Under the pieces are notes generated by a model. That model saw only the letters and a list, made by a program, of their open reading frames with translations. It did not search any database and had not been told where the DNA came from. This document shows, piece by piece, positions 1 through 64,000 of a stretch of 64,000 nt of DNA; position 1 is the first letter of the stretch; each line of letters starts with the position of its first letter. The stretch spans positions 1-64,000 of the forward strand of contig JAUYQP010000040.1 in the NCBI GenBank assembly GCA_030697205.1. Direction: 5' to 3'. The stretch comes from Mycobacteriales bacterium (lineage in GTDB: Bacteria > Actinomycetota > Actinomycetes > Mycobacteriales > SCTD01). The position numbers and the translations under genes are program-made.

Positions 1-2
1 AC

Positions 3-212
3 GCCCGCAACTGGAGCGACGAGGAGTGGGCCGCCCGCAACTGGAGCGCCCGCAACTGGAGCGACGAGGAGTGGGCCGCCCGCAACTGGAGCGCCCGCAA
101 CTGGAGCGACGAGGAGTGGGCCGCGCGCAACTGGAGCGCCCGCAACTGGACGGCCGAGGAGTGGGTGGCCCGCAACTGGACGGCCCGCAACTGGACCGCC
201 GTCGACTGGGCC
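3..212 (+). repeat. 45-bp in-frame tandem repeat
   Basis: Copies begin at 3, 48, 93 and 138, with a partial copy at 183. The first three are nearly identical (one silent change), while the fourth and fifth have substitutions that keep the ARNW-S/T pattern. The unit contains two copies of the sub-motif gcccgcaactgg. The 45-bp period equals 15 codons, so copy-number change would keep the reading frame. Confidence 0.9.
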
Positions 213-215
213 TGA
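3..215 (+). CDS. C-terminal fragment of a Trp-rich repeat protein
   Basis: The gene enters from the left edge, so only its last 70 codons are visible, ending at TGA 213-215. In this frame the DNA reads as a 15-residue repeat, ARNWSDEEWAARNWS, about 4.7 times. The last copies drift to ARNWTAEEWV and end in TAVDWA. Regular W-S/T spacing and no cysteines suggest a surface-exposed or secreted repeat tail. From memory, comparable Trp/Ser repeats occur at the ends of some actinobacterial S8 peptidases, but no catalytic part is in view, so the parent family is a guess. Another frame is also open across the repeat (from 26), but it reads through unrelated sequence past 215 and has no start signal. 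Confidence 0.6.
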   Translation, partial: ARNWSDEEWAARNWSARNWSDEEWAARNWSARNWSDEEWAARNWSARNWTAEEWVARNWTARNWTAVDWA

Positions 216-359
216 GCGCAGCCGCGCCCAGGACGCCCGAGCCGACGTGGCCCGAGATGGCCCGATGTGGCCATGTCCCCGAGCGCCTCACGTGTCGATG
301 TCCCCCGCAGGGTGTCCCTGCGGGGGACGTCCGTGTCCGGACCTAGACGACGAGAGGCG

Positions 360-2747
360 GTGACCGAGGTGGGCCTGACCCGGCTCGTCGGCGCCATCGC
401 CGCCCTGGGCATCGCCCTGCAGGCCGGCGTCGCGCTGGCCGTCGGTGGCCACGGCCCGGTCGCGGTCCTCGCGCTGGGCGGCGGGCCGGTGCCGGACGGC
501 TGGCCGCTGCTGCTCGCGATGCTCGTCCTCACCGTGGTGGGCGACCTCGTCGCGGTCCGCGTCCGTCACGGCGAGGAGTCCGAGGAGCTGACCCTCTTCG
601 AGGCCGCGGTCGTCGTCAGCGTCCTGCTGCTCCCGGCGCTCCCGGCGCTGCTCGTACCCGTGGTCGCGAGCGTCATCTGCTCGCTGATCCGCCGCCGCGA
701 CGCCGTGAAGACGGTCTTCAACAGCGCCAACCTGGCAGCAGCCACGGCCGTGCTGGTCCTCACCGTCCACCTCGTGTCGGGTCCGGGGCAGGGGCTGTCC
801 TGGCGGACCGTCCTCGCGCTCGTGATCGGGACGCTGGCCTTCACGACGGTCAATCTCGTCGCGCTCTCGCGGGTGCTCGGCATCGTCACCGGCGACGACC
901 CGTGGGCCGTGGTCCGCGACGGCGTCAGGCTGTCGGCGGTCATGGCCGTCGGCACCGTGGCCCTCGGCGGCACCGTCCTCACCGTGGCCGAGGCGGCGCC
1001 CGCGCTGCTGCCCTTCACGATCATGCCGGCGGCGGCGCTGACCTTCGCCTACCGCGCGGCGGCCCAGGAGTCGGAGGAGCGAGAGCGCTCCAGCCGACTG
1101 CTCGCGCTGTCCCAGGTCCTGGCCGGGCGACTCGACTCCGAGGCGCTGCTCGAGTCCTTCCTCGAGCTCTCGCGCCAGGCCTTCGGCGCCGACCTCGCCT
1201 TCGCCGTGCTCGACCCCGGCTCGGTGACACCCGGCCAGGCGGTGCCGACCACCGTCGCCAGCGACCGCGAGGACGGGGCCTTCCGTCGTACCTCCTCCGA
1301 GACCGAGCAGGTCCTGCTGCTGCGCGCGGCCCAGAGCGGCGCGTCCGTCATCGACGGCGAGCTGCCCGTCGGCTGGACGCGGGCGCTGCTCACGCCGCTC
1401 GAGGCCGAGGGCCGCCGCGTCGGCGCGCTCGTCCTCGTCACCCGTGACCGCCACCGCGCGCTCGGCGGGCGCGAGCTCACCCTGCTCACGCCGCTCGCGA
1501 GCGCCCTGGCCGTCGCGCTGCGCGGCGCCGCCCACCTGCACCGCCTGACCGAGGAGACGTCCAAGCTGCAGGCCGTCGTCGACTCGTCGTCCGACGGCAT
1601 CCTCGTGCTCGACGGCCAGGGGCTCGTGCAGCTGTGGAGCCCGGCCGTCGAGGCGCTCACCGGCAAGCCCGCGCTGTCCGCGCTGGGACGGCCGCTCGGC
1701 GCCCTGATGGTCACCACCGGTACCGACGGCGCGGCCAAGGACGCCTTCACCGCAGGCACGGCGGAGATCAGCCCCGACAGCCCGCAGGCGGTCGTCGAGC
1801 TGACCCTGCTGCGCGACGACGGCGAGCAGCGCGTCGTGCGCTGCGCCCATGCCGGCGTGTTCGAGGGTGACGAGCTCGTCCGCGACGTCGTGATCGTCCA
1901 CGACGTCACGCGCGAGCGGCAGGTCGAGCGCCTCAAGGCCGACTTCATCGCGACCGTCTCCCACGAGCTGCGCACCCCGGTCACCCCCATCAAGGGCTAC
2001 GCCGACCTGCTCCGCCGCCGGGGCGACCAGATGACGCCGGAGAAGCGGGCCGAGTGCCTCGAGGTCATCGGCGACCGCGCGTCCCACCTCGCCCGCCTCG
2101 TCGAGGACCTGCTGCTCGCGTCGCGGATCTCCGCGACCGAGGGCAGCACCCTGGCGCAGGTCGACATGGGTCGTGACGACCTCGTCGCCCTGACACGGCG
2201 CGCCTGCGGCGACTTCGGGATGGACGGCCCGCGCGTCACGACCCACCTCCCGGAGGGTCCTGTCGAGGTCAGCTGCGACCCGGTCCGCGTCATCCAGGTG
2301 CTGACCAACATGGTCGGCAACGCGCTGAAGTACTCCGCACCCGGCACGCCCGTCGACGTCCGCCTGTCCGTCGCCGACGGCCGCGCGATCGTGGAGGTCG
2401 AGGACCGCGGCCGCGGCATCCCCGCCGACCAGCTCGAGAAGGTCTTCGACAAGTTCCACCGCGTCGAGGACCCGATGCGCATGACCACCGGCGGCACCGG
2501 CCTCGGGCTCTACATCGCCCGCCAGCTGGCCTCCGCGATGGGCGGCACGCTCTCGTGCACGTCCACGCTCGGTGTCGGCTCGGTCTTCACCTTCAGCCTC
2601 GCGCTCGCCGGCACCGGCCCCGAGCCGACCCCGGCGCCGGTCCCGGTCGCCGCCCCGCTGCCCGAGGGTGCGCGCCACGTCCCCCGGCCGCGCCGCGCAC
2701 CTCCCTGGGCCGTCGCTCCGACACCCCCGGCCCCTCCTGCGCCGTAA
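360..2747 (+). CDS. Membrane sensor histidine kinase (GAF-PAS-HisKA-HATPase)
   Basis: A 795-residue protein. Residues 1 to about 230 hold several hydrophobic segments likely to be a multi-pass membrane sensor. A GAF-like region (about 240-400) and a PAS-like region (about 405-525, beginning near LQAVVDSSSDGILVLD) follow. The HisKA H-box is ATVSHELRTPVTPIKGY with the phospho-acceptor His near residue 534. HATPase motifs are N-box NMVGNALKYS, G1 DRGRGIPADQ and G2 TGGTGLGLYIARQ. The last 50 or so residues are Pro/Ala-rich and probably disordered. GTG at 360 is chosen because GAGAGG lies just upstream and a membrane segment begins soon after; an in-frame ATG at 267 exists but adds a non-hydrophobic leader. 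No response regulator is adjacent, so the partner is unknown. Confidence 0.9.
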   Translation: MTEVGLTRLVGAIAALGIALQAGVALAVGGHGPVAVLALGGGPVPDGWPLLLAMLVLTVVGDLVAVRVRHGEESEELTLFEAAVVVSVLLLPALPALLVPVVASVICSLIRRRDAVKTVFNSANLAAATAVLVLTVHLVSGPGQGLSWRTVLALVIGTLAFTTVNLVALSRVLGIVTGDDPWAVVRDGVRLSAVMAVGTVALGGTVLTVAEAAPALLPFTIMPAAALTFAYRAAAQESEERERSSRLLALSQVLAGRLDSEALLESFLELSRQAFGADLAFAVLDPGSVTPGQAVPTTVASDREDGAFRRTSSETEQVLLLRAAQSGASVIDGELPVGWTRALLTPLEAEGRRVGALVLVTRDRHRALGGRELTLLTPLASALAVALRGAAHLHRLTEETSKLQAVVDSSSDGILVLDGQGLVQLWSPAVEALTGKPALSALGRPLGALMVTTGTDGAAKDAFTAGTAEISPDSPQAVVELTLLRDDGEQRVVRCAHAGVFEGDELVRDVVIVHDVTRERQVERLKADFIATVSHELRTPVTPIKGYADLLRRRGDQMTPEKRAECLEVIGDRASHLARLVEDLLLASRISATEGSTLAQVDMGRDDLVALTRRACGDFGMDGPRVTTHLPEGPVEVSCDPVRVIQVLTNMVGNALKYSAPGTPVDVRLSVADGRAIVEVEDRGRGIPADQLEKVFDKFHRVEDPMRMTTGGTGLGLYIARQLASAMGGTLSCTSTLGVGSVFTFSLALAGTGPEPTPAPVPVAAPLPEGARHVPRPRRAPPWAVAPTPPAPPAP

Positions 2748-2844
2748 GACCGACCTGTCCCGCTAGGCTTGCGTCGGAAGCACGCGCGCCGCACCCGCCG
2801 CGCGGAACCGGGGCACGCCCCGTCACACCGACCTGGAGGACCCC

Positions 2845-2997
2845 GTGGCTGAGACCTACAACGGCTACTGCGTGAAGTGCAAGGAGAAGCGCGACTTCGA
2901 TGGTGAGGTCAAGGTCAGCGAGAGCGGCCGGCGCATGGCGCAGGGCCTGTGCCCGGTCTGCGGCACCAAGATGAACCGCATCCTCGGCAAGGCCTGA
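2845..2997 (+). CDS. DUF5679 zinc-ribbon protein
   Basis: A 50-residue protein starting at GTG with GGAGGA (2835-2840) five bases upstream. Two cysteine pairs, CVKC near residue 9 and CPVC near 36, form a probable single zinc ribbon. Length and sequence fit the DUF5679 family of small actinobacterial proteins of unknown function. It is followed after 20 bp by a perfect hairpin, so it probably ends a transcription unit. Function is not known. Confidence 0.85.
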   Translation: MAETYNGYCVKCKEKRDFDGEVKVSESGRRMAQGLCPVCGTKMNRILGKA

Positions 2998-3017
2998 CAC
3001 ACCGCACAGCTCGTACG

Positions 3018-3052
3018 ACGAGGCCGGCACCCACCACGGGTGCCGGCCTCGT
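3018..3052 (+). terminator. Hairpin terminator after DUF5679 gene
   Basis: A perfect 15-bp stem (acgaggccggcaccc with gggtgccggcctcgt) and a 5-base loop lie 20 bp after the DUF5679 stop. There is no U-tract, as is common for terminators in high-GC actinobacteria. Confidence 0.8.
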
Positions 3053-3102
3053 CGGCGTCTCAGGGCCTCCTCTGTGCGTCGCGCGCGGTCCAGGCTCACG
3101 AT

Positions 3103-3174
3103 GATCAACAGCACATCTGCACCTGAGGCCACGCTCGGCGCGGCCCTCCTCCGCGTGCAGATGTGCTGTCGATC
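3103..3174. repeat. 20-bp inverted repeat with 32-bp spacer
   Basis: gatcaacagcacatctgcac (3103-3122) and gtgcagatgtgctgtcgatc (3155-3174) are complementary at 19 of 20 positions. The repeat occupies the 336-bp gap between the DUF5679 gene and the E1-like gene, beyond the terminator hairpin. It is less GC-rich than its surroundings. It could be a large operator, a second structured RNA element or a relic of an inserted repeat. Nothing else recognisable lies in this gap except the ribosome site at 3320-3327. Confidence 0.75.
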
Positions 3175-3333
3175 TTGAGGGAAGACGGCGCGGCGCGGCC
3201 GGCAGCCCCTCGGGTCGGCCCGATCACTCGCGGCCGGCGACCGCCTGCGCGTCGCGTTGCCCACAGGCGCTGTGGACGAGCGAGGCCACGGTCGGCGCGT
3301 AGGTGCGAGCCTGCCGGGCAGGAGGTGCCACCG

Positions 3334-4416
3334 ATGACCCCAACCGCCCACGACGACGTCGACCCGCCGCTGTTCCTGGCCGGCCCACCGAGAGGGGTGC
3401 GCCGACCGGTGCTGCCTGCGGCGTACCGCCGGTTGTGGCGCGACCAGCAGACGCTCCAGCTCGGACGGGCGTCGGCGACCGCCATGGTGCTGAGCGGGCT
3501 CGACCCGGCGACCCGCGGTGCGCTCGCGCTGCTCGACGGGACCCGCGACGTCGCGGCGGTGCTGCGCGACGCGCGGCTGCTCGGCTGCGCCGACGACCGG
3601 GCGCTCGAGCTGCTGCAGGTGCTCGACGGGGCCGGGCTGCTCGACGACGCGGCCGACGTGGGGGCTCCGGTCCGGCGCGGCGAGCAGCAGCGGCTCGCGC
3701 CCGACCTCGCGTCCCTGCGGCTGGTGGGCAGCCCGGTGAGCGCGACGAACCGGGCACGGGCGAGCGTGCAGGTGCTCGGCGCCGCGCGGGTCGGGGCGGC
3801 GCTCGCGACCCTGCTCACCGCCGCCGGGGTCGAGCGGGTCGAGGTCGTCGACGCGGTCGCGACCGCACCGGAGGACACCGGGGCGGCGGGCCTCGGCCGC
3901 GACGACGTCGGCACCCGTCGCGACAGCGCGGCTGTCGCGCGGGCCGCCGCGCTCGGCGAGGCGGCAGCGCTGGGCGCGGGCGGCGGCACCGACCTGACCG
4001 TGCTCGCACCCACGACGCCGGCGGGGCTGGACGACATGGCGGCCGCACTGCCGGTGGGTGCGACGTACCTCGTGGCGGAGGTCCGTGACGCCGTCGGTGT
4101 CGTGGGCCCACTGGTGGTCGCCGGACGCAGCGCCTGCCTGCGCTGCCTCGACCTGCACCGCAGCGACCGCGACCCGGCCTGGCCGGTGCTCGCAGCGCAG
4201 CTGTCCGGGCCGTGGCGCGGGACGGCGGCCTGCGACGGCACGCTCGCCGTCGCGGTCGCCGCGCAAGCCTGCCTGCAGGCGCTGCTCGCCCTCGACGCGC
4301 TCGCCACCGGCGGCCCGCTGCCCGCGACCGCGAGCGGCACCCTCGAGCTGGCGCTGCCCGACTGGCGCTGGCGGCGCCGGAGCTGGCCGCTGCACCCCGA
4401 CTGCTCCTGCCACTGA
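3334..4416 (+). CDS. Degenerate ThiF/E1-like protein (TOMM-type leader-binding family)
   Basis: A 360-residue protein starting at ATG 3334 behind AGGAGGTG (3320-3327). Residues about 25-110 look like the small winged-helix region at the N-terminus of TOMM/ThiF-like precursor-binding proteins. The Rossmann part begins at VQVLGAARVGAALATLL, where the usual GxGxxG nucleotide loop has decayed, and the second strand VERVEVVDAV is kept. A Cys pair occurs in ACLRCLDLHRSDRDPAWP and a Cys/His end in HPDCSCH, as in E1-type zinc sites. The nucleotide loop suggests it binds a partner and does not adenylate. It lies 48 bp before the AarF kinase, same strand. No YcaO, dehydrogenase or precursor peptide is visible nearby, so a RiPP role is unsupported. 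Confidence 0.65.
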   Translation: MTPTAHDDVDPPLFLAGPPRGVRRPVLPAAYRRLWRDQQTLQLGRASATAMVLSGLDPATRGALALLDGTRDVAAVLRDARLLGCADDRALELLQVLDGAGLLDDAADVGAPVRRGEQQRLAPDLASLRLVGSPVSATNRARASVQVLGAARVGAALATLLTAAGVERVEVVDAVATAPEDTGAAGLGRDDVGTRRDSAAVARAAALGEAAALGAGGGTDLTVLAPTTPAGLDDMAAALPVGATYLVAEVRDAVGVVGPLVVAGRSACLRCLDLHRSDRDPAWPVLAAQLSGPWRGTAACDGTLAVAVAAQACLQALLALDALATGGPLPATASGTLELALPDWRWRRRSWPLHPDCSCH

Positions 4417-4464
4417 CCGGCACCCGGACGGGCGCCGCACGCCCCGGGGCCCCAGACTGCACAG

Positions 4465-5802
4465 GTGACCCCCAGCGACGAGCCGACCACTGCGGCGCGG
4501 GTGCCGCAGCGGGCCGTCGCCCGCGGTGCCCGGCTCGCGACGCTGCCGATCGGCGTCGCCGGCCGAGCAACCGTCGGGCTCGGCAAGCGGATCGGCGGGC
4601 GTCCGGCCGAGCTGGTCGCTGCGGAGCTGCGGCAGCGCACCGCGGAGCAGCTGTTCCAGGTGCTCGGGCAGCTCAAGGGCGGGGCGATGAAGCTCGGCCA
4701 GGCCATGAGCGTCTTCGAGGCCGCACTGCCCGAGGAGGTCGCGGCGCCCTACCGCGCGGCCCTGACCAAGCTGCAGGAGTCGGCGCCTCCGCTGCCGGCC
4801 GCGACCGTCCACGGGGTCCTCGCCACCCAGCTCGGCGAGGGCTGGCGCGAGCTGTTCGCGGAGTTCGACGACCGCCCGGCGGCTGCGGCGAGCATCGGCC
4901 AGGTCCACCGGGCGGTGTGGTCCGACGGGACACCGGTGGCCGTGAAGATCCAGTACCCCGGGGCCGGCAAGGCGCTCATGTCCGACCTGCGGCAGCTGTC
5001 GCGGCTGGCCCGCACCTTCGCGGTCTTCTCCCCCGGCCTCGACGTCAAGCCGCTGCTCAAGGAGCTGCAGTCCCGGGTGGCCGAGGAGCTCGACTACCGC
5101 CTCGAGGCCGAGAGCCAGCGGACCTTCGCCGAGGCCTACGACGGCGACCCCGAGATCCGCGTCCCCCGGGTCGTCGCCGACGCCGACCAGGTCCTCGTGA
5201 CGGAGTGGATCGAGGGCATGCCGCTGTCACACATCATCCGCGAGGGCACCCCGGAGCAGCGCGACCGCGCCTCTTCACTGCTCGCGCGCTTCCTCTTCAG
5301 CGGGCCGGTCCTCGCCGGGCTGCTCCACGCCGACCCGCACCCCGGCAACTTCCGGCTGCTGCCCGACGGCCGGCTCGGCGTCATCGACTTCGGCGCGGTC
5401 GACCGGCTGCCCGACGGCGCGCCCGAGCCGATCGGCCGCATCACCCGCCTCGCGCTCGCCGGCGACGCGCAGGGCGTGCTGGACGCGCTGCGCGCCGAGG
5501 GCTTCGTCAAGGACTCGGTGCAGCTCGACGCGCAGGCGCTGCTCGACTACCTGCTGCCGCTGCTCGAGCCGGTCGCCGACGAGACCTTCCGCTTCACCCG
5601 CCCGTGGCTGCGCGCCCAGGCACTGCGCCTCGGCGACCCCCGCTCACCGGCCGCCCAGCTCGGCAGGCAGCTCAACCTGCCCCCGGCGTACCTCCTGCTG
5701 CACCGCGTCACCCTCGGCACCATCGGGGTGCTGTGCCAGCTCGACGGCGAGGCCGCCTACCGCGCGGAGATGCAGCGCTGGCAGCCCGGCTTCGCCGACT
5801 GA
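4465..5802 (+). CDS. AarF/ABC1/UbiB-family atypical kinase
   Basis: A 445-residue protein. Family hallmarks are visible: the KxGQ-type segment KGGAMKLGQAMSVFE (about 70-84), an Ala-rich loop in AAAASIGQVHRA, the VAIK-like VAVKIQYPG, catalytic HADPHPGNF and metal-binding VIDFGAVDRLP. ABC1 kinases support quinone or lipid metabolism in other organisms; the substrate here is not determinable. The start is GTG 4465. In M. tuberculosis the equivalent gene (Rv3197) lies next to whiB7; here about 7 kb of extra genes separates the two. Confidence 0.88.
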   Translation: MTPSDEPTTAARVPQRAVARGARLATLPIGVAGRATVGLGKRIGGRPAELVAAELRQRTAEQLFQVLGQLKGGAMKLGQAMSVFEAALPEEVAAPYRAALTKLQESAPPLPAATVHGVLATQLGEGWRELFAEFDDRPAAAASIGQVHRAVWSDGTPVAVKIQYPGAGKALMSDLRQLSRLARTFAVFSPGLDVKPLLKELQSRVAEELDYRLEAESQRTFAEAYDGDPEIRVPRVVADADQVLVTEWIEGMPLSHIIREGTPEQRDRASSLLARFLFSGPVLAGLLHADPHPGNFRLLPDGRLGVIDFGAVDRLPDGAPEPIGRITRLALAGDAQGVLDALRAEGFVKDSVQLDAQALLDYLLPLLEPVADETFRFTRPWLRAQALRLGDPRSPAAQLGRQLNLPPAYLLLHRVTLGTIGVLCQLDGEAAYRAEMQRWQPGFAD

Positions 5803-5806
5803 GGGG

Positions 5807-5992
5807 TCACCACCAGGCCTCGTCGAGACGACCCTCGATCGAGCGCAGGTTCTGCCGGGTGCAGGCGTCGCACAGGTGCGACGCGCCGCGCTCGCTCACC
5901 TGCATCGCCCAGGTCGGGGGCAGCTCGGGAGCGGTGGTGCCGCAGGAGCCGCAGGTGACGTACGCCGGGACCGGTGCGGCATCGTCTGTCAT
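5807..5992 (-). CDS. Small zinc-ribbon hypothetical protein
   Basis: A 61-residue protein with two CxxC pairs, CGSC near residue 14 and CDAC near 41, spaced like a treble-clef or ribbon zinc site. It is acidic and Trp-rich at the C-terminus (DEAWW). It converges on the AarF kinase gene with only 4 bp between the stops. Its upstream neighbour on the same strand stops 33 bp before this start, so it may be co-transcribed with it. Function unknown. Confidence 0.65.
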   Translation of the reverse strand: MTDDAAPVPAYVTCGSCGTTAPELPPTWAMQVSERGASHLCDACTRQNLRSIEGRLDEAWW

Positions 5993-6025
5993 GACGGCGA
6001 TCCTGCCCGGTCAGCCGGCGTGGTG

Positions 6026-6754
6026 TCAGTCCTGCGGAGCAGCCGGGTCGGCGGGGGCTGCCGCAGGGGCCGCGCCGGGAGCCGCAGTGGGCGGGGCGGC
6101 CGGCTCGCCGGGCGGGACGTCGGCAGACGCGGGCGCAGCGGCCGGAGCGGGAGCCGGAGAGGCCTCGGCAGGAGCCGGGGCGGACTCGGTGGGGGCGCTG
6201 GTCTCGATCGGCGCGCTGGACTCGACGAGAGCCGGCGCGGACTCGGTCGGGGCGCTGGTCTCGACCGGAGCACTGGACTCGGTGGGCGCGCCGGACTCGG
6301 TCTGGGCATCACCGGCGCCCTCGGGACGCGGCGGCCGCGGGCCGCGCTCCCCGCGCTCCGGGCGGTCACCGCGACCACGACGGCCGCGCTCGCCGCGCTC
6401 CGGGCGCTCGCCGCGGTCCGTCCGCTCACCCCGGTCCGGGCGCTCGCCGCGCTCGGGGCGCTTGCCGCCCGCGACCTGCAGGATCGGCGAGGACATGTCC
6501 ATGCCGCCGGCGAGGGCGTACTCCTGGATGAGCAGCTCGAGCTGCAGCGCCATCGTCGGCTCTGCGGTCTCCATCTTCGAGCGGGCCAGGTCGCGCAGCG
6601 TCGTGAGGCGGGCCTTCTTGCGGCCGGCGTCGTCGCGCGGGTAGGTGAGCAGGACCGCGTGGGCCGCACAGGAGGCGGTGCCCGCCACGGAGGTCACCGC
6701 CTCACGCACGAGGGCGAGGTCGGTGAGGCAGGGCGCGCACTGAAGGGCCGTCAT
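6026..6754 (-). CDS. Hypothetical protein with RGER and PTES low-complexity tail
   Basis: A 242-residue protein if it starts at ATG 6754 (MTALQCAPCLTDLALV). Residues 1 to about 100 look ordered, with a CAPC pair at the N-terminus, a basic middle (GRKKARL) and helical TMALQLELLIQEY. Next comes an Arg-rich run of GER repeats (KRPERGERPDRGERTDRGER), then Glu/Ser/Ala/Pro repeats of the type APTESSAPVETS to the end. The two halves of the tail have opposite charge. I do not recognise the family. A longer reading frame upstream to 6847 exists but overlaps the divergent propeller gene's leader, so it is less likely. Confidence 0.6.
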   Translation of the reverse strand: MTALQCAPCLTDLALVREAVTSVAGTASCAAHAVLLTYPRDDAGRKKARLTTLRDLARSKMETAEPTMALQLELLIQEYALAGGMDMSSPILQVAGGKRPERGERPDRGERTDRGERPERGERGRRGRGDRPERGERGPRPPRPEGAGDAQTESGAPTESSAPVETSAPTESAPALVESSAPIETSAPTESAPAPAEASPAPAPAAAPASADVPPGEPAAPPTAAPGAAPAAAPADPAAPQD

Positions 6755-6873
6755 ACCGACCCACGCTAGTAGGTGGGCGGGCCGGGCCGCGCGACTGAGA
6801 ACACGTTGCAGGAGCAGCACGGCCCCGTGTCGAAGTAGTGACCGCAACCGCCCCCGCTCCGAAGAGGTCCCCC

Positions 6874-8394
6874 GTGCCGGCGCGTCGTCCCGTCGTACGC
6901 CTCGTCCTTGCCACGGCTGTGCTCGCCACCCTGGGCGCGACCACGCTCGCCGCGGGTGCCGGTGTCGGGCCCGCCGACCTCGACGCGCTGCGGAGCTACG
7001 CGCAGAGCCACGGCCTGCAGCCCGACCTGTCGTCGCGGGCCGCTGCGGAGAAGGCGATCACCGGCGCGACGCCCCGGGCGAAGTGCGGCCCGGGCGCCAA
7101 GCCGGAGACCGGCCGGCAGGGCCGCGTGCCGCTCGCGGAGTTCGTGAGCGGGCGCGCCGAGGAGGGCTACTTCTGCAACACCCGCACGGTCGGGCACTTC
7201 GGCGAGACCGGCGGCTTCCAGGTCCAGCGCTACACCGACGCGACCGGCCGCACCTGCGCCTACTACGACAGCACGCTGCTGTTCCCGATCGACGCCCGCA
7301 ACGGCGCGCTCGGCACCACCGTCCTCGACATGACCGACCCGTCGAAGCCGGTGCAGACCGACACGCTGCGCTCCCCCGCAATGCAGACCACCCACGAGTC
7401 GCTGCGCGTCAACCACGTGCGCGGTCTGCTCGTCGCCAACGCCGGCTCCCCCGCGACGCAGGTGGGCTTCGTCGATGTGTACGACGTGAAGGCCGACTGC
7501 CGCAAGCCCGTCCTGAAGTCGTCGTTGCCGATCGGGTTCTTCGGGCACGAGGGCGGCTTCTCGCCCGACGGCAAGACCTACTGGGTGTCGACGACGAGCC
7601 AGCCCGGCATCACCGCGATCGGCCTCGAGAACCCGATGGTCCCGTCGATCGTCTGGCGCAGCACCGAGTTCACCTCGCACGGCATGGGGCTGTCCGACAA
7701 CGGCACCCGCCTCTACGCCGCCGACACCGGCGACGCGTCGGGGCTGCGGATCCTCGACGTCACGCAGGTGCAGGAGCGGGTCGCCAACCCGGTCGTGAAG
7801 CAGATCAGCTACCTCACCTGGCCGGAGATCTCGATCCCCCAGAACGTCATCCCGATCAAGGTCAAGGGCCGCAGCTACGTCGTGGAGTTCGACGAGTTCG
7901 ACAGCAAGCCGACCGACTACGACGCAGCCAACCCGGTCGGGGCGGTGCGCATCATCGACATCCAGGACGAGAAGAAGCCGTTCGTGGTGTCCAAGATCCG
8001 GCTCGAGGTGCACCAGCCCGAGGCGCGCGCGTCCGACCAGGAGCAGGACCCCAACGCGACCTTCGGCGTGCAGGGCTACGCCGCCCACTACTGCTCGGTG
8101 CCGCGCCGCGTCGACCCCGGCATCCTCGCCTGCTCGATGATCCTGTCGGGCCTGCGGGTCTTCGACATCAACGACGTGAAGAAGCCGCGCGAGATCGCCT
8201 ACTTCAACGAGCCGCGCGTCACCGACGAGACCATGAGCGGCCTCGACCGCGGGGCGCACGCGATGAGCGCGCCCGCCTTCGACCCTGCGCGCAAGCAGGT
8301 CTGGTACACCGACGGCAAGACCGGCTTCTGGGCCGTCGAGCTCACCAACGGCGTCTGGAAGCCCAAGGGGAAGTACCCCGTCGGTACCTACTGA
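6874..8394 (+). CDS. Secreted LVIVD-repeat beta-propeller protein
   Basis: A 506-residue protein starting at GTG 6874, with GAAGAGG (6861-6867) upstream. In-frame GTG 6838 is possible but has no ribosome site. The first 30 residues are a signal peptide (RRPVVRLVLATAVLATLGA). The mature part has repeated blades with patterns such as GLRILDVTQVQ, GAVRIIDIQDEKKP and GLRVFDINDVKKPREIAYF, the LVIVD-repeat signature. Six cysteines in the mature part suggest disulfides outside the cell. Members are usually surface or periplasmic binding propellers; the ligand is unknown. Confidence 0.82.
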   Translation: MPARRPVVRLVLATAVLATLGATTLAAGAGVGPADLDALRSYAQSHGLQPDLSSRAAAEKAITGATPRAKCGPGAKPETGRQGRVPLAEFVSGRAEEGYFCNTRTVGHFGETGGFQVQRYTDATGRTCAYYDSTLLFPIDARNGALGTTVLDMTDPSKPVQTDTLRSPAMQTTHESLRVNHVRGLLVANAGSPATQVGFVDVYDVKADCRKPVLKSSLPIGFFGHEGGFSPDGKTYWVSTTSQPGITAIGLENPMVPSIVWRSTEFTSHGMGLSDNGTRLYAADTGDASGLRILDVTQVQERVANPVVKQISYLTWPEISIPQNVIPIKVKGRSYVVEFDEFDSKPTDYDAANPVGAVRIIDIQDEKKPFVVSKIRLEVHQPEARASDQEQDPNATFGVQGYAAHYCSVPRRVDPGILACSMILSGLRVFDINDVKKPREIAYFNEPRVTDETMSGLDRGAHAMSAPAFDPARKQVWYTDGKTGFWAVELTNGVWKPKGKYPVGTY

Positions 8395-8395
8395 C

Positions 8396-8551
8396 CGCCG
8401 CCGCGAGCAGGCGCTGCGGAAGATCGAGGCCCGCGGCGGCACCTCCTACCCGATCCCGGCCGGCGGCTCCGACCACCCGCTCGGCGGTCACCGCTTCGCG
8501 GGCTGGGCCGTGGAGGTCGCCGAGCCGGAGGCCGAGCTCGGCATCGACGCC
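8396..8551 (+). pseudogene. Remnant of ACC deaminase / D-cysteine desulfhydrase-like gene
   Basis: In frame 2 the gap after the propeller gene encodes RREQALRKIEARGGTSYPIP followed by AGGSDHPLGGHRFAGWAVEV and AEPEAELGID. This closely resembles the internal segment of ACC deaminase (family AcdS/D-cysteine desulfhydrase, typically PYxIPxGxSxDHPLGGLG followed by a GWxEE-type stretch). About 52 residues remain. There is no start, no PLP-lysine region and no C-terminal half, and the frame runs into unrelated sequence after residue 52. It abuts the stop of the upstream gene and the end of the EAL gene, which looks like a deletion or rearrangement scar. Confidence 0.7.
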
Positions 8552-8583
8552 TCAGCGAAGTGCGCTGTTCGCCTGACCCAGCG

Positions 8584-10938
8584 TCACGCCGGCGCGTCGT
8601 TCATCGGCCCAGGGGCGGGCATCCGAGTTAGCTCGGCGCGGTCTGCGATGACCCGCGCGACACCGGCCGAGTTCCACAGGTGGCCGTGGACGGTCCGGTA
8701 GCGCTCGGTGTTGAGCGCGGTCGCGATCGTCGCGAGCGAGGCGCCTGCGGCATGCAGCTGCAAAAGGCGGTGGTGCGCCGGGGTGTCGGCATCGACCGCT
8801 GTGCGCTGTCGCGGTGCCGGGCGCGCAGGTAGGGGCTGCGGGGTGAGGAAGCCCTGCGGGTGCCGCCTCACCAGATCGGCGAGCTCGGCCGGCGGCAGCG
8901 CACTGCTCCAGAGCGAGCCCTGCCCGGCGTGGCAGCCGGCGCAGTGCAGGAGGGCAAGTTGCTCAGGGGTCTCGATCGCCTCGGCCGTCGTGCGCACCCC
9001 CACCGCACGACCGAGGTCCATGACGGCCTCGGCGATGGCGAGGTCGCTCGGGCGGGTCGCGATGTGCTGCACGAAGGCCCTGTCGAGCTTGATGTTGGTG
9101 AGCGGCAGGTTGCGCAGATAGGTCAGCGAGGAGTAGCCCGTGCCGAAGTCGTCGAGCGCGACGCCGACCCCGGCATCCCGCAGGGTCTGCAAGACGTGCC
9201 CCGCGGCCCGGGAGTCCGCCATGAGGGCCGTCTCGGTCACCTCCAGCTCGATCCGGTCCAGCGACAGACCGGCGTCACCCGCGTGGCCGATGACCCGGGC
9301 AATGAGGTCGGGTCCGACGTCACGCGCTGACACGTTGACGGCGAGCACCACGTCGAGCGGGAGGGCGCCGGCGCCCCGCAGCCCGGCAATGTCGCGGCAG
9401 GCCGTGCTGATCACCCAGTCGTCGAGCTCGACGATAAGCCCGATCTCTTCCGCGAGGGGGACGAAGAGGTCCGGCGAGATCCATCCCCGCACCGGGTGCG
9501 GCCAGCGGATCAGCGCCTCGACACCCATCAGGCGACCACTAGCCAGCTCGACGACGGGTTGGTAGTGCAGCTCGAAGGCCTCCGCCGCCAGCGCCCGGCG
9601 GAGCTCAGCAGCGACGGAGATCCGCTCGGCCCACTGCTCCTCCATCGCGCGGTCGAAGACGCGCCACCCCCCACGCGCACTCGCCTTGGCCGTGAACATC
9701 GCTGCCTGCGCGCAGCGGATGAGCACGTCGGCTGACGGCGTGGTCGAGCCGCCGGCGTCGGTGATGCCCATGGTCGCGGTGGCCGGCCGCGCGATCTCGG
9801 TCACCGCGGTGGGCTGAGCAAGCGCAGTGCGGATCGACGCAGCCACCGCCTCGGCATCCTCGGCGGAGATCTCCTCGCAGACCACGACGAAGGAGTCTCC
9901 CGCGAAGCGAGCGACGGTGTCGCCCGGCGCGACGGCGGCCCGCAGCCGGCCGGCGACCTCGACGAGGACCTGGTCGCCGACGAGGTAGCCGACATCGGCG
10001 TTGACGAGCCGGAAGCGGTCGAGGTCGACGAACAGCACGGCGAGGGGGCGACCGTGGCGGGCCGCCCGGGCGAGGGCCTGGGTGAGGCGGTCGACCAGAA
10101 GCACCCGGTTGGGCAGGTCGGTGAGGGTGTCGTGCGTCGCGAGCCGGGCCAGCTGTCGCTCGAGGTCGCGTCGATCGGTGATGTCGCGACCGATGACCGA
10201 TGCGCCGACCACGTCGTCGTCCTCGCCGTAGAGCGGCGAAACGGTGATGGAGATGTCGACCGACGAGCCGTCGCGGCGGCGCCGGACCGTCTCGAGACCT
10301 CGGATGGTCTCACCGGCCGACACGGCGGCGAGGATGGCGCGGACCTCGGCACCGTCGTTGTCCGGGGCGAGCAGGCTCACGTGCCGTCCGATGACGTCGT
10401 CAGCGGTGTAGCCGTAGATCTCCTCGGCGCCGCGGTTCCAGCTCCGGATGGTGCCGTCAAGGTCCTTGGTGAAGACCGCGTCGGCCGTGCTCGCCACGAT
10501 GGCGGACAGGTGCTGGGCCGTCTCCTCTGCGCGCTTCTGCGCGCTCAGGTCGACGGTGACGGCCACGCGACCGAGGGGCTCACCCGCCTGGCCGAGCACC
10601 GGTGAGCTGGTCACGAGGACCGGCATCGTCGAACCGTCCTGTCGCAGCACCACCGCCTCACCGACCCAGGTGTCGTGAGGGTCCGTCACGCCTGCGGGCG
10701 CGTCGCGGTCGAGCGAGGCAGACGGGCCGAGGAACTCCGCGAGGCAGCGGCCCACCGTCTCACTGGCGACCCACCCGTAGAGGGCCTCGGCTCCGCGGCT
10801 CCACACGACGATGCGCCCCTCGAGGTCGGACACGACCACGGCCTGACCGATCGCGTGCAGCACCGCGCCGTAGGAGCTGCTCGCGTCGTCGAAGCGCATC
10901 GGCTCGGCGGGTCCCCGAGCGTGGTCAGCAGCCGGCAT
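8584..10938 (-). CDS. PAS-PAS-GGDEF-EAL c-di-GMP protein with recombinase-like C-terminal HTH
   Basis: A 784-residue soluble protein. Two PAS domains (about 20-140 and 145-260) sense an unknown signal. The GGDEF domain (about 265-435) has AGDSF in place of GGDEF (near residue 345), so cyclase activity is probably lost. The EAL domain (about 440-690) keeps EALIRW, VNVSARD, LEVTETALM, DDFGTGYSSL, IKLDRAFV and AEAIET, so phosphodiesterase activity looks intact. An extra C-terminal 90 residues contain GASLATIATALNTERYRT and WNSAGVARVIADRAEL, the pattern of the helix-turn-helix of Recombinase (PF07508) domains. No transmembrane segment is seen. The start is ATG 10938, with a weak ribosome site. 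Confidence 0.88.
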   Translation of the reverse strand: MPAADHARGPAEPMRFDDASSSYGAVLHAIGQAVVVSDLEGRIVVWSRGAEALYGWVASETVGRCLAEFLGPSASLDRDAPAGVTDPHDTWVGEAVVLRQDGSTMPVLVTSSPVLGQAGEPLGRVAVTVDLSAQKRAEETAQHLSAIVASTADAVFTKDLDGTIRSWNRGAEEIYGYTADDVIGRHVSLLAPDNDGAEVRAILAAVSAGETIRGLETVRRRRDGSSVDISITVSPLYGEDDDVVGASVIGRDITDRRDLERQLARLATHDTLTDLPNRVLLVDRLTQALARAARHGRPLAVLFVDLDRFRLVNADVGYLVGDQVLVEVAGRLRAAVAPGDTVARFAGDSFVVVCEEISAEDAEAVAASIRTALAQPTAVTEIARPATATMGITDAGGSTTPSADVLIRCAQAAMFTAKASARGGWRVFDRAMEEQWAERISVAAELRRALAAEAFELHYQPVVELASGRLMGVEALIRWPHPVRGWISPDLFVPLAEEIGLIVELDDWVISTACRDIAGLRGAGALPLDVVLAVNVSARDVGPDLIARVIGHAGDAGLSLDRIELEVTETALMADSRAAGHVLQTLRDAGVGVALDDFGTGYSSLTYLRNLPLTNIKLDRAFVQHIATRPSDLAIAEAVMDLGRAVGVRTTAEAIETPEQLALLHCAGCHAGQGSLWSSALPPAELADLVRRHPQGFLTPQPLPARPAPRQRTAVDADTPAHHRLLQLHAAGASLATIATALNTERYRTVHGHLWNSAGVARVIADRAELTRMPAPGPMNDAPA

Positions 10939-11037
10939 GGTTCGAGATCCGCTTCGACGAGGCCGGAGGCCGAACGCCGGCGGCGAGGGAGAAGCGTAGT
11001 CGTCGGTCCGCAGGCGGGCGCTAGCAGGTGCGCGGCG

Positions 11038-12471
11038 TCAGGTGACCCCGAGGTAGAGGAAGCCGTAGGCCTCGTCGCGGAACGGGATGCCGGCCGCGGT
11101 GAGGGCGGCGTCCCAGTCGCCCTCGACACCGGGCACGGCGCCCTGCATGCCGTGGTCGGCCGTCAGCAGGATCGTCACGTCGTCGGTGAGTCCGCGCTCG
11201 TCGAGCAGGTCGAGCCAGACCGACAAGCGCCGGTCGGCGTCACGCAGCGCGGCGCGGGCGATCGGCGAGCCAGGGCCGCCGGCGTGGTGGCCGGAGTCGG
11301 TGAGGGTGGTGTTCCACCAGGTGAGGCGCGGCGGCACGTCCTCGCGCCACAGGCCGAGCACCTGCTCGAGGCCGCTCGCGTCGACCTGGGTCGCCCAGGT
11401 GTAGTCGGCGTTGGCCGCGACGAACTCCTGGGTCGCGTGCGGGTCCTGCACGGCCGGCGGCAGCGAGGTGATGAGCGAGCCGGTCCCGCTGCCGGTCATC
11501 GACCGGATGAGCTCGAAGGTCGAGTACGACGCTCCGCGGTCCACCGGGTCGTTCACGCAGGCTGACGACGTCCCGGCAGGCAACCGCTCGAAGACGGTCC
11601 GCACCCCGGGGCGCAGCCACTGCATCGACAGGTGCCAGGTCGAGGACGCGTTGGGCACGACCTGCTCGCCGCTCGCCCTGTCGTAGAAGGCGTTGTTGAC
11701 GATGCCGTGCCGACCCGGGCCGACCCCGGTGAGCGCGCAGGTGTGGTTGACCAGGGTGACCGAGGGGAACTCCGCCACCGCGCCACCGCGCAGGGCGCAG
11801 CCACGCGAGAGCAGCCGCGCGACGCCGGGCAGCTCGCCGCTCTGCCCGAGCGCGATGACCTCCGCCGACGGGGCGCCGTCCCACAGCAGTCCGACCACGT
11901 GGCGCCCGCCCGGGGTGACGTGCGCGATCGGAGCGCCGTCCATCCCGTCGTACGACCCTCCTGCGAGGTGGGCCAGGGTCGCGCCGACGTCGACGGTGCG
12001 GCAGACGTCGTCGACGACGCCGCGCGCGGTGACGCCGGCGCCCGAGAGCAGCAGGGGAGCGCGCGACTGCAGGCCGTTGAGCGAGCCGTGCTCACCGAGG
12101 TGACCGCCCTGCGCGGGCCAGTGGTGCTCACCGGTGTGCACGACGCAGAGGTCCGGGGCGCGTTCCTCGGCGAACAGCGAGTGCAGGCGCGCGGCGGCGA
12201 AGGGATAGCCGGTGTCGGAGAAGGGATCGGTGTCGGCGACGGGGTCGCGGCCGGCGAGGACCTCGGCGCGGCCGTCGGGGTGCAAGGCGCTGTGGCCGCG
12301 GGAGTCCGCGACGTGGACGAGGCCGCGCTCGAGCCAGCAGACGAGGTCGACGACGTGGGCGAGCGCCGGGTCGAGGAGCACGTCCATCGCCCGGTCGCGC
12401 AGCGTCGGCAGGTGCGTGCCGGACGACCCCGGCGAGGTGGTGGCGGACAGGTCGCGCGACGGGAGCGGCAC
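11038..12471 (-). CDS. Alkaline-phosphatase-superfamily phosphodiesterase/pyrophosphatase, motifs in permuted order
   Basis: A 477-residue cytoplasmic protein starting at GTG 12471; the upstream open frame continues but only into the tandem repeat. Residues 192-477 have the N-terminal part of a nucleotide pyrophosphatase/phosphodiesterase: metal Asp198 in GLLWDGAPSA, nucleophile Thr239 in FPSVTLVNHT, TDSGHH (391-396) and LLTADHGM (436-442). The usual C-terminal part, with the last metal His and the VDxxPTL helix, is not at the C-terminus. A matching segment lies first instead: GGHLGEHGSL (122-131) and TVDVGATLAHLAGG (159-172). The enzyme therefore looks circularly permuted or partly duplicated. 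Substrate unknown. Confidence 0.8.
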   Translation of the reverse strand: MPLPSRDLSATTSPGSSGTHLPTLRDRAMDVLLDPALAHVVDLVCWLERGLVHVADSRGHSALHPDGRAEVLAGRDPVADTDPFSDTGYPFAAARLHSLFAEERAPDLCVVHTGEHHWPAQGGHLGEHGSLNGLQSRAPLLLSGAGVTARGVVDDVCRTVDVGATLAHLAGGSYDGMDGAPIAHVTPGGRHVVGLLWDGAPSAEVIALGQSGELPGVARLLSRGCALRGGAVAEFPSVTLVNHTCALTGVGPGRHGIVNNAFYDRASGEQVVPNASSTWHLSMQWLRPGVRTVFERLPAGTSSACVNDPVDRGASYSTFELIRSMTGSGTGSLITSLPPAVQDPHATQEFVAANADYTWATQVDASGLEQVLGLWREDVPPRLTWWNTTLTDSGHHAGGPGSPIARAALRDADRRLSVWLDLLDERGLTDDVTILLTADHGMQGAVPGVEGDWDAALTAAGIPFRDEAYGFLYLGVT

Positions 12472-12510
12472 CCGCCCAGCGTAGGACGCACCGCGTCGTC
12501 CTCCAGCGCA

Positions 12511-12645
12511 GCGTCGTTGGACGGACGTCCGCCCGCGCCCCGCGAGGACGCGTCCGGTGGAGCGGACGTTGCGGCGTCGCTGGACGACGTCCGCTCGCGC
12601 CCGGCGAGGACGCGTCCGGTGGAGCGGACGTTGCGGCGTCGTTGG
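12511..12645. repeat. 62-bp tandem repeat, about 2.2 copies
   Basis: Copies begin with gcgtcg at 12511, 12574 and 12636, giving periods of 63 and 62 bp. The second half of the unit (gcgaggacgcgtccggtg and agcggacgttgcgg) is identical in both full copies. It lies in the 248-bp gap between the phosphoesterase start and the small basic gene, both on the minus strand. The repeat contains cggacgtccg-like palindromic pieces. It could carry regulatory sites for the phosphoesterase gene, but no promoter is obvious. Confidence 0.85.
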
Positions 12646-12666
12646 ACCGGGCTGGGGGACGCGCGG

Positions 12667-12701
12667 CCGCCCCGGCACCTGTGGAGCGGGTGCCGGGGCG
12701 G
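12667..12701 (-). terminator. Hairpin terminator after whiB7 operon
   Basis: A perfect 13-bp stem (ccgccccggcacc with ggtgccggggcgg) and a 9-base loop, 18 bp downstream of the small basic gene on the minus strand. No U-tract follows. It would end the whiB7-small gene transcript before the 62-bp repeats. Confidence 0.75.
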
Positions 12702-12719
12702 TCGGTCGTGCGGGTCGGG

Positions 12720-12887
12720 CTAGCGGACGGCGAGGCGGGCGAGCCGGGCCCGGCGGGCGGTCGACTCGGCGCGCTGCTGCCAGCGGCGGGCGGAGCGCAG
12801 GCGCGCAGCGCGGTTGACGGCGGCGGCCTGCTGTTGTCGCTCGCGCACGAGGGTGTAGGCGAGCTGTTCGGACAGTGCGGTGTTCAT
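12720..12887 (-). CDS. Small Arg-rich protein downstream of whiB7
   Basis: A 55-residue, strongly basic, helical protein (MNTALSEQLAYTLVRER at the start, ARRARLARLAVR at the end). I chose ATG 12887 because AAGGAG lies about 10 bp upstream. An in-frame ATG at 12944 overlaps the whiB7 stop as ATGA and would give 74 residues by translational coupling; both starts may be used. Similar short Arg-rich proteins are common in actinobacteria without known function. The position indicates co-transcription with whiB7, hence probable induction by ribosome-targeting antibiotics. It could bind nucleic acid, but this is inferred only from charge. Confidence 0.7.
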   Translation of the reverse strand: MNTALSEQLAYTLVRERQQQAAAVNRAARLRSARRWQQRAESTARRARLARLAVR

Positions 12888-12940
12888 GACGGTGGCGCTC
12901 CTTGCGATCAGGGTGATGTCGATGGGGGTCATGCGGCTGC

Positions 12941-13258
12941 TCATGCGGCCGTGACGTCGTAGCTGTCCTTGCGCGGACGCCCGCGGGGGCGCTTGCGCGC
13001 GACGACGACGCCGCTCACGACGAGCTGCCCGCCCCAGACGCCCCAGGGCTCGCGGCGCTCGAGGGCACCGGCGAGGCAGGCCTCGCGCAGCGGGCAGGGG
13101 ACGCAGAGGGCCTTGGCGGCCTCGACGTCGGCGGGGGACTCGGCGAACCACAGGTCCGGGTCCTCCGTCCAGCACGGCAGGGTGCTGGCGGAGTCCAGAA
13201 CGCTGTCGGGCTCGAGGTCGCTGTCGTCGACCGAGAGGTCGTGGGTGAGGGCGAGCAT
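12941..13258 (-). CDS. whiB7: Transcription factor WhiB7
   Basis: A 105-residue Fe-S regulator. Four cluster cysteines are at 29, 52, 55 and 61 (LPCW, CVPC, EAC), the Wbl turn GVWGG is at 73-77, and an AT-hook RPRGRPRK at 90-97. The AT-hook is diagnostic for WhiB7, which binds SigA at promoters with AT-rich DNA just upstream of the -35 and turns on intrinsic antibiotic-resistance genes. Its neighbour uvrD2 and the long leader with an attenuator and upstream ORF agree with this. Its stop overlaps a possible start of the small downstream gene. Confidence 0.95.
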   Translation of the reverse strand: MLALTHDLSVDDSDLEPDSVLDSASTLPCWTEDPDLWFAESPADVEAAKALCVPCPLREACLAGALERREPWGVWGGQLVVSGVVVARKRPRGRPRKDSYDVTAA

Positions 13259-13320
13259 CGCGGTGTCACCTCCTCGTGACGGGCGTGCGGGTGGGTCGGT
13301 GGTGCCGGACGGGTGGGTCG

Positions 13321-13365
13321 GAGAAACAACAAAGGCCGCGGATCCCTGGTCGGGTTCCGCGGCCT
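13321..13365 (-). terminator. Intrinsic attenuator in the whiB7 leader
   Basis: On the minus strand a 10-bp perfect stem (aggccgcgga, 13365-13356, with tccgcggcct, 13342-13333) is followed directly by ttgttgtttctc, one of the few U-rich runs in this GC-rich window. It lies 62 bp before the whiB7 start and after the upstream ORF. Premature termination here, relieved when ribosomes stall on the upstream ORF, is the known mode of whiB7 control. A smaller hairpin (ggtctg/cagacc, 13396-13380) at the upstream-ORF stop could be the competing structure. Confidence 0.85.
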
Positions 13366-13389
13366 CGAGGCTGCTGGTCGGTCTGGGTC

Positions 13390-13659
13390 TCAGACCGGTC
13401 CACCTCGAGGAGGGGAACCCGGGACGTACGCCTGGAGGGCGGCATCCTGAGCGGTGCGGTTGGCGAAGGTCATGCCGGCGGTGATGCCAGCGGCCTTGCG
13501 GGCCGTGCTGCTGGCCGTGCTGCTGGCCGCGGGCAGACCGGTGCCGTGCACGGAGCCGAAGTCGGGCGCCGTGACGGACTGCCGCTCCATCGCGAGAGCG
13601 CCGGCGAGGCAGGTCCCGGAGACGCGGGTGGCCGTGCGCGAGGTCAGAGTGCTGATCAT
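13390..13659 (-). CDS. Upstream ORF in the whiB7 leader
   Basis: An 89-codon ORF starting at ATG 13659 with an excellent site, AAGGAGGT, seven bases upstream. It starts about 45 bp after the predicted transcription start and ends 25 bp before the attenuator stem. The peptide (MISTLTSRTATRVSGTCLAG at the N-terminus) is Ala/Thr/Ser-rich and resembles no family I know. Position and ribosome site indicate a sensing leader peptide whose translation controls read-through into whiB7. It is longer than I would expect for a leader peptide, so an additional role for the product cannot be excluded. Confidence 0.65.
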   Translation of the reverse strand: MISTLTSRTATRVSGTCLAGALAMERQSVTAPDFGSVHGTGLPAASSTASSTARKAAGITAGMTFANRTAQDAALQAYVPGSPPRGGPV

Positions 13660-13710
13660 CAGGGCCACCTCCTTGTCTGGGCGCCGGCGAGCGCCGGTCG
13701 TGTGAGGGGG

Positions 13711-13749
13711 AGGTTAGAGAGGCCTGCGCAAGCGCGCAAGCGAATTAAT
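13711..13749 (-). promoter_or_regulatory. WhiB7-type autoregulated promoter of whiB7
   Basis: On the minus strand an AT-rich block attaatt (13749-13743) lies 3 bp upstream of a -35-like TTGCGC (13739-13734). A 17-bp spacer leads to a -10-like TAACCT (13716-13711). AT-rich DNA placed just before the -35 is the known recognition feature of WhiB7-SigA promoters. Transcription should begin near 13705, giving a leader of about 450 nt. Confidence 0.75.
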
Positions 13750-13803
13750 CCGGGCGTTGTCGAACTGTCATCCGGCCGGGCGATGTGAGCTGCGGGGCGC
13801 TGG

Positions 13804-15885
13804 TCAGCCCGGGGCGATGCCGGAGACCAGCGCGAGCACGTCGTCGCCGAACTTGTCGAGCTTGGCCTGCCCGATGCCGGGGATCTTCACCAGCGCCGCG
13901 ACCGAGCCGGGCCGCTGCTCGGCGATGGCGGTCAGCGTCGCGTCGGTGAAGACGCAGTAGGCAGGCTGGCCGAGCTCCTTGGCCCGCCCGGCGCGCCAGT
14001 CGCGCAGGGCCTCGAACAGCACCTCGTCGCGGTCGGCGGGGCAGGTCGCGCAGCGCCCGAGCTTGCGGTCGACGGCAGCCATCAGCGCGGTGCCGCAGAC
14101 CCGGCAGGCCACCGGGCCTGAGCGCTCGCGGCGGGGCGCCTTGGGACCGGCGGGGCTGCTCGCGGAGCGCGCGACACCGGCGTGCAGCCCGGCGAGGAAC
14201 CGCGACGGCTGGCGGTTGCCGCGCCCGCCGGGCGAGCGCGACAGCGCCCACGACAGCTGCAGGTGCTCGCGCGCGCGGGTGACCCCGACGTAGAGCAGCC
14301 GGCGCTCCTCCTCGACCTGCTCGGGAGTGTCGGCGTGGACGAGCGGCATCGTCCCGTCGACCAGCCCGACGAGGAAGACCGCGTCCCACTCGAGGCCCTT
14401 CGCGGCATGCAGCGACGCGAGCGTGACGCCCTCGACAGTCGGTGCGTGCTGGGCCGAGGCGCGCTCGTCGAGCTCGACGACGAGGTCGCGCACGGTCAGG
14501 GCCGGGTCGGCGGTGCCGAGGTCGACGGCGAGGCGGTGCAGCGCGGCGAGGGACTCCCACCGCTCCCGGGTCGCGCCCGACCCGGCGGGCGGCGCATCGA
14601 CCCGCCACGACATGCCGGCGCCCAGGACGTCGGCGACGAGCGCGCCGAGTGACTCGGGGGCGTCGAGGTCGGCGGCCCGGCCTGCCCCGCGCAGGTGCAC
14701 GATCGCCTCGCGCACCTCGGGCCGGTCGAAGAACCGCTCCCCGCCCCTGACGAGGTAGGGCACACCCGCGTCGGACAGCGCGGCTTCGTAGGCCGCGGAC
14801 TGCGCGTTGACGCGGTAGAGGATCGCGATCTCGCTGGCGGAGGTGCCTGCCGCGATGAGCTCGGTGCACCGCTTCGCCACCAGCGAGGCCTCGGCCGGCT
14901 CGTCGTCGACCTCGACGAAGCGCGGCTCCGGCCCCGCCGGTCGCTGCGCGACGAGCTCCAGGGTCACGGCGCTGCGCGGCGCCTTGGAGATGACGCCGTT
15001 GGCGAGCCCCACGACCTGCGGTGTCGAGCGGTAGTCCCGCACCAGCCGCACCTCGGTCGCCTCGGGGAACCGCTGGCGGAAGCCCAGGAGGTACGACGGG
15101 GACGCGCCCGTGAAGGAGTAGATCGTCTGGTGGGCGTCGCCCACGACGCACAGGTCGTCGCGGCCGCCGAGCCAGGCGTCGAGCAGCCGCTGCTGCAGTG
15201 GGGTGACGTCCTGGTACTCGTCGACGACGAAGGAGCGGTAGCGCGACCGGAACTCCTCCGCGACGTCGCGGTGCTCCTCGAGCACGGCGGCCGTGAGCAG
15301 CAGCAGGTCGTCGAAGTCGGCGAGCCCCTGCTTCTCCTTGAGGTCGGCGAAGGCGCGGTAGACCGCGGCGGTCTGGCCCGGGTCGAAGGGCGGCTCGCGG
15401 CGCGCGACCTCGGCGGCCTTGACGTAGTCCTCCGGGCCGACCAGGGACGCGGCCGCCCACTGGACCTCCGACAGCAGGTCGCGCAGCTCGGTGGTGCTCG
15501 GCCGCAGGCCGGTGCGGGCGGCGGCGTTGGCGACCAGCCCGAACGGGTTGGACAGAAGCGTGGGCGGTGCCCCGCCGACGACCTTGGGCCAGAAGTAGCC
15601 GAGCTGCTTGAGGGCGGCGGCGTGGAAGGTGCGCGCCTGCACGCCTCCGACGCCGAGCTGGCGCAGCCGGGTGCGCATCTCCCCCGCCGCCCGCGCGGTG
15701 AAGGTGACCGCCAGCATCGAGCCGGGCGGCACGGCGCCGGTGAGCGTCGCGTAGGCCGCCCGGTGGGTGATCGTGCGGGTCTTGCCGGTGCCGGCCCCGG
15801 CGAGGATGACGACCGGCCCGCTGACCGCCGAGGCGGCCTCGCGCTGCTCGGGGTCGAGCGCGGCGAGCACGGCCTCCGGTCCCAT
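13804..15885 (-). CDS. uvrD2: ATP-dependent DNA helicase UvrD2 (HRDC, tetra-Cys)
   Basis: A 693-residue SF1A helicase, started at ATG 15885 (MGPEAVLAALDPEQREA). Motifs: Walker A AGAGTGKT, Walker B with VVDEYQD, QTIYSF region, VRDYRSTPQVV, and motif V/VI LHAAKGLEWDAVFLVG and YVGVTRAREHL. The C-terminus has the tetracysteine element CRVC/CATC (near residues 600 and 620) and an HRDC domain ending PGIGQAKLDKFGDDVLALV, the combination found in mycobacterial UvrD2. It unwinds 3'-tailed duplex in DNA repair. It is divergent from mrx1 and lies just upstream of the whiB7 leader, on the same strand. Confidence 0.95.
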   Translation of the reverse strand: MGPEAVLAALDPEQREAASAVSGPVVILAGAGTGKTRTITHRAAYATLTGAVPPGSMLAVTFTARAAGEMRTRLRQLGVGGVQARTFHAAALKQLGYFWPKVVGGAPPTLLSNPFGLVANAAARTGLRPSTTELRDLLSEVQWAAASLVGPEDYVKAAEVARREPPFDPGQTAAVYRAFADLKEKQGLADFDDLLLLTAAVLEEHRDVAEEFRSRYRSFVVDEYQDVTPLQQRLLDAWLGGRDDLCVVGDAHQTIYSFTGASPSYLLGFRQRFPEATEVRLVRDYRSTPQVVGLANGVISKAPRSAVTLELVAQRPAGPEPRFVEVDDEPAEASLVAKRCTELIAAGTSASEIAILYRVNAQSAAYEAALSDAGVPYLVRGGERFFDRPEVREAIVHLRGAGRAADLDAPESLGALVADVLGAGMSWRVDAPPAGSGATRERWESLAALHRLAVDLGTADPALTVRDLVVELDERASAQHAPTVEGVTLASLHAAKGLEWDAVFLVGLVDGTMPLVHADTPEQVEEERRLLYVGVTRAREHLQLSWALSRSPGGRGNRQPSRFLAGLHAGVARSASSPAGPKAPRRERSGPVACRVCGTALMAAVDRKLGRCATCPADRDEVLFEALRDWRAGRAKELGQPAYCVFTDATLTAIAEQRPGSVAALVKIPGIGQAKLDKFGDDVLALVSGIAPG

Positions 15886-16010
15886 CGGACCAGTCTCCCA
15901 GACCGCTGCGACAGGCCGTGTGGCCCTGGGGACGAACGGGACGGGAAGCACCGGCGGAAAGCGGGCGTTGCAGCCCTCGACGACCCGTGACGACGAGAGG
16001 ACCCCTCCCT

Positions 16011-16253
16011 GTGCCCGAGCAGCTGACGATCTACAGCACGCAGTGGTGCGGCTACTGCCACCGCCTGATGAAGCAGCTCGACCGCGAGGGCATCGGCTAC
16101 CAGGTCGTCGACATCGAGCAGGAGCCGGCCGCCGCGGACTACGTCATGAGCGTGAACGGTGGCAACCAGACCGTGCCGACGGTGGTCTTCCCGGACGGCG
16201 CGGCGCTCACCAACCCGAGCCTCGCCGAGGTCAAGGCGCGCATCCCCGCCTGA
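16011..16253 (+). CDS. mrx1: Mycoredoxin-1 (glutaredoxin-like)
   Basis: An 80-residue thioredoxin-fold protein, starting at GTG 16011 behind GAGAGGA (15996-16002). The active site is CGYC in STQWCGYCHRLM, with the cis-proline segment QTVPTVVF. Mycoredoxins reduce mycothiol mixed disulfides, so the cell should make mycothiol. Divergent from uvrD2 across a 125-bp gap, as in mycobacteria. Confidence 0.92.
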   Translation: MPEQLTIYSTQWCGYCHRLMKQLDREGIGYQVVDIEQEPAAADYVMSVNGGNQTVPTVVFPDGAALTNPSLAEVKARIPA

Positions 16254-16378
16254 CGCTCACCATGCCGGTGCGTGGAGTTCGGGCTCGGATGGGGGATGAT
16301 GTCGCCCACCCCGGACAGTGCATCCAGGCCGGGCGAAGTCGCCCTGCCCTGCACCGAACCCACCACCGAAGGGACGAC

Positions 16379-17227
16379 GTGTCCTCCCCCGAGTACGCCC
16401 ACCCCGCGCTCGACGCCGTGCTGTCCACAGCGGCGACCCTGCTCGGGATGGAGGTAGTCTTCCTCGGCGGGCTGACCGACGACACCTTCACGTTCGACAA
16501 GGTGCACACGGGCGGTTCAGAGCCGTGGCCCGAGGTCACGCCGGGGTGGACCGCGGAGCGCACCGACTCCTTCTGCCACCGGATGCTCGAGGGCGCGCCG
16601 CACGCGACCAACGACGCGGCGAACGACCCCGACTACGCCGACGCACCCGCCCGCACGACGCTGGGCATCGGCTCCTACGTCGGGGTCCCGGTGCACGATG
16701 CCGAGGGCAACGCGGTCGCGACGCTGTGCGGCATCGACCGCGGTTCGGTGACTGTCGACGACGACACCATCGACGTGCTGCGCCAGCTCGCCGCGGTCGT
16801 GTCGGCACACCTCGGCCCGCTCATCGCGGAGGGCGTGGTCATCCGGCGCAGCCCCGAGGGCGGCTGGGCGGTCGGTGACGACCGCACCGGCGACCTCACC
16901 AGCGCGATGGTCCTGGCCGACCTGCTCGCCGGCGAGCTCGCTCCCGGTGCGCGCCCGGCCAAGACCGACGCGCCGCTCGACGAGGTCGGACAGCTGCGGC
17001 TGTCGGTCAAACAGCTCGAGCACGCCCTCGCCGCCCGGGTCGTCGTCGAGCAGGCCATCGGCGTCCTCACCGAGCGCCAGCACTCCTCCCCGCGCGACGC
17101 CTTCGAGCGACTGCGCAAGGTCGCCCGCTCGCGCGGCCGCAAGGTCCACGACCTGGCCCGCGAGGTCGTCGCGTCGGCGACCGACCAGGGCGTGCCGCTC
17201 CCGCCCGAGCTGGCCGGGCGGCGCTGA
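16379..17227 (+). CDS. GAF-ANTAR RNA-binding regulator
   Basis: A 282-residue protein starting at GTG 16379 behind GAAGGGA. The GAF domain covers about 10-165 (with DSFCHRMLEG and GSYVGVPVHDAEGNAVATLC). An ANTAR domain fills about 210-275 (LEHALAARVVVEQAIGVLTE through RGRKVHDLAREVV). ANTAR proteins bind paired hexaloop hairpins in mRNA and prevent termination, here presumably controlled by a ligand or redox state of the GAF domain. The 125-bp gap after mrx1 suggests its own promoter. The next gene begins within 9 bp of its stop. Confidence 0.9.
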   Translation: MSSPEYAHPALDAVLSTAATLLGMEVVFLGGLTDDTFTFDKVHTGGSEPWPEVTPGWTAERTDSFCHRMLEGAPHATNDAANDPDYADAPARTTLGIGSYVGVPVHDAEGNAVATLCGIDRGSVTVDDDTIDVLRQLAAVVSAHLGPLIAEGVVIRRSPEGGWAVGDDRTGDLTSAMVLADLLAGELAPGARPAKTDAPLDEVGQLRLSVKQLEHALAARVVVEQAIGVLTERQHSSPRDAFERLRKVARSRGRKVHDLAREVVASATDQGVPLPPELAGRR

Positions 17228-17235
17228 CAGGCGCC

Positions 17236-17829
17236 CTGACCCCCTCGTCGCCCACGGGTGTCGCGGAGCTGCTCGCCGACCTCTGCGCGGACCTTCCCGC
17301 GCCGACCTTCGTCGTCGTCGACGGCGTCGGCTCGCGCGCCCCGGCGACGTTGCTGGCCGACCCGCTCGTGACGCGCGGGCGCGCGCCCGTCGTCGTTCCG
17401 TCGGGCGGCTTCCTGCGGCCGGCCGGCGAGCGGTTCGAGCACGGCCGCGAGGACCCGCAGTCCTTCCGCGAGCGCTGGCTCGACGTCGGAGCGCTGCGCC
17501 GCGAGGTGCTCGGCGGGCAGACCTGGCTGCCGGCGCTGCGCGACCCGGTGACCGACCGGTCGGTGCGCCACGAACGACGACCGCTCCCTGACCACGCGGT
17601 GGTCGTCGTCGCGGGGCTCTTCCTGCTCGACCACGGCCTGCCCGCGGCGCTCACCGTCCACGTCGCGCTCTCCCCCGCAGCGCTGCTGCGACGCGGCCGC
17701 CCACCGTGGCAGGTCGAGGCGCTCGAGGCGTACGACGCCGACGCGAGGCCCGGTGAGCACTGCGACGTCCTGGTGCGCGCCGAGGACCCGCTGCGCCCGG
17801 CGGTCCTGGTGCGTCAGGTCTCGCGGTAG
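17236..17829 (+). CDS. Uridine-kinase-like P-loop protein with degenerate loop
   Basis: A frame of about 197 codons reads on from the end of the ANTAR gene. No ATG, GTG or TTG precedes TTG 17350, but the conserved-looking part TGVAELLADLCADLPAPTF followed by VVVDGVGSRAPATLLADPL starts about 35 codons earlier. I therefore place the start at CTG 17236, uncertainly. The protein resembles uridine-kinase-like NTPases (DPQSFRERWLDVGALRREVL, LPDHAVVVVAGLFLLDHGL). Walker A GxxGxGKT is replaced by DGVGSRAPA with no Lys, so it probably cannot bind ATP in the usual way. It may be a non-catalytic paralogue or a decaying gene. Its end overlaps the convergent DUF1206 gene by 16 bp. Confidence 0.55.
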   Translation: MTPSSPTGVAELLADLCADLPAPTFVVVDGVGSRAPATLLADPLVTRGRAPVVVPSGGFLRPAGERFEHGREDPQSFRERWLDVGALRREVLGGQTWLPALRDPVTDRSVRHERRPLPDHAVVVVAGLFLLDHGLPAALTVHVALSPAALLRRGRPPWQVEALEAYDADARPGEHCDVLVRAEDPLRPAVLVRQVSR

Positions 17830-18620
17830 GCCGCCTCGACGAACGACCAGAGCGCATAACCGACCAGCCCCACCACGGCGAGGCCGAGCAGACCGCGACC
17901 GAAGGGCTGCTCGGCGAGCTCCTGGAGAGCCGCGTCGAGACCGCGGGCCTCGTCGGCGTCGAACTGCCACGCGGCCTTGACGAGGAAGGCGCCGACGAGC
18001 GCGATGACCAGCCCGCGCCCGACCAGCCCGACGACCCCGACGACGGTGACCGGTGTGCGCAGGGCGCCCGGGATGCGGTAGCTCTCGAGGCGCTTCTCCT
18101 GCTTCTGCCGGGCCGCCCGCACGGCGATCCCGAGGCCGGTGCCGATGACGACGACGCCGAGCACGAAGACCGCGCTCTGCCCGCCCGTGGTCTCGAGGAC
18201 CCGCGCGGTCAGGCTCGGGGTCTGGTCGTCCGAGCTGCGCTGGCCCTCGGCGAGGAAGCGGACCGTCGTCACCGCCACACCGGCGTAGAACAGGCCGCGG
18301 CCCAGCGACAGCAGCCGCTTGCCGGTGCGCTTGGGCTCGTCGTCGTCTCGGTGGCCGACCGCCGCGGACAGCAACCGCCAGGCGGCGTAGCCGAGGAAGC
18401 CGACGACCATCACGACGAGCAGTGGCTCGCCGAGCGGCCGGTCGGCGATGGCCCGCAGTGCGCCGGCCTTGTCGGTGCGCTCGTCGCCGCCGAGGACCAC
18501 CGACAGGGCGAGCATCCCGACGACGAGGTAGACGACGCCACGACTCACCAGGCCGGCCCGGGCCAGCCGGTCGACCACCGTGCTCCCGTGCGCCTCGCGC
18601 GCGACCGCTCCGACCCCCAT
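17814..18620 (-). CDS. DUF1206 membrane protein
   Basis: A 268-residue protein starting at ATG 18620 behind GGGGGAGGA. It has six hydrophobic segments arranged as three similar pairs, each with an RxGxxxRGxVYxxVG-like opening (LARAGLVSRGVVYLVVGML, LGRGLFYAGVAV, VVGLVGRGLVIALVGAFL). This internal threefold repeat is typical of DUF1206. The function is unknown. It lies downstream of nudC on the same strand with an 80-bp gap. Confidence 0.85.
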   Translation of the reverse strand: MGVGAVAREAHGSTVVDRLARAGLVSRGVVYLVVGMLALSVVLGGDERTDKAGALRAIADRPLGEPLLVVMVVGFLGYAAWRLLSAAVGHRDDDEPKRTGKRLLSLGRGLFYAGVAVTTVRFLAEGQRSSDDQTPSLTARVLETTGGQSAVFVLGVVVIGTGLGIAVRAARQKQEKRLESYRIPGALRTPVTVVGVVGLVGRGLVIALVGAFLVKAAWQFDADEARGLDAALQELAEQPFGRGLLGLAVVGLVGYALWSFVEAAYRET

Positions 18621-18700
18621 GCACCAGGTCCTCCCCCAGCACGGGTCGACCCACACCCGGACGCGCCCCGGCGTACTCCTGTCGGCCCGTGGGGGAGCCC

Positions 18701-19573
18701 TCAGCCCTGCTCGACCCAGTCGGTGATGAGGCGGTAGGCGATCGACACCGAGGTGGGGAGCATGACCGGGCCCTCGCGGCCGTCCCACAGCGCCGCGCCG
18801 CGCAGCTCGTCGCGGGTGAACCAGCGAGCGTCGTCGAGCTCGCCGTCGGCGGCCAGGGGCTCGAGGTCGCCGTCGCAGACCGCGGTGAACCCGAGCATCA
18901 ACGACGACGGGAACGGCCATGGCTGGCTGCCGGTGTAGCGGACGTCGCGGACCGGGAGACCGACCTCCTCGAGGACCTCGCGGACCACGGCCTGCTCGGC
19001 GGACTCACCCGGCTCGACGAAGCCCGCCAGCGTCGAGAAGCGGCCTGGCGGCCAGACCGGCTGCCGGCCCAGCACGCAGCGGTCGGCGCCGTCGGTGACC
19101 AGCATGATCACGGCCGGGTCGGTGCGGGGGAAGTGCTCGCTGCCGTCGACCTCGCACTGGCGGACAGAGCCGCCCTTGACCGGCGTCGTCGGGGCGCCGC
19201 AGCGCGGGCAGCGGACGTGCGTGGCGTGCCAGTTCGTGACGCCGACCGCATGCACGAGCAGGCCCGCGTCGCGGTCGGACAGCACGGCGCCGACCTCCCG
19301 CAGCCCCTGCGGCTTCGCGCCGAGCCGGCGGGGCAGCTCGCCGACGACGGCGAAGACCGCCCGCCCGGCCTCGCTGCCGAGGTAGACGCGCAGGCCGTCC
19401 GGGGCGTCGACGGCGTCGACGAGGACGAGGTCGGTGCCGTCGACGAGCGCGCGACCCTCCGACACCACCAGGACCTGGGCTGTCTCCCACGCACGGGCCA
19501 GCGCCGCCGGGTCGTCGCGGGTCGCGGCGTCACGGTCGACGGTGCTGCGCGACAGCGCAGGTACCTGCCTCAC
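18701..19573 (-). CDS. nudC: NADH pyrophosphatase / NAD-RNA decapping Nudix hydrolase
   Basis: A 290-residue protein. A zinc-ribbon segment (CPRCGAPTTPVKGGSVRQC) precedes the Nudix domain. The Nudix box is GFVEPGESAEQAVVREVLEEVG and the NudC specificity motif is SQPWPFPSSLM. NudC splits NADH to NMNH and AMP and can remove NAD caps from RNA. The start GTG 19573 overlaps the stop of the upstream M16 gene as GTGA, so translation is coupled. Confidence 0.93.
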   Translation of the reverse strand: MRQVPALSRSTVDRDAATRDDPAALARAWETAQVLVVSEGRALVDGTDLVLVDAVDAPDGLRVYLGSEAGRAVFAVVGELPRRLGAKPQGLREVGAVLSDRDAGLLVHAVGVTNWHATHVRCPRCGAPTTPVKGGSVRQCEVDGSEHFPRTDPAVIMLVTDGADRCVLGRQPVWPPGRFSTLAGFVEPGESAEQAVVREVLEEVGLPVRDVRYTGSQPWPFPSSLMLGFTAVCDGDLEPLAADGELDDARWFTRDELRGAALWDGREGPVMLPTSVSIAYRLITDWVEQG

Positions 19574-20922
19574 CCGGTGACGAAGGGCGTGACCGCACCG
19601 ACCTGACCGGCGACCTGCTCGGCGTCACCCACGAGCACCGTGGTGAAGGTCGTCGGCGCGAGGTAGGCCTCGCCGGCGGCGAGGACGTCGTCGACGGTGA
19701 CGGCGGCCAGTGCCTTCGGGTGGTCGCGCAGCCACTCGACCCCGAGGCCGCTGCCGGCCAGCAGCGACAGCGTGGAGGCGAGGCCGGCCTGCGAGGAGGT
19801 CCCGAGCGCGAGCGAGCCGATGGCGTAGCGACGCGCCTGGTCGAGCTCGTCCTGGGCGACGGGCACGGTCGCGACCCGGCCCAGCTCGTAGGACGTCTCG
19901 AGCAGCGACGGACCGGTGACCCCGGTCGTCACGTCGGCCGACAGCGTCAGCCGCGAGCCGGCCGGCGGGTGCTCGATGACGGCGTGCGGGCTGTAGGTGT
20001 AGCCCTTGTCCTCACGGATGTTGGCGACCCATCGGCTGGAGAAGTAGCCGCCGAAGACGAGGTTGGCCAGGCTCAGCGCCGCGAAGTCCGGCGCGGTGCG
20101 CGACGGCACCGGGCGCGCCATGCGGATCGTCGTCTGGACCGCGCCCGGGCGGTCGACGAGCAGCGCCGGCCCTACTTCCGGCGTCGGCAGGGCGGGCGTG
20201 GTGGCAGCCGGGGACACGGTGGTCCAGCCGGCGAGCGCGCTCTCGACGAGGGCGATCAGCCGGGCGGGCGGGAGGTCACCGACGAGGACCAGCACGGAGC
20301 CCTGCGGCGCGACCCGCTTGGCGTGCAGCGCGCGCAGCTGCGAGGGCTTCACACCCTCGACGGCCTCGGCGGTGGGCAGGTCGCGGCCATAGGGGTGGTC
20401 GCCGTAGAGCCGGTGCAGCAGGGCCTCGCGGGCGAGGACCGCAGGCTGCGAGCGGTAGATCGCGAGCTCCTGCACCAGCCGGTCGCGCTCTCCGACGACG
20501 TCGTCCTTGGGATAGCTGGCGCTGGTCAGCAGCTCACCGAGCAGCGTGAGCAGACCGGGCAGGCCGGTGGCGAGCACCGAGCCACCCATCCCGAGCCGGT
20601 CGGCGTCGACGGTCGCGTTGAGCTGGCCGCCGAGGCCCTGCAGGTCGACCGCGATGCGAGCCGCGTCGCGGCGCTCGGTGCCGAGCAGCATCGTGTCGCC
20701 GAGCAGCTGGGCCTGAGCGGTGTGGGCCTCCTGCTTCTTGCCGCTGGGGCCGGCGAACGGCACCCGCAGCCGCAGCTCGACCAGCGGCACACCGGGCCGC
20801 CGGACGGCCAGGACACGCAGGCCGTTGTCGAGGGTGCGCTCGGCGACCGACGGCAGCTTCGGTGGGCGGGCCTTCGCGAGGGCCGGGACGGGCCGGGACT
20901 GGGAAACGGTCGGGGCGGTCAC
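19570..20922 (-). CDS. M16 peptidase-like protein, non-catalytic subunit
   Basis: A 450-residue M16 fold protein. Where HxxEH should lie the sequence is AHTAQAQLLGDTML, so the zinc site is absent. The substrate-binding C-terminal domain is present with NLVFGGYFSSRWVANIREDK. Such proteins pair with an active M16 subunit, as in bacterial and mitochondrial processing peptidases. Its GTG start overlaps the stop of the active-subunit gene (GTGA) and its own stop overlaps the nudC start, so the three genes form one tight operon. Confidence 0.88.
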   Translation of the reverse strand: MTAPTVSQSRPVPALAKARPPKLPSVAERTLDNGLRVLAVRRPGVPLVELRLRVPFAGPSGKKQEAHTAQAQLLGDTMLLGTERRDAARIAVDLQGLGGQLNATVDADRLGMGGSVLATGLPGLLTLLGELLTSASYPKDDVVGERDRLVQELAIYRSQPAVLAREALLHRLYGDHPYGRDLPTAEAVEGVKPSQLRALHAKRVAPQGSVLVLVGDLPPARLIALVESALAGWTTVSPAATTPALPTPEVGPALLVDRPGAVQTTIRMARPVPSRTAPDFAALSLANLVFGGYFSSRWVANIREDKGYTYSPHAVIEHPPAGSRLTLSADVTTGVTGPSLLETSYELGRVATVPVAQDELDQARRYAIGSLALGTSSQAGLASTLSLLAGSGLGVEWLRDHPKALAAVTVDDVLAAGEAYLAPTTFTTVLVGDAEQVAGQVGAVTPFVTG

Positions 20923-22292
20923 GCGGACGCCTCTCCGGTCGTGGCCGGACGCAGCTCGAGCACGGTCCGGGTGTCGGGGGTGAGGGTGGCAGCGGCGGCC
21001 TGCACCTGCGCATCGGTGACAGCGGCGAGCAGGCCGGGCAGCTCGTTGACGAGCTCGGCGCGGTCGCGCTGCTGCTCGAAGACGGCCAGGTGCAGGGCGC
21101 GACCGAGGACCGGGTCGACCTCCCGCAGGTAGCGCGCGGTGAGCCGGGCCACGGTGCGCTGCAGCTCGCCGTCTTCGAGGCCGTGCTCGGCCAACCGGGC
21201 GATCTCCTCGCTGATGGTGTCGAGGACGACGTCGACCGGGGTCTCACTCGGGTGGTGCACCTCGAGCAGCAGCGGCGTCGGGTCGCGGGCGTCAAGCGGG
21301 TCGCCGAGCAGGCCGAGGTAGCCGCCGACGCTCGTGACGCTGCGGTCCTCGAGCAGCAGCCGGCGGTTGAGCCGCGCCGCGTCGCCGTCGGTGAGGACCT
21401 CGGCGAGCACGAGGTAGGGCAGGTAGGTCGCGAGGTCGGACGGGTCCGGGACCCTCCAGGCGACGGCGACGGCGGGCGTCGGCGCGAGGTGGTCGGTGAC
21501 GACCTCGCGGCGCTCGGCGGTCGGCCACGGCTCGGCGAAGCTCGGGCGCTCCGGCACGGCGCGCGCCGGGATGTCGGCGAAGTGCTGCTCAGCCCAGCCG
21601 AGCACCTGCTCGGTGTCGACGTCGCCGCACACCACGAGCACGGCGTTGCCGGGTGCGTAGTAGCGGTCGAAGAAGCCCTGGGCGTCGTCGAGGGTGGCGC
21701 TCTCCAGGTCGACGAAGTCGCCGTAGCCGTTGTGGCTGTTGGCGAAGTCGTCGTAGACCACCGGCGGGATGAGCAGCCACGGGAAGCCGCCGTAGGGGCG
21801 GTTGAGGACGTTGACCTTGATCTCGTTCTTGACGACCGCGACCTGGTTCTCGAGGTTGTCCTGGGTCAGCGCGACCGACCGCATGCGGTCCGCCTCGAGG
21901 AACATCGCGAGCTCGGTCGCGCTGCTCGGCAGCACCTCGTAGTAGTTGGTGTAGTCGACGTGCGTCGAGCCGTTGAGGGTCCCGCCGCTGCCCTGCACGT
22001 AGGTGAAGTGCTCGCTCTTGGCGAGGCTCGCCGAGCCCTGGAACATCAGGTGCTCGAAGAGGTGCGCGAAGCCGGTGCGGCCCTCGGGCTCGGAGCGCAT
22101 GCCCACGTCGTAGTAGACGGCGACCGCGACGACCGGGCTGCTGCGGTCGGGCTGCACGAGCACCCGCAGGCCGTTGCCGAGGGTCGTGCGGACCACGTCG
22201 TACGACGGGTTCAGCGCGGCTGTCCCCTGCCCCACCGGACGGGTCGCACGGCGCGGGCTGGCGGACGTCTTCGCAGCTGTCGGGGTCGGCAC
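20919..22292 (-). CDS. M16 zinc peptidase, catalytic subunit
   Basis: A 457-residue protein with HFEH-type motif FAHLFEHLMFQGS (HxxEH) and the downstream Glu in ENQVAVVKNEIKVN. No signal peptide is seen, so it is probably cytoplasmic. GTG 22292 is the probable start; the longer open frame to 22391 runs into the divergent Uma2 gene's leader and start codon. First gene of the M16-M16-nudC operon. Confidence 0.9.
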   Translation of the reverse strand: MPTPTAAKTSASPRRATRPVGQGTAALNPSYDVVRTTLGNGLRVLVQPDRSSPVVAVAVYYDVGMRSEPEGRTGFAHLFEHLMFQGSASLAKSEHFTYVQGSGGTLNGSTHVDYTNYYEVLPSSATELAMFLEADRMRSVALTQDNLENQVAVVKNEIKVNVLNRPYGGFPWLLIPPVVYDDFANSHNGYGDFVDLESATLDDAQGFFDRYYAPGNAVLVVCGDVDTEQVLGWAEQHFADIPARAVPERPSFAEPWPTAERREVVTDHLAPTPAVAVAWRVPDPSDLATYLPYLVLAEVLTDGDAARLNRRLLLEDRSVTSVGGYLGLLGDPLDARDPTPLLLEVHHPSETPVDVVLDTISEEIARLAEHGLEDGELQRTVARLTARYLREVDPVLGRALHLAVFEQQRDRAELVNELPGLLAAVTDAQVQAAAATLTPDTRTVLELRPATTGEASA

Positions 22293-22380
22293 CCTGACGA
22301 CGCTAGCCGAGCCTGTGGACAGCCGCAGCAAAGGACGCCATCCGCTGAGACGCTCGACAGCGGCAGAGAGGAGGCCGACG

Positions 22381-22935
22381 ATGGGGAGCATGAGCGGTGG
22401 GACGGTGGACCTCGAGCGGCGCTACACGATCGCCGACCTCGAGGACCTGCCGAAGGACGGCCGGCGCTACGAGCTCGTCCACGGCGAGCTCCTCGTGAGC
22501 CCGACTGCTCGGAGGAGGCACCAATGGGGCTGCCTCACGATCGGCGATGCACTGCGGGCCACGTGTCCTGGCCACCTGGCCGTCTTCTCCATTCCGATCA
22601 ATGTGGACGACCCGGACGCCACGCACTTCGAGCCGGACGTCACGGTGGTGCGCAGGGAGTTCGCGCTCATCGAGAACGGCGACCTGCCGCTGCTCGCCGT
22701 GGAGGTGCGGTCCCCGTCGACGGCCAGTCGGGACGCGGTCCGCAAGCGCAGGGAGTACGCCCGCCTCGGCATCGCGTCGTACTGGCTGCTCGACGTCGAC
22801 GCCCCGTCGCTGCGGGTCCTCGAGCTGGACGGCGACGACTACGTCGAGCGCGGCCTGGCAGTGGGCGAGGAGGCGATCAGCGTCGAGCTGCCGTTCCCCG
22901 TGACGATCGTCCCCGCGCGCCTGCTGGAGGTCTGA
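22381..22935 (+). CDS. Uma2-family (DUF820) endonuclease-like protein
   Basis: A 184-residue protein starting at ATG 22381 behind GAGAGGAGG. Family pattern: YELVHGELLVSP, FEPDVTVV (catalytic Asp), LAVEVRSPSTASRD (E-x-x-S) and KRREYARLGIASYWLLD (Lys). This is the PD-(D/E)XK nuclease-like fold of Uma2. Members are abundant in actinobacteria and cyanobacteria and mostly uncharacterised. Divergent from the M16 operon with an 88-bp gap. Confidence 0.88.
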   Translation: MGSMSGGTVDLERRYTIADLEDLPKDGRRYELVHGELLVSPTARRRHQWGCLTIGDALRATCPGHLAVFSIPINVDDPDATHFEPDVTVVRREFALIENGDLPLLAVEVRSPSTASRDAVRKRREYARLGIASYWLLDVDAPSLRVLELDGDDYVERGLAVGEEAISVELPFPVTIVPARLLEV

Positions 22936-22999
22936 GGACCTGGCTGTACTGCCCGGACATGCGCACCGTCGAGCGCTGACCTCCCGGCGGGGCCTCGGC

Positions 23000-24625
23000 T
23001 CAGACCCGGTCGAGGATCCCCGCGGTGTCGACGCCGCGCGGCAGGGTGCCCAGGGCATGGCCCCAGTCGCCCGCGAGGCGGCTCGCGCAGAAGGCGTCCG
23101 CCACGGCCGGGGTCGACCAGCGGACGAGCAGCGAGCCCTGCAGCACCAGGGCCATCCGCTCGACCAGGCGACGGGCGCGGGCCTCGAGGTCGCCCAGGTC
23201 CGAGAGCCCCTCGCGCAGACCGTCGGCCGCGGTGTCGAGTCGCGGATCGACGCCGCGGGACAGGCCGACCTCCTCGAAGAAGGCCTCGACCGCCTCGGGC
23301 GAGCGGGCCATGGCGCGCAGCACGTCAAGCGCCTGGACGTTGCCCGAGCCCTCCCAGATGCCGTTGAGCGGTGCCTCGCGGTAGAGCCGCGGCATCCCGG
23401 ACTCCTCGACGTAGCCGTTGCCACCGAGGCACTCCAGCGCCTCGGCCACGACGGTCGGCTGGCGCTTGCAGACCCAGTACTTGCCGACCGGCACGGCGAG
23501 CCGCGCGAAGGCGCTCTCCCGCCGGTCGACCGCGCCGGCGAGCCGCATCGCCAGCGTCGTCGCAGCCTCCGACTCGACCTGCAGGTCGGCGAGCACGGCC
23601 CGCATCAGCGGCTTGTCGACCAGCCGCGACCCGAAGGCCGACCGGTGGTGGGCGTGGTGGACGGCCTGCACGACCGCGGCGCGGGTCCCGGCCGCGGAGC
23701 CGACCACGCAGTCGAGCCTGGTCATCGCGACCATCTCGATGATGGTGCGGACCCCGCGGCCCTCCTCGCCGACGAGCCCGGCGACGGTCCCGTCGAACTC
23801 CGGCTCGCTGCTCGCGTTGGAGCGGTTGCCGAGCTTGTCCTTCAGCCGCTGGATCCGGAAGGTGTTGCGGCTGCCGTCGGGCAGCACCCGCGGCACGAGG
23901 AAGCACGACAGCCCCGCCGGTGCCTGCGCGAGGACCAGGAAGACATCGCACATCGGCGCGCTGGTGAACCACTTGTGGCCGCGCAGCAGCCAGGTCCCGT
24001 CACCGGCCTCCACCGCGGTCGTGGTGTTGGCGCGGACGTCGGACCCGCCCTGCTTCTCGGTCATGCCCATGCCGGCGAGCAGGCCGCGCTTGGTCGTCGG
24101 CGTGCGCAGGCCCGGGTCGTAGACGCGGCTGGTGAGCAGCGGCTCGTAGACCGCCGCGAGCTCCGGGGTGGTCCGCAGCGCGGGCACGACGGCGTAGGTC
24201 ATCGAGACGGGGCACCCGTGACCCGCCTCGGCCTGGCCCCATGTGAAGAAGCCTGCAGCCCGCGCGACGTGGGCACCGGGGCGGTCGTCGGTCCACGGCG
24301 CTCCGGCGAGGCCCTCGGCGACGGCGACGTCGAGCAGCCGGTGCCAGGACGGGTGGAATTCGACCTCGTCGACGCGGTGACCGAAGCGGTCGTGGGTGCG
24401 CAGGACCGGCTCGACGCGGTTGGCCTCGTCACCCCAGCGCTGCACCTCCTCCGACCCGGCCATGACGCCGACGCGGTGCAGGTCGTCGAGGTACCAGGAG
24501 GCCCCCTCACGGGCGACGCCCTCGAGCAGCGCCGGGTCGTCGGCGACGTCATGGCCGACCAGGGGCGGCGGCTGGTTGGTCACCTCGTGGGTGGCCGCAC
24601 CGGTGGACTCGTCGAGCACGCTCAT
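23000..24625 (-). CDS. AidB-like acyl-CoA dehydrogenase
   Basis: A 541-residue flavoprotein of the acyl-CoA dehydrogenase superfamily. AidB-type features are GMGMTEKQGGSDVRANTT, LRGHKWFTSAPMCDVFLVLA, ECLGGNGYVEESGMPRLYRE and GIWEGSGNVQALDVLR. In E. coli AidB protects DNA during alkylation stress; whether this one does is inference. It is followed, on the same strand, by no further gene; the upstream methyltransferase gene stops 7 bp before its start. Confidence 0.88.
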   Translation of the reverse strand: MSVLDESTGAATHEVTNQPPPLVGHDVADDPALLEGVAREGASWYLDDLHRVGVMAGSEEVQRWGDEANRVEPVLRTHDRFGHRVDEVEFHPSWHRLLDVAVAEGLAGAPWTDDRPGAHVARAAGFFTWGQAEAGHGCPVSMTYAVVPALRTTPELAAVYEPLLTSRVYDPGLRTPTTKRGLLAGMGMTEKQGGSDVRANTTTAVEAGDGTWLLRGHKWFTSAPMCDVFLVLAQAPAGLSCFLVPRVLPDGSRNTFRIQRLKDKLGNRSNASSEPEFDGTVAGLVGEEGRGVRTIIEMVAMTRLDCVVGSAAGTRAAVVQAVHHAHHRSAFGSRLVDKPLMRAVLADLQVESEAATTLAMRLAGAVDRRESAFARLAVPVGKYWVCKRQPTVVAEALECLGGNGYVEESGMPRLYREAPLNGIWEGSGNVQALDVLRAMARSPEAVEAFFEEVGLSRGVDPRLDTAADGLREGLSDLGDLEARARRLVERMALVLQGSLLVRWSTPAVADAFCASRLAGDWGHALGTLPRGVDTAGILDRV

Positions 24626-24632
24626 GCGCCCA

Positions 24633-25364
24633 TCATGCTCCGGGCTCGGCGACGAGCAGCCGCAGCGGGGTCGTCATGGTGCTGCCGACCCAGCGGCTCA
24701 CGACCGCGGCGCCGTGGGCCATCCGCTCATCACCGACCTCGGGCAGGTAGAGCGAGCGCAGCAGCATCTGCGCAGTGTCAGCGGTGTCGAGCTCGACGAC
24801 GAAGCCGCGCTGCTCGTCGAGGACGGTCGTGAAGCCTGGCACGCCGTCGGTGAGCTCCGCGTCGTTGGGGTAGTCGAGTCCGCGCTGGCGCAGCGCGACG
24901 CACAGCCGCGCGAACCGCAGCAGGTCGCGCGGGGGCATCGGACCGGTGGTCGGCAGGAGCGCGACCAGCCGACCACCCGGTCGAAGCACGCGCCGGACCT
25001 CCACCAGCGTGGGGGCGAGCGGCACGAGCATGAGCGCCATCGACACGACGACGACGTCGACCGCGTCGTCGGCGACGGGCAGTCGCGTGGCGTCGCCCTG
25101 CACGACGGGAGCACCCTTGCGCGCGGCGAGCGCGAGCTCGGACGCGGACAGGTCGATCCCGACGTACGACGCGACGAGCCGCTCGGCGAGCGGCGCGCTG
25201 CCGCAGGCGAGGTCGAGCACGGCCGTGCCTCGGGGCACCGCGTCGGCGACCCAGTCGTAGGGCGTGCGCCCCCGGTCGTCACGGGCCCGGTCGAGCAGCT
25301 GCTCGGTGATGCCGGGGCGCTCCGCGTGGAAGTCGCCCAGGTAGTCGCGCCACGACGTCCGCAC
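24633..25364 (-). CDS. Class I SAM-dependent methyltransferase
   Basis: A 243-residue protein with motif I VLDLACGSAPLAERL, motif II YVGIDLSASELALA, and VVVVSMALMLVPLAPTLVEV with VLRPGGRLVALLP. Members of this ubiE/methyltransf_11 type act on small molecules or lipids; the substrate is unknown. Start GTG 25364. It is 7 bp from the AidB-like gene, so they are probably co-transcribed. Divergent from the hydrolase gene across 22 bp. Confidence 0.85.
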   Translation of the reverse strand: MRTSWRDYLGDFHAERPGITEQLLDRARDDRGRTPYDWVADAVPRGTAVLDLACGSAPLAERLVASYVGIDLSASELALAARKGAPVVQGDATRLPVADDAVDVVVVSMALMLVPLAPTLVEVRRVLRPGGRLVALLPTTGPMPPRDLLRFARLCVALRQRGLDYPNDAELTDGVPGFTTVLDEQRGFVVELDTADTAQMLLRSLYLPEVGDERMAHGAAVVSRWVGSTMTTPLRLLVAEPGA

Positions 25365-25386
25365 CCGCTCACCCTAGGGTCGGACC

Positions 25387-26211
25387 ATGCGACAGGTGCC
25401 GGTCGGTGAGCTGGTCTTCAACGTCCTCGACACAGGCGGGGAGGGGGACGCGGTCCTGCTGCTGCACGGCTTCCCGCAGACCTCGCACTCGTGGCGGCTC
25501 GTCGTCCCCCACCTGCACGGCTACCGGGTCGTCGCCCCCGACCAGCGTGGCTACTCCCCGGGTGCCCGGCCGCTCGACGTGGAGGACTACCGGCTGCCGC
25601 GGCTCGTCGAGGATGCCCTGGGCCTGCTCGACGCGCTCGGGATCGTTCGCGCTCATGTGGTGGGCCACGACTGGGGCGCGGCGGTCGCGTGGCAGCTCGG
25701 CGCCCGCCACCCGGACCGGGTGCGCACTCTGACGGCCGTGTCGGTTCCGCACCCGCGGGCGTTCGTCGAGGCGCTGCGCACCGACGACGACCAGCGGGCA
25801 CGCTCGCTCTACATGCGCGACTTCGCACGCCCGTCGTACGCCGTGGAGCTCCTGGCCGATGACGCCGCGGCCTTGCGGTCGCTGTTCGGGGAGTCGCCGT
25901 CCGCGGTCGACGTCGACGCGATGGTGCGCGCCGCGCGGGAGCCAGGAGCCCTGGACGCGTGGTTGCGGTGGTACGCCGCGCAGCGACTCGAGGACATCGG
26001 CGACACGCCCGCGGTGACGGTGCCAACGATGCACGTGTGGTCCGACCAGGACCGCGCGCTGGGTCGCGCCGGCGCCGAGGGCACCGCCGCGTGGTGCACA
26101 GGGCCCTACCGCTTCGAGGTGCTGCCCGGAGTCTGCCACTGGGTGCCGGAGGAGGCAGGCGACGACCTCGCCGGGCTGCTCCTGCCGCACCTCGCTCAGA
26201 CGCCGGGGTAG
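25387..26211 (+). CDS. Alpha/beta hydrolase, epoxide-hydrolase-like
   Basis: A 274-residue protein with the oxyanion-hole HGFPQTSHSWR, nucleophile elbow VGHDWGAAVAW (Asp nucleophile) and C-terminal His in VCHWVPEEA. The Asp nucleophile and HGFP/HDWG pair fit epoxide hydrolases or haloalkane-dehalogenase relatives. No signal peptide. Its 3' end overlaps the convergent flavin reductase gene by 16 bp. Confidence 0.85.
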   Translation: MRQVPVGELVFNVLDTGGEGDAVLLLHGFPQTSHSWRLVVPHLHGYRVVAPDQRGYSPGARPLDVEDYRLPRLVEDALGLLDALGIVRAHVVGHDWGAAVAWQLGARHPDRVRTLTAVSVPHPRAFVEALRTDDDQRARSLYMRDFARPSYAVELLADDAAALRSLFGESPSAVDVDAMVRAAREPGALDAWLRWYAAQRLEDIGDTPAVTVPTMHVWSDQDRALGRAGAEGTAAWCTGPYRFEVLPGVCHWVPEEAGDDLAGLLLPHLAQTPG

Positions 26212-26798
26212 ACCGACCCCTTCAGCAGCCCGGCGAGGTGGATCGCGTTGGAGCCGGTGCGGGCAGCCATCTCGGTCACGCTGTCGGGCACCTCGTCCTG
26301 CTCGACGAGGTCCTCGCCGAGGTAGTAGGCGAGCGGTACCGCGGCGAAGGTCAGGCCGAGCTCGGACAGCGCGGCCATCCCGATCCCGCCGACGTGGCGG
26401 GCACCGTCCTCGTTGCCGACGACCCCGACAACGCCGACCTTGCCGAACAGCGGGGTGCGCTGCGCGTCGTCCTTCTCGGACAGCACGGCGTTGAGCCGCT
26501 CGGCGACCTGGAGGTAGGGCGAGGCCGGCTGGCCGTTCCAGATCGGCGTGACGAGCAGCAGCACGTCGGCCTCGTCGACCCGCGCGCGCAGCGTCGGCCA
26601 CGTGTCGCCGTCGCCCTCGTCGGTCGCGGTGCCGGGGCGGACCAGGTGGTCCACCATCCGCAGCGACGAGGACTGCCAGCCGGCGTCGGCGAAGGGCTGC
26701 AGGAGCACATCGGCGAGCCGGGCGGCGCTGGACGGCGCAGGCGAGGGCTTCAGCGTGCAGACGAGGGCGAGGGCGGTCATCGGGCCAGAGATGCTCAT
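26196..26798 (-). CDS. NADPH-dependent FMN reductase / flavodoxin-fold protein
   Basis: A 200-residue protein with a flavodoxin-like fold: strand TALALVCTLKPSPAPSSAA with the phosphate-binding loop, VLLLVTPIWNGQPASPYLQ, and FGKVGVVGVVGNEDGARHVG. It probably reduces FMN or quinones with NAD(P)H. ATG 26798 is chosen with AGGGG upstream; ATG 26780 is an alternative. It is head-to-head with the EEP-family gene. Confidence 0.8.
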   Translation of the reverse strand: MSISGPMTALALVCTLKPSPAPSSAARLADVLLQPFADAGWQSSSLRMVDHLVRPGTATDEGDGDTWPTLRARVDEADVLLLVTPIWNGQPASPYLQVAERLNAVLSEKDDAQRTPLFGKVGVVGVVGNEDGARHVGGIGMAALSELGLTFAAVPLAYYLGEDLVEQDEVPDSVTEMAARTGSNAIHLAGLLKGSVYPGV

Positions 26799-26876
26799 GG
26801 CGTGGCCCCTACCCCCCGATCACCCGCTGACTCTCCTGTCGGCGCCGGGCGAGACCACGGCGATAGCGTCTGCCAG

Positions 26877-27641
26877 GTGCGCCTCGCGACCCTGAACCTG
26901 CTGCACGGCCGCTCCATCACCGACTTCGCGTGCGACCCCGGCCGCCTGCGCGACTCCGTCACCGAGCTCGACGCGGACGTCCTCGGCCTGCAGGAGGTCG
27001 ACCGCGCGCAGCCGCGCTCGGACCTGCGCGACCTCACCGCCGAGGTCGCCGAGGCGGGCGGTGCGGTCGCGTGGCGCTTCGTGCCGGCTCTGGTCGGGAC
27101 CCCCGGCGAGGTCTGGCGCGCGGCCACGGATGCGGACCTCGACGAGACCTCCGCGTCGTACGGCGTGGGGCTGGTCTCGAGGTTCCCCGTCCTGGACTGG
27201 CGCGTCGTCACCCTGCCCGCCGCCCCGGTGAAGAGCCCGATCATGCTGCCGGGCACCCGGAAGTGGATCCTGCTGCAGGACGAGCCGCGGATCGGTCTCG
27301 CCGCGGTCGTCGAGACGCCGCTCGGCGTGATGACCATCGCGACCACGCACCTGTCGTTCGTGCCGGTCTGGAACGGCGTGCAGCTCCGCAAGCTGCTCGC
27401 GGCGCTCGCGGACCTGCCGGGGCCGAAGGTGCTGCTGGGCGACCTCAACATGCCGCCGCCGTTCCCGCAGCTGCTGTCGGGCGGATGGCGATCACTGGCG
27501 AGCGCCCCGACCTACCCGAGCAACGGGCCGCGCATCCAACTCGACCACGTGCTGGGTCACGGCAACCTGCCGCCGGTGCGCAGGGTCTCGACGCCGCCGC
27601 TGCCCGTGTCGGACCACCGGGCCCTCGCGATCGACCTCTGA
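26877..27641 (+). CDS. Endonuclease/exonuclease/phosphatase-family protein
   Basis: A 254-residue protein of the EEP superfamily: ATLNLLHGR, VLGLQEVDRAQPRSD (metal Glu), TTHLSFVPVWN, VLLGDLNMPP and PVSDHRALAIDL (catalytic Asp-His). No signal peptide, so cytoplasmic; DNA, RNA or phosphoester substrates are all possible. Start GTG 26877 with a poor ribosome site. The stop runs directly into the CCCCG repeat tract. Confidence 0.85.
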   Translation: MRLATLNLLHGRSITDFACDPGRLRDSVTELDADVLGLQEVDRAQPRSDLRDLTAEVAEAGGAVAWRFVPALVGTPGEVWRAATDADLDETSASYGVGLVSRFPVLDWRVVTLPAAPVKSPIMLPGTRKWILLQDEPRIGLAAVVETPLGVMTIATTHLSFVPVWNGVQLRKLLAALADLPGPKVLLGDLNMPPPFPQLLSGGWRSLASAPTYPSNGPRIQLDHVLGHGNLPPVRRVSTPPLPVSDHRALAIDL

Positions 27642-27694
27642 CCGCCCCGCCCCGCCCCGCCCCGCCCCGCCCCGCCCCGCCCCGCCCCGCCCCG
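27642..27694. repeat. CCCCG pentanucleotide microsatellite
   Basis: Eleven G residues spaced every five bases (27644 to 27694) separated by four C, beginning one base after the EEP-family stop codon. Copy number is likely unstable by slippage. It is outside any credible gene. Confidence 0.95.
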
Positions 27695-27698
27695 GCTC

Positions 27699-27757
27699 GA
27701 TTGGGTGGCTCTTGGCGGCGTGTCGCAGTCCGCCACGCCGATGAAACCCGCCCAATC
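27699..27757. repeat. Nested inverted repeat (possible cruciform or bidirectional terminator)
   Basis: Outer arms gattgggtgg (27699-27708) and ccgcccaatc (27748-27757) pair at 9 of 10 positions plus one G-T. Inside them cggcgtg (27716-27722) and cacgccg (27734-27740) pair perfectly. It lies between the convergent EEP and subtilase genes and may end transcription from the plus-strand gene. Confidence 0.7.
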
Positions 27758-27760
27758 CCA

Positions 27761-27826
27761 GGCGGGCGGGTGGGCGGGTGGGTGGGCGGGTGGGCGGGTG
27801 GGTGAGCGGGGGGCGGGGGGCGGGGC
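27761..27826. repeat. G-rich tract with quadruplex potential
   Basis: A run of GGGC, GGGT and GGGG groups separated by single bases, e.g. gggcgggtgggtgggcgggt. More than four GGG groups are within 30 bases on the plus strand, enough for an intramolecular G-quadruplex. It lies in the gap between the convergent genes, next to the CCCCG tract. The remaining bases 27827-27850 hold nothing else I recognise. Confidence 0.85.
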
Positions 27827-27850
27827 GCCCGGACAGGCCCGGACATGCCG

Positions 27851-27879
27851 CGGGGCCGCACCGTGACGGTGCGGCCCCG
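27851..27879 (-). terminator. Hairpin terminator after subtilase gene
   Basis: A perfect 13-bp stem (cggggccgcaccg with cggtgcggccccg) closed by a 3-base loop, 38 bp downstream of the subtilase stop on the minus strand. Confidence 0.8.
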
Positions 27880-27917
27880 TGGAGTCCGTTCGGGCGGGCG
27901 GGTCGGCCCGCTGCGGG

Positions 27918-29384
27918 TCAGCTCTGCGACGTACGGCTCTTGTTGCCCTTGTCGTCCCAGTCCAGCGCCCACTTCTTCTTGGCCATCGCCTTGTTGGCGG
28001 TGAAGCAGGACTCCGCGCCGGGCTTCTTGGCCAGGCACAGGGCGACCTTGCTGGCCTTGATCGCGTCGACGAAGCCCCAGCCGTAGCTGTGGTCCTTGCC
28101 CGTGTCGCCGAGGTCGGTGACGGTGCGCTCGATGACCTCGTTGAGCTGGGTCGGGGTGAGCTTCGGGTTGGCCTCGGCGAGCAGCGCGAGGACGCCGGCG
28201 ACGTGGGGGGTCGCCATCGACGTGCCGGAGATCGAGGCGTAGAACGGCGCGGCCGCACCCAACCGGGACTCGGGGACGTAGCTCGCGAGGGCCGCCTTGG
28301 CCGCGGTGATGGACGAGCCCGGGGCGGCGACATCGACCTGGTAGCCGCGGCTCGAGAACGACGAGACGCCGAACGGCTTGGTCTTGATGGTCGAGGCGAC
28401 GGTGAGCACCTCGCCGGTCGCGCCGGGCCAGCCGACGGTCTGGTCAGCCGGACCGTCGTTGCTGGCCGCGAACGTGAAGAGCAGGCCGCGGCGCGACGCC
28501 GCCCGGATGATCTGGATGGTCGGCTCGACGTCGGGGTCGTCGACCTCGTAGATGCTCCACGAGTTGGACACGATCTTGATCTTGAGCTCGTCGCTGTGCT
28601 CGACGATGTGCTCGATCGCGACCATGGCGTTCTGCTCCCAGCCGAGGTCGGCCGCGGTCTGGGTGGCGCCGGCGATCTTGTAGGTCACGAGCTCGGCGCC
28701 GGGGGCGACGCCTGTCATGTCCTCCTCGAGGCCGGCGTCGAGGGCGGCCTGGCCCTGGCCGGCGACGGTCGACGCGACGTGGGTGCCATGGCCGCTCTCG
28801 TCGATGCTGCCGTACTGCTCGGTCAGCTCGAAGGCCTCCTGGCCGTAGAGGCCGTCCTGCACGGGCTCGGTCAGCCAGGCGAACTCGGTGTTGTAGGCGT
28901 GCAGCAGGTTGGCGAAGTCGGGGTGGGTGCCGTCGATGCCGGTGTCGATGACCGCGACCCGCACGCCCTTGCCGGTCAAGCCGAGGCCCTTGGGCTTCGG
29001 GGCGCGCACGGTCGGGACGCCGAGCGCCGCCTTGCTCTTGTCGAGGTTGAGCTTGATGCCGTGGTCTTCCTGCAGGCGTACGACGCCCGGCAGCGCAGCC
29101 AACGCGCGGAAGGCGCTGCTGGGCGCGACCACGGCGACCTGCGGCACGATCCGGAACGGGTGCGCCTTGACGACACCGGCGGCGAAGATCGCCGTGAGGT
29201 CCGCCGCCGTCGCGGTGGAGGACAGCTCGACGAACCCGCGCTGCATCCCGCCGTCGAGCAGCGACTCCTCGATGGGCGCGAGGCGCAGCGGCGCGGGCGC
29301 AGCGCTGGGCGCGGCGAGTGCGGCCGCCCCGCCGCAGACGAGGGCGGCGGAGGCGATCAGGGCGGTGGGCAGGCGGCGCGACAC
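27918..29384 (-). CDS. Secreted subtilisin-family (S8) serine protease
   Basis: A 488-residue preproenzyme. GTG 29384, with GGAG upstream, starts a signal peptide (RRLPTALIASAALVCGGAAA). A propeptide follows (about 45-125). The catalytic triad is Asp in VAVIDTGIDGTHPDF, His in DESGHGTHVAST and Ser in SISGTSMATPHVAG, with oxyanion Asn in FTFAASNDGP. The last 40 residues carry two cysteines and a Lys-rich end (KKKWALDWDDKGNKSRTSQS). It is the 3'-most gene of a minus-strand run that begins with adnA, after a 63-bp gap. Confidence 0.93.
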   Translation of the reverse strand: MSRRLPTALIASAALVCGGAAALAAPSAAPAPLRLAPIEESLLDGGMQRGFVELSSTATAADLTAIFAAGVVKAHPFRIVPQVAVVAPSSAFRALAALPGVVRLQEDHGIKLNLDKSKAALGVPTVRAPKPKGLGLTGKGVRVAVIDTGIDGTHPDFANLLHAYNTEFAWLTEPVQDGLYGQEAFELTEQYGSIDESGHGTHVASTVAGQGQAALDAGLEEDMTGVAPGAELVTYKIAGATQTAADLGWEQNAMVAIEHIVEHSDELKIKIVSNSWSIYEVDDPDVEPTIQIIRAASRRGLLFTFAASNDGPADQTVGWPGATGEVLTVASTIKTKPFGVSSFSSRGYQVDVAAPGSSITAAKAALASYVPESRLGAAAPFYASISGTSMATPHVAGVLALLAEANPKLTPTQLNEVIERTVTDLGDTGKDHSYGWGFVDAIKASKVALCLAKKPGAESCFTANKAMAKKKWALDWDDKGNKSRTSQS

Positions 29385-29447
29385 AGGTGCTCCTGGGATC
29401 GGGGGCTGTCCAGCGCTACTTCGACGCCCCACCCGCGCGTTCCTGCC

Positions 29448-32400
29448 TCACAGCAGAGTGAGCGGCTCCGCCTTGACATCGCCGCGCAGGAGCGCCTCCA
29501 GCGCGGCCCGGCCGGGCAGGTCGTCGTGGACGACCTCTGTGGCGGTGCGGACGTAGAGGAAGGACGCGTCGACGGCTGACGGCTCGACTCCGGCGAGCGC
29601 AGCCCAGGCGAGGCGGTAGACGGCCAGCTGCAGCGGGTCGGCGGCCTCGCGGCCGGTCTTCCAGTCGACGACCTTCCACCGGCCGTCACCCAGCGCGTAG
29701 ACCGCGTCGATGCGGCCGCGCACGACCCGACCGGCGAGCGGCAGCGCGAAGGGCGCCTCGACCGCGTACGGCCGCAGCGACGCCCACGGCGAGGCGAGGA
29801 AGGCCTCCTGCAGCGCGGCGAGGTCCTCGTCGGTGCCGACCGCGTCGTCCTCCGCCCCCGGCAGCTCGTCGGCGTCGAGCAGCGGGCGGGCGTCGAACAG
29901 CGTCTCCACCCAGGCGTGGAAGCGGGTCCCGCGCCGGGCCGCCGGAGCCGGGGGCCGGGGCATCGGCCGGGCGAGCTCGCGGGCGAAGCCGTCAGGGTCG
30001 GCCTGCAGCCGGACGACCTGCGACGCCGACAGCGACGCGGGCAGTCGCACCTCCCGCACCGCAGAGCGCGCGGCCCGCTCCTCGTCGAGCAGCAGCGCGG
30101 CCTCCCGGTCGAGCCGGGCCAGCTCCTCGCGCTCCCACGACAGCAGGCCGGTGTCCTCCTCGAGCGGCTGCCGTGCGGCGAGCAGCGCGACGTCGTCACG
30201 GACCTGCGCGGCGGCGGCCTGCCGCCGGGCCAGCGGCTCCGGGGCGTAGGGCGCCGGCCAGACGTGGTCGGCCGCCTCGACGAGCAGCGGGTTGCCCGCG
30301 TCGGCGTCGACCTCCTCGACCCAGGCCGCGACGTCGCCGTGGCCGGCGAGCGCGTGCTCGCGCAGCTCGGCGAGGAACGGCGACGGCCCCCGGGGCCGCT
30401 TCTGGGTGGGTCCCCACCAGTGACCGCTGCCGACGAGCAGCCGGCGCGCGCGGGTGAAGGCGACGTAGCCGAGCCTGCGCTCCTCCCGCTCGAGGTGCTC
30501 GCGACAGGCGACGTCGTACGACGACACCGCCGCCTTGTCGAGCTCCTCGTCGAGCGTGGGCTGGTCGAGCGCGTCCCCGCGCAGCGGCCCGGGCAGGACC
30601 GCCGCCGTCGTGGTCCACCGTCCCTTGAGGGTGTCGGCCGGGAACACGCCCTTGGTGAGGTCGGGGCAGACGACGACGTCCCACTCGAGGCCCTTGGCGC
30701 GGTGGGCGGTGAGCAGCTGCACAGCGTCGGCGCCGCTGGGCGCGACGGCGTCGAGGCCGCGCTCGTGCTCCTCGGCGGCCCGCAGGAAGGAGAGGAACGA
30801 CGTCAGCGAGGTCTCGCCGTCGAGGTCGGAGAAGCCCGCAACGACGTCGAGGAACGCCGACAGCGACTCGCGACGGCGGGCCTCCACCGCCTCCGGCGAG
30901 GCGGCCAGCTCGACGTCGAGACCGCTCACCTCGACGACCCGGTGGACCAGGTCGAGCAGCGGCTCGCCGCGGTGGGCGCGCAGGTGGCGCAGCTCGGCGG
31001 CGAGGGCGGTGACGCGCTGCAGTCCCTCGAGCGACCAGCCCTGGTGACCGGGCCGGTCGAGGACGTCGGCGAGCGAGACGACGTCACACGGGTCGATGCC
31101 GGCCACCGCCTCCTCGAGCGCGGTGTCATCGACGTCGAGGTCGGTCTCGTCGAGCTCGGGCGGCTCGACGTCGTCGAGGCCCGGGTCGCGCACACCGCTG
31201 ACGAGCATCTCCTTGCCGCGCCGCCCGAGCTGGGCGAGGTCGCGCACGCCGAGCCGCCAGCGCGGGCCGGTGAGCAGCCGCAGCAGCGCGGCGTTGGCCG
31301 TCGGCTCCTCGACCACCTCGAGGGTCGCGACGACGTCGGCGACCTCCGGCAGCTGCAGCAGGCCCCCGAGACCGACGACCTCGACGGGCACGCCCCGCGC
31401 CGCGAGCACGGCATGCAGGTCGGCGAAGTCCTTGCGGGCCCGCACGAGCACGGCGATCTCGCCCCACGTGGTGCCCTCGGCGTGGGCGGCCTCGACCTGG
31501 TCGGCGACCCACTCGACCTCGTCGCGCCAGGTCTCGTGCAGCGCCGTGACGACCCGGCCCAGCTCCGCCTTCGCCGACGGGGCGCGCAGCTCGACGACGG
31601 TGTGCCGGGACCGCAGGGCGTCGGCGACCCGGTTGGCCAGCTGCAGCAGCCGGCCCCCGGAGCGCTGGTTGACCGACAGGCTGAAGACCGGGGCGCGCTC
31701 CCCCGCGGCGAAGTGCTCGGGGAAGCCGTCGAGGTTGGACACCGACGCGCCGCGCCAGCCGTAGATGGCCTGGCACGGGTCCCCGACGGCGGTGACGGGG
31801 TGCCCGCCGAAGAGCCCGACCAGCATCCGTCGCTGGGCGACGGAGGTGTCCTGGTACTCGTCGAGCAGCACCACACAAGCGGCCGCCCGCTCCAGCTCGG
31901 CGACCTCGGGCACGTCCTCCGCGAGCCGGGCGGCGAGTGCGACCTGGTCGCCGAAGTCGACCGCGTCGAGGTCGCGCTTGGCGTCGCGGTAGGAGAGCAC
32001 CAGCTCGGCCAGCTCGGCCCGCTGGCGGGCCGCCCCGGCGTACTTCATGAGGGTGTCGCAGTGGGTCTTGTGGCCCTTCTGCCCGGCGGCGTCGGCGCAG
32101 CGCTGCTCGAGCAGGGCCGTCCACGTGGCGTCCCAGGCGACCAGGTCGGCCGGGTCGACGAGGTGCTCGGACAGCTCGGCGTCGAGCGAGACGAGCTCGC
32201 CGACGAGCATCGACATGGGCCTGGTCAGCGACACGACCGGGCCGCGGTGGCGCCGCAGGACACGGGCGGCGAGCTGGTAGCGCGTGGCGTCGGCGAGCAG
32301 CCGGGCGCGCGGCTCGACGCCAAGCCGGAGCCCGTGCTCGGTCACGAGCCGGCCGGCATAGGAGTGGTACGTCGAGACCACCGGCTCGCCGGAGTCGTCG

Positions 32401-32687
32401 TCTACCGGGCTGTCGGCGCGGGTCGCGAGGCCCGCCTTGGCGAGGGCCTTGGTGACGCGTCCGGCCAGCTCGGCCGCGGCCTTGTTGGTGAAGGTGAGGC
32501 CGAGGACCCGCTCGGGCTCGACCTGCCCGGTGCCGACCAGCCAGACGACCCGGGCGGCCATGACGGTGGTCTTGCCCGAGCCGGCGCCCGCGACGATGAG
32601 GCCGGGGGCGAGCGGCGCGGTGACGGCCGCGAGCTGCTCGTCGGTGAAGGGCACGTCGAGCAGGCGGCACAGGTCGTCGGGAGTCAT
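29448..32687 (-). CDS. adnB: AdnB helicase-nuclease subunit
   Basis: A 1079-residue protein starting at ATG 32687 (MTPDDLCRLLDVPF). UvrD-type motor: Walker A VAGAGSGKTTVMAARV, VVLLDEYQDTSVAQRR, HRAKGLEWDVVVCPDL and YVAFTRARRLLVGSG. The C-terminus is a RecB-type PD-(D/E)XK nuclease, GRIDAVYALGDGRWKVVDWK. No Fe-S cysteine cluster is visible in it. AdnA-AdnB is the two-motor, two-nuclease complex that resects DNA ends in mycobacteria. Gene order AdnA then AdnB on one strand, 49 bp apart, is as in Rv3202c-Rv3201c. Confidence 0.92.
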   Translation of the reverse strand: MTPDDLCRLLDVPFTDEQLAAVTAPLAPGLIVAGAGSGKTTVMAARVVWLVGTGQVEPERVLGLTFTNKAAAELAGRVTKALAKAGLATRADSPVDDDSGEPVVSTYHSYAGRLVTEHGLRLGVEPRARLLADATRYQLAARVLRRHRGPVVSLTRPMSMLVGELVSLDAELSEHLVDPADLVAWDATWTALLEQRCADAAGQKGHKTHCDTLMKYAGAARQRAELAELVLSYRDAKRDLDAVDFGDQVALAARLAEDVPEVAELERAAACVVLLDEYQDTSVAQRRMLVGLFGGHPVTAVGDPCQAIYGWRGASVSNLDGFPEHFAAGERAPVFSLSVNQRSGGRLLQLANRVADALRSRHTVVELRAPSAKAELGRVVTALHETWRDEVEWVADQVEAAHAEGTTWGEIAVLVRARKDFADLHAVLAARGVPVEVVGLGGLLQLPEVADVVATLEVVEEPTANAALLRLLTGPRWRLGVRDLAQLGRRGKEMLVSGVRDPGLDDVEPPELDETDLDVDDTALEEAVAGIDPCDVVSLADVLDRPGHQGWSLEGLQRVTALAAELRHLRAHRGEPLLDLVHRVVEVSGLDVELAASPEAVEARRRESLSAFLDVVAGFSDLDGETSLTSFLSFLRAAEEHERGLDAVAPSGADAVQLLTAHRAKGLEWDVVVCPDLTKGVFPADTLKGRWTTTAAVLPGPLRGDALDQPTLDEELDKAAVSSYDVACREHLEREERRLGYVAFTRARRLLVGSGHWWGPTQKRPRGPSPFLAELREHALAGHGDVAAWVEEVDADAGNPLLVEAADHVWPAPYAPEPLARRQAAAAQVRDDVALLAARQPLEEDTGLLSWEREELARLDREAALLLDEERAARSAVREVRLPASLSASQVVRLQADPDGFARELARPMPRPPAPAARRGTRFHAWVETLFDARPLLDADELPGAEDDAVGTDEDLAALQEAFLASPWASLRPYAVEAPFALPLAGRVVRGRIDAVYALGDGRWKVVDWKTGREAADPLQLAVYRLAWAALAGVEPSAVDASFLYVRTATEVVHDDLPGRAALEALLRGDVKAEPLTLL

Positions 32688-32736
32688 GCGGGGTCCCCGG
32701 CGCGTCGTGAGCGCAGCGAGGGACGTGCTGGGGTGC

Positions 32737-35700
32737 TCACTCCACCACCTGCCGGCCGTCGGGCTGCGCGGGGCAGGCACGTCGGAACGCGCACCGGTCG
32801 CAGCGCTCCTGCGGGCTGGGCGGGAAGGACTCGGTGAGCACCCGGCGGACCGCGGCGTCGAGCAGGTCCTCGACCCAGCTGCGGCCGGGCGGCAGGGCCG
32901 GCTGCTGGGGGACCTTCGGGCCGTCGGGCCCGTCGAGCCGCAGCATGACGAGCTCGGCGCCGCCGACCTCGCGGGTGGCGACGTGCTCGTCGAGCGCGCC
33001 CTCGCGCACCGCGAGCTGGTAGGTGCCGAGCTGGGCGTGGGTCTCGAGGTCCTTCTTGCCCGGCGCGCTCTTGCCGGTCTTGAGGTCGACGACGTGGACC
33101 CGGCCGTCCTCGTCGAGCTCGACGCGGTCCATGTAGCCGCGCAGTCGGACGGTGGCGGCGTGCTCCCCCGACCCTGCCTCGACGGGCACGTCGAAGCCGA
33201 TCTCGGTGGCGACGAGGGTGCGGCCGCGGGACGCGCTGTGCCAGATGAGGAAGCGCTGCAGGGCGGCACGGGCCTCGTCGTGCTGCTGGCGGGACTGCCA
33301 CGGCGCGTCGTAGGCCAGCTGGGACCAGACCTTGTCGAGCCGGGTCATGAGGACGTCGAGCTCCGGGGGTGTCTGCCCGGTGGCGACCTCGTGGGCGAGG
33401 GCGTGCAGGACCCCGCCGAAGCCCATCGCGGTGCTGGCCGGTGAGTCGGCGTGGACCTCGTGCTCGAGGAACCACCGCAGCGGGCACTCGTCGAGCCCGG
33501 ACAGCGACGTGCCCGACAGCCGGACCGGCTCGCCCGCGCCGAGCACGGGGTGCTCGGAGGTGGTGGTCTCGACCAGGCCCCACCAGCGGTCGGGGCTCGC
33601 CGCGGGGGCGAGCGGGGCACCGGTGTCGTCGACCGCGACGGTGAGCCGGGCCAGCCGGGCCGCGGCAGCGCGGCGCATCGCCGGGGTGCTGCGGGGGTCG
33701 ACGGCGCGGCGGCGCAGGGTCGCGACCAGCGACGGCAGCGACAGTGGGCGGGCGACCCGGTCGAGGTGCTGGCGGACCTCGACGCCGGTCTCGGCGAGCA
33801 GCCGCGACGGCCGCTCCCCGTCGTCGTCGGGGCTGTCGACGGCGGTGACGACGAGCCGGCGGCGGGCGCGGGTCAGCGCGACGTAGAACAGGCGCCGCTC
33901 GTCGGCGAGCAGGCTCGCGCGGTCGGTCGGCTCGCGCAGCTCGTCGCCCCCGAGCCGCTCGGTCTCGAGCAGCGTGGACCGGCGCCGCAGGTCGGGCCAG
34001 ACGCCCTCCTGCACACCGGTGACGACCACGACGTCCCACTCCAGCCCCTTGCTGCGGTGGGCGGTGAGCAGCCGCACGGACTCGCCGCGGACCCCCGTCT
34101 CGGACAGGGTGTCGCCCGGGATCCGCTGCGCCTCGATCTCGTCGAGCAGCGCAGCGACGCCCTTGCCGGGGTCGTGCCCCGTGCCAGGGGCGAACAGCGC
34201 CGGGCGCTGCTCCTGGGCCCGCCCGACAAGGGAGAACAGCGCCACCACCGCGTCGAGGTCGCGGTCGGCCGCCCGACCGGCTGCGCCGCCGGACAGCGAC
34301 GCGGACTCGAGTCGGGTCGGCCAGGCCGAGCCGCTCCAGAGCTCCCACAGCGCAGCCTCGGGGCCGTCGGGCAGGACCCTGCGCGCCGCGGCCAGCAGCG
34401 CGGCGAGCCGGACCGCCGACCGCACCACGGCAGGGTCGAGCACGACGAGGCTGCGCGGGTCCGCGACCGCCTCGCGCAGCAGATCGGCCGAGGGGGCCGG
34501 CAGCCGCGAGGGCGCGTCGGGGTCGCGCTCGTTGGCGAGCCGGTCAAGAGCGCGCAGGTCGCGCCCGAGCCGGCGCAGCGCACCGGGGTCGGCGCCGCCG
34601 AGCGGCGACAGCAGCAGCTGGCGCGCAGCCTCGGCGGTCAGCACGGTCGGGTCGGCAGCGACGCGCAGGGCGAGCAGCAGCGGCGCCACCGCGGGCTCCT
34701 GCCCGAGCGGCAGCTCGTCGCCGGCGACGTCGAGGGGGACGCCGGCCGCGGTGAGGACCCGGCGCAGCAGCGGGACGGAGCGGGCACCGGAGCGGACCAG
34801 GACGGCCATCCGCGACCAGGGGGTGCCCCGCTCGAGGTGCTCGCGGCGGAGCAGGTCCGCGACCGCGTCAGCCTCCGCCCCGACCGACGGGTGGGTGTGG
34901 ACCTCCACATCGCCGGGCGGGGCGCCCTCGGCGGCCCGCAGCTCGCGGTGGGGTCGCAGCTGGTCGACCGGCAGCCCGGGCGCCGGGATGCGGGCGGCCA
35001 CCCGGCGCGACACCTCCAGCAAGGCCTCGCCGCTGCGCCGGCAGGTCGTCAGCGCGAGGACGGGGGCAGGCGCGCCTGTCGTCGTCGGGAAGCGGTCGGG
35101 GAAGTCGAGCAGCCCGCGCACCTCCGCCCCCCGGAAGGCGTAGATCGCCTGGTCGGGGTCGCCGACGGCGACGAGGTCACGGCCACCCCCGGCGAGCGCC
35201 TGCAGCAGCCGCTCCTGGGCGGGGTCGGTGTCTTGGTACTCGTCGACGACGACGGCGGCGAAGCGCCCGCGCAGCTGGTCGGCGACATCGGGGCGCTCGG
35301 CCAGCAGCACCGCGCGGTGGACCAGCTCGGCGTAGTCGAGGGCACCCTGCGCGTCGAGGACGTCGAGGTACTCACCGAAGAACGACGACAGCGCCGCCCA
35401 GTCGCCGCGGCCCTCGCGGACGGCCAGCGCACCGAGCTGGTCGGGGTCGAGGCCGACCTCGCGGGCGCGGCTGAGCAGCCCGCGCACCTCCTCCGCGAAG
35501 CCGCGCGTCGTGACCGCGGGGCGCAGCGACTCGGGCCAGGCGCGACCGAGCTCGAGCGAGCCGCGCAGCAGCTCGCGCAGCGCGACGTCCTGCTCCGGGC
35601 CGGACAGCAGCCGGACCGGCACGCCGTAGGCGTCCGGGGGCGCGTGCTCGCGCAGCAGGGCGTAGCAGAAGGCGTGGAAGGTCCACGCCGACGGACCGGC

Positions 35701-36015
35701 CGTGGGGGTGCCGAGCCGCGCGGTGATCTGGTCGCGCAGCTCGCCCGCGGCCTTGCGGCTGAAGGTGAGGACGAGGACCTCGTCGGCGCGCAGCCCCGCC
35801 TCGACCCGACGGGCGACCAGCTCGACCAGCGTCGTGGTCTTGCCGGTGCCGGGACCGGCGAGCACGAGCAGCGGACCGGAGCCGGCCCGCGCACCGTGGT
35901 CGAGCACGGCCTGCTGCGCGGCGTCCGGCCGCAGGGCCCGCGCGGGCGGTGGCGCGTTGCGCAGCAGCCGGTAGGGCCCCGGCTGGGGCGGCTGGGTGTG
36001 CTGACGGGTGCTCAC
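32737..36015 (-). CDS. adnA: AdnA helicase-nuclease subunit (Fe-S nuclease)
   Basis: A 1092-residue protein starting at GTG 36015. UvrD-type motor: Walker A VLAGPGTGKTTTLVELV, VVVDEYQDTDPAQERLL, THRSKGLEWDVVVVTGV (TAHRSKG) and YVALTRARRRLVV. The C-terminal nuclease has LDECPLRWFLEHE (first Cys), GRVHVVDLKTGKSA (D-x-K core) and CDRCAFRRAC (last three Cys), the Fe-S-stapled RecB nuclease arrangement. Together with AdnB it processes double-strand breaks. Upstream of it a hairpin separates it from the S1 protease gene. Confidence 0.93.
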   Translation of the reverse strand: MSTRQHTQPPQPGPYRLLRNAPPPARALRPDAAQQAVLDHGARAGSGPLLVLAGPGTGKTTTLVELVARRVEAGLRADEVLVLTFSRKAAGELRDQITARLGTPTAGPSAWTFHAFCYALLREHAPPDAYGVPVRLLSGPEQDVALRELLRGSLELGRAWPESLRPAVTTRGFAEEVRGLLSRAREVGLDPDQLGALAVREGRGDWAALSSFFGEYLDVLDAQGALDYAELVHRAVLLAERPDVADQLRGRFAAVVVDEYQDTDPAQERLLQALAGGGRDLVAVGDPDQAIYAFRGAEVRGLLDFPDRFPTTTGAPAPVLALTTCRRSGEALLEVSRRVAARIPAPGLPVDQLRPHRELRAAEGAPPGDVEVHTHPSVGAEADAVADLLRREHLERGTPWSRMAVLVRSGARSVPLLRRVLTAAGVPLDVAGDELPLGQEPAVAPLLLALRVAADPTVLTAEAARQLLLSPLGGADPGALRRLGRDLRALDRLANERDPDAPSRLPAPSADLLREAVADPRSLVVLDPAVVRSAVRLAALLAAARRVLPDGPEAALWELWSGSAWPTRLESASLSGGAAGRAADRDLDAVVALFSLVGRAQEQRPALFAPGTGHDPGKGVAALLDEIEAQRIPGDTLSETGVRGESVRLLTAHRSKGLEWDVVVVTGVQEGVWPDLRRRSTLLETERLGGDELREPTDRASLLADERRLFYVALTRARRRLVVTAVDSPDDDGERPSRLLAETGVEVRQHLDRVARPLSLPSLVATLRRRAVDPRSTPAMRRAAAARLARLTVAVDDTGAPLAPAASPDRWWGLVETTTSEHPVLGAGEPVRLSGTSLSGLDECPLRWFLEHEVHADSPASTAMGFGGVLHALAHEVATGQTPPELDVLMTRLDKVWSQLAYDAPWQSRQQHDEARAALQRFLIWHSASRGRTLVATEIGFDVPVEAGSGEHAATVRLRGYMDRVELDEDGRVHVVDLKTGKSAPGKKDLETHAQLGTYQLAVREGALDEHVATREVGGAELVMLRLDGPDGPKVPQQPALPPGRSWVEDLLDAAVRRVLTESFPPSPQERCDRCAFRRACPAQPDGRQVVE

Positions 36016-36067
36016 GACCGCAGCAGTCCATCACGCGGGTACGACACCCGCCCGGCCCCCTGCACGC

Positions 36068-36102
36068 CGAAGGCCGGCCCCTCTCTCAGGGACCGGCCTT
36101 CG
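36068..36102 (-). terminator. Hairpin terminator between S1 protease and adnA
   Basis: cgaaggccgg (36068-36077) pairs with ccggccttcg (36093-36102), with a mismatch and further G-C pairs inside. It is downstream of the S1 protease gene (minus strand), 22 bp after its stop. The core matches hairpins at 39747 and 49108. Confidence 0.75.
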
Positions 36103-36123
36103 TCGTACGACGTGAAGCGCCTG

Positions 36124-36951
36124 CTAGACGAGGCGGCTGCCGGAGAACGGCACGTCACCGGGGACGAGGGTCACGCCGGCGAAGCCGTTGGCCTGGGCGT
36201 AGGCGAGCTCCTTGGCGAGGTTGCTCACGCCGTTGCTGCCGGCGAACGGCGCGAGCGCGACCGTCGACAGCGTGCCGAAGGCGCGGCCGGTCTCGTCGAG
36301 GAAGCCCGAGCCGGAGTCACCGGGGATGCCGGGGGTCACGGTGTAGACCGTGGTGCTCCAGCCCGCGGGGCTGTCACCGAGCGACGTCCCGCGCTTGGGC
36401 GAGGTCTGGCTGATGCCGAAGCGCAGCGAGGAGTTGCCGTAGCTGTAGACGCTGTCGCCGAACGACGTGCCGGCGCCCAGCGCGGTCGGGCCACCGAAGA
36501 ACGGCACGCTCGGGTTGGTGCGGGAGACGTCGGCAGGGTCGAGCTCGATGAGCGCGAAGTCGTTGTAGTCGCAGGCTTCGCCGTTGGTCTCGTTGTTGGC
36601 CTGCATGGCGAGCCACGAGCTGTAGACGAGCGTGCCCGGCTTGCTCGCGCCGGTGACCTCGACCGGCGTGCCCAGCGGCAGCGAGCCCGCGTCACAGCCG
36701 TTGGTGTCGGTCGCCGCACCGGTGCCGGAGCAGTGCGCGGCCTGGCCGATGAAGACCCTGGCTCCGTCGGTGAAGACGAAGTTGGCGGTGCACTGGGCAC
36801 CCTGGGTGTAGGTCTGCACGCCGGGCTTGACGGTCGCCGTGGCGGCCGGTGCGAAGGCGGGTGCGGCGGAGGCCGGGGACGCCACGAGGGCGGTGCCGGT
36901 GAGGGAGGCAGCAGTGGCAAGGCTGCCGACGAGCAGGGTGCGCAGGCGCAT
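36124..36951 (-). CDS. Secreted trypsin-like (S1) serine protease
   Basis: A 275-residue preprotein starting at ATG 36951 (MRLRTLLVGSLATAASLTG...), with signal cleavage expected near ASPASAAPA. Catalytic residues are His in IGQAAHC, Asp in CDYNDFALIEL and Ser in PGIPGDSGSGFL. Cysteines around the His and at NGCDAGS and GEACDY could form disulfides. A longer open frame upstream lacks a signal peptide. This gene interrupts the mycobacterial order between AdnA and the alkyltransferase-like gene. Confidence 0.9.
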   Translation of the reverse strand: MRLRTLLVGSLATAASLTGTALVASPASAAPAFAPAATATVKPGVQTYTQGAQCTANFVFTDGARVFIGQAAHCSGTGAATDTNGCDAGSLPLGTPVEVTGASKPGTLVYSSWLAMQANNETNGEACDYNDFALIELDPADVSRTNPSVPFFGGPTALGAGTSFGDSVYSYGNSSLRFGISQTSPKRGTSLGDSPAGWSTTVYTVTPGIPGDSGSGFLDETGRAFGTLSTVALAPFAGSNGVSNLAKELAYAQANGFAGVTLVPGDVPFSGSRLV

Positions 36952-37066
36952 GGTGAGAACACTCCGTCTGGTGAGGGGAGACAGCGGGTGGGCGGCAACC
37001 CCGACAGAGTGCGGGGGCACTGGGTGGAGCCGCTGTGCTGACGTACCTACCCAACGGTCGAGCGGC

Positions 37067-37420
37067 CTATGCCTCGCGCCCGTCCCACCTGGCCCGCGCC
37101 ATGACGACCCGCTCGCCCTCCACCGGGCAGCCCTCGGCGCGCAGCAGCGCGAGCGCCTCCTGCAGCAGCGGCTCCGCGGGGCGCCCGCTCGCCTGCACCA
37201 CGCGGTGCCAGGCCACCTCGTGACCGTGGCGGCTCATCACCGCCCCCACGGTGCGTGCCGTCCCACGGCCCATCCACTCGGCGATGTCGCCGTAGGACGC
37301 GACCTGGCCGCGGGGGACGTGGGCGACCGCCTCGAGGACCTCGCGGGAGTAGGCGCTCGGCTCGCCGCCCGGTCCCGGGCGGACCGACAGCCCCGCGCTC
37401 ACCGAGGCCGCGCGGGCCAT
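37067..37420 (-). CDS. Alkyltransferase-like (ATL) DNA-binding protein
   Basis: A 117-residue protein with the MGMT C-terminal fold: YSREVLEAVAHVPRGQVASY, the winged-helix RTVGAVMSRHGHEVAWHRVV. The active-site PCHR of O6-alkylguanine transferases is AWHR here, so the acceptor Cys is missing. ATL proteins bind alkylated guanine and pass it to nucleotide excision repair. Start ATG 37420, 11 bp after the moeZ stop on the same strand, so probably co-transcribed. Confidence 0.9.
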   Translation of the reverse strand: MARAASVSAGLSVRPGPGGEPSAYSREVLEAVAHVPRGQVASYGDIAEWMGRGTARTVGAVMSRHGHEVAWHRVVQASGRPAEPLLQEALALLRAEGCPVEGERVVMARARWDGREA

Positions 37421-37431
37421 CAGTCGGCCCG

Positions 37432-38622
37432 TCAGTAGGTCGGGAGCGAGGGGTCGACCTGGGCGGCCCAGGCGAGCACGCCGCCCTGCACGTGCACCGA
37501 GTTGGTGAGGCCCGCGGCCTTGAGCGCGGCGAGCGCCTCGGCGGAGCGGATGCCGCTCTTGCAGTGCAGGACGATCTGCTTGTCCTGCGGCAGGTCGGCC
37601 AGCGCACTGCCGTTGAGGATGTCGCCCTTCGGGATGAGCACGGAGCCGGGGATCCGCACGATCTCGAACTCGGCGGGCTCGCGGACGTCGACGAGCAGGA
37701 AGTCCTCGCCCGCGTCCATCTTGGCCTTCAGCTCGGTCGCGAGGATCGTCGAGCCGGCGGCGGCCTCCTGCGCCTCCTCCGACACGACACCGCAGAAGGC
37801 GTCGTAGTCGATGAGCGAGATGATGGTGGGGTTCTTGCCGCACAGCGGGCACTCGGGGTCCTTGCGGACCTTGATCTTGCGGTAGGTCATCTCGAGGGCG
37901 TCGTAGACCATCAGCGAGCCGACGAGCGGGTCACCTATGCCGGTGAGGAGCTTGATGGCCTCGGTGGTCTGGATCGCGCCGATCGACGCGCACAGCACGC
38001 CCAGGACGCCGCCCTCGGCACACGAGGGGACCATCCCGGGGGGCGGCGGCTCGGGGTAGAGGCAGCGGTAGCAGGGCGCTTCGACACCGGGCGCGGTCGG
38101 CCAGAAGACCGACGCCTGGCCGTCGAAGCGGTAGATCGAGCCCCAGACGTAGGGCTTGCCGAGCAGGAACGCCGCGTCGTTGACCATGTAGCGCGTCGCG
38201 AAGTTGTCGGTGCCGTCGACGATGAGGTCGTACTGCGCGAAGACCTCCATCACGTTGGTCGAGTCGAGCCGCTCCTCGTGGAGGTTGACCGTGATGAGCG
38301 GGTTGATCTCCAGGACGCTGTCGCGGGCGCTGTGCGCCTTCGGCCGGCCGATGTCGCTCTGGCCGTGGATGATCTGGCGCTGCAGGTTGGACTCGTCGAC
38401 GATGTCGAAGTCGATGATCCCGAGGGTGCCGACTCCGGCTGCGGCGAGGTACATCAGGGTCGGCGAGCCGAGCCCACCCGCACCGACCGCGAGCACCTTG
38501 GCGTTCTTGAGCCGCTTCTGCCCGGCGGTCGCGACGTCCGGGATGATCAGGTGGCGGCTGTAGCGCATGACCTCGTCACGGGTCAGCTCGTCGGCGGGCT
38601 CGACCAGGGGCGGCAGCGACAC
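37432..38622 (-). CDS. moeZ: Adenylyltransferase/sulfurtransferase MoeZ
   Basis: A 396-residue protein of two domains. The E1/MoeB part (about 1-270) has AVGAGGLGSPTLMYLAAAG, DESNLQRQIIHGQ, zinc pairs CYRC and CPLC, and active Cys in GVLGVLCASIGAIQ. The rhodanese part (about 295-390) has IVLHCKSGIRSAEAL with the sulfur-carrying Cys. MoeZ activates ThiS-like sulfur carriers by adenylation and thiocarboxylation for molybdopterin, thiamine and cysteine pathways. Corresponds to Rv3206c in the syntenic region. Confidence 0.95.
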   Translation of the reverse strand: MSLPPLVEPADELTRDEVMRYSRHLIIPDVATAGQKRLKNAKVLAVGAGGLGSPTLMYLAAAGVGTLGIIDFDIVDESNLQRQIIHGQSDIGRPKAHSARDSVLEINPLITVNLHEERLDSTNVMEVFAQYDLIVDGTDNFATRYMVNDAAFLLGKPYVWGSIYRFDGQASVFWPTAPGVEAPCYRCLYPEPPPPGMVPSCAEGGVLGVLCASIGAIQTTEAIKLLTGIGDPLVGSLMVYDALEMTYRKIKVRKDPECPLCGKNPTIISLIDYDAFCGVVSEEAQEAAAGSTILATELKAKMDAGEDFLLVDVREPAEFEIVRIPGSVLIPKGDILNGSALADLPQDKQIVLHCKSGIRSAEALAALKAAGLTNSVHVQGGVLAWAAQVDPSLPTY

Positions 38623-38697
38623 GTCGTACTCCTCGATCCGGGGCTGTTCTCCTCTGGCTCAAGGGTCGCAGGGGCGCCGGGATTCCCGGACACGGGG

Positions 38698-39438
38698 TCA
38701 GGGGTAGGGCCAGGGCTGCGCGACGCAGCCACCGGTGCCCTTCGTCTGCTGCACCATGACCGGTGCGGGCAGCCCCCGACCAGGGCAGGACATGTGACCC
38801 CGACCGAGCGCGTGGCCGACCTCGTGGTTGACGACGTAGGCCCGGTAGGCCTCGAGCCGACCGGCGTACGACGCGGCGCCGCGCAGCCACCGCATGCTGT
38901 TGACGACGGCGGTGCTGCCGGTGCCGCAGGAGAAGCGGCCGTTGGTGCGCAGCGGTGCGCACAGCCGGTCGGTCGTCGTGGGGCTCGCCAGCACGACGCG
39001 GAACGACACCGGTCCGTCGGCGACCCGCTGGAACGACAGCCGACCGCCACCTCCCCAGGAGCGCTCGTCGGCGAGGACCCGCTCGACGGTGCGCACGAAC
39101 CCGGCCGGGTCGATGCCGAGGCCACCCTCCACCGCGACGGTGTAGCGGCGCAGCGGACCGCTGCCGGACCGGGCGCCGGCGCCCGCGACCCGCGCGAGAT
39201 CACCGTTGCCGCGCCGGACGACCGCCGGTGCGCGGACGGGCGCGCGAGGGGGCACGACCGCGCTGGGCTGCGCGAGAGGTGGGTCTGACAGCGAGGGCGC
39301 AAGGGGTGCCAGCGGCACAGGCGCGGACGGCGGGGCTGCGCCGGCCTGCGGGCCGCCAGGGCCCGCCAGCGCCACGACGAGCGCCGCGGCCAGCACCGCG
39401 GTCGCGGCCCCGCCGGTGCGCCTCACGTCGCGGTCCAT
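38698..39438 (-). CDS. DUF3152 secreted metzincin-like protein
   Basis: A 246-residue protein starting at ATG 39438. A signal or anchor helix (GGAATAVLAAALVVALAG) is followed by a Pro/Ala linker and a C-terminal domain. The domain contains VVNHEVGHALGRGHMSCPG, an HExGHxxGxxH zinc-binding pattern, with four cysteines for disulfides. This fits DUF3152 (M. tuberculosis Rv3207c-like). Probably an extracellular zinc peptidase, though activity is unproven for the family to my knowledge. Confidence 0.88.
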   Translation of the reverse strand: MDRDVRRTGGAATAVLAAALVVALAGPGGPQAGAAPPSAPVPLAPLAPSLSDPPLAQPSAVVPPRAPVRAPAVVRRGNGDLARVAGAGARSGSGPLRRYTVAVEGGLGIDPAGFVRTVERVLADERSWGGGGRLSFQRVADGPVSFRVVLASPTTTDRLCAPLRTNGRFSCGTGSTAVVNSMRWLRGAASYAGRLEAYRAYVVNHEVGHALGRGHMSCPGRGLPAPVMVQQTKGTGGCVAQPWPYP

Positions 39439-39541
39439 GCCTCGACGCTCCCACGCTGACCTCGAGGTGACACCTCTCACCCGCCGGTGTCGTCGTTCCC
39501 GTTGGGGGCACACCTCTGTCACCGAGTGAAGGAGGCTCCCC

Positions 39542-39712
39542 ATGAGCACCGTCGACAAGATGAAGAACGCCGCTCAGCAGGTCGAGGGCGACGTGAAGCA
39601 GCGCGTGGGTGGCGCGACGAAGGACGAGTCGCTGCAGGCCGAGGGCAAGAAGGACGAGGCCGTCGGCAACCTCAAGCAGGCCGGCGAGAAGGTCAAGGAC
39701 GCCTTGCGCTAG
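39542..39712 (+). CDS. CsbD-family stress protein
   Basis: A 56-residue hydrophilic, helical protein (MSTVDKMKNAAQQVEGDVKQ at the start) with the CsbD pattern of repeated KxxAxxxxGxxKxxxG segments. It starts at ATG 39542 behind GAAGGAGG (39528-39535). CsbD proteins are general-stress induced in other bacteria. A strong hairpin follows 34 bp downstream, so it is probably monocistronic and divergent from the DUF3152 gene. Confidence 0.9.
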   Translation: MSTVDKMKNAAQQVEGDVKQRVGGATKDESLQAEGKKDEAVGNLKQAGEKVKDALR

Positions 39713-39746
39713 TCACTGGCTCGCGCTGGTCACAGGCAGGTACGAC

Positions 39747-39776
39747 GCAGGCCGGTCCCCTCGGGGACCGGCCTGC
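39747..39776 (+). terminator. Hairpin terminator after csbD-like gene
   Basis: A perfect 14-bp stem (gcaggccggtcccc with ggggaccggcctgc) around a 2-base centre. It lies between the convergent CsbD gene and the coiled-coil gene and may serve both strands. Confidence 0.85.
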
Positions 39777-39812
39777 TGTCGTGTGCGGGGCCTGTGGTGG
39801 AAGGGGCGCGGC

Positions 39813-42095
39813 TCAGCCGCCGGGCCGCCACCACGGCCGTCTCTTGTCAGGCTCGGGCGCAGGCGGCGCCGCAGCGGGGGGCACAGGTCGCGGAGCGGCC
39901 GGCCGGACCCGCATGGGCTCATCGCTCGCCGGAGCGGCAGGCGGGGTAGTGGTGGCGGGGCGCGATGTCGAGGGGTCCGGTGCGGCCGCACCGGGTGTCC
40001 CCGCAGCAGGCGCAGCCGGGCGCGGACCGCTCCTGGGCGGAGTGGCCTCTGACGGATCGGCCTTGGCCGGGCTGGCCTTCGGCGGGGCGGCCTTGGGCGG
40101 AGCTGTGGGGGGCGCGGGCTTGCTGCCGGCGGGCCTGTTCGGGCGTGGGGTGGGTCGTCCCTGCTCCGGCTGCGCCGAGGGCGCGGCAGCGCTGGGGTTG
40201 CCCTTCTGCCGCGGGGTCGTCGGCCGCGACGCCGCGGCACGGGGGGTGAAGGGGGGGCGGGTGGGTCGCCGGCTCGGCCCCGGCTCGCGGTCCTCAGCCC
40301 CGTCCGCGACACCGGGGAGGGGGTCGCTGTCGTCCTCGTCCAGACCCGGGGTCGGGTCCAGCACCCGGGCGCTCGCTCGGCGTCGGTTGCCCGACGGCGG
40401 CTCGGCGGAGGTCGCCGGGGCGTCCGGGGCGTCCGGGGCGTCCGGGGCGTCTGCGGCGGTCGGGGCCTCTGCGGAGGTAGAGGTGGCGTCGTCGGTAGCC
40501 CCGATCGGGGCCTGACCCGCATTCGTGTCGAGAGGAGCCTGGGCCTCGGTGTCCTGAGCCTCGGTGTCCTGGGCCTCGGTGTCCTGAGCCTCGGTGTCCT
40601 GAGCCTTGCTGTCCTGGGCCTCGGTGTCCTGAGCCTTGCTGTCCTGAGCCACGGCGTCGGCAGCCGGCTCGGGGGTCGGTGCGGGCGCAGCCGACGCGGA
40701 CGCCGCCGACTTGCGAGAGCGGACCGGGCGCTTGAGAAGCGCCTCGGCGAGGGCGAGGACGGCCTCGTCGACGTGGGCGACCAGGCGCTGCTCGCTCGCG
40801 CTCGTCGCGGCCTCGACACGGGCACGCACGACGGGCTCCACCTGCTCGGCCACCGTGGAGCCGAGCCGGTGCAGGACGACGTCGGCGACCCGCGGGGCGA
40901 GCGCGTCGACGAGCTTGTCCGCGACGGCCTGCGCGACGACAGCCGGCGACGCGGGCGTGATGTCGGCGAGCCGGCTCCCGACGTCCTCGACGTCCTCGCG
41001 AAGGGCCTGCAGCGCGACCGTCGGGTCGGTGCGGGCACTGGCTGCGGCGATGTCGCGGACGGCTGCGCGCAGGGACGCCACGTCGGTCGAGAGCGCGGGC
41101 ACCCCGCCCGCTGCGTCACCGATGTCACCGATGCGCTCCGCCACGGCGAGCAGTCGCTCCTCGAAGACCGACAGGCGGGTGTCGAGCCGGTCCAGCCGCC
41201 CCGTGACCTCGGGGTCGGACGTGGGGGCCAGTGAAGCGAGCCGGTCGGACAGCGCGGCCACGACGCCGTCGCGGAGCCGGTCGGCGAGCTCGGCGGGGTC
41301 GTCGGCCGGGCGAGCCGTGACGGCCTCGCCCAGGGCTGCGAGCTTGGTGGACAGGCCCTCGAGGTCAGGGCGCAGAGCGTCGACGCCGGTCATCCCGTCG
41401 ATGCGCGCGGCGAGCGCGGAGAGCTCCCCGCGCAGCTCGACGGTGAGGTCGCCGTCGGAGCGGTCGGTGAGGGAGTCGACCGAGGCGCGCAGCTCCGCGA
41501 CGGCCGTCCGCACCGCGGGCACTCCCGGACCGACGTCCTCCAGCGCCGCGAGGCGGCCCCGCAGCTCGGGGAGCACGGCGAGGACGGAGAGCCGCTCGTC
41601 GAGTCCGGCCACCCTCTCCTGGAGACCGGACAGGACGGGGGCGAGCGAGCCCAGCAGGGCGCCGACCCGCTCCACGGAGGCGCTCTGCGCCCGCAGGTCG
41701 GCGGCGAGGGCCGCGACGGCCGCGTCTGCGTCACCGGACGCGTCACGCTCGCCGCCGAGGTCGTCGACCCGGGTCGCGAGGCGGTCGAGGCGCTCGGACA
41801 GGCCGGAGGTGGAGGTCCGGAGCTCCTGCGAGACGGTCGCGAGCTCACCGCCGAGGCGCTCGAGTCGGGCGGCCGACGCCGTGCCGCGCAGCTCGTTACC
41901 GAGACCGTCGACGAGCATGCGGATGTCGGACAGCGCGTCGGCGACGCGGCGCTGCTCGGACAGCTGGTCCTCGGTGGCGCGGGAGAGCAAGGCGCGCATC
42001 CGGTCCGAGAGGGGGTCGGGCCCGGGCCCGGCCATGCCCGGGACCTGCGCCGGCCCCGGCTGTGCGCCGGCACCGCCGCCCGCGAAGCTGTCCAC
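39813..42095 (-). CDS. Large coiled-coil protein with disordered repeat tail
   Basis: A 760-residue protein starting at GTG 42095 behind GAGGAGG. Residues about 25-480 are almost entirely helical heptad-like sequence with recurring L-x2-R-L-D/A-x-L elements (SERLDRLATRVDDL, LDERLSVLAVLPELRGRL). The rest is Ala/Pro/Asp-rich and disordered and includes a run of AQDTE/AQDSK repeats and DAP repeats. No signal peptide or membrane span is seen. It ends in KRRPWWRPGG. I do not recognise a family; a cytoskeletal or scaffold role is possible but only from the architecture. Confidence 0.75.
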   Translation of the reverse strand: MDSFAGGGAGAQPGPAQVPGMAGPGPDPLSDRMRALLSRATEDQLSEQRRVADALSDIRMLVDGLGNELRGTASAARLERLGGELATVSQELRTSTSGLSERLDRLATRVDDLGGERDASGDADAAVAALAADLRAQSASVERVGALLGSLAPVLSGLQERVAGLDERLSVLAVLPELRGRLAALEDVGPGVPAVRTAVAELRASVDSLTDRSDGDLTVELRGELSALAARIDGMTGVDALRPDLEGLSTKLAALGEAVTARPADDPAELADRLRDGVVAALSDRLASLAPTSDPEVTGRLDRLDTRLSVFEERLLAVAERIGDIGDAAGGVPALSTDVASLRAAVRDIAAASARTDPTVALQALREDVEDVGSRLADITPASPAVVAQAVADKLVDALAPRVADVVLHRLGSTVAEQVEPVVRARVEAATSASEQRLVAHVDEAVLALAEALLKRPVRSRKSAASASAAPAPTPEPAADAVAQDSKAQDTEAQDSKAQDTEAQDTEAQDTEAQDTEAQAPLDTNAGQAPIGATDDATSTSAEAPTAADAPDAPDAPDAPATSAEPPSGNRRRASARVLDPTPGLDEDDSDPLPGVADGAEDREPGPSRRPTRPPFTPRAAASRPTTPRQKGNPSAAAPSAQPEQGRPTPRPNRPAGSKPAPPTAPPKAAPPKASPAKADPSEATPPRSGPRPAAPAAGTPGAAAPDPSTSRPATTTPPAAPASDEPMRVRPAAPRPVPPAAAPPAPEPDKRRPWWRPGG
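40539..40652 (-). repeat. 15-bp in-frame repeat coding for AQDTE/AQDSK
   Basis: About seven copies of a five-codon unit (ctgagcctcggtgtc on the plus strand, with gccttgctgtc variants) inside the coiled-coil gene. The translated units are AQDSK, AQDTE, AQDSK and then four AQDTE. Just downstream in the gene (40416-40450) is a shorter run of ggcgtccg units coding for DAP repeats. Both are likely to vary in copy number. Confidence 0.85.
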
Positions 42096-42211
42096 GCCTG
42101 TCCTCCTCGACCCGCGCCGCACCTCGTTCTGAGAGCGGCAGCGCGAGCATCCCACCCGCAAGCCCTGGAAACGATGATCTCGGGTGCCTGTCGCGCCCCC
42201 AGACGCGCAGA

Positions 42212-42898
42212 TCAGGCCAGCTCGACCGTCTCGCCGAGCTCCAGGAGCCGCCCCTCCGACACCAGGGTCGTGCCGGCCCGTCCCACGGCAGTGACCCGGT
42301 CGCCCGTCACGAGCACCCCGGACTCCTCCGGCAGGCCGAGCACGACGGTCCCGGTCGAGGCCAGCGCCCGCAGCCAGTCACCTCGCGAGGACCCACCGCT
42401 CCAGTGCGGAACGACCGACACGTCGCCCACGGCCGCCAGCCCCACCTCGATCCCAAACCCCTCCGGCCCGGAGCGGTCCGGCAGGACCGTCCACGGGCAC
42501 AGCACCATCGCACCGGCGCTCGCGCCCATCACGACGCCGCCTCGCGCCAGCACCTCGGACACCAGCCCACCGATGGGAGTGGAGCGCAGCGCGGTGAGCA
42601 GCCGGCTCGGCGACCCGCCGGGCAGGACGAGCAGCTGGGCCGCACCGATCGCGTCGACGGCTCCGGCACGGTCCTCGCGGACGTCAGGCGCAGCGACGAC
42701 GTCGGTGCCCCCGATCGCCCTGAAGTGACTGACGCCGTTGGCCGTGGCGGTCGCGTAGTCGCGGCCTGGCGTGCCGGCGAGCGCTGTGACGACGACGCGC
42801 GCCGCGCGCCCGCCTGCTCGCTCGAGCAGGTCGGCGTCCATCGCGCGGCAGCCGGGTGAGAACTCGCCACCGCCCTGCAGGCACACCGTCCCCGTCAT
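42212..42898 (-). CDS. Peptidase S51 / cyanophycinase-like protein
   Basis: A 228-residue protein with the class I amidotransferase-like fold of S51 peptidases: CLQGGGEF at the N-terminus, LLVLPGGSPSRLL, and the nucleophile elbow VVMGASAGAMVL (Ser). A probable His is in VVPHWSGG. Family members are dipeptidase E and cyanophycinase; the substrate here is unknown. It lies 42 bp downstream of the 42941 gene on the same strand. Confidence 0.82.
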   Translation of the reverse strand: MTGTVCLQGGGEFSPGCRAMDADLLERAGGRAARVVVTALAGTPGRDYATATANGVSHFRAIGGTDVVAAPDVREDRAGAVDAIGAAQLLVLPGGSPSRLLTALRSTPIGGLVSEVLARGGVVMGASAGAMVLCPWTVLPDRSGPEGFGIEVGLAAVGDVSVVPHWSGGSSRGDWLRALASTGTVVLGLPEESGVLVTGDRVTAVGRAGTTLVSEGRLLELGETVELA

Positions 42899-42940
42899 GG
42901 CGGGGGACGCTAGCCCACGGTCGAGCCCCGAGCGGACCCG

Positions 42941-43600
42941 TCAGGACAGCAGGGTCTCGAGCCGTCGGTTGAGGGCGTCGAGGGTGCTGCGGATGACTGC
43001 CTGCCGGACGTCCTCGCGGACGTGTGCCGCGCCGGTGAGCCGCTCGGAGCCGCGCGTACTCACCATCGTGAGCGACACCAGGACGGTGCGGTCGGAGCCG
43101 ACGGCGGTGACCTCGAGGTGGTCGAGCTCGAAGCGCACCGCGTGGTCGAGCAGCTCCTCCACGGCGCGCAAGGTCGCGTTCGCGACCGCGCGCTGCACGC
43201 CGCTCTGCGACGCGGTGCCCCTGGCCTCACCGGCGAGCAGACGGTCACCGGAGGACAGGGTCACGGTGGCGGTGACGTCCAGCCCCGAGGACACGAGGTG
43301 CATGCGGTTGATGGCCGGCCGGACGCGCTGCTCCGGCACCAGGGTGGTGACGTGCGGTATCGGGTCGGCGATGTCGGCGTCCTCGACGATCTGCACCCGC
43401 TCGGCGTCGACCCCGAGGCCGAACTGCTCGCGCAGGACCCGGCCCACGCTCGTCGCGACCTCGACCTCGTCGACACCGGGGTCGAGGCCGAGCCGCAGCA
43501 CGCCCAACCCGCCCTCGTCGTCGGGCTCGACCTGCGCCTCGGAGACGCCCGGCACGGCACGGAGCGCGTCGACGACGTCGCGATAGTCCGTGGCGGTCAC
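42941..43600 (-). CDS. Hypothetical protein with two repeated alpha/beta halves
   Basis: A 219-residue protein starting at GTG 43600 with GGGAG eight bases upstream. The N-terminal 70 residues (YRDVVDALRAVPGVSEAQVE, VEVATSVGRVLREQFGLGVD) resemble a small ferredoxin-like or heavy-metal-associated-like fold but have no Cys. The C-terminal half is beta-rich (DVTATVTLSSGDRLLAGEAR, DRTVLVSLTMVSTRGSERL). No signal peptide or membrane segment. I do not recognise the family. The open frame extends far upstream opposite and inside the Ku gene, which I regard as spurious. Confidence 0.65.
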   Translation of the reverse strand: MTATDYRDVVDALRAVPGVSEAQVEPDDEGGLGVLRLGLDPGVDEVEVATSVGRVLREQFGLGVDAERVQIVEDADIADPIPHVTTLVPEQRVRPAINRMHLVSSGLDVTATVTLSSGDRLLAGEARGTASQSGVQRAVANATLRAVEELLDHAVRFELDHLEVTAVGSDRTVLVSLTMVSTRGSERLTGAAHVREDVRQAVIRSTLDALNRRLETLLS

Positions 43601-43674
43601 AGCGCGGCTCCCTGTCAGTGGCAGGGCGACGACGCCCCCTTGCGTGCATCGGCGGCGGAGAGCCCGCGCTTGAG

Positions 43675-44628
43675 TCAGGCGCTCTTGCGCACTGCCTTCT
43701 TCGCGGGGGCTGCCTTCTTCGTGGTGGTGGCTGCCTTCTTCGTGGTGGCAGACGGCTTCGCGGGGGCCCTCTTCCCAGCCGCCTTCGCGGGCGCCCGGGA
43801 CGGCGCCTTCCCGGCCGCGGCCTCGTTCGCCGCCTGACCCCCGGTGTCGGCGCGCTCCCTCTTGGCCGCCTCGACGCTCGCGCGGAGCGCAGCCATGAGG
43901 TCCACGACCGTGCCCGAGGTCGGTTGCGCCGCCTCGGGCTGGACGACCTCGCGGCCCTCCACCTTCGCCTCGATGACGGCCTGCAAGGCCTCGCGGTAGG
44001 AGTCGGTGTACTGCGTCGGGTCGAAGTCGCCCGACAGCGTCTCGATGAGCGAGCCGGCCATGACCAGCTCCTGCGGCCGGACCTCGACGTCCTCGCCGAG
44101 GAAGTCGAACGCCGGGACCCGCACCTCGTCGGGCCACAGCATCGTCTCGAGCACGAAGACGCCGTCGCGGACCCGCAGGGTCGCGAGCGACTCCCGGTTG
44201 CGCAGCGCCACCTTGACGACGGCCACCTTGCCGCTGTCCTCGAGGGCGTCGCGCAGCAGGACGTAGGGCTTGGTGCCGGCCTTGTCCGGCTCGACGTAGT
44301 AGCTCTTGGCGAAGTAGATGGGGTCGACCTGCTCGAGCGGCACGAACTGCAGCACGTCGATGGCGCGGTTCGTGGTGAGCGGCAGGTCCTTGAAGTCGTC
44401 GTCGGTCAGGACGACGGTCTCACCGGAGCTCAGCTCGTAGCCCTTGGCGATGTCGCCGTAGGCGACCTCCTCACCGTCGGCCGCGGCGACCCGCTTGTAC
44501 TTGATCCGCGAGCCGTCCGAGCGCCTGACCTGGTGGAAGGACACGTCCTTCTCCTCGGTGGCGCTGAACAGCTTCACCGGGATCGTCACCAGCCCGAAGC
44601 TGATGCTGCCCTTCCAGATCGCCCGCAC
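43675..44628 (-). CDS. ku: Ku DNA end-binding protein
   Basis: A 317-residue bacterial Ku: MRAIWKGSISFGLVTIPVKL, QVRRSDGSRIKYKRV, FVPLEQVDPIYFAKSYY, and AYVLLRDAL-type strand. The core ends near residue 250 and is followed by an Ala/Lys-rich tail with KKAATTTKKAAPAKKAVRK. Such tails help Ku to bind DNA internally and recruit the ligase in other species. Ku binds double-strand ends as a homodimer in non-homologous end joining. It is head-to-head with the ligase gene, so both may share one control region. Confidence 0.95.
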   Translation of the reverse strand: MRAIWKGSISFGLVTIPVKLFSATEEKDVSFHQVRRSDGSRIKYKRVAAADGEEVAYGDIAKGYELSSGETVVLTDDDFKDLPLTTNRAIDVLQFVPLEQVDPIYFAKSYYVEPDKAGTKPYVLLRDALEDSGKVAVVKVALRNRESLATLRVRDGVFVLETMLWPDEVRVPAFDFLGEDVEVRPQELVMAGSLIETLSGDFDPTQYTDSYREALQAVIEAKVEGREVVQPEAAQPTSGTVVDLMAALRASVEAAKRERADTGGQAANEAAAGKAPSRAPAKAAGKRAPAKPSATTKKAATTTKKAAPAKKAVRKSA

Positions 44629-44700
44629 GCCGTCTCCCTACCCCGTTCGCGGCAGGTCGAGCCGCCGTCCGACCGTCCGCCCCGCGGGGCTGAGAGGCGA

Positions 44701-44728
44701 CCGAGGCGGGTCCACACACCCGCCTCGG
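44701..44728. promoter_or_regulatory. Perfect inverted repeat between ku and ligase genes
   Basis: ccgaggcggg (44701-44710) and cccgcctcgg (44719-44728) are perfectly complementary with an 8-base spacer. It lies in the middle of the 177-bp divergent region between ku (start 44628) and the ligase (start 44806), where an operator for both genes would be expected. A terminator function is less likely because no gene ends here. No clear -10/-35 pair was seen. Confidence 0.5.
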
Positions 44729-44805
44729 CCCCCTCCCGGGGGGACGGTATCGCCTCGTGCCTCCGTCGCACACCCCTCGCGTGCAAGGGGGGGCATGCTG
44801 GCCAG

Positions 44806-45750
44806 GTGCTCCCGCGCGGCCTGTCCCCGATGCTGGCGACCACCGGTGCGCTTCCCCAGGGTGACGACGGCTGGGCCCACGAGGTGAAGTGGGACGGCGT
44901 GCGCGCCCTGGTCGCGGTCGAGGGCGGCGGTGTCCGGGTGACCTCGCGCAACGGCAACGACGTGACCGCCGGATACCCCGAGCTCGCCGGTCTCACCGCG
45001 CCCGAGCCCGCGCTGCTCGACGGCGAGCTCGTCGCCTTCGACGACAGCGGGCGGCCCGACTTCGGACTGCTGCAGGGGCGCATGCACGTCCGCGGTCCGT
45101 CGCCCGCACTGATGCGCGCCACCCCCGTCACGCTGCTCGTCTTCGACGTCCTGCACCTCGGGGAGCGCTCGCTGCTCGCCGAGCCCTACGACGTACGCCG
45201 GGAGGTGCTCGAGGGGCTGGGGCTCTCCGGCGACCACTGGCAGGTCCCGCCCGCCTTCCTGGGCGCGGGCGGTCCGGTCGCGGACGCGACCCGCGCCCAG
45301 GGCATGGAGGGGCTGGTGAGCAAGCGGCGCGACAGCCGCTACGCACCCGGCCGCCGCAGCCCAGCCTGGGTGAAGACCAAGCACGTGCTGCGCCAGTCGG
45401 TGGTCGTGTGTGGCTGGAAGGCCGGCGAGGGGGGTCGCAGCGGACGCATCGGCTCGCTGCTGCTCGGCGTCCACGGCGAGGGCGGTCTGCGCTACGCCGG
45501 CCACGTCGGGACCGGCTTCAGCAGCGCAGCCCTCGCGCACCTGCAGCAGCTGCTCGAGCCGCTCGCGCGCGCATCACCGGCGTACGCCGACGAGGTGCCC
45601 CGCGAGCACGCCAGGCACGCGAGATGGGTGGAACCGGTGCTCGTGGGGGAGGTCGAGGTCACCGCCTGGACGCGCGACGGGCGGCTGCGGCACCCGTCGT
45701 GGAAGGGCCTGCGCGATGACCTCGACCCCGGGCAGGTGGTGCGCGAGTGA
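44806..45750 (+). CDS. ATP-dependent DNA ligase (LigD ligase domain / LigC type)
   Basis: A 314-residue ligase. Motif I is HEVKWDGVRALV with the AMP-accepting Lys, then LLDGELVAFDDSG (motif III/IV region), GMEGLVSKRRDSRY and WVKTKH (motif V). The oligonucleotide-binding domain follows, ending in WKGLRDDLDPGQVVRE. Start GTG 44806. It overlaps the next gene by 4 bp (GTGA) and faces ku, so it acts in end joining. The missing nuclease and polymerase domains of a full LigD are partly supplied by the next gene. Confidence 0.9.
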   Translation: MLPRGLSPMLATTGALPQGDDGWAHEVKWDGVRALVAVEGGGVRVTSRNGNDVTAGYPELAGLTAPEPALLDGELVAFDDSGRPDFGLLQGRMHVRGPSPALMRATPVTLLVFDVLHLGERSLLAEPYDVRREVLEGLGLSGDHWQVPPAFLGAGGPVADATRAQGMEGLVSKRRDSRYAPGRRSPAWVKTKHVLRQSVVVCGWKAGEGGRSGRIGSLLLGVHGEGGLRYAGHVGTGFSSAALAHLQQLLEPLARASPAYADEVPREHARHARWVEPVLVGEVEVTAWTRDGRLRHPSWKGLRDDLDPGQVVRE

Positions 45751-46625
45751 AGGTCCCCGTGCAGGTCGAGGGGCGCACCCTGGTGCTGTCGAACCTCGAC
45801 AAGGTGCTCTACCCGGCGGTCGGCTTCACCAAGGCCGAGGTGATCGACTACTACACCCGCATCGCGCCGGTGCTGCTCCCGCACCTGGCCGACCGGGCGC
45901 TGACGCGCAAGCGCTACCCGGACGGCGTCGACGGGCAGGTGTTCTTCGAGAAGAACGCACCCCGGGGCACGCCCGACTGGGTGCGGACCGTGACGCTGCC
46001 CTCGCCGGGGTCGTCGACGCAGCGCGAGACGATCGACTACGTCGTCTGCGACGACCTGCCGACCCTGGTCTGGACGGCCAACCTGGCCGCCCTCGAGCTG
46101 CACACCCACATGTGGCGGGTGATGCGGACGAAGGACGTCGCGCGGCGCCCGGACCTCCTCGTGTTCGACCTCGACCCGGGGCCGCCCGCGACGATCGTCG
46201 AGTGCTGCGAGGTGGCCCTGCTGCTGCGCGAGCGGCTCGGCGCCGACGGCCTCGATCCCGTCGCGAAGACCAGCGGCAGCAAGGGGATGCAGCTCTACGC
46301 GCGAGCACCGAAGGGCACGAGCACAAACGACTACGCCAAGGCCGTCGCGCAGGAGCTCGAGCGGGCCCGCCCCGACCTCGTGGTGCACCGGATGGCCAAG
46401 GACCTCCGGCCAGGCAAGGTGCTCGTCGACTGGTCCCAGAACTCACCGGCCAAGACGACCGTGACGGTCTACTCCCTGCGGGCCCGCGAGCGGCCGACCG
46501 TCTCCACCCCGGTCACCTGGGACGAGGTCGCCGCTTGCACGTCGCCGTCGGACCTGGTGTTCGTCACCGACGACGTCCTCGCTCGCGTGGCTGCGACGGG
46601 TGACCTCTTCGCGCCGCTGCTGTGA
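45747..46625 (+). CDS. LigD-type polymerase/primase domain protein
   Basis: A 292-residue stand-alone POL domain. Features are LSNLDKVLYPAVGFTKAEVI, YYTRIAPVLLPHLADR, NLAALELHTHMWR, VFDLDPGPPA (metal Asp pair DLD), KTSGSKGMQLY and DWSQNSPAKTTVTVYSLRA. It adds ribo- or deoxynucleotides at broken ends. Its GTG start overlaps the ligase stop, so the two are translated together. The full-length LigD of mycobacteria joins these domains in one chain with a nuclease; here they are separate and the nuclease is not seen. Confidence 0.92.
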   Translation: MKVPVQVEGRTLVLSNLDKVLYPAVGFTKAEVIDYYTRIAPVLLPHLADRALTRKRYPDGVDGQVFFEKNAPRGTPDWVRTVTLPSPGSSTQRETIDYVVCDDLPTLVWTANLAALELHTHMWRVMRTKDVARRPDLLVFDLDPGPPATIVECCEVALLLRERLGADGLDPVAKTSGSKGMQLYARAPKGTSTNDYAKAVAQELERARPDLVVHRMAKDLRPGKVLVDWSQNSPAKTTVTVYSLRARERPTVSTPVTWDEVAACTSPSDLVFVTDDVLARVAATGDLFAPLL

Positions 46626-46634
46626 GCCGCGCCC

Positions 46635-47126
46635 TCAGAGCGCGGGACCCTCGGCCGGCTGCGGCGCGTCGCTGCTGGAGTCACGGCTCGAGTCGGTGAA
46701 GAACGAGAACTTGCCGTCGGGCTCCAGGATGCCGACGGCGACGGTGCGCACGTCGTCGATCCCCTGCTCGCGCAGGCCCTCCTTGAGCTCCCAGTCCGAC
46801 AGCCGCTCCAGCCGCATGACGTCCTCCAACGGCCGGCCGTCCTTGATGACGACGACGGGGGCGCCCTCGAGGGTGGTACGGGTCCGGGGGAAGCGGAAGC
46901 TGATCCAGCTGAAGAGCAGCAGCAGGCTCGCGAAGGTGCCGACGGCGAGCATCGCTCCGGTGACGCTGAAGTCCTCCTGCGTAGTGCCCTGCTGGATGAG
47001 GTCTCCCATCGTCACGAGCAGCACGAGCTCGAAGGCGGTCATCTGGCCGAGCTCGCGCTTGCCCAGCGCGCGGGTGACGAACCACAGGAAGAAGTAGATG
47101 ACCGTTGCGCGGTAGACGACGTCCAT
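46635..47126 (-). CDS. DUF421 (YetF-like) membrane protein
   Basis: A 163-residue protein with transmembrane segments at the N-terminus (ATVIYFFLWFVTRALGKREL, ELVLLVTMGDLIQQ, LAVGTFASLLLLFSWISF) and a soluble DUF421 domain (APVVVIKDGRPLEDVMRLER). The GKRELGQMTAFELV motif is typical. The role is unclear; Bacillus relatives are linked to spore germination or membrane stress. Its upstream neighbour on the same strand stops immediately before its start (47127), suggesting co-transcription. Confidence 0.88.
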   Translation of the reverse strand: MDVVYRATVIYFFLWFVTRALGKRELGQMTAFELVLLVTMGDLIQQGTTQEDFSVTGAMLAVGTFASLLLLFSWISFRFPRTRTTLEGAPVVVIKDGRPLEDVMRLERLSDWELKEGLREQGIDDVRTVAVGILEPDGKFSFFTDSSRDSSSDAPQPAEGPAL

Positions 47127-47645
47127 CTAGGGCCACACCCTCGTCCGGTAGGTCACGGTGACAGCGGGCCGGGCACTGCCGTCGAGGACGGAGACCTCGC
47201 CGCGCCGACCGCGCTGGACCGCCGGCTCGACCCGGGTGTCGACCGACACCCGGAAGACCTCGCCGAGCGGCGGGAGGAACTCGAAGTAGTCATAGTCGCC
47301 GTCGGCGCTCGCGGCCTCGGGGTCGGGTGTGAAGCCGTTCTCGTCGAACAGGTCGAAGTAGTCGGCCGCGAAGCGCATCCGGATCGGCTCGCCACCGAAG
47401 CCGCCGGCCCGGCGCACCTGGACCTCGTACTTGACCGCGTGGCCGGGCCGGGTCACTGCGGGGTAGGTCACGGTGACGTCGAAGCCGCCGCCGCTCGCGG
47501 ACCGCTCGGCGGTGCGGGTGCCGAAGACCCCTGCAGCCCCGCAGAGGACGAACAGGACGAGGAGGCTGAGCGCGACCCGCCTGGCGTTGCGTGCCCTGCG
47601 CACCTGGGCGAGCGACCGCCGCTCCGGCAGCGTGCTGGTGATCAT
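47127..47645 (-). CDS. Hypothetical single-pass membrane protein
   Basis: A 172-residue protein with a short basic cytoplasmic end (RRSLAQVRRARNARR), one membrane helix (VALSLLVLFVLCGAAGVF) and a 120-residue extracytoplasmic beta-rich domain (DVTVTYPAVTRPGHAVKYEV). I do not recognise the family. It abuts the DUF421 gene directly, suggesting a joint membrane function. Confidence 0.7.
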   Translation of the reverse strand: MITSTLPERRSLAQVRRARNARRVALSLLVLFVLCGAAGVFGTRTAERSASGGGFDVTVTYPAVTRPGHAVKYEVQVRRAGGFGGEPIRMRFAADYFDLFDENGFTPDPEAASADGDYDYFEFLPPLGEVFRVSVDTRVEPAVQRGRRGEVSVLDGSARPAVTVTYRTRVWP

Positions 47646-47774
47646 GGTCGCGTGCTACCCCGGCACGCGCCCTCGCAACCGGCGCCGCTTGCGCCGGGGT
47701 GCAGGATCGGTGATGGACCCCGGCCCACCAGGGCAGGACGGGTCCGACCGCGCGCGACTCGAGTGGAGGCAGCG

Positions 47775-48005
47775 ATGTCCGGAGTGCCTGCAGTGCAGCT
47801 GAGCGACGAGGCGCTGGAGCGCGAGCTCAAGCACCTGCACGAGACCCGGCACGACACCTTCCTGCACGGCAGCGAGGACGCTCTGCACTTCCACACCGCC
47901 CGTACCACCGAGCTCGAGGAGGACTACCTGCGCCGCAACCCCGACCGGGTCCTCGACGCGCGACGCACCCGCCACGGGTCACGGGAGCTCGCGGGCCAGG
48001 AGTAA
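47775..48005 (+). CDS. DUF6158 small protein
   Basis: A 76-residue acidic/basic helical protein (LSDEALERELKHLHETRHDT, FLHGSEDALHFHTARTTELE, RRNPDRVLDARRTR). Starts at ATG 47775 behind GGAGG. The pattern matches the DUF6158 family of small actinobacterial proteins. The function is unknown. Confidence 0.75.
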   Translation: MSGVPAVQLSDEALERELKHLHETRHDTFLHGSEDALHFHTARTTELEEDYLRRNPDRVLDARRTRHGSRELAGQE

Positions 48006-48089
48006 GGGCCCCACTCCGGACGACGCGCAGGTACGACGGGTGCGCGAGAGCAGCGGACCACGACCCGACCCGTCGCCTAGGGTCTGCGC

Positions 48090-48728
48090 ATGACGCCCAC
48101 GCCCGCCGAGCGCGACGTGCCGCGCGGCACGAGGCTGCCGCGACAGGCCCGGCGCAAGCAGCTGCTCGGCGCTGCGCAGGAGATCTTCGTCGCGCAGGGC
48201 TACCACGCCGCCGCGATGGACGACATCGCCGAGCGCGCCGGCGTCTCCAAGCCCGTGCTCTACCAGCACTTCCCCGGCAAGCTCGAGCTCTACCTCGCGC
48301 TGCTCGACGAGCACGCCGCCGACCTGACCCGCAAGGTCGTGGCCGCCCTGCAGTCGACGACCGACAACAGGTTACGCGTGGCGGCCTGCGTCGCTGCCTA
48401 CTTCGACTTTGTCGACGGCGACGGCGAGGCCTTCCGGCTGGTCTTCGAGAGCGACCTGCGCAACGACCCGGCCGTGCGGGCGCGGGTCGAGAAGATGACC
48501 GCGGAGTGCGTCGAGGCGATCTCCGAGACCATCGCGCACGACACCGGCTTCGGCCACGAGGACTCGAAGCTGCTCGCCGTCGGGCTGACCGGGATGGCCG
48601 AGGTCGGCGCGCGCTGGTGGCTCGCGGCCCAGGTCGACGGACCGGGCTCGGTGCCCAAGGAGCGCGCCGTCGAGCTGCTTGTCGGGCTGTCCTGGCGCGG
48701 CATCAGCGGCGCCCCGCTGCACGGCTGA
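48090..48728 (+). CDS. TetR-family transcriptional regulator
   Basis: A 212-residue protein. The TetR helix-turn-helix is at about 20-65 (RRKQLLGAAQEIFVAQGYHA, MDDIAERAGVSKPVLYQHFP). The C-terminal ligand domain is divergent. It sits directly upstream of the DUF3107 gene, as in M. tuberculosis (Rv3208-Rv3208A). The ligand and targets are unknown; autoregulation of its own unit is plausible. Confidence 0.9.
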   Translation: MTPTPAERDVPRGTRLPRQARRKQLLGAAQEIFVAQGYHAAAMDDIAERAGVSKPVLYQHFPGKLELYLALLDEHAADLTRKVVAALQSTTDNRLRVAACVAAYFDFVDGDGEAFRLVFESDLRNDPAVRARVEKMTAECVEAISETIAHDTGFGHEDSKLLAVGLTGMAEVGARWWLAAQVDGPGSVPKERAVELLVGLSWRGISGAPLHG

Positions 48729-48857
48729 CCCACCCCCACCGCCGCCTCCACTGCACCCTCACCGCCGGCCCGCGTTCCGCCCACGGCGTACGCGGGTGCC
48801 CCTCGACCGCCCACGGGCTAGCGTTGGCCCGAGAACCCCTGAGACCGGAGGACCGTC

Positions 48858-49085
48858 GTGGAGGTCAAGATCGGTGTGCAGTACGCCGCGCGCGAGCTCG
48901 TGCTGGAGAGCGCCCAGAGCCCGGAGGAGGTCGAGAAGGCCGTCGCTGACGCCCTGAAGGCCGATCTCGGTGTCCTCTCCCTCGTCGACGACAAGGGGCG
49001 TCGGGTCCTCGTGCCCGCCGACAAGCTCGCCTACGTCGAGATCGCCGAGGCGGAGTCCCGCCGCGTCGGCTTCGGAGCCATGTAG
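48858..49085 (+). CDS. DUF3107 small protein
   Basis: A 75-residue protein (MEVKIGVQYAARELVLESAQ at the start) with ARELVLES, VEKAVADAL and VPADKLAYVEIAEAESRRVGFG, the DUF3107 signature. Starts at GTG 48858 with GGAGGA upstream. It follows TetR with a 129-bp gap and is ended by a strong hairpin. Corresponds to TB9.4 (Rv3208A). The function is unknown. Confidence 0.9.
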   Translation: MEVKIGVQYAARELVLESAQSPEEVEKAVADALKADLGVLSLVDDKGRRVLVPADKLAYVEIAEAESRRVGFGAM

Positions 49086-49107
49086 CTCCGGGCAGCACCA
49101 GCAGCGC

Positions 49108-49147
49108 ACGACGAAGGCCGGTCCCCGCGGGGACCGGCCTTCGTCGT
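49108..49147. terminator. Strong bidirectional hairpin terminator
   Basis: A perfect 19-bp stem, acgacgaaggccggtcccc (49108-49126) with ggggaccggccttcgtcgt (49129-49147), around a 2-base centre. It lies 22 bp after the DUF3107 stop and 12 bp before the end of the convergent M6 protease gene, so it can end both. Confidence 0.9.
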
Positions 49148-49159
49148 GCAGTCGCCGGG

Positions 49160-52100
49160 TCAGACAGCGAGCCGCCGGCGGACGACGACCGCGCCGGCGA
49201 GCAGCAGGGCCGCGAGGACCGGCGCGCCGAGACCGCCGGTGGCCGGCAGTGCCGGCGCAGCGGTCGGCGGGGTGTCGGTCTCGGGGTTCGGCGCGTTCGG
49301 CAGGCCAGGGCCGCCGATCGGCGGCGCGACGGCACGCGTGTCGGCGAAGCCGTAGTTGAAGTCCGCGCAGCCGCCGGCCGTCGTGACCTTCACGTCGCCG
49401 ACGAGGTCGAACTCCTCCGTGGCACCGCCGCTGTCGCCGTCCATCGACGTGACGTCGAAGGCGAGGCAGTCGTAGTCGAAGACCCACGGCTGCACGCCGT
49501 CGGCGTCGGGGTCCTTGGCCGCGTCACGGGTCGGCTCGCTGTAGTTGTCGACGTGCGGCGTGGCCTTGGAGTCGGTGAACGACCGACGCGCGTCGGCGGC
49601 CGTGAAGGTCGCGTCGTCGAGGTTGGGCGTGTCGGACTCGGGCTCCGGCGTGCTGTCGAGCGGGCTCTGCGCCGGCGGGTTGTCGGTCCCGACGTTGCCG
49701 TAGCCGTGCGCCTCGTCGGTGTAGGTCAGCAGCAGCCCCGACTGGAACGACGGGGCGCCGCGCTCGGACTCGCCGCGGCCGTCGAAGTCGAAGCCGGAGC
49801 GGTCGCGCATCTCGAGCAGGTAGGCGTGCTCCTGCGACGACGGCGTGCCGGCCTCGAGGTAGCTCCAGCCCTCGGTGCAGACGCCACCGGAGACCGAGAG
49901 GTCCTCCTTGCAGCCGCCGTTGTAGACGCGCGGGTCGTCGCTGCCACCGTCGCCGTCCTCGAAGTCGCTGTCGAAGAGCACCTGCTCGGCTCCGTCGACG
50001 GTCGCGACGACCTTGAGGTCGTCGATGAGCCAGCCCGGCCGGGCCAGGCCCGGGTCGGTCGCGTAGCTGAAGCGCAGCACGCCACCCTCGACGCCCGCGA
50101 GCGAGCTGAGGTCGTAGCTGTCCTCGAGGAAGCCACCCTTGGGGGTGTTGCCGAGGACGCGGTCGAGGGCCTGGGTGCCGGCCTCGTAGGAGCCGCTCGT
50201 GCCGGTGAGGCCGTTGCCGTACTTCGTGAGGCAGGAGTTGGCGTTGGGGTTCTGGGTCGACGGGGTCGAGTAGCCGTTCTGCGACGCGAGCCCGGCGTAG
50301 GTGAGCTTGCCCTTCTCGTCGGGGGTGCCGGCAAGGACGAAGCCGTAGTCGTAGTCCCACTCGATGTCCCAGAAGCTCGAGAAGGTCGCCGTGACGGTCG
50401 CGCCGTCCGGCAGGTCGCCGAGACCGGGGACGACGACGTCGAGGTTGTGCCCGCCGATCGGGGCGCAGCCGAAGTCGTTGCCCTGGCGGGAGTACCAGAC
50501 CCGCTTGCCCGAGGCGCCCTGCTCGATGATCGCCGGGTCGATGAGCTGACGTCCCGGCAGAGATGCGACGTAGGCCTCACCGTTGTGGATGCCGTAGTCG
50601 CCGCCCTGCGCGGACAGCGTGTAGGGCCGGCCGTCGGGGGTGACCCAGTCGATGCGGCCCGTGTCGAGCTTGCTGTCGCGCCAGTCCGACAGGGTCGTCG
50701 TGCCGGTCCGCAGGACGCGCGGCACGATCCAGCCGAGCTCCTTCTTGCCGATGACGTCCATGTTCTGCGACGCGTCGGAGGCCATGAGGTTGAAGTCGCC
50801 GTAGGTCTCCCGCGAGCCGGTCGAGTAGTAGTCCGGCAGGCCGAGCGAATGGCCGTACTCGTGGGAGATGACGCTCGCGAACTCGATCGAGGTCTCGGGG
50901 TTGAGGTTGTAGGGGCCGACCCGGACGAACGCCGCGAGGGCGTCACCGGTGTCGGTCGTCGTGGTCTTGGTGAAGCTGTCGTCGGTGTACCAGAGCAGGT
51001 TGCCCTCGAGGTCCTTGAGCCGGTCCTTCGAGACGTAACCGGTCAGGCCAGTCACGGCGTCGGTGTAGGAGAACTCCAGCGAGGACGAGTGCGGCCAGAC
51101 GTTGTCGTTGGGCGCCTCGGTGCAGCCACCGGCGACCGACAGCTGACTGACGCCGTTGCCACCGCAGCCCTGGAAGACGACCTCGAAGAAGTCGACGACG
51201 CCGTCCTTGTCGGTGTCGAAGTCGTTGTAGTCGATGTCCGGGTCGGCGATGACGGCAGCGTCGTACGCCGCCTTGGCCGCCGGGCCGCAGCCGGAGTCGA
51301 TGTTCTGCAGCGCTCCGACACCGGCGAGCGCGCCGACGAGCGCGGAGCCGTTGGCGTCCTGGCCGTAGTAGCTACGGGTACCGGGCAGCTGGTACCAGCC
51401 GTCGACGATGCGCTCGGTGTAGAGCGGCGTCGGGGCGCCGTTGGTGGGGTCGACCGTCGTGACGCCGGTGCAGGTGTTGACCGTCTCGGGGTCGATGGTC
51501 GTGAAGGCCAGCGAGCTCTCGCCGGCCTCGTAGGGCGCGTCCCCGATGGCGACCGACCCGATGGTGCCCTTCGGGTAGAGCTGGCCGTAGCTCATCTCCT
51601 GGAAGAGGTTGAACGTCGAGGCGGGATTGGCCGGGTCGTTGATGACCTTGTCGAGGTCGCCCGCCGAGGCGGTGTGCGTGAAGTCCACGTAGTCGACCGG
51701 CACGACGGGGAACGGCCGGTCGCCATAGCGCGCCGTCTCGTAGCCGCCGGACGGCGGGATGACCTTCGGCCCGTGGCTCGCGAGCGCCTTGCTCGTCGAT
51801 CCCACCGACACCGTCGCGGTGCTCGAGATGTTGCGCCAGACGACGGTCGGCTCCTCGGCGAGGGTGTCGGCGGCGGCCTCGAGCACGAGCGCGACGCTCG
51901 CGCCGGCGCCCACCGACGGCACGCTCCAGGTCACGACGCCGCCCGACACGGCGGTCGTGCCGACCTGGCTGCGCGACCCGGTCCAGCTCATCCCGCGTGT
52001 CTCGGGAATCCGGACCGACAGCCCGCTGACCGCGGCGGTACCGGGGTTGCGGACGAGGATGCGCGACGGGTAGCTGTCACCGGGCTTGACCCAGCCGACG

Positions 52101-52303
52101 CTCGACACGAAGGAGTTCTCGATGGCGAGGCCGCCGATGGTCGCGGTGCTCGGCGGCTCCGCCGGTACCGACGCGCCGGGCGCCGTCGGGGTGGAGGCCG
52201 TCGCCGTCGTGGCGAGCAGGCCGACGGCCGGCAAGGCGACTCCGACCAGGGCGAGAAGGGCGGTCCCCCGGGTAGCGGCACGAAGGAGGGAGGGACGGGG
52301 CAT
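49160..52303 (-). CDS. Cell-wall-anchored M6 (immune inhibitor A-like) metalloprotease
   Basis: A 1047-residue protein starting at ATG 52303. A signal peptide (RAATRGTALLALVGVALPAV) is followed by a CARDB-like beta domain (about 55-150). The catalytic M6 domain has SVISHEYGHSLGLPDYYS (HExxHxxGxxD) near residue 480, then NLMASDASQNMD. A long immune-inhibitor-A-type C-terminal domain follows, with the VFGNT-type region. The C-terminus is a sortase signal, LPATGG, with a hydrophobic stretch and RRR. It is therefore expected to be covalently attached to peptidoglycan. No sortase is in the window. Confidence 0.92.
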   Translation of the reverse strand: MPRPSLLRAATRGTALLALVGVALPAVGLLATTATASTPTAPGASVPAEPPSTATIGGLAIENSFVSSVGWVKPGDSYPSRILVRNPGTAAVSGLSVRIPETRGMSWTGSRSQVGTTAVSGGVVTWSVPSVGAGASVALVLEAAADTLAEEPTVVWRNISSTATVSVGSTSKALASHGPKVIPPSGGYETARYGDRPFPVVPVDYVDFTHTASAGDLDKVINDPANPASTFNLFQEMSYGQLYPKGTIGSVAIGDAPYEAGESSLAFTTIDPETVNTCTGVTTVDPTNGAPTPLYTERIVDGWYQLPGTRSYYGQDANGSALVGALAGVGALQNIDSGCGPAAKAAYDAAVIADPDIDYNDFDTDKDGVVDFFEVVFQGCGGNGVSQLSVAGGCTEAPNDNVWPHSSSLEFSYTDAVTGLTGYVSKDRLKDLEGNLLWYTDDSFTKTTTTDTGDALAAFVRVGPYNLNPETSIEFASVISHEYGHSLGLPDYYSTGSRETYGDFNLMASDASQNMDVIGKKELGWIVPRVLRTGTTTLSDWRDSKLDTGRIDWVTPDGRPYTLSAQGGDYGIHNGEAYVASLPGRQLIDPAIIEQGASGKRVWYSRQGNDFGCAPIGGHNLDVVVPGLGDLPDGATVTATFSSFWDIEWDYDYGFVLAGTPDEKGKLTYAGLASQNGYSTPSTQNPNANSCLTKYGNGLTGTSGSYEAGTQALDRVLGNTPKGGFLEDSYDLSSLAGVEGGVLRFSYATDPGLARPGWLIDDLKVVATVDGAEQVLFDSDFEDGDGGSDDPRVYNGGCKEDLSVSGGVCTEGWSYLEAGTPSSQEHAYLLEMRDRSGFDFDGRGESERGAPSFQSGLLLTYTDEAHGYGNVGTDNPPAQSPLDSTPEPESDTPNLDDATFTAADARRSFTDSKATPHVDNYSEPTRDAAKDPDADGVQPWVFDYDCLAFDVTSMDGDSGGATEEFDLVGDVKVTTAGGCADFNYGFADTRAVAPPIGGPGLPNAPNPETDTPPTAAPALPATGGLGAPVLAALLLAGAVVVRRRLAV

Positions 52304-52442
52304 GGGGGCTCCACAGGTCGGGGCGGTCCTCTGATTCTTGGACACCACCTTCGCCCATGGCGGCACGGGCACCTACAGCGGTCAGGGGCGACCTGTCTCA
52401 CGCCGCATCACGGACATCTCACCGCGAAGCAGGTGAAGACGG

Positions 52443-53105
52443 TCAGGCCTGCAAGCCCAGCGACGCCATCCGCTCGGTGTGGTTGTCGGTCAGGCGGGAC
52501 AGCAGCCGGGCCAGGCCGGCCAGGTCACCGCTGCCGCCGACGAGCATCTCGACCAGGGCGTCGCGCTCGATCGCCACCCGCTGGGCCTGGATCAGCGCCT
52601 CGCCGACGAGCCGTCGAGCCCACAGCGCCAGCCGACCGGCGACCGCCGGGTCGGCAGCCGTCGCCTCGGCGACCTTCGCCACCGCGAAGCGCGCCTGCCC
52701 GGTGTCGGCGAGGACCTCGAGCACCAGCCCGCGGGTGGGTGCGTCGGAGACGAAGACCGCGACCTCGCGGTAGAAGTCGGTCGCGAGGCCGTCCCCGACG
52801 TAGGCCTTGATGATCCCCTCGAGCCAGTCGCTCGGCAGTGTCGAGTCGTGGAAGCCGTCAACCGCGCGTTGGAAGGGCGCCATCGCCACCATGGGGTCCT
52901 CGCCCTCGGCGATGAGGTGGTCGTGCAGCCGTCGGTAGTGGTCGAACTCCGCGGCCGCCATCTGCGCGAGCGCGGCCTTGTCGGCGATCGTCGGGGCGAG
53001 CTGCGCGTCGCTCGCGAGCCGCTCGAAAGCGGTCAGCTCGCCATAGGCGAGCACGCCGAGCAGGTCCACCGTCGCCGTGTCCAGCCGTCCCGCCACCTGC
53101 GCCAC
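52443..53105 (-). CDS. Ferritin-like fold protein
   Basis: A 220-residue helical protein (LLGVLAYGELTAFERLASDA, MAAAEFDHYRRLHDHL, ADTGQARFAVAKV). The E-x(n)-ExxH-like residues (E in YGELTAFE, and AAAEFDHY with H) fit a diiron ferritin-like or MiaE-like site. It corresponds in position to Rv3210c, next to the DEAD helicase. Start GTG 53105. Divergent from the helicase gene. Confidence 0.8.
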   Translation of the reverse strand: MAQVAGRLDTATVDLLGVLAYGELTAFERLASDAQLAPTIADKAALAQMAAAEFDHYRRLHDHLIAEGEDPMVAMAPFQRAVDGFHDSTLPSDWLEGIIKAYVGDGLATDFYREVAVFVSDAPTRGLVLEVLADTGQARFAVAKVAEATAADPAVAGRLALWARRLVGEALIQAQRVAIERDALVEMLVGGSGDLAGLARLLSRLTDNHTERMASLGLQA

Positions 53106-53297
53106 TCCCTCGATCAGGCCTGCGCACGGACCCTAGTGGGTAGGCTGAGGCTCGACGGACCGGCGTACGCCGCTCCGCACCGTGTGCGCGGACCTCCACT
53201 CCCGCCGGCGCGCCGGTCTCCACCGGGTCCTTCCCGGCGCCGACCGCAGCGAGCCCGCACCTGCCGAGGGTCGGCGCGACTCCCGAGAGGCACGACC

Positions 53298-55073
53298 CTG
53301 ACCACCACCAGCGACACTGACGCGACCCTGCCCGCCCCCGAGCCCGCTGCCACTCCCGACAGCATTCCCGCAGCACCGGAGGTCAACGGCTTCGCGGCCC
53401 TCGGCGCCCGGGCCGAGACGGTCGCGGCGCTCGACGCGATGGGCATCACCTCCCCCTTCCCGATCCAGCACATGACGCTGCAGATCGCGATGGGCGGCCA
53501 CGACCTCATCGGCCAGGCCCGCACGGGCACCGGCAAGACCCTCGGCTTCGGCGTGCCGCTGCTCGAGCGGGTCCACAACGCCGCCGAGGGCGGTGACGGC
53601 CTGCCGCAGGCGCTGGTCGTCGTCCCCACCCGCGAGCTGTGCGTGCAGGTCGCCGGCGACCTCGAGAACGCCGGCAAGACCCGCAAGGTCCGCGTCCAGA
53701 GCATCTACGGCGGTCGCGCGTTCGAGCCGCAGGTCGAGTCGCTGCGCAAGGGCGTCGACGTCGTCGTCGGCACCCCCGGCCGACTGCTCGACCTGGCCCG
53801 TCAGGGCCACCTCGACCTCGGGTCGGTGAAGGTCCTCGTCCTCGACGAGGCCGACGAGATGCTCGACCTCGGCTTCCTGCCCGACGTCGAGCGGATCCTC
53901 GAGCAGATCCCGCCGGAGCGGCAGACCATGCTCTTCAGCGCGACGATGCCCGGCCCGGTCGTGACCCTGGCCCGCAAGTTCATGCGCCAGCCGACCCACA
54001 TCCGGGCGGAGGAGGCCAACGAGAAGCGCACCGTTCCCGACACCAAGATCTTCGTCTACCGCGCCCACGCGATGGACAAGGTCGAGGTGCTCGCCCGGCT
54101 GCTGCAGGCCGAGGGCCGCGGCCTCACCATGGTCTTCTGCCGCACCAAGCGCACCTGCGACAAGGTCGCCCTCGAGCTCGAGGACCGCGGCTTCGCGGCC
54201 GCCGCCGTGCACGGCGACCTCGGCCAGGGCGCCCGCGAGCAGGCCCTGCGTGCCTTCCGCAGCGGCAAGATCGACGTGCTCGTCGCGACCGACGTCGCCG
54301 CCCGCGGCATCGACGTGCAGGACGTCACCCACGTCGTCAACTACCAGTGCCCCGACGACGAGAGCACCTTCCTGCACCGCATCGGCCGCACCGGCCGCGC
54401 GGGCGCCAAGGGTGTCGCCGTGACGTTCGTCGACTGGGACGACATGCCCAAGTGGAAGCTCATCAACGACGCGCTCGAGCTGCCCTACCCCGAGCCGGTC
54501 GAGACCTACAGCTCCAGCAAGCACCTGTTCGAGGACCTCTCGATCCCCTCGGGGACGACCGGCCGGCTCCCGCGGTCCTCGCGCACCCGCGCGGGCCTCG
54601 ACGCCGAGGCCGTCGAGGACCTCGGCGAGACCGGTCGGCGCAACAAGCCGCGCACCGGCGGCCCGGCCGGCCGTGACGGTGGCCGTGACAGCGGGCGCGA
54701 CAGCGGCCGGAGTCGGGGCGGCCGTTCGGGTGCCCGCGACGAGCCGCGCGGTGGCGACGCAGGCGGCGACGCCGGTGGTGACGACGCGCCGCAGCTGCCC
54801 AAGCGCAGCGGTGGCGCCCGCCGCCGCACCCGTGGTGGGGGCGGTGAGGGCACCGCCGCCGAGGCAGGCACCTCCACGACGACGTCCAGCGGCGCCTCCA
54901 GCAGCACGGCCGCCGGCACGACCACCCGGGCAGGCAGCGGCAACCCCAGCGGCGAGGCAGGCGAAGGCGACGACGCGCGCCGTCGGCGCCGGCGCGGTGG
55001 CCGGGGCCGGGGTGGCAGCAGCGGCGCGGCCGGCGGCGAGTCCGGTGGCACCGACGCGCCGACCGCGGACTGA
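53298..55073 (+). CDS. DEAD-box RNA helicase with disordered C-terminal tail
   Basis: A protein of about 591 residues. Motifs: Q motif in SPFPIQHMTLQIAM, Walker A ARTGTGKT, PTRELCVQVA, VLDEADEMLDLGF, SAT (LFSATMPG), RTKRTCDKV region, VATDVAARGIDVQD and HRIGRTGRAGAKG. Residues about 440-591 are Gly/Arg/Ser-rich and disordered (RDGGRDSGRDSGRSRGGRSG), suited to RNA binding. No ATG or GTG precedes the conserved core; CTG 53298, with GAGAGG 7 bases upstream, is the best start. An in-frame GTG near 53181 is an alternative without a good ribosome site. Equivalent in position to rhlE (Rv3211). Confidence 0.9.
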   Translation: MTTTSDTDATLPAPEPAATPDSIPAAPEVNGFAALGARAETVAALDAMGITSPFPIQHMTLQIAMGGHDLIGQARTGTGKTLGFGVPLLERVHNAAEGGDGLPQALVVVPTRELCVQVAGDLENAGKTRKVRVQSIYGGRAFEPQVESLRKGVDVVVGTPGRLLDLARQGHLDLGSVKVLVLDEADEMLDLGFLPDVERILEQIPPERQTMLFSATMPGPVVTLARKFMRQPTHIRAEEANEKRTVPDTKIFVYRAHAMDKVEVLARLLQAEGRGLTMVFCRTKRTCDKVALELEDRGFAAAAVHGDLGQGAREQALRAFRSGKIDVLVATDVAARGIDVQDVTHVVNYQCPDDESTFLHRIGRTGRAGAKGVAVTFVDWDDMPKWKLINDALELPYPEPVETYSSSKHLFEDLSIPSGTTGRLPRSSRTRAGLDAEAVEDLGETGRRNKPRTGGPAGRDGGRDSGRDSGRSRGGRSGARDEPRGGDAGGDAGGDDAPQLPKRSGGARRRTRGGGGEGTAAEAGTSTTTSSGASSSTAAGTTTRAGSGNPSGEAGEGDDARRRRRRGGRGRGGSSGAAGGESGGTDAPTAD

Positions 55074-55127
55074 TCTTCCCTCTTCGGACGCTTCAGTCCT
55101 GCGTGTCCGGGTGCCGATGCCCGGATC

Positions 55128-55568
55128 ATGGTGCTGAGGGTCGTGGGTGGAGTCCGAACAGGCGAGGACGTGGAGGACCTGCGGGCCTTCCTCAAGGCGC
55201 TCGACGGCGCCCCTGACGTGCACGAGACGGTGGTGCTCGGCTGCGGCGGGCACGGCGACGACCGGCCCACCTGGGTCTACGTCGAGGCCGACGCCGTCGC
55301 GGGCGTCGCGCGCCGCCGCTGCCTGCAGTGCGGCACAGCCGTCGGCCTGCTCGACTCGCAGGAGCGCTGGACGCACCCGCCCATGTGGGCGTGCGGTGGC
55401 TGTGGCCAGTCGATCGCGGAGGTCGCGGCCGGGCTGTCCCTGCCCGACGGCGAGCACGTCGAGTGGGTCGTGCTGGCCTGCCGGTGCGTCGAGTGCGGCC
55501 GCGTCGACGGGCTGACCGACGTCGTGCTCGACGGGACCCCCCTGGCCGAGGTCGTCGCCGGGCTCTGA
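55128..55568 (+). CDS. Hypothetical zinc-ribbon protein
   Basis: A 146-residue protein with three cysteine pairs, CLQCG (residue 65 region), CGGCG (near 88) and CRCVECG (near 120). It has an alpha/beta N-terminal part (VEDLRAFLKALDGAPDVHET). The cysteines suggest one or two zinc ribbons. I do not recognise the family. It is followed after 15 bp by the phosphodiesterase gene, possibly as one operon. Confidence 0.65.
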   Translation: MVLRVVGGVRTGEDVEDLRAFLKALDGAPDVHETVVLGCGGHGDDRPTWVYVEADAVAGVARRRCLQCGTAVGLLDSQERWTHPPMWACGGCGQSIAEVAAGLSLPDGEHVEWVVLACRCVECGRVDGLTDVVLDGTPLAEVVAGL

Positions 55569-55583
55569 CGCAGACTGGCGCGC

Positions 55584-56099
55584 GTGCGCCTGCTGCTGAT
55601 CGCCGACACCCACGTCCCGAAGCGGGCGCGCGACCTGCCGGCCGAGCTCTGGGACGAGGTCGACCGCGCGGACCTCGTCGTGCACGCCGGTGACTGGGTC
55701 GATGTCGCGCTGCTCGACGCGCTCGAGGCCCGCGCAGCGCGGCTGCTCGGCGTGTGGGGCAACAACGACGGCCCCGAGCTGCGCGCCCGGCTGCCCGAGG
55801 TAGCCCGCGCCGAGGTCGAGGGGGTCCGCCTCTCGGTGGTCCACGAGACCGGTGGCGCGTCCGGTCGGGAGCGCCGCGCCGACCTGGCCCACCTCGACAC
55901 CGATGTCCTGGTCTTCGGCCACTCGCACCTGCCCTGGGACACGACGACCCTCGCGGGGATGCGGCTGCTCAACCCGGGCTCGCCGACCGACCGCCGTCGG
56001 ATGCCGACCTGCACCTACCTCACCGCCACGGCCGCCGACGGCGCACTGCACGACGTCGTCCTGCACGACCTGCCTGCACGCATCGCGAGCCGGGCATGA
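55584..56099 (+). CDS. YfcE/MJ0936-type metallophosphodiesterase
   Basis: A 171-residue protein with all calcineurin-like motifs: LIADTHVP (DxH), VHAGDWVD (GD), WGNNDGPE (GNxD), VVHETGG (H) and FGHSHLPW (GHxH). Such enzymes hydrolyse phosphodiesters such as cyclic nucleotides, with Mn. It starts 15 bp after the zinc-rich gene, and its stop overlaps the next start as ATGA. Confidence 0.9.
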   Translation: MRLLLIADTHVPKRARDLPAELWDEVDRADLVVHAGDWVDVALLDALEARAARLLGVWGNNDGPELRARLPEVARAEVEGVRLSVVHETGGASGRERRADLAHLDTDVLVFGHSHLPWDTTTLAGMRLLNPGSPTDRRRMPTCTYLTATAADGALHDVVLHDLPARIASRA

Positions 56100-56935
56100 G
56101 CGTCGTCGGAGGCGAGCTGCCCGCCGGCAGCGAGCTCACGTCGTACGACGTCGTCGGCGGGCGCCTTGCCGCCGTCTCGCTCCGCCCAGCGGGCGCGCGT
56201 GGCACGGCCCTGCTGGTTCCCGGCTTCACCGGCAGCAAGGAGGACTTCTCCCCGGTCCTCGAGGGGATCGCCGGGGGTGGCTGGCACGCGGTCGCGCTCG
56301 ACCAGCGCGGCCAGCACGAGTCACCCGGCCCCGACGACCTCGCGGCCTACTCCGTCGAGTCGCTCGCCGCCGACCTGCGGCAGGTGATCGCACGGCTCGA
56401 CGGCCCCGTGCACCTCGTCGGCCACAGCTTCGGCGGCCTGGTCTGCCGCGCCGCCGCCATCGCCGAGCCCACCGCCGTTGCCTCGTTGGTGCTGATGTCG
56501 TCGGGCCCCGCCGCGCTGTCCGGCCCGCGGGTCGAGGCGATGGACCACGTCCGCCCGCTCGTCGAGGCCGGCGATCTCGTCGCGGTCGCCGACCTCATGG
56601 ACGCGGCCGCGGCCCTCGACCCCCTGCGACAGGAGCTCCCCGGCGAGATCCGCGACTTCCTGCGCCGCCGCTTCCTCACCTCCTCGGCGGCCGGCCTGCT
56701 CGGCATGGGCGACGCACTGACCTCCGAGCCCGACCGGGTGGACGAGCTCGCCGCCACCGGCCTGCCGGTGCTGGTGCTCTATGGCGAGCACGACGACGCG
56801 TGGCCACCCGCCGTGCAGGCCGCGATGGCCGAGCGCCTTGGCGCGGCGCACGTCGTCGTACCCGGGTCGAGGCACTCCCCCGCGGCCGAGCGGCCCGACG
56901 AGACCGTGGCCGCGCTGCTGGCCTTCTGGGACTAG
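56096..56935 (+). CDS. Alpha/beta hydrolase
   Basis: A 279-residue protein with oxyanion GFTGSKEDF, nucleophile elbow VGHSFGGLV (Ser), and a C-terminal His in VPGSRHSPAAE. The start overlaps the phosphodiesterase stop (ATGA), so the two are translationally coupled. Likely an esterase or lipase; substrate unknown. Confidence 0.88.
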   Translation: MSVVGGELPAGSELTSYDVVGGRLAAVSLRPAGARGTALLVPGFTGSKEDFSPVLEGIAGGGWHAVALDQRGQHESPGPDDLAAYSVESLAADLRQVIARLDGPVHLVGHSFGGLVCRAAAIAEPTAVASLVLMSSGPAALSGPRVEAMDHVRPLVEAGDLVAVADLMDAAAALDPLRQELPGEIRDFLRRRFLTSSAAGLLGMGDALTSEPDRVDELAATGLPVLVLYGEHDDAWPPAVQAAMAERLGAAHVVVPGSRHSPAAERPDETVAALLAFWD

Positions 56936-57252
56936 CTCCCCGAGCTCTGCACGACCTCGAACGCCATGATCGTCGAGCCGGTCGCCGCGGGTCCCGCACC
57001 GGCCGGGCGCTGCGTCGAAGCCGCGTGCCCCTCACCGAAGCGCTGACCGTCGCGCCACGCGACGAAGTCGGCCTCGGAGCGCCAGCGCGTGTAGACGAGG
57101 TAGTCGCTGGTGCCCTCGACCGGGCGCAGCAGCTCGAAGCGCTCGAAGCCCTCCGCGCCCTCGACGGCACCCTGCCGCGCGGCGAAGCGCTCCTCGAGCG
57201 TGGACCCCGCGCCCTCGGGCACGGACAAGACGTTGATCGCGACGTACGGCAT
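56932..57252 (-). CDS. ABM-domain monooxygenase-like protein
   Basis: A 106-residue protein of the antibiotic-biosynthesis-monooxygenase (ABM) fold: YVAINVLSVPEGAGSTLEER, GFERFELLRPVEGTSDYLVY, WRSEADFVAWRDGQ. Such folds include heme-degrading IsdG-type enzymes, but the diagnostic residues cannot be judged here. ATG start at 57252. It overlaps the convergent hydrolase gene by 4 bp and is divergent from DUF2236. Confidence 0.85.
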   Translation of the reverse strand: MPYVAINVLSVPEGAGSTLEERFAARQGAVEGAEGFERFELLRPVEGTSDYLVYTRWRSEADFVAWRDGQRFGEGHAASTQRPAGAGPAATGSTIMAFEVVQSSGS

Positions 57253-57288
57253 GCGGCCAGTCTGCCGGTCGGCGACACTGGAGGCGAG

Positions 57289-58128
57289 ATGAACGTCGAG
57301 CACAGCGACTCCCCCGACCCCGGCCTCTACGGGCCCGACAGCGTGACGTGGCGCGTCCACGCCGACCCGTCGATGGCGCTGGCGGGGCTGCGGGCCCTGC
57401 TGCTGCAGGCGGTGCACCCGCTCGCGATGGCCGGCGTCGCGCAGCACAGCGACTTCCGGCAGGACCCGTGGGGCCGGCTGTTCAGGACTGCGGAGTACGT
57501 CGGGATCACCACCTACGGCACGACCGAGCAGGCGCGCCGCGCCGGTGGGCGGGTGCGCGGCATCCACCGCAAGCTCGGCGGGATCGAGCCGGAGAGCGGC
57601 ACGGCGTACCGCGTCGACGACCCCGAGCTGCTGCGCTGGGTCCACTGCTGCGAGAGCGAGTCCTTCCTCAGCACCGCGGTCCGCTGCGGGCTGCGGCTGT
57701 CGCGCTCGGAGCAGGACGCCTACTACCTGGAGCAGTCGCGCGGGGCGGAGCTCGTCGGGCTGCGGGCCGAGGACGTGCCACGCAGCGTCGGCGAGACGGC
57801 GGACTACTTCACCGGGATGCAGCCGCAGCTGCGGGTGACGAGCGAGGCTCGAAGAGCCGCGACCTTCGTGCTGTGGCCGCCGATGCCGACGAAGGTGCAG
57901 GTCGGCACACCCGCCCGACCGGCCTGGATCGCCCTCACAGCGACCGCCGGGGCGATGCTGCCGCGGTGGGCGCGCCGGCTCTACCGGCTGCCCGGCCTGC
58001 CGACCACCGACGCTGCGGCAACCGCCGCCGGGCTTGCCTTCCGCAGCGGCCTTCTCGTCGTACCCGAGTCCCTGCGCCACGGGCCGCACCTCAAGCACGG
58101 TCAGCGCCGGATGGGGCTGCTCGGATAA
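57289..58128 (+). CDS. DUF2236 (MpaB/rubber-oxygenase-like) protein
   Basis: A 279-residue protein with the family pattern: LYGPDSVTWRVHADPSMALA, QAVHPLAMAGVAQHSDF, DPWGRLFRTAEY and a Trp/His-rich middle (LRWVHCCESESFL). Conserved His residues (AVHP, QHSD) are heme ligands or catalytic in the latex-clearing oxygenase relatives. The function here is unknown. Start ATG 57289 behind GGAGGCG. Confidence 0.85.
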   Translation: MNVEHSDSPDPGLYGPDSVTWRVHADPSMALAGLRALLLQAVHPLAMAGVAQHSDFRQDPWGRLFRTAEYVGITTYGTTEQARRAGGRVRGIHRKLGGIEPESGTAYRVDDPELLRWVHCCESESFLSTAVRCGLRLSRSEQDAYYLEQSRGAELVGLRAEDVPRSVGETADYFTGMQPQLRVTSEARRAATFVLWPPMPTKVQVGTPARPAWIALTATAGAMLPRWARRLYRLPGLPTTDAAATAAGLAFRSGLLVVPESLRHGPHLKHGQRRMGLLG

Positions 58129-58159
58129 CCGCTGGCGCGGCTCCGTAGCGTCGGAAGGC

Positions 58160-59050
58160 GTGACGATCCGCGAACGACCCGCGACCCGCGCCGACCTCGC
58201 CGGCGTGCTCGACCTGTGGCTGCGCTTCGACGTGGCCGTCCGGGGCTTCCCCGACAGCGACGAGACCGACGTGCTCGGCGACTGGGACGTGCCGGGCTTC
58301 GACCTCGACCGCCAGACGCTGCTGTTGGAGGACGACGGTCGGGTCGTCGGCTACGCCGTCGTCAGCGGCGACGAGACGGACTCCACGGTCGACCCCGGGC
58401 TCTTCGGCCAGGGCCTCGAGCAGCGGCTGCTCGGCTGGATCGAGTCGGTGGCCGAGCCCGGTGCCCGCGTCCACCACTACTCCCCGGTGCAGCTCACCGC
58501 GCTGCAGGACGCCTTCGCCGAGCGCGGGTGGGAGCCGGCCCGGCGCTTCTGGCGGATGCGCATCGACCACGAGACCCCGGACGCGTCGCTAGAGGCACCG
58601 GCGTGGCCGGAGGGGGTGACGGTGCGCGACTTCGACCGCGACACCGACGCTGAGCTCGCCCATCGGGTCGTGCAGACCGCCTTCGCCGACATCGGCTCGC
58701 ACACCGAGCGCTCCTTCGACGAGTGGTCGGTCGCGATGCTCGCCGACGAGCGCTTCGACCCGTCCCTCTACCTCGTCGCCGAGTCGGACGGGCAGGTCGC
58801 GGGGGTGTGCCTGGCCCAGGACATGAGCGACTACGGCTTCGTGCGCCAGCTCGCCGTGCCGCGGGCCCACCGCGGCCGCGGCATCGGGCGCGCGCTGCTG
58901 CTCGAGTCCTTCCGCCGGCACCGCGACCGCGGGCTGCCGCAGACCCAGCTCGGTGTCGACAGCGACAACGCCTCAGGCGCGACCCGGCTCTACGAGAGCG
59001 TCGGGATGCGGGTGTCCGAGGACTTCACCCGCTGGGAGAAGCAACTGTAG
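58160..59050 (+). CDS. Tandem GNAT acetyltransferase (MshD-like)
   Basis: A 296-residue protein of two GNAT domains. The second has the acetyl-CoA loop VPRAHRGRGIGRALL with LGVDSDNASGATRLYESVGM, while the first (about 5-140) lacks a clear loop. The two-domain layout resembles mycothiol synthase MshD, but other tandem GNAT proteins are common in actinobacteria, so this is not an assignment. Starts at GTG 58160 behind GGAAGG. Confidence 0.85.
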   Translation: MTIRERPATRADLAGVLDLWLRFDVAVRGFPDSDETDVLGDWDVPGFDLDRQTLLLEDDGRVVGYAVVSGDETDSTVDPGLFGQGLEQRLLGWIESVAEPGARVHHYSPVQLTALQDAFAERGWEPARRFWRMRIDHETPDASLEAPAWPEGVTVRDFDRDTDAELAHRVVQTAFADIGSHTERSFDEWSVAMLADERFDPSLYLVAESDGQVAGVCLAQDMSDYGFVRQLAVPRAHRGRGIGRALLLESFRRHRDRGLPQTQLGVDSDNASGATRLYESVGMRVSEDFTRWEKQL

Positions 59051-59055
59051 GACGG

Positions 59056-59238
59056 TCAGGCGGTGCGCAGGCTGCGGGCCTCAAGGGCCGCGCGCGACGG
59101 CAGCTCGGCGAGCGCCCGGATCGCCTCCACCTCGGCGACCTCGGCCTGCAGGCCGGCCACCATCTCGTCGGGCTCGGCGAGGTCGCAGAGCAGCGACGGC
59201 GGGATGCCGTCGGCGAGCAGCTGCATGACGAGGTGCAT
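59056..59238 (-). CDS. Small hypothetical protein
   Basis: A 60-residue protein with a hydrophobic N-terminus (MHLVMQLLADGIPPSLLCDL) and an acidic helical C-terminus. Its stop lies just beyond the convergent GNAT stop. The start-codon context is weak. Short proteins of the type MHxVxxLLxDGIPxxLLxDL occur in actinobacteria, I recall, without known function. Confidence 0.5.
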   Translation of the reverse strand: MHLVMQLLADGIPPSLLCDLAEPDEMVAGLQAEVAEVEAIRALAELPSRAALEARSLRTA

Positions 59239-59312
59239 GGCGACCACGGTAGGGGCGAAGACCCCGGACCGGGCGCAACCCGGCGCCCGCGTGTCGGAGT
59301 CGTCACCGAGCG

Positions 59313-60176
59313 TCACACCTCCTCGGCGAGGCCCTCCCACGACCGCTTGCGCGGCGCGGCCGCGAGGCCCTCCGGGCAGTGCTGGGCGACGTCGCACCAC
59401 GAGCACATCGGCCCCGGGGTCGCGGGGAACGCCCGCTCGCCGTCGTCGCCCGCCGCCAACGCAGCGGTCGCGGCACCTGCCTCCGCGGCGATGTCCTCGG
59501 CGCGCGAGAGGTGCCGCGACAGCGACTCCTCGGTGTGGGTCCACGACACGGTCGTGCCCGACGGCAGGTGGTGCAGCTCCACCGTGGAGCAGGCCCGCCG
59601 CAACGTCCGCCGAGCCCCGTGGACGTAGAGCGCCAGCGCCAACGACCCACGGGCATCAGCGGTGTCGGGGACCCACCGACCCGCCTTGTAGTCGACGACG
59701 ACGACCTCCTCGCCCGCGGCCGTCGTCCGGCGGTCGATGCGGTCGACCCGTCCGCTCACGGCCAGCGTCGCGGTCCGGGTCGCGACGGTGCGCTCCACGC
59801 CGACCGGCTCGTCGTCGGGGTCGAGCGTCGCGGCGTAGGCCTGGACCATGTCGCCGGCCCGCGCCCGCCAGCGCTCGGACTGCACGTCGTCGCGGAAGCC
59901 CGCGACGTGCGGCGAGCCCGGCCAGGCCTGGTCGACCAGCGCCCGGGCGGTCTCAGGAGTACGCCGGGGAAGCGACCACCAGCGGGCGAGCGCCAGGTGC
60001 ACGGCTGCGCCGACCGCGCTGTGGGCCCACGGCCCGCCCTTGGGTGGCGACGGCCGGTCGAGGTAGGTCATGCGGTAGCGACGCGGGCAGTCGAGCCAGG
60101 TCCCGAGCCGCGACGGCGTGCAGCTGAACAGCCGCGCGGGCATGCCGTCGAGGCCGAGCTGTCCGTCCACCGTCAC
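59313..60176 (-). CDS. RecB-family Fe-S exonuclease
   Basis: A 287-residue PD-(D/E)XK nuclease. Motifs: CTPSRLGTWLDCPRRYRMTY (first cluster Cys), GRVDRIDRR, VVVVDYKAGRWV (D-x-K core), and CSWCDVAQHC (last three Cys of the Fe-S staple). It is like Cas4 or AdnA nuclease domains but stands alone, with no cas gene near. It may act in DNA repair. Start GTG 60176. Confidence 0.9.
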   Translation of the reverse strand: MTVDGQLGLDGMPARLFSCTPSRLGTWLDCPRRYRMTYLDRPSPPKGGPWAHSAVGAAVHLALARWWSLPRRTPETARALVDQAWPGSPHVAGFRDDVQSERWRARAGDMVQAYAATLDPDDEPVGVERTVATRTATLAVSGRVDRIDRRTTAAGEEVVVVDYKAGRWVPDTADARGSLALALYVHGARRTLRRACSTVELHHLPSGTTVSWTHTEESLSRHLSRAEDIAAEAGAATAALAAGDDGERAFPATPGPMCSWCDVAQHCPEGLAAAPRKRSWEGLAEEV

Positions 60177-60230
60177 CGCTCCAGTGTCGCGGCCCGCACC
60201 GACAGCGGCGGGCCAGGCTGTGGACGACGG

Positions 60231-61547
60231 CTACCAGCTGCCGCCGCCACCCCCACCGCCACCGCCGCGCCTGCCGCCACCGCCCCAGCCACCGCCGCCC
60301 CCGAACCCGCCGAAGCCCGAGGACCGGCCGCCGCCCGACCGGGTGCTGCGCCGACCCCCGCCACCCCACCGGGGGCCGGAGATGCCGCCCCCGAAGCCGC
60401 CCCCGAAGCCGCCACCTGAGCCCCCGCCGGACCAGTCGTCGGCACGGTCCCGGCGCCGGCCGGACACACCACCCAGGACGCTGCCGATGAGGATCGACTG
60501 CCAGAAGGGCGTCGCGTACCACCCGGCCGGCACGACCTGCTCGCCGTGGTAGCCGCCCTCGAACCAGTGCGGCCGGCCCGGCTCGTAGCCCGGCGACCCG
60601 TCGTAGGACTGGTCGCCGACCTGCACGCTCGTCGGCTCGGCCAGCTGCGGCACCCTCCCGGTCGGGAGCGGCGGGACGTCCGGCCCGAGGTCGAGACCCA
60701 GGCGCTGCCGGGCGACGCGGGCCGCGGTGATCCCCTCGATCGCGGTACGACGCGCAGCCATCCACTCCGCCGGCGAGTCCGCCGTCGACATCAGCGCCCC
60801 GGTGGCGTTGTAGCGCTCCGCGGCGTCGGCGAGCGCCTGGCGCGCGACGTCGTCGTCACCCGCCGACAGCAGCGAGACGTCGCTGCCGAGCCGGCCGTAG
60901 AGCGACTCGACGTCGGCGCGCGAGTCCTCCTGCGCCTGCGCCCGACGGCGCCGCGACGTGACGAGCCAGAGCCCGCCGCCGAGCACGGCGATCGCGACGA
61001 GGACGAGCAGCACCCTCCCGCCACCCCCCGACGACCCGGACGACCCGCCGGACCCGCTCGACCCGCCGGAGCGGGCCTGGGCGTTGACCCGGTCGACGAC
61101 GTCCTCGACGAGCGCCGTCAGCGCCGTGGAGCTGAGCGTCCCCGAGGTCTGCGCCAGCGCGGCCTCCAGCGCCGCCCCCGCGTCGATGCCCCGCTCGCCC
61201 GCGTCACGGCCGTTGTCGGCGCGGAAGAACGGCTGGTCGGTGACGACGAGCACGACCGCGCTCGAGTCCGCCAGCGCGGTGCCGATCTCGACGACGAGCG
61301 CCGCGACGCCGCCCGAGCTGGTGGTGGCCTGCTCGGGCAGCACCGCGACGTAGAACGGCACGGCGGCTCGCCCGACCGCGTCGCGCAGGTCGCCCTCGTC
61401 GACCTCGAGATCAGCGGCCGGGTCGACGTAGACCGCGTCGCGCTCGAGCCCGGAGACGACCTGGTCCACCGAGCCCGCCGACGCGGGGACCGCGCCGAGC
61501 CCGAGCAGGAGAGGGACGAGCAGGAGCGCGACGAGCGGTCGTCTCAC
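60231..61547 (-). CDS. TPM-domain secreted/membrane protein with Gly-rich tail
   Basis: A 438-residue protein starting at GTG 61547. A signal peptide (RRPLVALLLVPLLLGLGAVP) precedes an extracellular TPM-like domain (about 25-180, with AVPFYVAVLPEQ). A Gly/Ser linker is followed by a membrane helix (GRVLLVLVAIAVLGGGLWLV), a cytoplasmic helical part (RRRRAQAQEDSRADVESLYG), and a long Gly/Arg/Trp-rich end (SGGGFGGGFGGG, GGGGGWGGGG). TPM proteins have been linked to membrane quality control. It is 7 bp downstream of the M43 protease gene and co-directional, so one operon is likely. Confidence 0.8.
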   Translation of the reverse strand: MRRPLVALLLVPLLLGLGAVPASAGSVDQVVSGLERDAVYVDPAADLEVDEGDLRDAVGRAAVPFYVAVLPEQATTSSGGVAALVVEIGTALADSSAVVLVVTDQPFFRADNGRDAGERGIDAGAALEAALAQTSGTLSSTALTALVEDVVDRVNAQARSGGSSGSGGSSGSSGGGGRVLLVLVAIAVLGGGLWLVTSRRRRAQAQEDSRADVESLYGRLGSDVSLLSAGDDDVARQALADAAERYNATGALMSTADSPAEWMAARRTAIEGITAARVARQRLGLDLGPDVPPLPTGRVPQLAEPTSVQVGDQSYDGSPGYEPGRPHWFEGGYHGEQVVPAGWYATPFWQSILIGSVLGGVSGRRRDRADDWSGGGSGGGFGGGFGGGISGPRWGGGGRRSTRSGGGRSSGFGGFGGGGGWGGGGRRGGGGGGGGGSW

Positions 61548-61554
61548 GCGCGGG

Positions 61555-62469
61555 TCAGCGCCCCGCGCGGTACTGCTGCCAGACCGCGTCCATGCGCAGG
61601 GACTGCCCGGGCGTGAAGGCGTACATGCAGTCGTCGTCGCTGTAGTCCATGAAGTTCTCGACCGGGTCGAGGCCGTTGTCCTTGCCGCAGGTGTCGCGAC
61701 CGGTTGGGCAGTCGAACGCCGGCGCCGCCTCCGCGGGTGTGTCGTCGACGCGGTCGCCGGTCGTCGAGCAACCGCCGCTGAAGGTGTGGTTGAGGCCGAG
61801 CCAGTGACCGACCTCGTGCGGGAGCGTGTCGCCCTCGTCGTAGGGCGCGGCGGAGCCACCCGGGATCGAGTCGTTGAGGACGACGACCCCGTCGCGGGTG
61901 TCGGTGCCCTTGCCGTTGCTCGGGAAGTAGGCGTAGCCGAGCAGGTTGGCGCCGAGCCCGGTCAGGTAGATGTTGAGGGTGTCGCGACCGCCCTTGCGCA
62001 GCGCGGCCTTGGCGTCGCGTTCGGCCTTCGTCGAGGGCTCGAAGGAGTACCACGCCGCGTTGATCGTGCGGGTGGTCCCGACGAGGTCGAAGACGAACGG
62101 CGTCTTCGCCGCGCCGCGACCGGTCGTGCCGGCGAAGCTCGCGTTGAGGACCGCCATCTGGGCGCGCACCTGGGTGTCGGTCAGCGCACCGTCGGCGACC
62201 CCCGGTCCCTTCTGGACGACGTGCACCCAGGTCGGCACCACGACCTTGCTGCTGGGCGTGAAGGCTGAGCCGCTCGAGAGCAGGTCCGTGGTGTCCGCGG
62301 TCAGCGCAGGCTCGGAGCCGTGGCCGCCCTTCTTCTGCCGGACCTCGAGCCCACCGGCCGGGACGGCGCACACCGGCTCGGTGGCGGCGGCGACCGGCAC
62401 GGCCGGCAGCAGCCCGAGGGTCAGTGCCGCGGCCCCCACGAGAGCGAGACGGGACGACAGGTGGACCAC
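61555..62469 (-). CDS. Secreted M43 (pappalysin/cytophagalysin-type) zinc protease
   Basis: A 304-residue preprotein starting at GTG 62469 behind GGAGG. A signal peptide (SRLALVGAAALTLGLLPAVP) is followed by the catalytic domain with LPHEVGHWLGLNHTFSGGC (HExxHxxGxxH) and downstream NFMDYSDDDCMYAFTPGQ, the M43 Met-turn region. Cysteines at CSTT, CPTG and DTCG could form disulfides. It belongs with the TPM gene in one unit. Confidence 0.92.
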   Translation of the reverse strand: MVHLSSRLALVGAAALTLGLLPAVPVAAATEPVCAVPAGGLEVRQKKGGHGSEPALTADTTDLLSSGSAFTPSSKVVVPTWVHVVQKGPGVADGALTDTQVRAQMAVLNASFAGTTGRGAAKTPFVFDLVGTTRTINAAWYSFEPSTKAERDAKAALRKGGRDTLNIYLTGLGANLLGYAYFPSNGKGTDTRDGVVVLNDSIPGGSAAPYDEGDTLPHEVGHWLGLNHTFSGGCSTTGDRVDDTPAEAAPAFDCPTGRDTCGKDNGLDPVENFMDYSDDDCMYAFTPGQSLRMDAVWQQYRAGR

Positions 62470-62533
62470 GGTGCCTCCGAGAGTGGTGGGCGTCCCTGCA
62501 CCGTAGGCGGCGGACCGGCGCCCGTCACCCCGC

Positions 62534-63376
62534 TCAGCCGGAGACGACGCCCGAACCGGTCGCCAGCGCAGCGATCTCGGCGTACTGCTCGGGGCTGGTG
62601 AGGTGGGCGCCGAGCGCGACGGTCTTGTTGCTGCCGTGGAAGTCGCTGGACCCGGTGGTGACGAGGCCGAGGTCGGCGGCGAGGCCGCGCAGGTGGGCGC
62701 GCTCGGCGTCGTCGTGGTCGACGTGGTCGACCTCGAGGCCGGTGAGGCCGGTCTCGGCCATCGCGGCGATCGTTGTGTCGGGGACGGTGCGGCCGCGCTT
62801 CGACGCCGCCGGGTGGGCGAAGACCGTCACGCCACCGGCGGTCGCGACGAGGTCGATGGCCTCGAGGACGTCGAGCTCGAGCTTGCCCGCCCAGTAGCGC
62901 CCGCGGGTCCCGATCCAATCGAGCCCGAAGGCCTCGTCGAGGTCCGCGACGACGCCGGCCTCGACCAGCGCCTGGCCCACATGGGGCCGACCGACGGTGC
63001 CGGCCGCGAGCGCTTGCACCTGGTCCCAGGACACGGGTACGCCGGCGGCGACCAGCTGCGCGACCATCCGCTCCGCGCGCCCGACCCGTGAGTCACGCAG
63101 CTCCGCGAGCCGTCCGGCGAGGACGGGCTCGTCGGGGTCGAAGAGGTAGGCGAGCAGATGCAGGCTGACGCCGCCGTAGATGCAGGACAGCTCGGCGCCG
63201 CGCACCAGCGCGAGCCCGTACGGCAGGGCGTCAGCGGCCTCGGCCCAGCCGGAGGTCGTGTCGTGGTCGGTGAGGGCCACGACGTCGAGCCCGACCTCGA
63301 CGGCGTGGCGGACCAGGTCGGCCGGCAGCGTCGTGCCGTCGCTCGCGGTCGAGTGGGCGTGCAGGTCGATCCTCAT
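62534..63376 (-). CDS. PHP-domain phosphoesterase (TrpH/RNase AM-like)
   Basis: A 280-residue protein with PHP motifs: RIDLHAHSTASDG (HxH), ALTDHDTTSGW (DHD), RGAELSC (E), VFAHPAASKRG (H) and TGSSDFHGSNK (D-x-H). It has no signal peptide. E. coli YciV/RNase AM in this group removes nucleotides from short RNAs. Substrate here is inferred from the family. The upstream lipoprotein gene is 10 bp away on the same strand. Confidence 0.9.
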   Translation of the reverse strand: MRIDLHAHSTASDGTTLPADLVRHAVEVGLDVVALTDHDTTSGWAEAADALPYGLALVRGAELSCIYGGVSLHLLAYLFDPDEPVLAGRLAELRDSRVGRAERMVAQLVAAGVPVSWDQVQALAAGTVGRPHVGQALVEAGVVADLDEAFGLDWIGTRGRYWAGKLELDVLEAIDLVATAGGVTVFAHPAASKRGRTVPDTTIAAMAETGLTGLEVDHVDHDDAERAHLRGLAADLGLVTTGSSDFHGSNKTVALGAHLTSPEQYAEIAALATGSGVVSG

Positions 63377-63386
63377 CCGCCGGACC

Positions 63387-63935
63387 CTACGGCGCGATCA
63401 CCCAGGTCTCGCCCCGGCTCTCCAGTCGCCCACCAGCGACGCGGACCTCGTCGCCGTCGACCGTCGCGACCCCGTCGCCGTGTGCGACCACCTGCGGGAT
63501 CCCGATGTCGCCGGTCGACACGAGGTCGTAGGACGCGGCGTACTGCACCAGTGCCTCCGGCTCCGTCCCGTTGGTGAGGTCGACCGCGATGACGGTCGGC
63601 TCCTTGCCGTTGCCCGTCGCCACGAGTCCCGTGACCCAGCGCTCAAGCTCGTCGGTGACGTCGTACTCCGTGAGGGTCCAGCCGGTGTCGTCGCGGGTGA
63701 CGACCCAGCGGCTGCTGCCGACCGTCGTGCAGGTCGCATCCTGGGCGAACTCCTCGCAAGCCGGGTCCTCCGTCTCCGGCCCCGGGTCCGCGGAGACCGG
63801 CGCCCGCAGCAGCGCACCGTCGGTCGACAGCACCGCACCGCTCGCCACGGTCGGGCTGGGCGCGCTGCCGGTCGGCTCGCCGTCACCGCCGCAGGCGGGC
63901 ATCAGGAGGAGCACTGCGAGCAGGAGCGGGCGCAT
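63387..63935 (-). CDS. Putative lipoprotein
   Basis: A 182-residue protein with a lipoprotein signal MRPLLLAVLLLMPACGG, the Cys following MPA being the lipidation site. The mature part is beta-rich and acidic, with one CEEFAQDATC pair (disulfide). ATG 63935 is favoured by GGTAGGTG upstream; GTG 63944 is possible. No family recognised. It is likely co-transcribed with the PHP gene. The last 56 bases of the window hold no further gene that I can see. Confidence 0.7.
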   Translation of the reverse strand: MRPLLLAVLLLMPACGGDGEPTGSAPSPTVASGAVLSTDGALLRAPVSADPGPETEDPACEEFAQDATCTTVGSSRWVVTRDDTGWTLTEYDVTDELERWVTGLVATGNGKEPTVIAVDLTNGTEPEALVQYAASYDLVSTGDIGIPQVVAHGDGVATVDGDEVRVAGGRLESRGETWVIAP

Positions 63936-64000
63936 GCGATGCACCTACCCGCTCGACAGCGCGGCTCACCCGGGTCGGACGTCGGGGCCATCAGCGCGAC

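Follow-up and report, generated by a model that had tools for sequence, protein, structure and literature searches.

A member of the alkaline phosphatase superfamily in Actinomycetota with a probable natural circular permutation

The alkaline phosphatase superfamily is a standard system for studies of catalytic promiscuity and evolution. Within it, the NPP family and PafA use a threonine nucleophile and two divalent metals held by Asp and His ligands. The NPP family (PF01663; Xac NPP 2gsn/7n1s and ENPP1-7) has the same core as residues 188-477 of a 477-residue protein encoded in the 64,000-nucleotide stretch of DNA analysed here (the window), and the same nucleophile and ligand motifs; unlike these enzymes, the protein from the window has the C-terminal third of the fold first. 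Its nearest sequence relatives in the PDB are the ENPPs, PafA, PhnA and Xac NPP. PafA (NF042991) and PhnA (phosphonoacetate hydrolase, TIGR02335) are the top-scoring curated relatives of its nucleophile segment, the only part that the NCBIfam models match, and its scores of 39.3 and 35.9 bits lie far below their respective cut-offs of 650 and 407.55 bits. With a probability of roughly 0.94, we conclude that the protein belongs to the NPP/PhnA/PafA branch of the superfamily and has undergone a natural circular permutation.

The gene, its modules and its putative active site

The open reading frame occupies positions 11041..12471 of the minus strand, with a GTG start and a stop codon at 11038-11040, as assigned from the translation, full-length orthologues and the AlphaFold2 model; the plus strand of 11038-12471 is not the gene, and all features described below lie on the minus strand. 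Residues 21-187 (module B, 11911..12411) correspond to the C-terminal third of the canonical fold, which is N-terminal here, and contain a cap meander, His128 and a VDVAPTLA-type helix. The cap meander (residues 41-75, 12247..12351) comprises four β strands in the AlphaFold2 model and aligns with the segment GVDLAAW...VRR of canonical relatives, where it comes after the DHG half. Residues 188-477 (module A, 11041..11910) form the N-terminal two thirds of the canonical NPP/PafA/PhnA-type core. Between the modules, a linker (residues 172-190, 11902..11958) joins the old C and N termini, that is, it lies between the canonical last helix and first strand. The HG motif and the VDVAPT helix thus stand before the nucleophile half rather than in the canonical order. 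This difference is one of connectivity only, and we class the protein as a permuted variant and not as a standard member.

The initial annotation had assigned individual motifs to numbered residues, and translation bears out each of them, including His128, Asp198, Thr239, TDSGHH, TADHG and the end of the chain at 477. His128 (12088-12090), the displaced metal-site histidine, lies within GGHLGEHGS (residues 122-130, 12082..12108), a segment invariant in 48 sequences, and aligns with the histidine of DHGSL in canonical relatives. The VDVGATLAHLAG segment (residues 160-171, 11959..11994), which contains a helix at 160-169 in the AlphaFold2 model, is the last core helix of the canonical fold and falls within the PDB profile matches described below. 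In module A, Asp198 (11878..11880) is a metal ligand by homology and belongs to the DG motif of the Pfam Phosphodiest match, and Thr239 (11755..11757), the nucleophile by homology, aligns with ENPP3 PTKTFPNH; its context, EFPSVTLVNHT, has the P-S/T-x-T nucleophile motif after the DG strand. The remaining ligands by homology are Asp392 and His396 (11284..11298) of TDSGHH (residues 391-396), aligned with a segment of ENPP6 and ENPP3, and Asp439-His440 (11152..11157) of TADHG (residues 437-441), aligned with ENPP ADHGM. By alignment, then, a full two-metal ligand set appears to be present, in which His128 of the N-terminal module would complete a site formed with Asp198, Asp392/His396 and Asp439/His440 of the C-terminal module. 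Metal geometry and catalysis would follow those of the relatives, with Thr239 attacking the phosphorus ester in the manner of NPP or PafA, and the substrate would be a phosphodiester or phosphomonoester. No signal peptide was seen in the 477-residue protein, which suggests that the enzyme is cytosolic.

Asp198, Thr239, Asp392, His396, Asp439, His440 and His128 are invariant in all 48 sequences compared. A catalytically dead permuted fold, or one that has a binding role and does not act on phosphoesters, would be compatible with the permutation itself, but the invariance of all seven ligand and nucleophile positions in sequences down to about 52% identity makes this reading unlikely.

Module order and predicted fold

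For a rotation test, the family profile was cut at residue 188 and compared by hhalign with canonical-order relatives from the same phylum, found by profile searches (L177, L183, L184 and L193-L196), in which the same pieces are directly seen in the order A-B. The unrotated profile gave two matches in swapped order, 202-465 to 17-296 (E 8.8e-18) and 36-189 to 357-499 (E 7e-11), whereas the profile rotated at 188 gave one match of 424 columns (26% identity, score 215, E 1.8e-28), the join lying in the loop that connects FLYL to the helix preceding the cap meander. Against a second canonical group (L001, from the same genome, L027 and L028), two unrotated matches with scores of 89.7 and 52.0 became one with a score of 122.6 (E 2.8e-16). 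Two swapped matches that merge upon rotation at a single point, the signature of a permutation, were therefore obtained with two canonical groups.

Searches of the PDB gave a similar picture. With phmmer, residues 186-277 and 380-446 matched residues 15-106 and 283-348 of the PafA chain 5tj3, and a third stretch, 120-185, matched 467-532 in swapped order at 0.2 bits, which is not significant alone. When the single sequence was rotated, its phmmer matches to the PDB stayed in separate pieces; joining them needed the profile. The profile of module B matched only C-terminal segments of alkaline phosphatase superfamily enzymes, namely sulfatases, LTA synthase and iPGM, the best being 7p24 at 3e-4.

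An AlphaFold2 model of the full chain, built from 48 sequences, is one compact fold with a pLDDT of 91.3 and a pTM of 0.92. Folded alone, module B yielded a poor model (pLDDT 71.5), in which the block around HGS had a pLDDT of 43-46 as against 80-96 in the full chain. Module B is thus modelled with confidence only together with module A, which suggests that it depends on A and speaks against a separate domain for the HGS region, the outcome that the initial annotation had said would refute its proposal. In a VIA-align comparison, module A aligned with residues 44-295 of Xac NPP 7n1s (Z 18.0, 2.6 Å over 241 residues), leaving the C-terminal part of that 383-residue chain unaligned. The alkaline phosphatase core fold is accordingly recognized in residues 188-477 by alignment to NPPs (Z ~18), the rest being placed by sequence profile only. 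Structure searches with the full model aligned 188-477 only, because the aligners are sequential, and are silent for or against permutation; a Foldseek search with the poor model of module B alone returned no significant fold match.

The rotation test, the single confident fold and the restriction of module B profile matches to C-terminal segments together lead us to circular permutation, which was also the first option of the initial annotation. We propose that a canonical A-B chain was opened within a single loop. The strand leading into this loop, GFLYLG, which comes after the DHG half, would be the new C terminus, and the helix on the other side of the loop, which precedes the cap meander, the new N terminus; linker 172-190 would join the former termini. 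Modules A and B would fold into one domain, and the permutation would alter chain connectivity only.

A domain-swapped dimer, with module B of one subunit completing the active site of module A in another, would be compatible with a monomer prediction and with a B-A linker of about 19 residues, but the confident prediction of the monomer as a compact single fold (pTM 0.92) makes such an arrangement improbable. Sulfatases carry DHG shortly before GEHG, and the idea that TGEHHW is a sulfatase-like DHG remnant was rejected, as the alignment with canonical relatives places it away from DHG. The least probable reading by our estimate, put forward in the initial annotation as its alternative, is an internal duplication in which residues 21-187 are a decayed second metal-binding half (DHG becoming TGEHHW) beside a truncated, separate catalytic half: TGEHHW...GEHG superficially resembles a degenerate form of the sulfatase DHG...GEHG in the 7p24 alignment, but TGEHHW aligns with the canonical pre-HGS strand (SATPGYTF-like sequence) and not with DHG, an HGS piece is missing from A and a nucleophile half from B, the two together making exactly one full set, module B folds poorly alone, and the single end-to-end alignment after rotation contradicts a duplication.

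Conservation, neighbourhood and related architectures

Homologues with the same order, which the initial annotation had proposed to seek, are widespread. Of the 24 genomes of the same family, 22 carry a full-length or near-full-length orthologue (68-77% identity); one more orthologue was found in the sampled order, many occur across the class at about 48-63% identity, including in single-contig genomes, and eight others lie elsewhere in the phylum (L159-L166). The full-length orthologues keep the permuted order B-A, and their recurrence across family and class, single-contig genomes included, excludes chance or assembly error. Named hosts include Frankia, Pseudofrankia, Parafrankia, Kineosporia, Phycicoccus, Pedococcus and Nocardioides. 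One orthologue (L104) sits on contig CAJCIY010000221.1, which is labelled Candidatus Melainabacteria and is probably a misbinned actinobacterial contig. Among orthologues, differences are about twice as frequent at third codon positions as at either of the other two; as judged from the sequences, the gene is under purifying selection.

The upstream neighbour is also conserved. It encodes a WhiB-family regulator (12941..13258; Pfam Whib, E 5.1e-15 in a Pfam run on the window's neighbours), and whiB and uvrD2 precede the gene on the same strand in nearly all loci with long enough DNA, often with an ABC1-kinase gene beyond the permuted-enzyme gene. In the window the whiB and uvrD2 region spans 12941-15951 on the minus strand and presumably resembles the whiB7-uvrD2 region of mycobacteria. 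Conservation across the phylum and the nearly constant neighbourhood indicate an old, vertically inherited gene. A −10-like element, TACGCT (12478..12483), lies 6 bases before the GTG start, and TANGCT or a close variant recurs at similar spacing before GTG in most of the 12 orthologues inspected while the surrounding bases vary, which suggests a leaderless transcript.

A second permuted family of about 560-700 residues is found in other actinobacterial families (L170, L171, L172 and L174-L182). In these L170-type proteins the HG/VDVAPT segment likewise precedes the nucleophile; in L171, positions 447-525 of the NCBIfam PhoY32 model match residues 68-138, and positions 291-443 of the PafA model match 379-520. 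The cap region appears to stay C-terminal in the L170 type, placing its cut point elsewhere than in the family of the window.

We also observed four secreted giant proteins of 1164-1343 residues with the order B1-A1-B2-A2, encoded at 522-4349 (L186) and 1074-4616 (L187) on the plus strand and at 1258-5286 (L188) and 1508-4999 (L189) on the minus strand of their respective loci. In each, an entire canonical domain appears to occupy the position of linker 172-190. By eye, both domains have complete ligand motifs, and the middle part, A1-B2, corresponds end to end to one canonical L001-type domain (E 1.1e-49). Against the permuted family, B1 scores 47-62 bits and B2 6-15, and A2 scores 101-137 bits and A1 42-62. 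A tree built from the A modules places A2 of the giants with the permuted family (94/90) and A1 with L001, L027 and L028 (100/98); it puts all permuted sequences together on one side, a split that has moderate support (86/86). The reading we favour from these sequence comparisons is that the giants carry a canonical domain nested between the halves of a permuted one. Close to their inner domain is L001 itself (685-2985; contig C41 of the same genome), a secreted paralogue of canonical order. A single history for all these forms, in which one ancient permutation arose in Actinomycetota and was retained, the cut point later shifted in the L170 type, and giants of the form B1-[A1-B2]-A2 preserve a tandem stage on the way from a fold to its permuted form, is possible but rather doubtful.

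Comparison with known systems

A lasting permutation across a phylum means that the termini of the fold can be moved into a loop next to its active-site half. The same permutation accounts for the fact that Pfam annotates just half of each such protein: Phosphodiest covers residues 192-444 only, or positions 1-223 of its 342, and the match ends there because the C-terminal third comes first. With canonical, permuted and nested forms in one phylum, the route of permutation through tandem duplication and trimming is directly testable.

Circular permutation is known to occur naturally in proteins. In open-access PMC text we found no earlier report of one in the alkaline phosphatase superfamily; phosphonoacetate hydrolase is listed as a fold outlier there owing to an insertion, not a permutation (PMC3779223). 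Among SGNH hydrolases, the AlgX/AlgJ and DHHW families have permuted catalytic blocks, H-S-G-N as against S-G-N-H (PMC9487903). That is the same kind of event in an unrelated superfamily, and is to the permuted phosphatase fold an analogy only. Within the superfamily, PafA and PhnA are of canonical order, unlike the permuted enzyme. The canonical-order actinobacterial relatives likewise match the PafA and PhnA models, and every segment of L177, L183, L184 and L193-L196 aligns with the rotated permuted profile, the difference between the two lying in the order of the modules, A-B in these relatives and B-A in the enzyme described here.
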